The notes below the pieces were generated by a model. That model was not told where the DNA came from. It saw nothing but the letters and a program-made list of their open reading frames with translations, and searched no databases. Of a stretch of DNA of 28,491 nucleotides, positions 1 through 28,491 are shown in pieces. The stretch comes from a virus. The DNA is taken from the IMG/VR virus record IMGVR_UViG_3300037488_000954, positions 1 through 28,491 of that record; one strand, written 5' to 3'. The translations under genes were made by a program, and so were the position numbers. Numbering within the stretch: position 1 is the first letter of the stretch; each line of letters starts with the position of its first letter.

Positions 1-234
1 GAGCTTGCCAAGTGGGCAGAGAAGCCACCGATTCCGTGCGTGTGCGTGCTGACCCGCTTCGCGCCATCGAATGGCCTGGATGACGACAACCTGACAGGAG
101 CGCTGAAGGGTGTGCGCGATGCCGTGGCGCAGTGGCTCGAAGTTGACGACAGGGACAGGAGCCGCGTGCGCTATGTCTATGAGCAGCAGCGCGGATCGTG
201 GGGCGTGGGGATTGAGTTCAAGGACTGGCCATAA
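1..234 (+). CDS. RusA-like Holliday junction resolvase, C-terminal part (5' end outside window)
   Basis: The frame is open from base 1 and ends at TAA 232-234, so the gene starts before the window. The visible 77 residues contain LDDDNLTGALKGVRDA followed by DDRD and a C-terminal stretch ending in GVGIEFKDWP. RusA-family resolvases cut four-way DNA junctions using an Asp-rich centre of the form D-x-D-N with a second Asp pair 20-25 residues later; the spacing here fits. In lambdoid phages rusA sits in the early/nin region just before the late genes, which agrees with the packaging genes that follow. The missing N-terminal half means the family call rests on one motif and position. It could also be another small DNA-processing protein with the same Asp motif. 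Confidence 0.6.
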   Translation, partial: ELAKWAEKPPIPCVCVLTRFAPSNGLDDDNLTGALKGVRDAVAQWLEVDDRDRSRVRYVYEQQRGSWGVGIEFKDWP

Positions 235-249
235 ACTTTGAGGTATGAC

Positions 250-441
250 ATGAAACAGCGCAAGCGCCTAAATCGGAAAAAGCGAGCACGCCGGGTCGGC
301 ACGTTCACGGCGGAGGAAACGAGGATCCTGCTGGACTTAGCCGATAGCTTGTGCCAGACAAACCAGCTTTCCCGAGCTGTCAAACCCGCCCGCGTGGAAG
401 CCGGCCGCGTTTCTATGTGGCGCCCTGCTCCCTATGTGTAG
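250..441 (+). CDS. Small basic hypothetical protein (63 aa)
   Basis: ATG at 250 is preceded by TTTGAGG about seven bases upstream; an in-frame TTG at 238 has no such site, so 250 is preferred. The N-terminus is very basic (MKQRKRLNRKKRARRVG), followed by a short predicted helix (TFTAEETRILLDLADSL). I do not recognise a family. It begins 15 bases after the resolvase stop on the same strand, so it is probably the last gene of that transcript. The basic head suggests nucleic-acid or ribosome contact, but this is only a composition argument. Confidence 0.45.
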   Translation: MKQRKRLNRKKRARRVGTFTAEETRILLDLADSLCQTNQLSRAVKPARVEAGRVSMWRPAPYV

Positions 442-454
442 CGAAGCGCTGTAA

Positions 455-509
455 GGGTTTGTCCTGATGGCGATGGGCTGCCGGGTGCTTAGAGTAGCTA
501 CATCGCAAC
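455..509 (+). promoter_or_regulatory. Phage early promoter P1 (shared -10 and start-site motif)
   Basis: GGGTTTGTCC (455-464) is followed exactly 25 bases later by a -10-like TAGAGT (490-495), two bases, then CTACATCGCAAC (498-509). The same elements with the same spacing occur at 784-838. The -10 and CTACATCGCAAC part also occurs on the minus strand at 26724-26743. There is no good -35 hexamer 16-18 bases upstream of TAGAGT, so GGGTTTGTCC may be an activator or repressor site. Transcription would start at or near the A of CTACATC and give a leader with CCGGAG as ribosome binding site for the gene at 521. Confidence 0.6.
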
Positions 510-520
510 CGGAGAGCAGC

Positions 521-784
521 ATGTACACAGTCCACCTTAGCCACGCCGACAACCCTGACATCCCCGGCGGTTACTACGGCTTCAAGCGCCCCGCCAAGCT
601 CAAGGCCCGAGTGCCGTCGTTTGCTGACGCTTCTAAGCTGTGCCGTGAGTACATCCAGCAAAATGAACTCGGCGGTGGCAACTGGACCGGCGGCCAAGTG
701 TTCAAGGGTAAAGAACAAGTTGCGCGCGTTTCGTATAACGGCCGCGTGTGGGCGATGGACGGAAGTGAGATTCAGCGCACCTAG
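521..784 (+). CDS. Hypothetical early protein (87 aa)
   Basis: ATG at 521 follows CCGGAGAGCAGC, a clear ribosome binding site just after promoter P1. The upstream in-frame ATG at 467 would put the promoter inside the gene and is rejected. The product begins MYTVHLSHADNPDIPGGYYG and has regularly spaced Gly/Trp/Val positions typical of a small beta-rich fold (GGNWTGGQVF, ARVSYNGRVWAMDG). I do not recognise the family. The gene has its own promoter and ends exactly where the next promoter starts (TAG 782-784), so it looks like a stand-alone early or accessory unit. Confidence 0.6.
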   Translation: MYTVHLSHADNPDIPGGYYGFKRPAKLKARVPSFADASKLCREYIQQNELGGGNWTGGQVFKGKEQVARVSYNGRVWAMDGSEIQRT

Positions 785-838
785 GGTTTGTCCCGATGCC
801 AAAGCACCAGCAGCGGCGTAAAGTCTCTACATCGCAAC
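784..838 (+). promoter_or_regulatory. Phage early promoter P2 (copy of P1 architecture)
   Basis: GGGTTTGTCC (784-793), 25 bases, TAAAGT (819-824), two bases, CTACATCGCAAC (827-838). The intervening 25 bases differ from P1 while the boxes are conserved, as expected for functional elements rather than a recent duplication. The leader again contains CAACCGGAG before the next start codon (858). The first base of the GGGTTTGTCC box is the last base of the preceding gene's stop codon. Confidence 0.6.
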
Positions 839-857
839 ACGCAACCGGAGCACTCAA

Positions 858-1034
858 ATGGAACTGATCCTCACCGCCACCTACACCGCAGCCTACAAGC
901 GCGTCACCATCAATTTCATGATGAACAACGAACACGAGTTCGCGGCCTGCGGCGAAGTGAGCGACGCTGAGTTGGATGCGCTGATCGCAGCAGAAGGTGC
1001 TGATGTGGCGGGCTGGCAATGCAGCTTGAGCTGA
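858..1034 (+). CDS. Small hypothetical early protein (58 aa)
   Basis: Reading from ATG 858, preceded by CCGGAGCACTCAA, gives a 58-residue acidic protein starting MELILTATYTAAYKRVTINF and ending GADVAGWQCSLS before TGA 1032-1034. The sequence looks like a beta hairpin followed by an acidic helix (GEVSDAELDALIAAEGADV). No family recognised. It is the first gene after promoter P2 and overlaps the next ORF (start 1019), which suggests translational coupling. Confidence 0.55.
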   Translation: MELILTATYTAAYKRVTINFMMNNEHEFAACGEVSDAELDALIAAEGADVAGWQCSLS

Positions 1035-1240
1035 CACAAGTAAGCAGGGGCCACCATCACGGGTGGTTCCTGTACGAAGCGAGGTGCGGGAAAGCGCTGC
1101 TGTTTAAACTCTGCGCTACACCTTGTCTAGCGGCCGAAATTGCGGCCAGCCTAGATAAGAACTACGGCGCCAAGTCGTTGATTCCATTGATGGATTCTGG
1201 ATCACCAGAGTTGTCATCTAGACAAGGTACAAAAGAATGA
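1019..1240 (+). CDS. Hypothetical protein (73 aa)
   Basis: ATG 1019 lies inside the end of the previous ORF. The stop TGA (1238-1240) overlaps the next start as ATGA, and this overlap on both sides is the main support for a real gene. The product starts MQLELTQVSRGHHHGWFLYE and has no recognised domain. Its 3' half contains three copies of CTAGAYAAG in mixed orientations, so part of this stretch may instead be a regulatory region for the exported protein that follows. Confidence 0.4.
   Translation: MQLELTQVSRGHHHGWFLYEARCGKALLFKLCATPCLAAEIAASLDKNYGAKSLIPLMDSGSPELSSRQGTKE
1120..1228. repeat. Three CTAGAYAAG elements in inverted and direct arrangement
   Basis: ACCTTGTCTAG (1120-1130) is the exact reverse complement of CTAGACAAGGT (1218-1228). 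A third, one-mismatch copy CTAGATAAG lies at 1151-1159. Together they could form alternative hairpins or be operator half-sites just upstream of the gene at 1237. They lie within the reading frame 1019-1240, so the function is unclear. Confidence 0.45.
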
Positions 1241-1512
1241 TCCGCATCATCATCGCCCTAGCCCTGCTGGCCAGCACCAGCGCTTACGCACAATGCGTCT
1301 GTCGCTGTGTCAATGGCTCCTTGCAGAATCTGTGCCGCAGCCCGTTGGACATCCCGGCGATCTGTGCCCCGCAGATTTGCCCAATCGTCCCGCCGTCAAT
1401 CCAGCCGATTCAGCCAATAACCATTCCGCCGATAGGGACGACAGCATGCAGGAAAGTGCCGGTGTTCATGCCGCACTTGGGAAGGCATGAGTGGGTGACG
1501 GTTTGCAGATGA
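1237..1512 (+). CDS. Exported Cys-rich small protein (91 aa)
   Basis: ATG 1237 overlaps the previous stop as ATGA. Residues 1-18 form a textbook signal peptide: MIR, a hydrophobic core IIIALALLAST, then cleavage after AYA-Q. The mature part is Cys- and Pro-rich (CVCRCVNG, a Pro/Ile-rich linker, then a C-terminal segment ending WVTVCR). An even set of cysteines suggests periplasmic disulfides. Similar small exported proteins are common in proteobacterial prophages next to packaging genes, but their role is unknown to me. It could affect superinfection or the host envelope; this is speculation. Confidence 0.65.
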   Translation: MIRIIIALALLASTSAYAQCVCRCVNGSLQNLCRSPLDIPAICAPQICPIVPPSIQPIQPITIPPIGTTACRKVPVFMPHLGRHEWVTVCR

Positions 1513-1550
1513 GCGGTGACAAGGGCCGCGAGTAGTGATAGATTCGTCGC

Positions 1551-1919
1551 GTGGACGAAACCGTAAAACAATCCACCGTCAAACGCCGCGTGGGCGACGG
1601 AACGCCAGGGCCCGGAAGGCCGAAGGGCATCCCGAATCGCAGCACGACGAACGCCCGCGAAGCGCTTGCGCGGTTCGTGGACAACAACGCCGACCGGCTG
1701 CAGGGGTGGCTAGACGAGATAGCCGAGACTCAGGGGCCGATGGCCGCGTTCCGCTGCTGGGCGGATGTTGTCGAGTACCACATCCCGAAGCTGGCCCGGA
1801 CTGAGCACGTAGGCGACGGCGGGGGCCCGGTAGCTTCTACCGTGACGCTTGACGTAAGTAAACTGTCTTCGACATCGCTGGCGGAAATCCTCGCTGCGCG
1901 CGATGCTGACGCAAGCTGA
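1551..1919 (+). CDS. Small terminase subunit-like protein (122 aa)
   Basis: The start is probably GTG 1551, with only a weak ribosome binding site. The N-terminus has the run GTPGPGRPKGIPNRSTTNAR, typical of DNA-binding phage proteins found directly before large terminases (the GRPKG-P-N signature). A helical segment (ALARFVDNNADRLQGWLDEI) and an acidic tail follow. The gene overlaps the large terminase start by 17 bases, the usual small/large terminase arrangement. Its role would be to recognise the pac or cos site and regulate the motor. The functional call rests on position and this motif. Confidence 0.65.
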   Translation: MDETVKQSTVKRRVGDGTPGPGRPKGIPNRSTTNAREALARFVDNNADRLQGWLDEIAETQGPMAAFRCWADVVEYHIPKLARTEHVGDGGGPVASTVTLDVSKLSSTSLAEILAARDADAS

Positions 1920-3390
1920 CTTACAGGCGGTAGAGCGCGAGCTGTGTCGCCGTAGCCTTGCAGAGTTTGCAAAGCGCGCATGGCGAGTGCTAGAGCCTGC
2001 AGCGGAGCTAAAGTGGGGATGGGCGCTTGACGCCATCTGCCTACACCTTGAGGCGGTAACAGACGGCCGGATCACGAGGCTTTTGATGAACGTCCCCCCG
2101 GGCAGCATGAAATCCTTGCTGACTGGCGTGATTTGGCCTGCATGGGAATGGGGCCCGCGCAACATGCCAGAGATGCGGTTCGTTGGCACCGCTCACGAAG
2201 AAACACTTGCTATCCGTGATAGTCGGCGCTGCCGCGACCTCATCAAATCAGAGTGGTTCCAGGGGCTTTGGCCTTTGCCTCTTCTGGCAGACCTAGACGG
2301 CAAGCGCGAGTTCGGCAACATCCGCAAGGGGATACGCCAGGCGCGGGCGTTCACTTCGATGACGGGCGTTCGCGGAGACCGCGTAATGCTTGACGACCCA
2401 ATCAGCGCCGACAGCGCGAACAGCGCCGCAAAGCTGGAAGCCGCGCGCATCGCCTTCACGGAAACGCTGCCCACTCGCGTCAACAACGACAAGTCAGCGA
2501 TTGTCGTCATCATGCAACGACTGCATGAACAGGATGTTTCCGGCGTGATCCTAGATATGGGGCTGCCGTATGTGCATCTGTTCATCCCGATGCGGTATGA
2601 CCCGGCTCACAGATGCACCACATCCATAGGATGGACTGACCCTAGAACCAAGGCGGGCGAGCTGATGTTTGCCGAGCGGTTTGGCGAGGATCAGGTAGCA
2701 GAGTTGGAGCGCACACTAGGCAGCTACGGCGCGGCAGGCCAGCTACAGCAAAGGCCTGCCCCGAGGGGTGGCGGTATCCTGCGCTCTGCATGGTGGCGAT
2801 ATTGGAGCGCCCTTCCTGCGCTTGAGTGGCGCATCATCACGGCCGACACGGCGCAGAAGACTGGGACGGCCAACGATTACAGCGTCATGCAGTGCTGGGC
2901 TAGGTCAACCACCGGCCAGGCTGTGTTGTTGGATCAAGTGCGCGGCAAGTGGGAGGCCCCGGAGCTACTTGTGCAGGCCCGAGCGTTTTGGGCGAAACAC
3001 GCTCAAGACAGCCGCCCTCAAGCGCTGTCGGCACCACTTAGGGGCATGTATGTCGAGGACAAAGTATCCGGCACCGGCCTAATCCAGACCCTGCGAAGAG
3101 AAGGGATTGCCGTACTTCCTATGCAGCGAGACCGCGACAAAATCAGCCGCGGGCACGATGCAGCCCCGTTCGTTGAGGCTGGAAACGTGCTTCTGCCGCA
3201 GGATGCGCCGTGGTTGTCTGACTGGCTTGCAGAGGCTGAAGCCTTCCCGACAGGCGCGCACGACGACCAACTAGACCCGATGTTTGATGCGGTAGGCTTG
3301 GTTCAGAGGATGCCAGCCGCTACCAAGGCGCTACTCGCCCCGGTCATGCCAGCCGCGAATATGTGGGCGCAGCTACACGCCAAGCGGTAA
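1903..3390 (+). CDS. Terminase large subunit (495 aa)
   Basis: This is the ATP-driven DNA packaging motor with nuclease. Residues 63-72 (NVPPGSMKSL region) form the Walker A-like loop, 161-166 (VMLDDP) is Walker B, and 204-211 (MQRLHEQD) is the coupling motif. The C-terminal RNase H-like nuclease shows ITADTAQKTG (Asp 315), VEDKVSG (Glu 385) and AHDDQLD (about 453-458), giving the acidic metal-binding residues. ATG 1903 overlaps the small-subunit gene. Length is normal for the family. Confidence 0.93.
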   Translation: MLTQADLQAVERELCRRSLAEFAKRAWRVLEPAAELKWGWALDAICLHLEAVTDGRITRLLMNVPPGSMKSLLTGVIWPAWEWGPRNMPEMRFVGTAHEETLAIRDSRRCRDLIKSEWFQGLWPLPLLADLDGKREFGNIRKGIRQARAFTSMTGVRGDRVMLDDPISADSANSAAKLEAARIAFTETLPTRVNNDKSAIVVIMQRLHEQDVSGVILDMGLPYVHLFIPMRYDPAHRCTTSIGWTDPRTKAGELMFAERFGEDQVAELERTLGSYGAAGQLQQRPAPRGGGILRSAWWRYWSALPALEWRIITADTAQKTGTANDYSVMQCWARSTTGQAVLLDQVRGKWEAPELLVQARAFWAKHAQDSRPQALSAPLRGMYVEDKVSGTGLIQTLRREGIAVLPMQRDRDKISRGHDAAPFVEAGNVLLPQDAPWLSDWLAEAEAFPTGAHDDQLDPMFDAVGLVQRMPAATKALLAPVMPAANMWAQLHAKR

Positions 3391-3392
3391 GG

Positions 3393-3421
3393 TTGCCCAA
3401 ACTCTGCTACACCCGCATAAT
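3393..3421 (+). promoter_or_regulatory. Candidate sigma70 promoter before portal gene
   Basis: TTGCCC (3393-3398), 17 bases, CATAAT (3416-3421) lies in the 57-base gap between terminase and portal. Four of six and five of six bases match the consensus, with ideal spacing. The motif AAACTCTGC followed by TACACC inside the spacer also appears at 1106-1122. Whether it is active is unknown. Confidence 0.45.
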
Positions 3422-3447
3422 CCGGCTGTCAAGTACGGGAAAACCCT

Positions 3448-5505
3448 ATGGCACGCCCCACGAACGCGCAACGACTGTCGGAAATCCATCAAGAAGCGCT
3501 GCGCGAGTTCGACCAGATCCAAACCGCCGTCCGTGATGAGCGCTTGCAGTGCGTGCAAGACCGCCGCTTCTACTCAATTGCTGGTGCCCAATGGGAAGGC
3601 CCGCTGGCCGCGCAGTTTGAGAACCGCCCGAAGATGGAGGTTAACAAGATCGCGCTAGCTATTCAGCGGATCGTGTCTGAGTACCGGGCGAACCGTGTCA
3701 CGGTTGATTTCATCAGCAAGGAGGGCGACGAATACGATGCACTTGCCGACACTTGCGACAAACTGTATCGAGCCGATGAGCAGGATTCGTCAGCCCAGGA
3801 AGCTTACGACAACGCATTTGAGGAAGCTGTCGGCGGTGGCATCGGTGCGTGGCGCCTTCGTGCCGTCTATGAAGACGAATACGACGAAGACAACGAAAAG
3901 CAGCGCATTCGCATCGAGCCGATCGTCGACGCTGATAGCTCGGTTTACTTCGACCTGACGGCTAAGCGCCAGGACAAGGCCGACGCTAAGCGGTGCTTCG
4001 TTTTGACCGCCATGACGCCCGAGGCGTACATGGAAACGTGGGGCGACGACCCCGCGACCTGGCCCAAAGATATCGGCCAGTCAGAGTTCGATTGGTATGC
4101 CCCCGATGTTGTCTACGTCGCGGAGTATTACCGCGTCGAAGAAGGCTCGGAGATGGTGTATTTCTTCAAAGGCCTGGATGGCGAAGAAGAGAAATACACC
4201 GAAGACCAGCTAACCGACGAACTTCGCGCCGAGCTTGAGGCCATCGGCAGCGTGGAAGTCCGCTCAAAGAAAGTTAAGCGCCGCAAGGTGCACAAGTACA
4301 TCATGAGCGGCGGCAAGGTGCTGGAAGACTGCGGATTCATCGCAGGCCGGCACATCCCGATTGTCGTCACCTACGGCAAGCGCTGGTTCGTGGACAACGT
4401 CGAGCGGTGCATGGGCCACGTCCGATTGGCAAAGGATGCCCAGCGACTGGCGAACATGCAGCGCAGCAAGCTGGCGGAAATCGCAGCCCTGTCTAGCGTG
4501 GAAAAGCCGATCCTGCTGCCCGAGCAAGTGGCCGGTCATCAGGTGATGTGGCAGCAAGACAACGTTGCGAACTATGCATATCTGCTGCTGAATCCGATCA
4601 CCGGCCCGGACGGATCAAGCCAGCCCGCCGGCCCTGTTGGCTACACCAAACCTCCCGCCGTGCCGCCTGCTTTGGCCGCGCTGCTGCAGGTTACCGAGCT
4701 TGACATCAAAGACGTGCTAGGCAATCAGGAGCAGGGCGACAAGGTAGTGGCTAACGTCTCCGGCAAAGCCGTCGAGATGGTGCAACAGCGCCTTGACATG
4801 CAGACTTTCCTCTACATGAGCAACCATGCCAAAGGCGTCCGCCGCAGCGGGGAAATCTGGCTTTCCATGGCCCGTGAGGTGTACGTCGAGCCCGGCCGCA
4901 AGATGAAAGGCATCGGCGCGCAGAGTCAGATTGAAGGCGTCGAGTTGATGCGCCCCATCGTGGACGAAGACGGCGAACTTGAGTATGAGAACGACCTGAG
5001 CGAAGCCGAGTTCGACGTAACCGTGGACGTAGGCCCCAGCAGCAGCAGCAAGCGCTCGGCCACTGTCCGCGCGCTTACGCAGATGATGGCACTGACTCAA
5101 GACCCGGAAGCCGCGAAGGTGCTTCAAGCCGCCGCGCTCATGAACATGGAAGGCGAAGGCCTGTCGGACATCCGCGACCACTTCCGTAAGCAGCTGGTCG
5201 GCATGGGCGTAATGCAGCCCACGGACAAGGAAAAGGAAGCCATGGCGCAAGCTCAGCAGCAGCCGGACCCGAACGCCGAGCTTGTGCAAGCCGCGACCGT
5301 GGAGACGCTGGCAAAGGCAGAGAAGGCGCAGGCCGACGCCAGGCTCAGCGATGCCCGCGCGGCAAAGGAACTCGAAGGCATCACGCAACCGCAACAACCG
5401 CAACAGCAGCCTGACGAGCGCACCGCTTTGGAACTTGAGGGCCTGCGCCTGGAAAACGACATCCGCCGCGCCAGACTGGCCCGCGAAAGTACCCCGCTCA
5501 CATGA
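3448..5505 (+). CDS. Portal protein, P22-type (685 aa)
   Basis: The dodecameric portal forms the DNA entry vertex and docks terminase and tail. ATG 3448 follows GGGAAAACCCT. Features seen: an N-terminal helical segment, then FYSIAGAQWEG and NRPKMEVNKIALAIQRIVSEYRANR, which are characteristic of P22 gp1-like portals. The middle is acidic, and residues about 585-680 form a Gln/Ala/Glu-rich helix (QAQQQPDPN, QPQQPQQQPDE) like the C-terminal barrel helix of P22 portal. Length (685) is close to P22 gp1 (725). Position between terminase and scaffold agrees. Confidence 0.9.
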   Translation: MARPTNAQRLSEIHQEALREFDQIQTAVRDERLQCVQDRRFYSIAGAQWEGPLAAQFENRPKMEVNKIALAIQRIVSEYRANRVTVDFISKEGDEYDALADTCDKLYRADEQDSSAQEAYDNAFEEAVGGGIGAWRLRAVYEDEYDEDNEKQRIRIEPIVDADSSVYFDLTAKRQDKADAKRCFVLTAMTPEAYMETWGDDPATWPKDIGQSEFDWYAPDVVYVAEYYRVEEGSEMVYFFKGLDGEEEKYTEDQLTDELRAELEAIGSVEVRSKKVKRRKVHKYIMSGGKVLEDCGFIAGRHIPIVVTYGKRWFVDNVERCMGHVRLAKDAQRLANMQRSKLAEIAALSSVEKPILLPEQVAGHQVMWQQDNVANYAYLLLNPITGPDGSSQPAGPVGYTKPPAVPPALAALLQVTELDIKDVLGNQEQGDKVVANVSGKAVEMVQQRLDMQTFLYMSNHAKGVRRSGEIWLSMAREVYVEPGRKMKGIGAQSQIEGVELMRPIVDEDGELEYENDLSEAEFDVTVDVGPSSSSKRSATVRALTQMMALTQDPEAAKVLQAAALMNMEGEGLSDIRDHFRKQLVGMGVMQPTDKEKEAMAQAQQQPDPNAELVQAATVETLAKAEKAQADARLSDARAAKELEGITQPQQPQQQPDERTALELEGLRLENDIRRARLARESTPLT

Positions 5506-5547
5506 GCAACGGCAACCGTGCGGCCGGTAACGCACGAGAGGTAAAGC

Positions 5548-6369
5548 ATGGAAGTCGAAGACAAGCCCGAAGTCGTTGAAGTAGAACAAGACGAGCCGGA
5601 ACAGGTAGAACAACCCGAGCCGGTGGCGGCTGAAGAGCCAGCCGAACCGGAAGAGCTGCAAGTCATCATCGAAGGCGAAGAACCCGAGCCGGAGCCAGAG
5701 CGTGCGCCGGAATGGGTGCGCGAGCTACGGAAGCAGCACCGCGAGCTACAGAAGAAGGTCCGCGAGTATGAGGACCGGGAGAAGTCTGTCGCGGCCCCGA
5801 CGCTGGGCCAGAAACCCAAGCTCGAAGAGCATGACTACGATACTGAGAAGTACGAAGTCGCCCTAGAAGCGTGGTATCGGCAGAAAGACAAGTTCGAGGC
5901 AGCCAAGCGCGAACAGGAGAAGGCGCAGGAAGATCAGCAGAAAGCCTGGCAAACCAAGCTAGAGAACTACGGCAAGGCCAAAGCAGACCTCAAGGCGCGC
6001 GACTATGACGACGCCGAAGCGGTGGTTCAAGAGGCCATGAGCGTTACCCAGCAGGGCATTGTCTTGCAGGGCGCTGAAAACCCCGCGCTTGTGGTGTACG
6101 CACTCGGCAAGAACCCGAAGCGCGCCAAAGAGCTGGCCGCCATCACCGATCCCGTCAAGTTCGCGTTTGCCGTTGCCAAACTGGAGTCACAGTTGAAAGT
6201 CACCCCGAAAGCCAAACCCCCCGCACCGGAGAAGACCGTACCGACTGGCACCGCATCGGTAAGCGGCTCAGATTCGGCGCTTGAACGGCTGCGCGAAGAA
6301 GCCGCGCGAACCGGCGACATGACAAAGGTCATTCGCTACAAAGCGCAGCAGAAGGCGAAAGCCAAATAG
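5548..6369 (+). CDS. Head scaffolding protein candidate (273 aa)
   Basis: ATG 5548 follows GAGAGGTAAAGC. The protein is extremely acidic and repetitive at the start (EVVEVEQDEPEQVEQPEPVA), then a long charged helix or coiled coil (about residues 50-140), and ends with a short Lys-rich helix (VIRYKAQQKAKAK). A basic C-terminal helix that binds coat protein is the hallmark of P22-like scaffolds (gp8, about 300 aa). The gene lies exactly between portal and coat, as in P22. Sequence similarity cannot be judged by eye because scaffolds diverge quickly; the call is by order and architecture. Confidence 0.75.
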   Translation: MEVEDKPEVVEVEQDEPEQVEQPEPVAAEEPAEPEELQVIIEGEEPEPEPERAPEWVRELRKQHRELQKKVREYEDREKSVAAPTLGQKPKLEEHDYDTEKYEVALEAWYRQKDKFEAAKREQEKAQEDQQKAWQTKLENYGKAKADLKARDYDDAEAVVQEAMSVTQQGIVLQGAENPALVVYALGKNPKRAKELAAITDPVKFAFAVAKLESQLKVTPKAKPPAPEKTVPTGTASVSGSDSALERLREEAARTGDMTKVIRYKAQQKAKAK

Positions 6370-6397
6370 TTGACCCCAGCCGGATATGTGATACATT
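6370..6397 (+). promoter_or_regulatory. Candidate sigma70 promoter for coat gene
   Basis: TTGACC (6370-6375), 16 bases, TACATT (6392-6397) begins immediately after the scaffold stop and reads into a leader of about 120 bases before the coat ATG. A separate promoter would allow much higher coat than scaffold expression. The match is good by eye; activity is untested. Confidence 0.55.
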
Positions 6398-6467
6398 CCG
6401 GCAATCTGGACTCGCCCACCTAACGGGCAGTGACAAGAATCGAGCGGCCGACCGGCTCTGACGGGTT

Positions 6468-6505
6468 GAGTAAGCAGGCGCGGGAATACCCGCAATCGTT
6501 CACTC
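6468..6505 (+). promoter_or_regulatory. Structured leader hairpin upstream of coat gene
   Basis: TGAGT (6468-6472) pairs with ACTCA (6501-6505), and inside it GCGGG (6480-6484) pairs with CCCGC (6489-6493) around an AATA loop. The coat ribosome binding site (GGAG) lies just downstream. It could stabilise or regulate the coat transcript. No T-tract follows, so it is not a terminator. Confidence 0.4.
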
Positions 6506-6523
6506 ATCCCATCGGAGCCACAA

Positions 6524-7798
6524 ATGTCCAACAGTTTCTCAAAGGAAGAGCGCGTTGCGTTTGAAAACCTCCTCGAAGGTTTCAACGACGCCTTGGTGTT
6601 GTCGCGCAATGTCGCGGTTTTCAACACCGACCAGACGATGATGGAGCGCACCTCCAACATCATCTGGCGTCCCCAGCCCTACATCGCCGTGTCCTACTCG
6701 GGCACGGACATGACCACGAACTTTGACACTTACACGCAGCTGAGCGTGCCGGCGACCATCGGCTTTAATCGCTCGGTGCCGTGGATCATGAACGCGACCG
6801 AACTGCGCGATGCGTTGCAGGAAAACCGCCTCGGCGATGCTGCCAAGCAAAAGCTCGCCTCGGACATCAACGTCAGCGTAATGAACGTCGCGGCCCTGCA
6901 AGGCAGCCTGTTCGTACGCCGTACCGCTGCCGCTTCGGGCTTTGACGACGTGGCGCAGTGCGAAGCCATCATGAACGAGCAGGGCGTGCAAGGTGGCGAC
7001 CGCTACCTTGCTCTTTCGACTCGTGACTACAACGGCATGGCGAGCAACCTGGCCGCGACGACCCGCAGCTTCGGGAACAACGTCAGCGATCCGGCATACC
7101 GTCGCGCATTCGTGGGTGACGTGGCGTCCTTCTCTACCTACAAGCTGGACTATGCAGTGCGTATTCTTGGCGCGTCGGGTGGCGCTGGCATCACGGTTAA
7201 CACCCTGCCGGCCGGCGGTAACGTCTACGTGCCGCGCGCTTTGTCGGTTGCTGCGACTGGCGAAGCGACGAACGTGGACAACCGCTATCAGACGATCACG
7301 GTCAGCTCGACAACGAACGTCCGACCGGGCGATGCGCTCACGATTGCCAACGTCAATGCGGTGCATCACATCACCAAGGGCGACACCGGCCAGACGAAGA
7401 CGTTCCGCGTCATCGCTGTGCCGTCTGCTACCACGCTGGTTATCAGCCCCCCGATGATCACCGGCCAGGGTGGTTCGGATGCTGAACTCCAGTACCAAAA
7501 CTGCGTGGTGAACACGGCATCGGCCACGGCGGCGATCACGTTCCAGAACACCCAAACGGCGGCAGCCAATCCGTTCTGGCACAAGGACGCCATCGAGATT
7601 CTGCCGGGCCGTTACGCGGTGCCGGGTGACGCTGGCGCGGCTGTGATGCGTGGCTCGACGGATCAAGGCATCGAACTCGTGATGACGAAGCAGTACGACA
7701 TCAACACGATGCGCACGAAGTTCCGCGTTGACACCCTTTACGGCGTGGTCAACAAGCAGCCGCAAATGACCGGCGTCATGATGTTTGGTCAGACCTGA
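6524..7798 (+). CDS. Major capsid protein, P22 coat family (424 aa)
   Basis: This protein builds the icosahedral head. It matches P22 gp5 (430 aa) in length and landmarks: TMMERTSNIIWRPQPY near the N-terminus, the ELRDAL helix, and especially the inserted domain with VDNRYQTITVSSTTNVRPGD followed by TFRVIAV and TLVISPP. These parallel the P22 I-domain VDNR...T-V--S-TT---RGD pattern. ATG 6524 follows GGAGCCACAA. It is preceded by its own promoter candidate and structured leader. Confidence 0.92.
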   Translation: MSNSFSKEERVAFENLLEGFNDALVLSRNVAVFNTDQTMMERTSNIIWRPQPYIAVSYSGTDMTTNFDTYTQLSVPATIGFNRSVPWIMNATELRDALQENRLGDAAKQKLASDINVSVMNVAALQGSLFVRRTAAASGFDDVAQCEAIMNEQGVQGGDRYLALSTRDYNGMASNLAATTRSFGNNVSDPAYRRAFVGDVASFSTYKLDYAVRILGASGGAGITVNTLPAGGNVYVPRALSVAATGEATNVDNRYQTITVSSTTNVRPGDALTIANVNAVHHITKGDTGQTKTFRVIAVPSATTLVISPPMITGQGGSDAELQYQNCVVNTASATAAITFQNTQTAAANPFWHKDAIEILPGRYAVPGDAGAAVMRGSTDQGIELVMTKQYDINTMRTKFRVDTLYGVVNKQPQMTGVMMFGQT

Positions 7799-7813
7799 TT
7801 AGGAGACACGGAA

Positions 7814-8422
7814 ATGTCTAACAACCTCGTGCCTGAAGGCCTCGTTACCGTTACGGTCCCGGCCGGCGGTTCTATCGCTGTGTTTTCGCAGGGGCAGGTG
7901 ATGGTCTCGCGGAACCTCGGCTCCGCGAACTTCCCCAATCGGGTCGTGCCTATCGGTACGGTCGCGCCGAACACGCAAGTGGTGTTCGGCCCGTTCACCC
8001 CCGCCACGGAAATCATCCTCGATGCCATCGGCGGATTCAACGCGCTGTACGAAGTGGGCACCGCCCCGCAAGTGCAGCAGTTCCGCCTGTTGTCCCCGGT
8101 GCAAGTTGCCCCCGGCACGCTTGACGCCACCGGCGCGCTGACGGCCCAACTTTGCCTGACCGGCATCGTCACCTCTACCACGGCGGCGGCTGTCACGGCT
8201 ACCCTCGACACTGGCGTGGCAATGGACCCGAAGAGCTTGTGGAACATCAACGACTCGTTTGACTGGTCGGTGATCAACACGGGCGCCACCAACGCCTTCA
8301 CGGTGACCGCTGCGGCTGGTCATACCCTCGTCGGCTCTGGCACTGTGGCGCTGTCTAGCTCGGCACAGTTCCGCACCCGAAAGACCGCTGCGGCGACCTT
8401 CGTGACGTATCGCCTGGGTTGA
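7814..8422 (+). CDS. Putative head decoration or structural protein (202 aa)
   Basis: ATG 7814 follows AGGAGACACGGAA, 15 bases after the coat stop. The sequence is beta-rich with an N-terminal VTVTVPAGGSIAVFSQGQV segment. Its C-terminal module, SFDWSVINTGATNAFTVTAA through FRTRKTAAATFVTYRLG, is common in small phage structural proteins and resembles a beta-sandwich repeat. Being co-transcribed with coat and followed by a strong terminator suggests high-copy expression, which fits a decoration protein. The exact role is inferred. Confidence 0.6.
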   Translation: MSNNLVPEGLVTVTVPAGGSIAVFSQGQVMVSRNLGSANFPNRVVPIGTVAPNTQVVFGPFTPATEIILDAIGGFNALYEVGTAPQVQQFRLLSPVQVAPGTLDATGALTAQLCLTGIVTSTTAAAVTATLDTGVAMDPKSLWNINDSFDWSVINTGATNAFTVTAAAGHTLVGSGTVALSSSAQFRTRKTAAATFVTYRLG

Positions 8423-8439
8423 TAGCCCGGAGCGGCTGT

Positions 8440-8476
8440 GCGGGCGGATGGTCACAAGCCGTCCGCCCGCTTTTTT
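8440..8476 (+). terminator. Rho-independent terminator after head gene pair
   Basis: A perfect 9-bp stem GCGGGCGGA (8440-8448) pairs with TCCGCCCGC (8462-8470), closes a 13-base loop, and is followed by six T (8471-8476). It separates the coat/decoration transcript from the tail genes, so those would depend on read-through, antitermination or another promoter. Confidence 0.88.
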
Positions 8477-8515
8477 GTAGCTGAAGCCAAATTTCCCCAA
8501 ATTGAGAGGCATCCA

Positions 8516-8677
8516 ATGCCGCTGAAAAAGGGTTACTCGCAAAAGAGCATTTCGTCCAACATCTCGAAGGAGATGAAGGCCGGCAAGCCGCAAAAGCAGG
8601 CGGTTGCCATTGCTTTGAACACGGCGCGCACGGCTGCCAAGAAGGCCGGCAAACCAGGGAAGGCACCGAAGAAATGA
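8516..8677 (+). CDS. Small basic phage protein, KGYSQK-type (53 aa)
   Basis: ATG 8516 follows GAGAGGCATCC; an in-frame GTG at 8438 would start inside the terminator and is rejected. The product begins MPLKKGYSQKSISSNIS, continues with MKAGKPQKQAVAIALN and ends in a Lys/Ala tail. This motif set is very common as a tiny ORF in phage head/tail regions (DUF6496-like), and its function is not established. Its high charge suggests DNA or capsid binding. It overlaps the next gene by ATGA. Confidence 0.75.
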   Translation: MPLKKGYSQKSISSNISKEMKAGKPQKQAVAIALNTARTAAKKAGKPGKAPKK

Positions 8678-8973
8678 GCACGACCATTGTTTACCGCTGC
8701 CCCGGTAAGCACCTCATCACCAACGGAATCACGTTTGACGCGCTAGGCATTGAGCTTGCCGATCTTGACAAGGTGCTGTCAGAAGGCTGGCACGAGACCG
8801 TCCCCGATGCAATTGACGCGCTCACCAAGCCTGCCGAGCCTGTTGTCCCTGCTGACGACGCCCCGCCCACTCGCGATGAAATGGTGGAACAAGCGGAGAA
8901 GCTGGGCATCAAAGTCGATAAGCGCTGGTCGGATGGAACCCTGCTTGACAAGATCGCGGAAGCTCTGAAGTGA
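8674..8973 (+). CDS. Hypothetical protein with C-terminal SAP/HeH-like helix pair (99 aa)
   Basis: It starts at ATG 8674 in an ATGA overlap. The N-terminal half (MSTTIVYRCPGKHL, FDALGIELADLDKVLSEGW) looks like a small domain. A Pro/Asp linker follows, then a C-terminal 35-residue helix-extended-loop-helix pattern (RDEMVEQAEKLGIKVDKRWS then LLDKIAEAL) like HeH/Rho-N domains seen in phage head-completion proteins. Position just before the gp4-like gene suggests a head-tail joining role. Not assigned further. Confidence 0.6.
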   Translation: MSTTIVYRCPGKHLITNGITFDALGIELADLDKVLSEGWHETVPDAIDALTKPAEPVVPADDAPPTRDEMVEQAEKLGIKVDKRWSDGTLLDKIAEALK

Positions 8974-9437
8974 GCTACACCAAGCGCCAGTTCGTAGAGG
9001 CCGCCTTTGAAGAGGCGGGCATGGCCGCTTACGTGTTTGACCTGTCGCCCCAGATGGTGCAGTCGGCATGCAGGCGCATGGATGCGATGCTGGCGACTTG
9101 GAACGCAAAGGGCATCCGGCTCGGCTATCCGCTGCCATCAAGCCCTGAGAACACCGATCTTGACACCGAGACCGGCGTGCCTGACTCGGCCAATGAAGCC
9201 ATCGTCACCAACCTAGCCATGACGCTGGGGCCGACCTTCGGCAAAGTAGCCAACCCGGTGACGATGGCCCGCGCGAAGATGGCCTATGACACCCTGCTAG
9301 CCCGGGCTGCGATGCCGGGTGAAATGCAGCTTGGTTCCCTGCCGTCTGGTGCTGGTAACAAGACCTGGGATCAACCGTTCCTGCCGCCGCCGCAAGACCC
9401 GATCAAGGCTGGCCCTGACGGCGAGCTGCAATTCTGA
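8970..9437 (+). CDS. Head completion / tail accessory factor, P22 gp4-like (155 aa)
   Basis: GTG 8970 overlaps the previous TGA (GTGA). The sequence starts MSYTKRQFVEAAFEEAG and contains SACRRMDAMLATWNAKGIRLGY, the helical core seen in P22 gp4-type adaptors that bind under the portal and seal packaged DNA. Length (155 aa) is close to P22 gp4 (166 aa). Gene order (after coat, before gp10) supports it. Confidence 0.82.
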   Translation: MSYTKRQFVEAAFEEAGMAAYVFDLSPQMVQSACRRMDAMLATWNAKGIRLGYPLPSSPENTDLDTETGVPDSANEAIVTNLAMTLGPTFGKVANPVTMARAKMAYDTLLARAAMPGEMQLGSLPSGAGNKTWDQPFLPPPQDPIKAGPDGELQF

Positions 9438-9444
9438 GGACACC

Positions 9445-9900
9445 ATGCCAACCATCAATCAACTGCCGCTGCTCGATGACGTATCGAGCGGGGACCAGAT
9501 TCCGGTTTACAGCCCGCAGAATGGGGACGCACGTCGCCTGCCCGTGTCTGCGCTGCTGGCGTACATGGAAGAACAGTACCCGTCGCCCACGCTCACGACG
9601 AACATTTACGTTCCGACAACCGGCTTCTCTATTGCTGTACCTACTCCAGTAGAGCCGCAGCAGTGGATGCTTCTCACGCCTGCCGGCACGCTGGCAGCGG
9701 GCACCATTGTGCTGCCGCTGAACACGGCCACGCCGAACGGCATGGAAGTGCTCATCACGACCACGCAAATCATCACCGCGTTTACGCTGTCGCCCAATGG
9801 TGCGGCGGCTGTAAACGGCGCACCTACCACGCTGGCGGCTAACTCGCACCAGCGGTTCAGGTTCGTTCAAGCCAACAACGCTTGGTATCGGATTTCCTAA
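9445..9900 (+). CDS. Structural protein, head-fibre/tail-like (151 aa)
   Basis: ATG 9445 follows TGAGGACACC, seven bases after the gp4-like gene. The N-terminal segment INQLPLLDDVSSGDQIPVYS is typical of phage fibre-type proteins, where a short anchor (I-DLPL---S-GD--P) precedes a beta domain. The rest is Thr/Pro/Ala-rich beta sequence ending in FRFVQANNAWYRIS. A virion surface or fibre-base role is likely; the exact place is unknown. Confidence 0.6.
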   Translation: MPTINQLPLLDDVSSGDQIPVYSPQNGDARRLPVSALLAYMEEQYPSPTLTTNIYVPTTGFSIAVPTPVEPQQWMLLTPAGTLAAGTIVLPLNTATPNGMEVLITTTQIITAFTLSPNGAAAVNGAPTTLAANSHQRFRFVQANNAWYRIS

Positions 9901-9925
9901 GCAACATTCTCCGGGGGAGTGAGAA

Positions 9926-11488
9926 ATGCCTGACATTCTGAAGTCTTACAACGATGTCCAACGCCGAAACGTGGACATGCGCGACGGCACGTTTGCCGAG
10001 CAAATGGCAATGGTGCTACCGCCATCGGTGAGCGACGTGGTCGGCCGGCTCAAGGTGTCACGCCATCAGAACATCTATGATGCTGACTTCGAGTATGGAG
10101 TCCAGCCGCTGCGCTGGGAAGGGTTGACAGCCAACGGCGGCAGCATTGTGCACCTTCCCGGGCAGGGCGGCGTGCGTATGCGTGTGCCGACGACATCAGG
10201 CGCCGTCGTGATTCGTCAATCCCGCCCGTACCAGCGATACCAGCCTGGCAAGACGATGTTCATGGCGACGGCGATCCGGCTCGGTCCGGCGCTTACGGGC
10301 AACGTGCAACGGGTCGGATTCTTTGACGATTCCAACGGCGTGTTTTTTGAGGACTCCGGGACTACCGCAACCAACACGACCGGCATGGCTGTCGTCGTGC
10401 GCAGTGACGTTGGCGGCCCTGTGGTTGACACGCGCGTGGAACTGCCGGCGTGGAACGGTGATCGAGGTGTCATCCGTACCATCGATTGGAACCGTATCCA
10501 GATGCTCTTTGTGGAGTACGCTTGGTATGGTGCCGGCGCTTTGCGATGGGGCTTTTTCATTGATGGCGTGCCAATCGTCTTGCACCAAATCGGCATTGGC
10601 AACTTGCCGAACCAGACCTTGCCGTGGTCGCGCACCGGAAACCTGCCAGTTCGGTACGAACAGCGCAACACCGCCACCATCGCGCAGCAGAACGACATGC
10701 TGCACTATGGCGTCTCCGTCCTTGTCGAAGGTGGCGTTGACGATCAGCGTGGCTTTACCTACGCCTACGGCCCGTCTGCAGCGGCTCCGCGGCGTAACGT
10801 GGCGGCAGGCGCTAACCGCTTCCCGGTGCTTAGCTTCCGTGGCCGCCCAATGGGTGCGGTGGAGTTCTCGCAGGCTGACGGGGCCATCACTGGCACGCCG
10901 ACCACGACCTCAATGACCGTCACCGGCACTCCGTTTACTGCGGGTGCTTTGGTCGGCCGTATGGTGTGGTGGCCCACGCTTAACCAAGTGGCGCGAATCA
11001 CGGCAAACACCAACAACACGCTTACATACGTTGACAACGTGCTAGGCGGAGCGGTTGCGGTGGCCCCCACGGCTGGCATCAACTATCAGATTGGCCTTAT
11101 CAACCGAGGCCAGATGCTCCCCCGCCGTCTTCAACTCACCAGCGATCAGCCGGTGCTCGTGGAAATCTATATGTCGGCCCCTCCCGGCGCTGGCGGTGGC
11201 GCCATTTCGCTCACGGGCGCGAACTTCCTCCCCCTTAGCTCGCTGGGGTCTCAGTTCAGCTTTGCAGAGCGTGACGTAAGCGCCACGGCGTTTACCGGCG
11301 GGGAGAACGTGTATAGCCTGTTCGTGCCGGCTAACAACCCCGTGGACAACGCAATCGACAACCTCCTGGCGCTTGTGAACACGATCCGCGGAGACCGCCC
11401 GGACATCATGACCGTGGCAGTCACGAACCCGGGTGGTTCCACGGCTGCTGTGAGCGCGCAGATCATCGGCCAGGAAGCTATGAGCTGA
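9926..11488 (+). CDS. Large beta-rich virion protein with lectin-like domain (520 aa)
   Basis: ATG 9926 follows GGGGGAGTGAGAA. The first 60 residues are an anchor (ILKSYNDVQRRNVDMRDGTF). Residues about 70-290 resemble a concanavalin-like sandwich: YQRYQPGKTMFMATAIRLG, VQRVGFFDDSNGVFFED, WNRIQMLFVEYAWYGAGALR, FFIDGVPIVLHQI. This block recurs in structural proteins of unrelated phages. Residues 320-410 add another beta domain. It is probably a virion-surface protein. P22 has no counterpart at this position. Confidence 0.6.
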   Translation: MPDILKSYNDVQRRNVDMRDGTFAEQMAMVLPPSVSDVVGRLKVSRHQNIYDADFEYGVQPLRWEGLTANGGSIVHLPGQGGVRMRVPTTSGAVVIRQSRPYQRYQPGKTMFMATAIRLGPALTGNVQRVGFFDDSNGVFFEDSGTTATNTTGMAVVVRSDVGGPVVDTRVELPAWNGDRGVIRTIDWNRIQMLFVEYAWYGAGALRWGFFIDGVPIVLHQIGIGNLPNQTLPWSRTGNLPVRYEQRNTATIAQQNDMLHYGVSVLVEGGVDDQRGFTYAYGPSAAAPRRNVAAGANRFPVLSFRGRPMGAVEFSQADGAITGTPTTTSMTVTGTPFTAGALVGRMVWWPTLNQVARITANTNNTLTYVDNVLGGAVAVAPTAGINYQIGLINRGQMLPRRLQLTSDQPVLVEIYMSAPPGAGGGAISLTGANFLPLSSLGSQFSFAERDVSATAFTGGENVYSLFVPANNPVDNAIDNLLALVNTIRGDRPDIMTVAVTNPGGSTAAVSAQIIGQEAMS

Positions 11489-11489
11489 T

Positions 11490-12890
11490 ATGCCGTCAAT
11501 CCCCATCGTCTCGGGCATCTTCACCGATGGCGGCCCTGACGTAAGGACCGCGTACCCCGTCAACTTGATGCCGGTTCCGAAAGGTTCCGGCGTCAGTGAC
11601 TACTATCTGCGCCCGCATGACGGCGTGGTGGTGTTCGGTGCTGGCCCGGGGATTGACCGAGGCGGCATCGAATGGCGCGGGGTCTGCTACCGCGTCATGG
11701 GCACCAAGTTGGTGAGCGTCGATCAGACCGGCGCCGCTACGGTATTGGGCGACGTGGGCGGGTCAGGCTACGTCACGATGGACTATGACTTTGACCGCCT
11801 TGGCATCGTGAGCGGGCAAAACCTGTTCTTCTGGGATGGGTCCGCGCTCACGCAAAACACCGACCCCGACCTCGGCGTGGTGCTCGATACCGCATGGATC
11901 GACGGGTATTGGATGACGACTGACGGGGAAAACCTTGTCGTCACGGACCTGGGGAACCCGCTATCCGTCAACCCGCTGAAGTACGGCTCCAGCGAGATTG
12001 ACCCCGACCCGGTGGTGGCTCTCGTCAAGATTCGTAACGAAATCTATGCCGTCAACCGGCACACCATCGAAGTCTTTGACAACATTGGCGGCGAGTTCTT
12101 CCCGTTTCAGCGGATTGACGGCGCGCAGATTCAGAAGGGCGCAGTCGGAACGCACGCATGCTGTGCTTTTGCTGAAATGCTGGCCTTCGTCGGCTCGGGT
12201 CGGAATGAGTCAACGAGCGTCTATATTGGTGCGAACGCGACCGCGCAGGCTATCTCGACCCAAGACATTGACGAAGTGTTGCAGGGCTACACGGAATCGC
12301 AGCTGTCGCAGATCAAGCTAGAGTCGCGGATTGACCGTTCGCACAAGCTGCTGTACATGCACCTGCCCGATAGGACGCTGGTCTACGATCACGCGTCAAC
12401 GCAGGTTCTCGGGGCGCCGGTTTGGTTCACGCTGACCACGGGGCTTGATGGCTTCGCGGAATACCGCGCCCGTAACTTCGTGTGGTGCTATGGCAAATGG
12501 ATCGTAGGCGACACCCAGCAGGCACGCACGGGGTATCTGGACGACACGCTTAGCAGCCATTGGGGCTCTGTTGTCCGCTGGGAGTTCTCGACGCCCATCG
12601 TTTACAACGGGTCACGCGGGGCGATCTTCCACGAGCTAGAGCTAGTGGCACTGACCGGACGTGTCCCCGTTGGTATGAACCCGACAATCAGCACGTCTTA
12701 CAGCGTGGATGGCCAGGCTTGGAGTCAGGATCGGTTCATCCTTGTTGGGTCATCGGGAGAGAGTCAGAAGCGCCTGGTCTGGTGGCAGCAGGGCTTCATG
12801 CGCGACCGCAGGGTTCAGCGGTTTCGGGGGACTTCTCACGCCCATATGTCCATGCTCAGGCTAGAGGCGCGGCTAGAGCCGCTGGCGTGA
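11490..12890 (+). CDS. Packaged DNA stabilisation protein, P22 gp10-like (466 aa)
   Basis: P22 gp10 forms the hexameric tail tube below gp4 (472 aa). Here the match includes YPVNLMPVPKGSG near the N-terminus, RGVCYRVMGTKLVSV, VGGSGYVTMDYDFDRLGIVS, a strand pattern ending in VVTDLGNPL, KIRNEIYAVNRHTIEVFDN, the QKGAVGTHACC segment, SHKLLYMHLPDRTLVYD, and the closing basic/aromatic region. ATG 11490 is one base past the previous stop. Family assignment is strong. Confidence 0.9.
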   Translation: MPSIPIVSGIFTDGGPDVRTAYPVNLMPVPKGSGVSDYYLRPHDGVVVFGAGPGIDRGGIEWRGVCYRVMGTKLVSVDQTGAATVLGDVGGSGYVTMDYDFDRLGIVSGQNLFFWDGSALTQNTDPDLGVVLDTAWIDGYWMTTDGENLVVTDLGNPLSVNPLKYGSSEIDPDPVVALVKIRNEIYAVNRHTIEVFDNIGGEFFPFQRIDGAQIQKGAVGTHACCAFAEMLAFVGSGRNESTSVYIGANATAQAISTQDIDEVLQGYTESQLSQIKLESRIDRSHKLLYMHLPDRTLVYDHASTQVLGAPVWFTLTTGLDGFAEYRARNFVWCYGKWIVGDTQQARTGYLDDTLSSHWGSVVRWEFSTPIVYNGSRGAIFHELELVALTGRVPVGMNPTISTSYSVDGQAWSQDRFILVGSSGESQKRLVWWQQGFMRDRRVQRFRGTSHAHMSMLRLEARLEPLA

Positions 12891-12891
12891 C

Positions 12892-14385
12892 ATGGCAACA
12901 CCGCCCCTCAAGCTGACCCGCAATCAACTCGCGGCCTTTTTGAAGGATCACGAGTCGATCAAGGCGTTCGAGAACCTGTTCAGCCTCACGGAAAACATCG
13001 CTCCTGACGCGGTACAGGATGCGCTTGTTGCCGCTGAGTCTGCGAGCGCTTCAGCCAGCCAGGCGCAGGCGCTAGCGCTGCAAGCGTCCAATGACGCGCT
13101 GGCGACCGCTGCCGTAGCCGAAGCGCGAGCTAACGTAGCACTGCAGACAGCGAACGATGCGCGCACACTGGCGGAAATGGCGTCTCTCGCGCCGATGTTT
13201 GTCATGCCGCCCGGCAGCTTGGGGCGCTATGGGCAGTTCTTTGATACCACTACCCAAGCGGCGGCGGCGGCTAATACGGCCTACCCGATCACGTATGACA
13301 CGATCAGCCAGTCTTGCGGCATGCGCCTACAGGCCGCATCGCGGATTCAAGTCAACGAAGCCGGGATCTACAACTTCCAGTTCAGCATCCAGCTAGACAA
13401 GACATCAGGCGGCACTGCACGGTTTTGGATCTGGTTCCGCGTCAACGGCGCAGACGTGCCGAATAGCGCAAGCGAAGTCCACATCCAAGGCAACAACCAC
13501 GAGATTTTCACGGCGGCTAACCTGTTGCTGCCGCTGTGGGCCAATGACTACGTGGAACTCATGTGGTCTACGTCAGACACCAGCGTGCAACTGATTTCCC
13601 GCGCCGCTGCTGCGCCCGTGCCTGGCGTGCCGTGCATCATCGTTACCGTGACGAACGTCGTGTCTCCAGCTTGTGGGGTTGCGCAGCCCACGCCGGTTGA
13701 TCCGTTCTTTGCGAACGTTTCGTTGCTTCTGCACTGCAATGGTGAAAACAACTCGACTACGATAATCGACAACAGCTTGTCGCCTAAGACCGTTACGGTT
13801 GTTGCGGGGGCTCGCTTAACAACTGATCAAGCCAGATTTGGCTCTGGGTCAGCGACCTTTGACGGAACTGGCCAGGCCTCCAGCGCAACAACACAAGCCG
13901 CACTTTCTTTTGAGTCGGATGCGAGTGTTGCTTTTGGCACCGAAAATTTTACCATTGAAGGATTTGCGCGACTTACTGAAGCGCCGCCGTCATTTGCGTC
14001 ATTAATTGATTTTAGGCCGCTCAACACCAACGGTGCTTTTCCGCTTGTGTATATTACGCCAGCAAGACAACTTGCTTATTTTGCGCAAACTGCACAACAA
14101 ATTGTAGGCGGGCTTGTTACGCTTAATGCGTGGACGCATTTCGCTTTAACGCGGTCTGCTGGAGTAACGAGACTTTGGCTTGAAGGGGCGCAAGTGGGCA
14201 GCGACTACGCCGATACGAACAATTATTCAGCCGGCACAACTGTAAGAATTGGCGCAAGTTCTGACCGCCCAACCGCTGGCGGATTTAATGGGCAGCTCGA
14301 TGAAATCCGCATTACCAAAGGTGTTGCGCGCTACACCGCGAGTTTCACGCCGCCAACCGCCCCGTTCCCTGACGTTGGCCCGTAA
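12892..14385 (+). CDS. Tail needle/fibre candidate with C1q-like knob and LamG-like C-terminus (497 aa)
   Basis: ATG 12892 follows the gp10-like stop by one base, the position of the tail needle gene (gp26) in P22. Residues 45-100 are an Ala/Ser/Gln-rich heptad helix (ASASASQAQALALQASNDAL), fitting a trimeric coiled coil. Residues about 105-255 look like a C1q/TNF-type jelly roll (VNEAGIYNFQFSIQLDK, FWIWFRVNGADVPNS, LLLPLWANDYVELMW, VPCIIVTVTNV), as in needles with a knob. Residues about 270-495 are a LamG/concanavalin-like lectin domain ending GFNGQLDEIRITKGVARYT. This last domain is AT-richer than its surroundings (26 of 60 bases G+C at 13921-13980, against 36 of 60 at 12481-12540), suggesting a separately acquired receptor-binding module. 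Confidence 0.68.
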   Translation: MATPPLKLTRNQLAAFLKDHESIKAFENLFSLTENIAPDAVQDALVAAESASASASQAQALALQASNDALATAAVAEARANVALQTANDARTLAEMASLAPMFVMPPGSLGRYGQFFDTTTQAAAAANTAYPITYDTISQSCGMRLQAASRIQVNEAGIYNFQFSIQLDKTSGGTARFWIWFRVNGADVPNSASEVHIQGNNHEIFTAANLLLPLWANDYVELMWSTSDTSVQLISRAAAAPVPGVPCIIVTVTNVVSPACGVAQPTPVDPFFANVSLLLHCNGENNSTTIIDNSLSPKTVTVVAGARLTTDQARFGSGSATFDGTGQASSATTQAALSFESDASVAFGTENFTIEGFARLTEAPPSFASLIDFRPLNTNGAFPLVYITPARQLAYFAQTAQQIVGGLVTLNAWTHFALTRSAGVTRLWLEGAQVGSDYADTNNYSAGTTVRIGASSDRPTAGGFNGQLDEIRITKGVARYTASFTPPTAPFPDVGP

Positions 14386-14421
14386 CACCCATCAACAGCA
14401 CACAAGCAACGCGAGGCACAC

Positions 14422-14757
14422 ATGGGCGTAACCCCCAAAGTCCTAGTCCCGCCCGTCCAACTTGCGACGGGTGCGACCACTCAATACACGTCAACCCTGG
14501 CGCGCACGATCATCGACAAGGCCACGGTCACGAACACCGACACAGTGAACCGCAGCTTTTCAGTGAACCTAGTCAACACGGGCGGCTCGGCATTGGCGGC
14601 GAACCTAGTAATCGATAACCGCACGGTCGCCCCGGATGAAACGTACCTTTGCCCCGAGCTTGTCGGCCACGTCTTGAACCCGGGAGACTTCATCAGCACT
14701 ACGGCCAGCGCTGGTGCGGTTCTCACGTTCCGGGTATCCGGGCGGGAAATCACTTGA
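14422..14757 (+). CDS. Small beta-rich structural protein (111 aa)
   Basis: ATG 14422 follows GCGAGGCACAC. The product is Thr/Val-rich with alternating polar strands (TQYTSTLARTIIDKATVTNT, FSVNLVNTGG, GDFISTTASAGAVLTFRVSG), resembling a single Ig-like beta sandwich. It lies between the fibre gene and the gene at the P22 gp14 position. Probably a virion-associated accessory; no exact family recognised. Confidence 0.6.
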   Translation: MGVTPKVLVPPVQLATGATTQYTSTLARTIIDKATVTNTDTVNRSFSVNLVNTGGSALAANLVIDNRTVAPDETYLCPELVGHVLNPGDFISTTASAGAVLTFRVSGREIT

Positions 14758-14811
14758 TACAATGGCCGCGCTGAGTGTAGGGCGGCCGGCGGCTCACTTT
14801 CGGGGACGAAA

Positions 14812-15261
14812 TTGGAAGCACTCAGGCTCAATCTGTCGCAAGGCCTAAGCCTACCGCCGTCGTGCGTGAGTTGGCTTCTCGACGTTTGGGAAGTCATCCA
14901 AACTTTTGACGACCTTGCCGATGGTGACGCCGTGGACCGTGACCGGCTGGATAGCCACATCATGCGCTGTCTTGTCACGATGCCTGCAAACCAATGGTTC
15001 CGCGAGCATCAATCGGCCCTCATCCCTGCGGTAGCTACTGCCATCATCAAGTGGCAAGCCAGCGACCATGCCGAGCGCAACGGTCAGGCCGATGAGAAGT
15101 CGTTTGTCTGGCGCGCTGGGTATTATGACTTGATCGCCCTAGCGGTGCTGCTGTGCCACGGGCCGGAAGCCGCGCAGAAAGTGGCGCACCTTGTCATGGG
15201 CATGTACGGCGAGATGTACGCCGACTATTCCAAAGAGTTCAAAGGGGGCGGAAATGCCTGA
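14812..15261 (+). CDS. All-helical protein at P22 gp14 position (149 aa)
   Basis: The likely start is TTG 14812 after GGGGACGAAA. The product is almost entirely helical (SCVSWLLDVWEVIQTFDDLAD, ALIPAVATAIIKWQASDHAE, YDLIALAVLLCHGPEAAQK, MYGEMYADYSKEF). It lies directly before the gp7-like gene, the place of P22 gp14 (assembly of ejection proteins), but I cannot show homology. It overlaps the next gene by eight bases. Confidence 0.62.
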   Translation: MEALRLNLSQGLSLPPSCVSWLLDVWEVIQTFDDLADGDAVDRDRLDSHIMRCLVTMPANQWFREHQSALIPAVATAIIKWQASDHAERNGQADEKSFVWRAGYYDLIALAVLLCHGPEAAQKVAHLVMGMYGEMYADYSKEFKGGGNA

Positions 15262-16039
15262 TCCAGTCACTGGCCTAGTTGTCGGCGGGGCATCCCTTGC
15301 TGGCTCTGCGATGCAAAGCAGTGCGGCAAGGCGAGGTGCCAACGCCCAAACGCAAGCCGCCCAAATGGGCATTGATGAGCAGCGCCGTCAGTTTGACGAG
15401 CTGCAACGGCTGCTGTCTCCGTATGTGGAAGCCGGGAACCCCGCGCTTCAGGAGCTGCGCGCGTTGGCTGGAATCGGTGGGGTGTCAGACTTTGCCGGCC
15501 CTCGTGTGCCTGGCGTCGAATATCCAACGGCTGCCGAGGCGCAGCAGCAAGCCATTGGCCGGATTGAACAAAGCCCGTTCTTTCAGTCGTCCGTGCGGCA
15601 GGGCGAGGAAGCCATGCTCCAAAACGCATCGGCAACGGGAGGACTCCGCGGCGGGAATATCCAGGGCGCGCTAGCTCAGTTCCGCCCGGCCATGCTGCAA
15701 AACGCCATCGAACAGCAGTACGCGCGGCTTGCTGGTATCACAACGCTAGGCCAGCAGTCGGCGGCTGGTGTTGGGTCTGCCGGTATGCAAACCGGGACAA
15801 ACGTCGCAAACCTGCTGCAGCAGCAAGGGGCGGCGCGGGCTGGCGGGATCATTGGGCAGGCCGCCCCGTTTGTGAACCTGCTGAACATGCCCGCTCAGTT
15901 CGCCGCCTTCCAAATGGGCCGCGGTGGCGGCGGATTTAACCCGTTCGGCGGCACTCCAGCAGCTGACACGCCCGGCGTAATGCCTGCTGGCAGCGGATTC
16001 CGCGCACCGCCTGGGTTCACCTTGAAGGGGCCGCCGTGA
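15254..16039 (+). CDS. DNA ejection protein, P22 gp7-like (261 aa)
   Basis: ATG 15254 follows AAGGGGGCGGAA. An N-terminal Gly/Ala hydrophobic stretch (VTGLVVGGASLAGSAMQSSA) precedes a Gln-rich helix (ALQELRALAGIGG) and the pattern RIEQSPFFQSSVRQGEEA then NASATGGLRGGNIQGALAQF. That pattern is highly characteristic of gp7/DNA-transfer proteins of P22-like phages. The tail is Gly/Pro-rich. Such proteins leave the virion and help DNA cross the cell envelope. Confidence 0.82.
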   Translation: MPDPVTGLVVGGASLAGSAMQSSAARRGANAQTQAAQMGIDEQRRQFDELQRLLSPYVEAGNPALQELRALAGIGGVSDFAGPRVPGVEYPTAAEAQQQAIGRIEQSPFFQSSVRQGEEAMLQNASATGGLRGGNIQGALAQFRPAMLQNAIEQQYARLAGITTLGQQSAAGVGSAGMQTGTNVANLLQQQGAARAGGIIGQAAPFVNLLNMPAQFAAFQMGRGGGGFNPFGGTPAADTPGVMPAGSGFRAPPGFTLKGPP

Positions 16040-17361
16040 TGCAGCCTATTGACTACACATCAGCGTTTGGCCAGAACCCCATGGGCGGGTTTGTGAACGC
16101 GCTTCAAGCTGGGCAACAGTTCGGCCTAGTCGAGCAGCGGCGTCAAGCGGCAGCGCAGCAGCAACAGATGCTGCAACAGCAGCAGCAGGCGGCCAGCCTT
16201 CGGCAGCAGCAGATTGACCAAGCCACGGGGCGGCTGATGGCAAAGCCGAACCGCACCTTTCAAGACTATGAGGAAGTCGCAGCCCTGCTGCCCAAAGAGG
16301 CAGCCGATAGCCTGCGCGCAAACTTTGAAGCGCTGACGAAAGAGCAGCAGCGAAACAAGCTGCAGTCCGGTGCGCAAGTGTGGTCCGCTGTAAAAAGTGG
16401 GCAAACTGACGTTGCACTGAAGTTGCTTGGTGACTATGCGGAAGGTGAGCGCAACGCTGGCCGCGAAGACGTTGCAAATGCTTACGAGACTTGGTCAACG
16501 CTTATCAAGGCAAACCCGTCAGGGGCAGAACTTGTTATTGGCGGAGAAATCGCCGCGCTGCCTGGCGGCAAAGACTTCATTGAGTCTGCGGGGAAGATTC
16601 AGGAGCAGCGGCGACAGGAAGCGCTTTCGCCTTTCACGTTGCGCAAGGAAACGGCAGACGCCATTATCAAAGAGGCAGAAGCCAAGTTTGCACCTGAAAA
16701 AGTAGCGGCAGGCCTTTCGCTTACAAACGCGCAGATTGAGCAAGCAAAGGCTGCTAGAACCGCCTCGTTAGCTGCTGCTGCAGCGTCAGGCGCTGAAAAG
16801 AAGCGCAAAGAGGAAGATGCTGCGCGACTGGCTGCCGGGATTATCCCGATTGAACAGCGGCCAAAAATTGAGACCGACTTTCGCAAGGAATACACAGCGC
16901 AAACCGCTGGATACAGGGACGTCAAATCCGCGTATGGCCGCGTGCTTGCTTCCCAAGACAACGCGGTCGGTGACTTGTCACTGATCTTCGGTTACATGAA
17001 GATGCTTGATCCCGGTTCAGTTGTGCGCGAAGGCGAATTTGCAACGGCGCAGAATGCGGCCGGCGTGCCTGATCGTGTGCTTAATATCTACAACCGTGTC
17101 ATCAGCGGAGAGCGGCTAAACGAAAGCCAACGTAAGGCATTCAAGGGGCAAGCCGAAGGGTTGTTTAAGCAGGCAGGGCAACAAGAAAACGCAGTGCGGA
17201 AAGGAATGGAGCGCATTGCAAAGGGATACGGTCTTAACACTTCCAACATTTTTATTGAGCCCACGGAATCGGCGCCGACTGCTCCTGAGATGGGGGGCAC
17301 TCCAATGCCAGCGGGTGACGTTCGCTCGCGCGCCGACGCCATCATCCGCGGGGGCCAGTGA
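16039..17361 (+). CDS. DNA ejection protein, gp20 position (440 aa)
   Basis: ATG 16039 overlaps the previous TGA; a GTG one codon earlier is possible. The product is a long helical protein with a Gln-rich start (QAAAQQQQMLQQQQQAASL), continuing as charged helices (KQQRNK-like and KERK-rich segments) and ending in a Pro/Ser-rich tail. Gene order (gp7, gp20, gp16, tailspike) and overall length (P22 gp20 is 471 aa) support the role. Homology itself is not visible beyond composition. Confidence 0.7.
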   Translation: MQPIDYTSAFGQNPMGGFVNALQAGQQFGLVEQRRQAAAQQQQMLQQQQQAASLRQQQIDQATGRLMAKPNRTFQDYEEVAALLPKEAADSLRANFEALTKEQQRNKLQSGAQVWSAVKSGQTDVALKLLGDYAEGERNAGREDVANAYETWSTLIKANPSGAELVIGGEIAALPGGKDFIESAGKIQEQRRQEALSPFTLRKETADAIIKEAEAKFAPEKVAAGLSLTNAQIEQAKAARTASLAAAAASGAEKKRKEEDAARLAAGIIPIEQRPKIETDFRKEYTAQTAGYRDVKSAYGRVLASQDNAVGDLSLIFGYMKMLDPGSVVREGEFATAQNAAGVPDRVLNIYNRVISGERLNESQRKAFKGQAEGLFKQAGQQENAVRKGMERIAKGYGLNTSNIFIEPTESAPTAPEMGGTPMPAGDVRSRADAIIRGGQ

Positions 17362-17362
17362 T

Positions 17363-19291
17363 ATGGCAACGGCCGACGAATACGCCGACTGGATTGTCAG
17401 GAATGCCGCCAAGCGCGGAACGCCTGAGTTCGATACAGTGGTGCAGGCTTACGAGTTGGCAAAAGGCGAAGAAGCGCAAAGGCCAGCGCAGCCGCGCACC
17501 GTAGCGGAGAACGTCGCCCGTCAGGTCGGCCTGACTGCCCGCGCAGGCTTGCAGGGCGTCGGTTCCCTGGCTGGCATCGTCACCGATCCTATCGCCGGCC
17601 TGCTGAACACGGCCACCGGAGGCGACGGCCCAAAAGCCATGCGCGCTCGCGACCTGGCCGCTCAGCTTGCGGACACGCTCGGCCTGCCGTCTCCTGAGAC
17701 CGTGCTAGAGCGCATTGTCGGGCAAGGTGCCGAGGCGATGGCTGGCGCTGGTGGCACGGTAGCAGCTGCGCGCGGTGTGGCGGGGGCTACGCAAGGCGTG
17801 TCGCAACAGACCGCGCAGTTCATGGCCGCGCAACCTGCCGCGCAGATCACGGGGGGCGCTGGCGCTGGTGTCGCCGGCCAGTCCGCACAAGAAGCCGGGG
17901 CCTCGCCTGCCGCTCAGATCGGCGCAAGCCTTGTCGGCGGTATCGCTGGCGCGCGTATCCCGATTGGCGGACAACGCATGCCGACTCCGGGCCTGCAAGC
18001 TACCACGCAACAAGCTGAGCAGCGCGGAATCCCGGTGCTTACGTCAGACGTGGCGCCCCCTCAGACGTTTATGGGAAACGTTGCCCAACGCACCGGAGAG
18101 CGCATCCCTCTCGCTGGGACGGGGCCGGTTCGTGCTGCACAGCAACAAGCGCGGATTGACGCGGTAAAGACCACACTGCGCGACTTTGGCGCCGAAGATG
18201 CTGCAAACATCAGCGACGACATCATGGCCGACCTTGCCCGCACCCGTGGCGCGGCGTTGACCAAATACACCACTGCTAAGAGCGAAGTCATCAACCGCCT
18301 AGGAAGCGCGGGGACGGTTCCAGTGGACAACACCGTGCGCGCGATTGACGACCAAATCGCCAGGCTGCAAAGCCTGCGCACAGAGCAGACGCAGCCGGTC
18401 GTGCGCGTGCTTGAGGACTGGAAAAACGCGATCCAGGGGCAAAGCCTGCCCAACATTGAGACCCTGCGCAAGCAAGTCGGCGAAGCCTTCACGGCTCCGG
18501 AACTGTCGGCCATCCGTGGCACCGGAGAAAAGGCTCTTTCGGCTATCTATGGCCCGCTGAAACAGGACATGGAGGCGTTCATCAAGACTGCAGGCGACCG
18601 TCGAGACGTGACGAAGTGGCAGGTATCGAACAAGCGCTTGTCAGAGATGGCAGGCGATCTTGAGATGACGACGCTTAAGTCAGTGCTTCGTTCCGGGAAC
18701 GCCACGCCCGAGGATGTGAACAAGTTGCTTTTCTCAAAAAAGCCGAGCGAGATTCGCCAGCTACACGCAAACTTGTCTCCGCAGGGGCAAGCCAACGCCC
18801 GCACTGCGATCTTGTCTCGTGCTGCCGACAAAGCGCAGTATGAGCTAGAGGACGGCACCAAGGCATTCAGCCCTGAGCGATTCAACGCTGAAATCAAGCG
18901 CTTGCAGCCTCAAGTCGGCATCTTCTTCAAAGGCCGCGACCTTGAGCAAGTCGAAGGGCTGTCGCGCGCCTTGACGCTGACGCGTCGGGCTTCACAAGCC
19001 GGCGTCACTACTGCTACCGGACAGGAAGCCGTTCCGTTTGTGGCCGGTAGTGCGCTGCAAATCTTAATAGGCTCGGTTGCTGGCGCAGTAGCTTTGGTCG
19101 GCTCCATCGGAGGCCTCGCGCGAGTCTACGAATCCGCTCCAGTGCGAAACCTCATGCTTCGACTTGGCAAAACCGCACCCGGCAGCGCTGAAGAACAGCA
19201 AATTGCCAAACGCCTATTGGCCACGTTTCAATCGGAACAGGACGCCATCAACGAGCAGACTCGCTCGCTTGCAGGACAGGAAACCCCATGA
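17363..19291 (+). CDS. DNA ejection protein, gp16 position (642 aa)
   Basis: ATG 17363 starts MATADEYADWIVRNAAKRGT two bases after the previous stop. A longer frame opening at 17216 overlaps the gp20-position gene and is rejected. Residues 60-190 are Gly/Ala-rich and amphipathic, with candidate membrane-active helices (AGAGVAGQSAQEAGASPAAQ). Residues 220-560 are soluble helices, and near residue 570-600 there is a hydrophobic stretch (LQILIGSVAGAVALVGSIGG). P22 gp16 is 609 aa, inserts into membranes and completes the ejection set. Assignment is by order, size and membrane-active character. Confidence 0.72.
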   Translation: MATADEYADWIVRNAAKRGTPEFDTVVQAYELAKGEEAQRPAQPRTVAENVARQVGLTARAGLQGVGSLAGIVTDPIAGLLNTATGGDGPKAMRARDLAAQLADTLGLPSPETVLERIVGQGAEAMAGAGGTVAAARGVAGATQGVSQQTAQFMAAQPAAQITGGAGAGVAGQSAQEAGASPAAQIGASLVGGIAGARIPIGGQRMPTPGLQATTQQAEQRGIPVLTSDVAPPQTFMGNVAQRTGERIPLAGTGPVRAAQQQARIDAVKTTLRDFGAEDAANISDDIMADLARTRGAALTKYTTAKSEVINRLGSAGTVPVDNTVRAIDDQIARLQSLRTEQTQPVVRVLEDWKNAIQGQSLPNIETLRKQVGEAFTAPELSAIRGTGEKALSAIYGPLKQDMEAFIKTAGDRRDVTKWQVSNKRLSEMAGDLEMTTLKSVLRSGNATPEDVNKLLFSKKPSEIRQLHANLSPQGQANARTAILSRAADKAQYELEDGTKAFSPERFNAEIKRLQPQVGIFFKGRDLEQVEGLSRALTLTRRASQAGVTTATGQEAVPFVAGSALQILIGSVAGAVALVGSIGGLARVYESAPVRNLMLRLGKTAPGSAEEQQIAKRLLATFQSEQDAINEQTRSLAGQETP

Positions 19292-21255
19292 CCGCCCTCA
19301 GCATCCAGCCGCCCTACCCCATCTTCACCGAGTCCGATGGCTCGCCGCTGGAGAACGGCTATCTCTACATCGGCACGGCAAACCTTGACCCGGTGGCAAA
19401 CCCCATCGCGGTGTTTTGGGACGCTGCCCTTACCGTTGCAGCTGCGCAGCCTATCCGCACGCTGAACGGATATCCGTCCCGGAATGGCACCCCGGCCAGG
19501 CTGTATGTCGGCAGTGACTACAGCATCCGGGTCAACGACTCCAAAGGGGTGACGGTTTACTCGGCGCCGGCTGCAACGGAGCGACTGTCTGGCGTAGTTA
19601 TTGAAATTGATTCTTCGGACGTTGCTTTTTTGCCTGCTGGGAGTGGCGCAGTTTCTCGAACGACGCAAGATAAGCTGCGAGAGTTTATTTCTCCAGAAGA
19701 CTATGGCGCTATTGGCAACAACGTCGCCGACGATTCTACGGCATGGCAAAACTGTGTAAACGCAGCATCCGGGCGGCCGGTCTTATGTTCGCCTGGCAAA
19801 ACATACCTTTGCTTAAATGAAATTATTGTTCCTTCAACGACGCAAATTGATCTTTGCGGTTCGGAGGTGCGCTTTGACGTTGTTGGCAACAAGTACGGAT
19901 TCAAGCTCGGCAGCCGGTGTCTCATTGAAAACGGCACCATTCGCCACATTAACACGACAAACGAGCCCGGGGTAAACGGTTCGTTTCGATCTTGCGTCAC
20001 TGTTGGAAGTTTTAACGCCAACCCAGGTACTGGCGACAATGGCGTTTCCATCGAAAGGATTGATTTCTACTCTGCGCGCCCAAATGGGCAATGCCTCAGT
20101 ATTTATTCCGATTCCTTTAACGTAGAAGTGCGGAATTGTCGGTTCTTTGACAGTGGCACCGCCAAACAAGGCATTGCAGCACATTGGTCGTTGGAAACCG
20201 GCACCCCTGCTGGCGGCACGCGCCATCCAGGAATGGTTACAGTTGAAAACTGCCAGTTTGCAGATTTTGACGTAGGCATCTATCTTTCAGCAGCCTACGG
20301 ATTCAGAATTTCTGGGTGCCGTTTCCTGGACTGCATCAAGGGCGTGGAGTTTTATCGAGGGGATTACAGCGATGCCTATGCATTGCAATCAATCGGCCCT
20401 GCCGTTGGCCGCGCTATGGTGCTTGAGGGGTCATACATCCGTGGCGCTACTATCGGCGTTGAAATTGATGGCATTGAAGGTCTGGTGGCGCCACAGCAAC
20501 TTATGGGCGTGACGATTCGAGACTGCCTAATTTTTGGCCGAACCATTGGCGCATCTACGGATCAGGGCATTTATGTTCGCGGAACGTCTCGCGTGTCGAT
20601 TCACGATTGCGAAATTGCAGACTTTGACGGGTACGGTATTGATTTCTTTGGTGATTGCCAAAACATTACCGTTAGGGACTGCATTATCCGCGGTTGCGAA
20701 CAATCGGCTATTTATTCGCGCGACACTGATGCTGTTCTAGATGTTGCAGTGCAAGGCTGCCGTATTTACATGAACGCCGGCTCAAACCCTGATAGCATCA
20801 AACCACACATCAGAATAGGTGCGCTGTGTGTGCGTTGGCAAGTTGTCGGGTGCGAATTTGGCGCAAGCGGAGAAACCGCAAGCGTTTCGATTCAAATGGT
20901 TCCTGGAAACGTGTCTCCAGTAATCCGAGACAATCGCACGCTGTTTCTTGCGGGTGGCGGCTGGGCATATCGGGTTAGCGGCGCGACATCGCTTGCCACG
21001 ACGGCGGCTATGCGTATGGACTACCGCAACAACTCCGCAGCCGCCGGAATTACGCAATATGACGGCTCGCCGTGTTCTGAAGTGTTTGGACCCAATGCGA
21101 ACCTGCTTGTTTACAACGATGCCGCACCGACTCTTGGCGCATGGGTCAATGGTGACCGAGTGCAGCGCATAACAAGGACGGCAGGGCAGCCGCAAGCCTG
21201 GAGCTGTACCGTAGCGGGAACTCCAGGCACATGGGTATCAGAGGGCAATCTGTGA
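19288..21255 (+). CDS. Tailspike with P22-like head-binding domain and beta-helix (655 aa)
   Basis: ATG 19288 overlaps the previous stop (ATGA). Residues about 8-105 match the P22 tailspike head-binding domain (GYLYIGTANLDPVANPIAVF, then PIRTLNGYPSRNG, LYVGSDYSIRVNDSKG). From about residue 130 (FISPEDYGAIGNNVADDSTA) a right-handed beta-helix of the pectate-lyase type runs through repeated turns such as VENCQFADFDVGIYLS and IHDCEIADFDGYGIDFFG. It likely binds or cleaves host surface polysaccharide. The part after the head-binding domain is AT-richer, pointing to exchange of the receptor-binding domain. The final ~40 residues form a small capping domain. Confidence 0.88.
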   Translation: MTALSIQPPYPIFTESDGSPLENGYLYIGTANLDPVANPIAVFWDAALTVAAAQPIRTLNGYPSRNGTPARLYVGSDYSIRVNDSKGVTVYSAPAATERLSGVVIEIDSSDVAFLPAGSGAVSRTTQDKLREFISPEDYGAIGNNVADDSTAWQNCVNAASGRPVLCSPGKTYLCLNEIIVPSTTQIDLCGSEVRFDVVGNKYGFKLGSRCLIENGTIRHINTTNEPGVNGSFRSCVTVGSFNANPGTGDNGVSIERIDFYSARPNGQCLSIYSDSFNVEVRNCRFFDSGTAKQGIAAHWSLETGTPAGGTRHPGMVTVENCQFADFDVGIYLSAAYGFRISGCRFLDCIKGVEFYRGDYSDAYALQSIGPAVGRAMVLEGSYIRGATIGVEIDGIEGLVAPQQLMGVTIRDCLIFGRTIGASTDQGIYVRGTSRVSIHDCEIADFDGYGIDFFGDCQNITVRDCIIRGCEQSAIYSRDTDAVLDVAVQGCRIYMNAGSNPDSIKPHIRIGALCVRWQVVGCEFGASGETASVSIQMVPGNVSPVIRDNRTLFLAGGGWAYRVSGATSLATTAAMRMDYRNNSAAAGITQYDGSPCSEVFGPNANLLVYNDAAPTLGAWVNGDRVQRITRTAGQPQAWSCTVAGTPGTWVSEGNL

Positions 21256-21282
21256 TTTTTCGCAAACGGAAAGCAAGCAATT

Positions 21283-21429
21283 ATGAACCGCATTCGCAAC
21301 ACTCTCGCCTCTTGGCTTGAACGCCTCGCCCGCCGTCTCCGTGGTGGCGGTGGCCCTATTGAGCCCCTGCGCGATGACGGCTCAAAGCGGCCACTGCGCG
21401 GCGGTGGCGGCCCTATCGAACCGCTGTGA
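21283..21429 (+). CDS. Short ORF with duplicated GGGGPIEPL motif (48 aa)
   Basis: ATG 21283 with GGAAAGC upstream encodes an N-terminal basic helix (MNRIRNTLASWLERLARRLR) followed by two copies of RGGGGPIEPL separated by RDDGSKRPL. The stop TGA 21427-21429 overlaps the next start as GTGA, which supports real translation. It could be a regulator of lysis timing or a membrane-active peptide (amphipathic Arg-rich helix), but nothing in the sequence proves it. No family recognised. Confidence 0.5.
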   Translation: MNRIRNTLASWLERLARRLRGGGGPIEPLRDDGSKRPLRGGGGPIEPL

Positions 21430-21800
21430 AGCTAATCGCCTGCATCGTGTTCGCTGCGGTGCTGGCGCGGCACTACGGCTGGGGCTTTGTACCGCCTGAG
21501 CTGGCCGGCATCGTAAGCAAGATGCTAGGCGCGCTGTCCTCGCTTGTGTTCCTAGCGCTCATTGCTTGCGCCTGGCGCAGCCGGCTGGTGTGGCTGGCTT
21601 GCGCCTATGGCGCATGGGAGTACGGACAAACCGCGCTTTGCACGGCGGCCTATCTTGTCAAGCCCTGGCCCGTAGATTCCGGGCAGGCCATGTGCAGCGC
21701 GTGGGCAGGTTTGGACGTTGGTTTCGTCGGACTGTTGTTCGCTGCGGCAGTAGCATACAAGATCAACCTATCAAAGTTGATAGGTACAGACAAAGGCTGA
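21426..21800 (+). CDS. Polytopic membrane protein in lysis region, possible holin (124 aa)
   Basis: GTG 21426 overlaps the preceding TGA. Three or four hydrophobic segments are visible: residues 3-14 (LIACIVFAAVLA), 34-48 (LGALSSLVFLALIAC), 52-66 and 95-112 (LDVGFVGLLFAAAVAYKI). The location just before other lysis genes suggests a holin-like or antiholin role. No family recognised. Confidence 0.6.
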   Translation: MKLIACIVFAAVLARHYGWGFVPPELAGIVSKMLGALSSLVFLALIACAWRSRLVWLACAYGAWEYGQTALCTAAYLVKPWPVDSGQAMCSAWAGLDVGFVGLLFAAAVAYKINLSKLIGTDKG

Positions 21801-21810
21801 GAGTGACAAA

Positions 21811-22140
21811 ATGACTGATCGCAGACCCGCTCAGACCATTGGCGAGCTAGACATTCACCTTAGCAACGTGCAGTCTAGGTTGGCAGAAATTGCGCAGACG
21901 ATGAACAGCATGGCTACAAAATCCGATGTAACCCGCATCGAATCAGCTATGGCGCAGCTTGCCACGAAGGCTGAGGTAGCTGCCGAGATTCAGGCCGTGC
22001 GCGATGAAGTCAACAGGTCTAAGCCGGGTACGATCTTGCGCAAGTTCCTCATTGGTTGCACGGCTGTCGCTGGTGGGGCTGCGGCGTTTGGCATCGTTCT
22101 AGAGATTGTCCGCTGGGTTGACAGGGTGCCGAAGCCATGA
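21811..22140 (+). CDS. Coiled-coil protein with one C-terminal membrane helix, possible holin (109 aa)
   Basis: ATG 21811 follows GAGAGTGACAAA. Residues 10-70 are a heptad coiled coil (NVQSRLAEIAQTMNSMATKS, AQLATKAEVAAEIQAVRDEV). Residues about 76-97 form a membrane helix (LIGCTAVAGGAAAFGIVLEI), and a short basic end follows. Phage holins and spanin-like partners can have this form. It overlaps the endolysin start (ATGA). Confidence 0.62.
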   Translation: MTDRRPAQTIGELDIHLSNVQSRLAEIAQTMNSMATKSDVTRIESAMAQLATKAEVAAEIQAVRDEVNRSKPGTILRKFLIGCTAVAGGAAAFGIVLEIVRWVDRVPKP

Positions 22141-22514
22141 AATGGGACGACTATCCTAACTTCACGGAAGCCGAGTTCCGATGCCGTCACACGGGCAAGT
22201 GCGAGATGCACCCCGAGTTCATGGCTTGCCTGCAACGCCTTCGCCTTGCGTATGGCAAGCCGATGAAGATCACCAGCGGCTTCCGCGACCGCACTCACCC
22301 GGTAGAAGCGCGCAAAGCATCGACAGGTGCCCATGCGCTGGGCAGGGCGTGCGATGTTGCCGTGACGGGAGCCGATGCTATCCGCTTGATGGTGTTAGCC
22401 GTTGAAATGGGGTTCACTGGCATCGGCGTACAGCAAAAAGGCGAAGGCCGGTTCATTCACCTCGATGACGTGCCGAGCAATCAACTCCCACGGCCATCGC
22501 TTTGGAGCTATTGA
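22137..22514 (+). CDS. Endolysin, peptidase M15 family (125 aa)
   Basis: This is a zinc peptidase that cleaves the peptide bridge of peptidoglycan at the end of infection. Landmarks: ITSGFRDRTHP (residues 45-55), GAHALGRACDVAV with His 66 and Asp 73, and RFIHLDD with His 108. These are the three zinc ligands of the M15/DUF-type D-Ala-D-Ala carboxypeptidase fold. It has no signal peptide, so release should need a holin. Start ATG 22137 overlaps the previous gene. Confidence 0.88.
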   Translation: MKWDDYPNFTEAEFRCRHTGKCEMHPEFMACLQRLRLAYGKPMKITSGFRDRTHPVEARKASTGAHALGRACDVAVTGADAIRLMVLAVEMGFTGIGVQQKGEGRFIHLDDVPSNQLPRPSLWSY

Positions 22515-22515
22515 C

Positions 22516-22920
22516 ATGAACCCGTTGCTTATTGGCCCCGTGCTTGAGATCGGCAAATCATTGCTTGATCGGTTTGGTCCGGAAGACAAAAGCGAACGTC
22601 TCAAAGCTGAAGCCGAGTTCGTACGCATGGCAGCAGAAGGCGAGCTTAAGCAAGTAATCGCGCAGCTTGAAATCAACGCAAAAGAAGCCGCGCACCCGTC
22701 TATCTGGGTCGCTGGATGGCGCCCTTACTTTGGCTGGGTCGGCGGCACAGCGTTTCTGTACGTCGGTGTCATAAAACCTCTTTTGGCGTGGTACGCACGG
22801 ATCAAAGGCTGGCCAGATCCGCCGGAAATAGATACAGAGTTCTTGTGGGTCGTGGTTTCAGGTCTCCTCGGCATCGGCGGCTTGAGAACCTTTGAAAAGA
22901 CCAAGAACGCCACGAAGTAG
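22516..22920 (+). CDS. Holin-like protein, 3TM GTA-type (134 aa)
   Basis: ATG 22516 is two bases after the endolysin stop. The N-terminus is a helix with a charged stretch (LLDRFGPEDKSERLKAEAEF), then WVAGWRPYFGWVGGTAFLYVGVIKP and a second hydrophobic segment FLWVVVSGLLGIGGLRTFEK. The W-R-P-Y/F pattern followed by hydrophobic segments is that of the GTA_holin_3TM family. It ends with TAG at 22920, touching the oppositely oriented gene's stop. Confidence 0.78.
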   Translation: MNPLLIGPVLEIGKSLLDRFGPEDKSERLKAEAEFVRMAAEGELKQVIAQLEINAKEAAHPSIWVAGWRPYFGWVGGTAFLYVGVIKPLLAWYARIKGWPDPPEIDTEFLWVVVSGLLGIGGLRTFEKTKNATK

Positions 22921-23271
22921 CTAAGCGCTGCGCATAGCTTCGCGGATCATCCGCGCATACACAGCCGCGTGGTTGTCAATATGCGAGCGCTTATCGTGCT
23001 CGGCTTCGAGGATGCTGGCGGCTGCGCTCATGCCGTCGCGGCGGGCGGCGTCGCGCTCGGCTGTCAGTCGGGCTATCGTCGTGCGAGCTTCCCATAGCGC
23101 CGTCACGGTGACAGAGATGCTTGAGCCTACGTATTCGCTTACGTCCATGGTGGTGCCCCGGCCTTTGAGCATGGCTTCGGCGACATCATGAGCGTGGCGA
23201 CTGGCGCCGCAAGTGTTCGCCGGAAAGTTTCGGGCTGCACGCATGCGCTTGATCAAGGTTTTGGTGCTCAC
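22921..23271 (-). CDS. Hypothetical helical protein (116 aa)
   Basis: The preferred start is GTG 23269-23271 with GGGAG eight bases upstream; the frame is open to 23286. It overlaps the upstream gene's stop as GTGA. The product is soluble and helical (LIKRMRAARNFPANTCGASR, TALWEARTTIARLTAERDAA, RIREAM-like end). No family recognised. It is the last gene of the minus-strand operon; its TAG directly abuts the TAG of the plus-strand holin gene. Confidence 0.68.
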   Translation of the reverse strand: MSTKTLIKRMRAARNFPANTCGASRHAHDVAEAMLKGRGTTMDVSEYVGSSISVTVTALWEARTTIARLTAERDAARRDGMSAAASILEAEHDKRSHIDNHAAVYARMIREAMRSA

Positions 23272-23609
23272 GACAAATACTCCCAAAAGTCACTACGCGG
23301 CGACGGCACCCGCTGAAAGCTCTTGCGCAGTCCAACAAGCGCGGCCGACCATCCGCCACACTTCCAAGGCTTTCCGTCAGCTTCAATGCGGTAGGTGTCA
23401 ACGCGCCGCGTTCGGTACAGGTGCAGCGTGTGCGTCACCGGCTGGCCGCTGTCATAGTCGATCACGATGACCTCGCGGCGCAGCTCGGGCAGCGTCGGAG
23501 GGTACAGGCGAGGAGGCTTGTTCGCGTTTGACCGGTCGCGGCCACGGCGCATAGCTTCGAGCTTGCGCGCGTGGGCGGCCTGGCGCTTGGGGGATGGTTT
23601 GCGGTACAT
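23268..23609 (-). CDS. Hypothetical protein (113 aa)
   Basis: ATG 23607-23609 with AAGG upstream. The N-terminus is basic (YRKPSPKRQAAHARKLEAMR). The C-terminal half is a small mixed domain (VTHTLHLYRTRRVDTYRIEA then GKPWKCGGWSAALVGLRKSF), a pattern I have seen in proteobacterial phage proteins without a known function. It lies just left of the cassette array and is not bounded by attC-like sequence, so it is part of the phage backbone into which the array is set. Confidence 0.7.
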   Translation of the reverse strand: MYRKPSPKRQAAHARKLEAMRRGRDRSNANKPPRLYPPTLPELRREVIVIDYDSGQPVTHTLHLYRTRRVDTYRIEADGKPWKCGGWSAALVGLRKSFQRVPSPRSDFWEYLS

Positions 23610-23630
23610 GCAGACCTTGCACGGATTGGC

Positions 23631-23646
23631 TATAGCTTAGTTAGGC
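23631..23646 (+). other. Left boundary half-site of the array (GTTAGGC)
   Basis: GTTAGGC at 23640-23646 is preceded by AGCTTA (23633-23638) with no spacer and no left arm within 200 bases. It looks like the junction formed when the first cassette entered a GTT-containing target, or the remnant of a deleted attC or attI. The TAA of the first cassette gene lies in it. Confidence 0.6.
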
Positions 23647-24150
23647 CCCCACTCTGTGCAACACCCAGTCCAGCGCCGAAATCTCGGCCTCCATGTACTG
23701 GTTGCGCCGGTGGTGCGGAATGCTGCGCAAGTAGTCGTGCCGCGCCTGGAGCGTCTCGCGCTTGCGGCGCGGCATGTCCCATCGCGTGGTTTCGCACGGC
23801 GTCGGCGCCGTATCGAAAGCGTGTCCTTCTCTGCATGCCCGCCTCATTTGGTCACTGCCGCATGTCGTGGTGCGCGACCCGTCCGGGTGAATCACGGTCT
23901 GCGCATCGCAAGGCGTCACTTGCGCGCGCACCAGCTCTGCGAACCGCTCCAAGTGCTCCTGCGTCACTCCGTGGCAGCCCTCGCTGTACACACAGCTCGC
24001 CGCGCCGTGGTTGAGGTAGCTCACCACTCCAGCGGCCTGCGCCAGCCCTTCCAAGTCACCAGGGCAGCCCCCGTGATCCACCCGGTTAGTCGCGGACGCA
24101 CCCGTAGTCCCGCGTGGCAGGGGCTGCCCTAGTGTCTCGTCGTGTGTCAT
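23641..24150 (-). CDS. Cassette 1 protein, hypothetical (169 aa)
   Basis: ATG 24148-24150 has GAGAGGAAGCGACGA upstream; the stop TAA (23641-23643) is the first triplet of the cassette. The product has a Cys/His-containing first half (SYLNHGAASCVYSEGCHGVT, later TTTCGSDQMRRACREGHAFD) and a C-terminal helical segment (RRKRETLQARHDYLRSIPHH, MEAEISALDWVLHRV). Five or six cysteines suggest metal binding. No family recognised. It is the largest cassette gene and last of the array in transcription order. Confidence 0.75.
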   Translation of the reverse strand: MTHDETLGQPLPRGTTGASATNRVDHGGCPGDLEGLAQAAGVVSYLNHGAASCVYSEGCHGVTQEHLERFAELVRAQVTPCDAQTVIHPDGSRTTTCGSDQMRRACREGHAFDTAPTPCETTRWDMPRRKRETLQARHDYLRSIPHHRRNQYMEAEISALDWVLHRVGA

Positions 24151-24178
24151 TCGTCGCTTCCTCTCACTTCGGCCACAG

Positions 24179-24264
24179 GCCTAACCTTTCGCACAAGCTG
24201 ACCGCGGGTGGCGGTCAGCGCTCCGGCCACGCACAAGCGCGGCAGCTTTCCTCAATCGTTAGGC
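24179..24264 (+). other. attC A (86 bp)
   Basis: R'' GCCTAAC (24179-24185), CTTTC, L'' GCACAAGC, a stem with the perfect hairpin GCTGACCGC/GCGGTCAGC, L' GCTTTCC, TCAATC, R' GTTAGGC (24258-24264). L'' and L' differ from most sites here but match attC G, so A and G form a subfamily. Confidence 0.88.
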
Positions 24265-24651
24265 CGCTTGCTGCGGGCCACGGTCTTCGCACTCGTCGCG
24301 CAGCGGCGAACCCATCAATCCGTACTTGCGCAGCAGTTCCACGGCGCGACTTGGCAAGTCGCCAGGTTTCGGCGCATGGGGCGTGTACCGCTTCAGACTA
24401 CTAGTCAGCATGCGAATCATCATCGCCAGTTCTTCGCGTTCGCGGTACACATGCTCCACGTCAGCGAAGCGCACCAGCGCATGCACCAGGCCATCCGGCG
24501 CGCTCACTTCCAGCGCCACATGCTCGCCCTTGTATAGCCCGCCCTGCGCGCTCTCAAACCCTCGCAGTGGCACGCCATAGGCGTTCTCAAACGGCGGCCT
24601 AACATGGCGCTCAAGCGGAGCCCCAACGGCCCCTGTGATTTCAGTGTCCAT
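24259..24651 (-). CDS. Cassette 2 protein, starts inside attC B (130 aa)
   Basis: ATG 24649-24651 has a strong site AAAGGACGAGG directly upstream, and both lie in the loop of attC B. The first 18 codons therefore run through the L''-R'' arm of attC B (giving GAPLERHVRPPF). The rest includes VALEVSAPDGLVHALVRFAD, YREREELAMMIRMLTSSLKR and a C-terminal LLRKYGLMGSPLRDE. TAA 24259-24261 lies in the R' of attC A. No family recognised. An earlier, shorter start is possible, but no internal Met has a comparable ribosome binding site. Confidence 0.75.
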   Translation of the reverse strand: MDTEITGAVGAPLERHVRPPFENAYGVPLRGFESAQGGLYKGEHVALEVSAPDGLVHALVRFADVEHVYREREELAMMIRMLTSSLKRYTPHAPKPGDLPSRAVELLRKYGLMGSPLRDECEDRGPQQAA

Positions 24652-24701
24652 CCTCGTCCTTTCGTGCGGGCCGCTGGTGCCCGCTTAGCTCTACGTTAGG
24701 C
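24597..24701 (+). other. attC B (105 bp), loop holds a gene start
   Basis: R'' GCCTAAC (24597-24603), ATGGC, L'' GCTCAAGC, a ~20-bp imperfect stem (AAGCGG.GCCCC..CGGCCC against its complement GGGCCGCTGGTGCCCGCTT), L' GCTTAGC, TCTAC, R' GTTAGGC (24695-24701). The ~30-base apical loop carries, on the minus strand, the ribosome binding site and ATG of the cassette 2 gene. Confidence 0.88.
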
Positions 24702-24998
24702 CACCGCTTCAAGCGGGTCGCCGTCGTCATACACGCGCTCCGGTTCTTCCTCGGGCGGCGGCGGCTCCATGCCGTGCGGGCAGTGGCGCACGCAGTCAGC
24801 ATGCCCAGGCCCGCCCGGCTCGCCGTAGTCGTACTCTCCGGTCTTCAGGTCCACGTACACCGCCTGTGAGCAGTTGTCCCAATCCAGCGGGCAGCGCCTG
24901 CCGCCTTCGGTCTTCCACAGCCGCGCGCCGTGGCTCACCGCGTCATCGGCGCCGGCCAGTTGCATCGCGGCGGTTATGAGTTCGTTCAGTGCTTGCAT
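24696..24998 (-). CDS. Cassette 3 protein, acidic Cys/His-rich (100 aa)
   Basis: ATG 24996-24998 has GAGAGGACCAAGGC upstream. The frame is open further back through attC C, but no comparable site exists there. The product begins MQALNELITAAMQLAGADDA, has CPLDWDNCSQAVYVDLKTGE, then HADCVRHCPHGM (C-x3-H-C-x2-H), and a Pro/Glu tail ending DDGDPLEAVA. A small metal-binding fold is possible. The stop TAA is the first triplet of the cassette. Function unknown. Confidence 0.78.
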   Translation of the reverse strand: MQALNELITAAMQLAGADDAVSHGARLWKTEGGRRCPLDWDNCSQAVYVDLKTGEYDYGEPGGPGHADCVRHCPHGMEPPPPEEEPERVYDDGDPLEAVA

Positions 24999-25027
24999 GC
25001 CTTGGTCCTCTCGCTTCGGAAACAGTG

Positions 25028-25096
25028 GCCTAACTGGTCGCTCAAGCGGAGTCGTCACGGAGTACCGTGCCGCCCCGCTTAGCTCCAACGTTCGGC
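25028..25096 (+). other. attC C (69 bp), variant R' GTTCGGC
   Basis: R'' GCCTAAC (25028-25034), TGGTC, L'' GCTCAAGC, stem CACGG/CCGTG closed by AGTA, L' GCTTAGC, TCCAAC, R' GTTCGGC (25090-25096). The R' differs by A to C from the other sites, which removes the usual TAA stop on the minus strand. Confidence 0.86.
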
Positions 25097-25302
25097 TTCT
25101 GCTCGTAGCGCGTGACGGGGAAAAACATATCGCAGCCGCAGGCGATGCAGTACATCCAGTCTTCCCACCCGCCAATGCCTTTGCTGTCACCTGTGTGCAG
25201 GCGCTCGCTGCTGGTCCACCACGCGCCGCATTCGGTGCAGTGGTCAGGCGCGTCCGACTCGCCAAACTGGCCTCGGTAGTTCGCTGATGTTTTGTCCAGC
25301 AC
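25042..25302 (-). CDS. Cassette 4 protein, zinc-ribbon-like, reads through attC C (86 aa)
   Basis: GTG 25300-25302 with AAGGAG six bases upstream; in-frame GTG 25333-25335 has no such site. Two CxxC pairs (HCTECGAWW and YCIACGC) about 30 residues apart indicate a zinc ribbon. Because R' of attC C is GTTCGGC rather than GTTAGGC, no TAA occurs at the cassette edge, and translation continues through the attC stem (NVGAKRGGTVLRDDSA) until TGA 25042-25044. The last 16-18 residues are thus encoded by the recombination site. No family beyond zinc ribbon. Confidence 0.78.
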   Translation of the reverse strand: MLDKTSANYRGQFGESDAPDHCTECGAWWTSSERLHTGDSKGIGGWEDWMYCIACGCDMFFPVTRYEQKPNVGAKRGGTVLRDDSA

Positions 25303-25336
25303 TCGTCGCTCCTTGAATTCACGCGCTCCGGCCACG

Positions 25337-25388
25337 GCCGAACTACTCGCCCAAGCCGACCTTCGGCGGCTTAGCTCAAACGTTAGGC
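25337..25388 (+). other. attC D (52 bp), variant R'' GCCGAAC
   Basis: R'' GCCGAAC (25337-25343), TACTC, L'' GCCCAAGC, short stem, L' GCTTAGC, TCAAAC, R' GTTAGGC (25382-25388). Its R'' is the exact complement of the variant R' GTTCGGC at the other end of the same cassette. It is the shortest site and the closest to the textbook attC. Confidence 0.9.
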
Positions 25389-25814
25389 CCGCAGGTCATC
25401 CGGGTGCATCTCCAGCAGCCTTGCCATCGGCTCCCGCAGCGTGTCCACGGCGGCGCGCAACTCGGCCAGCTTTTGCTCAAGCCCGGCAATGCGCGCTTCT
25501 TCCTCAGTCATCCCGTCGGCCACGTTGGCGGCTGCGTAGTAGGAAGCGTCATCGACGTACCGCGTCAGCGCCACGTTGGCGGCTGCGTAGTAGGAAGCGT
25601 CATCGACGTACCGCGTCAGCGAGCAATAGCCGCTCAGGCTGTAGCCGATCAACTGAGCGAATTGCTGGCGGTCGTCGTCGGTGAAATCCAGCACTGCCAG
25701 CGCGTTCATGTCGCAAGTCGGGTGCGTGTCCAGCAGGTGCTGCACGATCTTGTTCGCCTTAAAGCGCACCACGCCCTGCGCGTCGGTTGCCAGCGGCTGT
25801 ATCGGGTTCTTCAC
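25383..25814 (-). CDS. Cassette 5 protein with tandem 17-residue duplication (143 aa)
   Basis: GTG 25812-25814 is six bases from AGGAGA; the in-frame GTG at 25818-25820 directly abuts it and is less likely. The product starts VKNPIQPLATDAQGVVRFKA, continues LDFTDDDRQQFAQLIGYSLSG, then carries LTRYVDDASYYAAANVA twice in a row, and ends with a coiled coil (EEARIAGLEQKLAELRAAVD). The N-terminal region resembles a phage hypothetical family recurring in GC-rich proteobacterial phages. The stop TAA is the first triplet of the cassette. Confidence 0.8.
   Translation of the reverse strand: MKNPIQPLATDAQGVVRFKANKIVQHLLDTHPTCDMNALAVLDFTDDDRQQFAQLIGYSLSGYCSLTRYVDDASYYAAANVALTRYVDDASYYAAANVADGMTEEEARIAGLEQKLAELRAAVDTLREPMARLLEMHPDDLRA
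25519..25620 (-). repeat. Perfect 51-bp tandem duplication inside cassette 5 gene
   Basis: 25519-25569 and 25570-25620 are identical, in frame, and add 17 residues. No mismatch means it is recent or maintained by conversion. It could also be an assembly artefact, but each copy is short enough for one read to span. Confidence 0.95.
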
Positions 25815-25841
25815 TTTCACTCTCCTAGTTGGTCACGGCGG

Positions 25842-25905
25842 GCCTAACCCCGCCAATCAAGCGGACCGGCCGCAAGCGTCCGGCCGCTTATCGGCAACGT
25901 TAGGC
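25842..25905 (+). other. attC E (64 bp)
   Basis: R'' GCCTAAC (25842-25848), CCCGCC, L'' AATCAAGC, near-perfect stem GCGG(a)CCGGcCGC against GCGTCCGGCCGC with one bulged A, L' GCTTATC, GGCAAC, R' GTTAGGC (25899-25905). Confidence 0.88.
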
Positions 25906-25912
25906 CCCGAAC

Positions 25913-26119
25913 TCACTCGTCCGTCACCGTCGCAGTGCGCGGCACTACGTAAGTGATCTCGCTCACGTTGAGCATCAGCCCCGGCTCATAGAACCATTGA
26001 ACCGGCGCGTTTGGCATCTTGTTTACGCCGGCCACAATGTCCTTGACCAGTTGCACGCCATCGTTCACCTTGATCGCCAGGCGTTCGCCGCTGCGAAAGC
26101 CAATGAAGTAGTCCGCCAT
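25913..26119 (-). CDS. Cassette 6 protein, hypothetical (68 aa)
   Basis: ATG 26117-26119 with AAGGAAATC upstream. The stop TGA (25913-25915) lies seven bases inside the cassette edge, so this gene does not use the R' stop. The product is a small mixed alpha/beta protein (MADYFIGFRSGERLAIKVND, VQLVKDIVAGVNKM, WFYEPGLMLNVSEITYVVPR). No family recognised. It sits alone in its cassette with standard spacing after attC F. Confidence 0.75.
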   Translation of the reverse strand: MADYFIGFRSGERLAIKVNDGVQLVKDIVAGVNKMPNAPVQWFYEPGLMLNVSEITYVVPRTATVTDE

Positions 26120-26144
26120 GATTTCCTTGCTTCGGAGCCACGGG

Positions 26145-26246
26145 GCCTAACCCGTCGCTCAAGTTGAGAGCCAACGGCGTCCACCGCCGTCGCGCTCCGG
26201 TTATTTGGGTGCCGCCGTTGTCTCCAACTTAGCTCCCACGTTAGGG
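26145..26246 (+). other. attC F (102 bp), variant R' GTTAGGG
   Basis: R'' GCCTAAC (26145-26151), CCGTC, L'' GCTCAAGT, long imperfect stem (AAGTTG.AGA..CAACGGCG against its complement), L' ACTTAGC, TCCCAC, R' GTTAGGG (26240-26246). L'' and L' carry a compensating C-to-T / G-to-A pair compared with other sites, keeping the stem paired. Confidence 0.88.
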
Positions 26247-26423
26247 CGCACGCGGCGGGCGCAGCTTGTGCGCCTTCAGCAGTGCGGCTTCGATCAACTC
26301 AGCAGGCGTCTCGGCCTGCTCTGCCATCCACTGCACCAGCCATTCAGGCAAGCGCAGCGGCACGTTTACCCGGCGCAGGCCGGGCGGGGCGGGGGGGCGA
26401 CCCCCTTTGCTTTTGTTGTTCAT
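26241..26423 (-). CDS. Cassette 7b protein, ribbon-helix-helix-like (60 aa)
   Basis: ATG 26421-26423 overlaps the upstream stop as ATGA. A basic N-terminus (MNNKSKGGRPPAPPG) precedes RRVNVPLRLPEWLVQWMAEQ and TPAELIEAALLKAHKL. This is a strand followed by two helices, as in Arc/CopG-type DNA-binding proteins. TAA 26241-26243 lies in the R' of attC F. A transcriptional regulator or antitoxin-like role is possible; similarity is only at the level of pattern. Confidence 0.72.
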   Translation of the reverse strand: MNNKSKGGRPPAPPGLRRVNVPLRLPEWLVQWMAEQAETPAELIEAALLKAHKLRPPRAP

Positions 26424-26701
26424 GCTGCGTAGCGGGTGAAGATGCCGGTAGCGCCGCAGGCGAAGCACTCGCCGCCCTTGCGGTGCTGGAACTGTGGCAG
26501 GTAGCCGCGGCCAGCGCACTTGGGGCAGGCGTTGGCGGCCTTTGCGGCGGCGCGTGCTGCGGTGTCGGCCTTCACCGCAGCGATGCGGGCTGCTTCGACA
26601 GCGCGGGCGGCTTCCATGTCGGCGGCAACTTCGGCGGCGGTGCGGGTCTCGCCAGCGAACAGGGCTGCGAGGAAGTCGATTTCGTTTGCTGCGGTGTTCA
26701 T
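26420..26701 (-). CDS. Cassette 7a protein, DnaJ-type zinc-finger protein (93 aa)
   Basis: ATG 26699-26701 has only a weak ribosome binding site but a strong promoter 30-60 bases upstream. The product has an Ala-rich helix (AARAVEAARIAAVKADTAAR) and then CPKCAGRGYLPQF with CFACGATGIF, two C-x2-C-x-G-x-G repeats as in DnaJ zinc centres. Such small phage proteins are widespread; function is unknown. It is the first gene of a two-gene cassette, coupled to the RHH-like gene by ATGA. Confidence 0.82.
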   Translation of the reverse strand: MNTAANEIDFLAALFAGETRTAAEVAADMEAARAVEAARIAAVKADTAARAAAKAANACPKCAGRGYLPQFQHRKGGECFACGATGIFTRYAA

Positions 26702-26723
26702 GTTGTTTGCTCTGGGGTTTTCT

Positions 26724-26765
26724 GTTGCGATGTAGTTACTGTAGCACAGCAACAGCCAGCGTCAA
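26724..26765 (-). promoter_or_regulatory. Promoter P3 inside cassette 7 (sigma70 plus shared start motif)
   Basis: On the minus strand: TTGACG (26760-26765), 16 bases, TACAGT (26738-26743), two bases, CTACATCGCAAC (26724-26735). The -10 and 12-base start-site motif match P1 and P2 on the plus strand, with the same two-base spacer. Unlike those, it has a good -35 hexamer and no GGGTTTGTCC element. It drives the cassette 7 gene pair and possibly all cassettes downstream. Confidence 0.72.
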
Positions 26766-26811
26766 CAACTATTTTGTAACACGCAAACATGGCCGCCCTT
26801 CGGCACCAGCG

Positions 26812-26872
26812 CCCTAACCCCTTCGCACAAGCTGACACGCCTGAGGCGTGCAGCTTTCCTCAAGCGTTAGGC
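26812..26872 (+). other. attC G (61 bp), variant R'' CCCTAAC
   Basis: R'' CCCTAAC (26812-26818), CCCTTC, L'' GCACAAGC, hairpin CACGCC/GGCGTG, L' GCTTTCC, TCAAGC, R' GTTAGGC (26866-26872). Its R'' is the exact complement of the R' GTTAGGG that begins the same cassette. Confidence 0.88.
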
Positions 26873-27160
26873 ATCACTATCCACCAGCGGCGCCATCTTG
26901 TCGGTTTTGCACATCCACAGGCTGCATCTCGGGCAAAGTTCTCCGCTGTAGTCGCGCGGCAGTCTCTGCATCGCGCACTGCCTGAAAATGTGCGTGAACT
27001 CTCCGCAGCCGCAAGGCGCGTGGCCTTGCTTGTATTCGTCGGCCGTCATCGGTCTAGCTTGCATTTCCGTATCGCCACCTTCTTTGCAGTGATGCCTAAC
27101 CCCTCGCTCAAGCTGACCCGCTACGGCAGTCTTTGCGGGCTCACTCCGGTCATTGTTCAT
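26867..27160 (-). CDS. Cassette 8 protein, Cys-rich, starts inside attC H (97 aa)
   Basis: ATG 27158-27160 follows CGGAGGGAAC, both in the loop of attC H; the first ~25 codons cross the attC arm (TAVAGQLERGVRHH). An alternative ATG at 27062-27064 (MQARPMTADEYKQG) lies outside the attC but has a poorer site. The body is Cys-rich (HAPCGCGEF, RQCAM, LCPRCSLWMC), probably a zinc-binding domain. TAA 26867-26869 is the first triplet of the cassette. No family recognised. Confidence 0.72.
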   Translation of the reverse strand: MNNDRSEPAKTAVAGQLERGVRHHCKEGGDTEMQARPMTADEYKQGHAPCGCGEFTHIFRQCAMQRLPRDYSGELCPRCSLWMCKTDKMAPLVDSDA

Positions 27161-27219
27161 GTTCCCTCCGTGCGCCCGCAAAGCCTTCCTCCGCGGGCAG
27201 CTTAGCTCGCACGTTAGGC
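27094..27219 (+). other. attC H (126 bp), loop holds a gene start
   Basis: R'' GCCTAAC (27094-27100), CCCTC, L'' GCTCAAGC, long imperfect stem (AGCTG(A)CCCGC...CTTTGCGGGC against its complement), L' GCTTAGC, TCGCAC, R' GTTAGGC (27213-27219). Spacers (5 and 6) and the extra C match the classical class 1 attC layout. The ~33-base loop contains the start of the cassette 8 gene. Confidence 0.9.
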
Positions 27220-27516
27220 CCGCAAAAGCTCGCCCAGCGCATGCAGAGCATCAGGAAGGTCATCGTAGCCCGCCGTTACGGCGCAGTGCGCGGCAGATCG
27301 CCACCGCTCGCGCTCCAGCGCAACCGCGCGCGCCAATGCCTTCTCGGCCTCGATGCGGATGCACACGGCGTAAGAAACGCCAGGCGGCTGGTGCAGCGTC
27401 AAGCGGCCGTTCTGATACCAGCCAACCGTAGGCGCGTCCGGGCCTAACCCCTCGCTCAAACCGAGCCCCAAAGGCGGGGCAGGTTCGTGGTTCTCGTGGA
27501 TGTCTTTGGTGCTCAT
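27214..27516 (-). CDS. Cassette 9 protein, hypothetical (100 aa)
   Basis: ATG 27514-27516 with GGAGCGAG upstream. Codons 10-30 cross the left arm of the decayed attC I (LGLGLSEGLGPDAPT). The rest is mostly helical (YAVCIRIEAEKALARAVALE, RWRSAAHCAVTAGYDDLPDA). TAA 27214-27216 lies in R' of attC H. No family recognised. It is the first array gene in transcription order, 78 bases after ninB. Confidence 0.73.
   Translation of the reverse strand: MSTKDIHENHEPAPPLGLGLSEGLGPDAPTVGWYQNGRLTLHQPPGVSYAVCIRIEAEKALARAVALERERWRSAAHCAVTAGYDDLPDALHALGELLRA
27442..27496 (+). other. attC I, decayed terminal site (about 55 bp)
   Basis: The left arm is intact: R'' GCCTAAC (27442-27448), CCCTC, L'' GCTCAAAC. 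A stem AACC..GCCCC/GGGGC.GGTT follows, but the right arm reads GGTTCGTG then GTTCTCG (27490-27496), not GCTTAGC-N6-GTTAGGC. It marks the right end of the array and is probably inactive. Confidence 0.55.
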
Positions 27517-27594
27517 GTGTTTTCTCGCTCCGGCGCCGTGCCGCTGTTGCATCGACTCTACGCACAGTCCGCGCTCCGGCAATAGGTAAAAACC

Positions 27595-27978
27595 CTAGTC
27601 TCCGGCTGCGTGCAAGCGCTCAGCAGCTACAGCGTTGACAAACTCCAGAAACTCGCTAAACGTGCGCTTGTCCATCTTCGACGTGCGCGAGCCCAGCATG
27701 ACGACACCGCCATTCAGCCCCATGGCTAAGCGCGCGGTTTCTTGGCGGAAAGCAGCTGTAAGCAAATGCTTCCAGTCTTCCGGCTCCATCTTCACCATGC
27801 GCCCGTTTACAGGCCACTCAAGTTGCGCGGAAAACTCCGACAACAAAGCCCAGAGCGCCGCGTTTTGATCTAGCGAGCGGGTCGGCGGCTTGATGGTGAC
27901 GACGTGCCCATGCTCTGCCTGGCGGATGGCGTCCACAGCACGGCGGCGGGCTTCGTCGTGAACTAGAACAAACTTCAC
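27595..27978 (-). CDS. ninB: NinB-family recombination protein (127 aa)
   Basis: NinB (lambda Orf) binds single-stranded DNA and helps phage recombination through the RecFOR-type pathway. The product matches in length and pattern: SLDQNAALWALLSEFSAQLE, PVNGRMVKMEPEDWKHLLTA, RTSKMDKRTFSEFLEFVNAV. GTG 27976-27978 overlaps the upstream TGA (GTGA). It is flanked by Ref-like nuclease and SSB genes, forming a recombination module immediately upstream of the cassette array. Confidence 0.9.
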   Translation of the reverse strand: MKFVLVHDEARRRAVDAIRQAEHGHVVTIKPPTRSLDQNAALWALLSEFSAQLEWPVNGRMVKMEPEDWKHLLTAAFRQETARLAMGLNGGVVMLGSRTSKMDKRTFSEFLEFVNAVAAERLHAAGD

Positions 27979-28244
27979 GCGAGCACCCTGCGCAGCGTCT
28001 CATTCAGCGCTGACAATTCCGTGTGCTTTGTAACGCGCCACATAGCCCGCTGCCCATGAAGCCCGTTTAGGCCGCCCCTATGGCAATCCGCACACAGCGC
28101 AACCGAGGTAAACCACTGGCCCTGCTCTATCTCGTGGCACTCGCTAGGCGGCGGGGCGTCACAGATCACGCAAGCCGTGGACTTCACGCGATCGATGTGA
28201 GCGCGCTCCGCCTTGGTGGGTGCGGGCTTGTTGCGAGACTGCAT
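27975..28244 (-). CDS. Ref-like RecA-dependent nuclease (HNH-type, 89 aa)
   Basis: Residues 25-28 (CVIC), 36-38 (CHE) and 51-55 (CADCH) form the zinc/HNH pattern of the Ref family (P1 Ref, RecA-dependent nuclease domain). Flanking sequence GQWFTSVALC and GGLNGLHGQRAMWR also fits. Length is that of the isolated domain (P1 Ref is longer). ATG 28242-28244. It may enhance recombination near single-stranded DNA together with NinB. Confidence 0.8.
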   Translation of the reverse strand: MQSRNKPAPTKAERAHIDRVKSTACVICDAPPPSECHEIEQGQWFTSVALCADCHRGGLNGLHGQRAMWRVTKHTELSALNETLRRVLA

Positions 28245-28252
28245 GGCCTGAT

Positions 28253-28491
28253 CTAGAACGGGATGTCGTCGTCCATGTCGTCAAACCCGACTTTTGCCGG
28301 CGCGGCGGCAGGCGGCGGGGGCGCGCGGCGCGGGGGTGGCGGCGGTGCGCTGGCCGTGCTCTTGTTGTAAGCCGACAGCACAGCAGCGGCGAACTTCTCC
28401 GATGCGTAAACGTGATTCCACCACTTGCCGTTGTCCTGCTTGCGCGCGGGCCAGCTCACGAACGGGCCGTTGCTGCCGTTGACGATGCGGC
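28253..28491 (-). CDS. Single-stranded DNA-binding protein, C-terminal part (starts beyond window)
   Basis: The frame is open to the window edge; the visible part reads IVNGSNGPFVSWPARK, then WWNHVYASEKFAAAVLSAYN, a Pro-rich linker (PPPPPRRAPPPPAAA), and the tip FDDMDDDIPF. The last nine residues are the bacterial SSB C-terminal tip that recruits repair proteins. The globular part differs from EcoSSB and may be a different beta fold (SpoVG-like strands GPFVSWPARK), so the family is uncertain though the ssDNA-binding role is likely. Confidence 0.78.
   Translation of the reverse strand, partial: RIVNGSNGPFVSWPARKQDNGKWWNHVYASEKFAAAVLSAYNKSTASAPPPPPRRAPPPPAAAPAKVGFDDMDDDIPF

Follow-up and report, generated by a model that had tools for sequence, protein, structure and literature searches.

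A phage-borne integron cassette array with genes inverted relative to their attC sites

Background

Can a row of small genes separated by palindromic sites in a phage genome be an integron array that exchanges its cassettes, and, if so, which integrase moves the cassettes and from which side are they read? These questions are raised by a linear, incomplete IMG/VR contig of 28.5 kb (28,491 nucleotides, hereafter the window), in which PHROG profiles identify TerL, portal and capsid genes and for which we found no similar DNA in annotated phages. A first-pass annotation described an integron cassette array inside this phage genome, and the analysis below bears this out.

In bacterial integrons, the orientation of cassettes is set by selectivity for the bottom strand of attC, which allows their expression from Pc, the promoter on the attI side (PMC11023631). 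A set of at least two attC sites with no integrase nearby is defined as a CALIN (PMC9024848). Qi et al. (2023) described 17 CALINs in phages, as well as a few complete integrons, and observed recombination by IntI1 for five of six attC sites tested (PMC9892861); the array is therefore not new merely by virtue of its location in a phage, as had been supposed.

Results

Eight attC sites are recognized by a model of bacterial sites

The array extends from 23640 to 27563 on the plus strand and comprises a solitary R' box (GTTAGGC at 23640, the first position of the interval given in the first-pass annotation), then eight attC sites that are complete and a ninth that is decayed (Table 1). To avoid circularity, we built the covariance model R3 from bacterial sites alone, namely 66 attC taken from chromosomal integrons. 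At E < 0.01, R3 finds exactly eight attC sites on the plus strand of the window, between 24179 and 27219 (41-87 bits; E 6e-10 to 4e-23), and its minus-strand signal is one weak echo of site B (19 bits). An Rfam search returned nothing relevant for these sites. Bottom-strand folding beats dinucleotide shuffles for seven of the eight (z -3.4 to -6.5), site D being weaker. Across 95 distinct attC sequences, taken from the window and from arrays related to it, pairing is seen in 95% of stem cells, and 208 cells show compensatory changes versus 44.5 in shuffles. The window sites thus combine a bottom-strand fold carrying an extrahelical base with a covarying stem, and the array falls within the definition of a CALIN. 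Judged from its sequence, the feature is a real integron cassette array.

Several details of the initial description require correction. Its RYYYAAC/GTTRRRY layout holds in general, but the strict form fails at site D (R'' GCCGAAC) and site C (R' GTTCGGC). Its nine units and eight attC sites were likewise recovered, but the decayed site I (E 0.08) lies inside the ORF of cassette 9. The nine cassettes hold ten ORFs, because cassette 7 contains two, and all ORFs are encoded on the minus strand, whereas the top strand of attC is the plus strand. A ribosome-binding site (RBS) and ATG inside attC, as in cassette 2, were seen in 14 cassettes using a loose motif. The ORF of cassette 5 includes a perfect, in-frame 51-bp tandem duplication at 25519-25621.

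Table 1. Positions of the array features and flanking genes in the window
Feature	Position	Strand	Evidence or remark
Conserved gene of unknown function, just past attI-like site	23268..23609	-	Conservation in relatives; no PHROG match
attI-like entry site CTTGCACGGATTGGCTATAGCTTA|GTTAGGC	23616..23646	+	Crossover G|TT, G = 23640; conserved with flank in related phages
Cassette 1 ORF, 169 aa	23641..24150	-	R' box supplies the stop codon, TAA
attC A	24179..24264	+	R3 47 bits, E 1e-11; fold z -3.4
Cassette 2 ORF, 130 aa	24259..24651	-	RBS AAAGGACGAGG and ATG within terminal loop of attC B
attC B	24597..24701	+	R3 64 bits, E 1.2e-16
Cassette 3 ORF, about 100 aa	24696..24998	-	Sequence; same frame as listed ORF 24696-25322
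attC C, R' variant GTTCGGC	25028..25096	+	R3 54 bits, E 1.1e-13
Cassette 4 ORF, 97 aa as listed	25042..25335	-	GTG near 25302 with RBS is the likelier start
attC D, R'' variant GCCGAAC	25337..25388	+	R3 49 bits, E 2.4e-12; fold z -1.7
Cassette 5 ORF, 145 aa	25383..25820	-	ORF list
attC E	25842..25905	+	R3 45 bits, E 3e-11; fold z -5.9
Cassette 6 ORF, 68 aa	25913..26119	-	ORF list
attC F	26145..26246	+	R3 67 bits, E 2.3e-17
Cassette 7 ORF a, about 60 aa	26241..26423	-	94% identical stretch is the first cassette, adjoining attI, in phage G008
Cassette 7 ORF b, 110 aa as listed	26420..26752	-	ATG at 26701; weak zinc-finger-like match
attC G	26812..26872	+	R3 41 bits, E 6e-10
Cassette 8 ORF, 104 aa as listed	26867..27181	-	ORF list; ATG at 27064 likely
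attC H	27094..27219	+	R3 87 bits, E 3.5e-23
Cassette 9 ORF, 100 aa	27214..27516	-	Sequence and frame; reads through decayed attC I
Decayed attC I	27442..27563	+	R'' and L'' retained; R3 12.5 bits, E 0.08
NinB/Orf recombination mediator, right array flank	27595..27978	-	phrog_72, E 3e-30

Cassettes behave as mobile units behind an attI-like boundary

Excision as a circle brings the R'' and R' boxes of one cassette together, and these pair, whereas an integrated attC joins the ends of two cassettes. Over 92 cassettes from 14 arrays, the ends of a given cassette match over a mean of 9.8 bp, the corresponding figure being 5.5 bp when the two boxes within an integrated attC are compared; the matching sum is 902, the highest of 20,000 permutations reaching 591. 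For the window alone, the observed end-matching was attained in 2 of 362,880 permutations, and it is visible by eye in cassettes 4 (GTTCGGC...GCCGAAC) and 7 (GTTAGGGCGC...GCGCCCTAAC). This signature is also present in bacterial integrons.

At this locus, between 2 and 12 attC sites were detected in related phage contigs. Relatives also conserve the left flank (23279-23640) up to G|TT, where similarity ends and each has another first cassette; over 5,467 bp no difference separates the three contigs L017, L018 and L019, which diverge at the equivalent of 23640 into three different first cassettes. Because similarity stops at G|TT and first cassettes differ, the left boundary, with 24-30 bp conserved among related phages and variable cassettes beyond, behaves in these sequence comparisons as an attI-like entry point. 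The window has its right boundary, TTAGGCATCATCATCC, in common with L001-L003; L004 differs by one substitution.

Cassette order has changed as well. Four cassettes, 99.6-100% identical, are common to contigs G008 and L041, where they occupy positions 1, 3, 4, 6 and 5, 6, 7, 1, respectively; identity breaks at G|TT, and neighbours differ unless two shared cassettes adjoin. The comparison of related phages thus indicates cassettes moving as units with a G|TT crossover, all contigs being metagenomic, none an isolate, so that strain mixtures could in principle yield chimeric joins. According to the first-pass annotation, a cassette array would be contradicted by a lack of attC covariance matches or by fixed elements with identical gene content in related phages: eight sites are matched by the bacterial-only model, and cassette content varies between relatives, as the annotation had anticipated.

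Some side observations concern the sites themselves. One gene body is found with different attC cores in L042 cassette 5 and L044 cassette 10 (96% identity), and another in L044 cassette 2 and L052 cassette 9 (89% identity), which suggests that attC may be exchanged at the R'' box; exchange by homologous recombination is ruled out by the single-base breakpoints. Four contigs (L030, L022, L028 and L037) have the 24-bp attI-like core followed by one cassette-like gene, whose stop is the TAA of R', and no attC; the backbone of L030, the one read in this group, carries DNA-polymerase and helicase genes. A tRNA-like similarity of the attI-like site (TAGCTCAGTTAG) was taken as coincidence, as ARAGORN finds no tRNA. 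Other phage lineages (L190, L195, L208, L214 and L044) possess attI-like sites of another sequence, for example GCCTAAAACAC|GTTGGGC, which we take to resemble the class 1 attI1 core.

Cassette genes are inverted

Canonical cassettes have an ORF co-directional with attC and reading away from attI. In the window and related arrays, all 72 scorable ORFs are inverted (72:0 inverted versus canonical). The ratio is 134:2 in 44 further phage arrays found by attC sequence pattern, and 43:1 among scorable cassettes of arrays beside viral intI genes; bacterial integrons (mostly Rubrivivax) treated by the same procedure give 13:72. The phage and bacterial distributions differ with Fisher p values from 2e-21 to 8e-42, orientation being scored by codon bias trained on the window's structural genes and counts including related, partly redundant contigs. 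Since bacterial integrons come out mostly canonical under the same procedure, method bias is not the cause of the inversion. The attC to the right of a gene body travels with that body; inversion is thus a property of the cassette, which carries attC upstream of its own gene. This uniform inversion, like the conserved attI-like boundary and the phage-encoded IntI of related arrays described below, was absent from the first-pass annotation.

Integron integrases in other phages

Profile search of the 28.5-kb window gave no TIGR02249 or PF00589 match, and no TIGR02249 match was obtained in any near relative, including the 38-42 kb contigs G004, G018 and G025. The position held by intI in other phages is taken in the window lineage by the gene at 23268-23609. 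An intI gene beside attI, the mark of a complete integron, is thus missing from the window and present in other phages with such arrays. Two phage contigs with DNA primase or TerL, portal and capsid genes (G046 and G054) encode IntI beside their arrays, and a search with IntI of this type yielded 43 viral loci. In 20 of these, duplicates removed, attC sites lie upstream of intI; the scorable cassettes of these loci give the 43:1 ratio above. Viral intI adjoins attI and is co-directional with the cassettes. In a tree of 68 IntI, whose bacterial sampling covers one order and a few others, 23 viral IntI form one clade (support 100/99) nested among bacterial IntI; IntI is present in 95 of the 250 genomes sampled from one bacterial order. 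Several viral IntI contigs have a phage integrase following intI, with tail or endolysin genes nearby. That these IMG/VR contigs are misbinned bacterial DNA is opposed by the TerL, portal, capsid, phage integrase, tail or endolysin genes that they carry.

The integrase of L016 was ruled out as an IntI, since the IntI model does not match this 329-aa recombinase. This phage-type tyrosine recombinase (L016:2399-3388) lies close to the attI-flank genes, which indicates that some members are temperate.

Cassette content and host

Among 147 cassette proteins, we recognized DNA methyltransferases, one Acb2/Tad1-type protein, an RNA ligase, a PAPS reductase and an HNH endonuclease; most have no known function. 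A set of 184 cassette proteins falls into 162 clusters, and cassette genes match many phage families. The gene with the Acb2/Tad1 hairpin domain is at L223:4498-4782; this family sponges defence signalling nucleotides. The attI-flank protein was absent from the bacterial genome collection, and no host was found by that route; the host probably belongs to the Burkholderiales.

Discussion

How the array may operate

The array is very probably an integron-type phage cassette array, in which single cassettes are swapped at G|TT between the attI-like site and attC, the inverted genes are read from the NinB side and the integrase most likely acts in trans. It would sit in the phage's leftward-reading operon of small genes, which would be read from NinB through the cassettes to attI, then to intI where present. 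New cassettes would enter attI as folded bottom strands, and cassettes would enter and leave singly by integrase-type recombination between attI (23640) and attC. Each would consist of an accessory gene of the phage, probably lacking a promoter, and of an attC of its own that precedes the gene. With attC upstream, ORFs read toward attI, so that all cassettes would be expressed from the NinB side and not from an attI-side promoter. Expression from the phage side would be limited to cassettes whose gene faces attI, hence a selection for the inverted form. The attC strand that recombines has the sense of the mRNA, and we may speculate that transcription exposes it. The benefit would lie in swapping accessory and counter-defence genes.

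As no intI was found in any fragment of the window lineage, recombination probably relies on an integron integrase in trans, which may come from a host chromosomal integron or from a co-resident or related phage with intI beside attI. Mobilization solely by a phage-encoded IntI, lying in the window phage outside the sequenced fragment, would fit with the incomplete linear contig and with the 23 viral IntI that form one clade and accompany inverted arrays; we judge it unlikely, given that the 38-42 kb relatives also lack IntI and that the place of intI is occupied by another gene.

The array might instead be a passive piece of a bacterial chromosomal integron, captured as a CALIN by illegitimate recombination and no longer recombining. 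Such a capture has been proposed for some phages (Qi et al. 2023; PMC9892861), and the phage attC share the class of bacterial chromosomal sites, intI is missing from the window and one site is decayed. A passive fragment is nevertheless very improbable in view of an ORF orientation opposite to that usual in bacterial cassettes, the differing first cassettes behind 5,467 bp of identical flank, the reordering of shared cassettes at G|TT and the many phage families matched by cassette genes. Fixed palindromic intergenic elements of the terminator or REP type, spread by homologous recombination or a transposase and attC-like by convergence, would explain hairpins between genes of one operon, some with an RBS and start codon in the loop. 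We find this scarcely credible: all eight sites are matched by the bacterial attC model with E below 1e-9, ends match by cassette and some viral arrays adjoin intI and attI. Breakpoints are also confined to a single base with unrelated sequence around it, for which homologous recombination offers no explanation, and cassette variation between phages leads us to reject fixed intergenic repeats.

Beyond an integron-type array in this phage, we consider it likely that phages own a class of integrons, with a dedicated IntI clade, attI-like sites fixed in an operon and inverted cassettes expressed by phage transcription. Accessory genes, including DNA methyltransferases, an Acb2/Tad1-type gene and RNA ligase, would be exchanged in this way, and lineages such as that of the window would have lost intI and use their array in trans. 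Inversion across dozens of phage contigs suggests an independent adaptation of the integron machinery to phage operons, by which accessory and counter-defence genes could be replaced quickly and singly. Integrons would thereby acquire a route of transfer through viruses, served by a separate lineage of integrases, and the large cassette pool may be mined for new anti-defence proteins.

Comparison with known systems

Phage CALINs were already known (PMC9892861); our other findings, among them the phage IntI clade and the inverted cassettes, were not found in the literature searched, with preprints and most subscription papers outside the search. Like the window, published phage CALINs such as that of Tetrasphaera phage TJE1 have attC sites and small cassettes and lack intI. 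However, the two sites of TJE1 detectable with our model are canonical, ORFs and attC both being on the plus strand, and window-type arrays are longer, with a conserved attI-like site and cassette turnover. The sedentary chromosomal integrons of Burkholderiales (Rubrivivax, Methyloversatilis) have attC of the same class, with scores as high as 82 bits under a model trained on phage sites, and share matched cassette ends and attI-attC geometry with the phage arrays. They differ in being chromosomal, with mostly canonical ORFs (72:13) that read away from attI and with intI outside the phage clade. Complete integrons of temperate phages (Vibrio anguillarum phages, P1; PMC9892861) likewise associate intI and attC in a phage, but they are segments of host or clinical integrons, whereas the viral IntI described here form a clade of their own and the arrays lie within a phage operon, with inverted cassettes.
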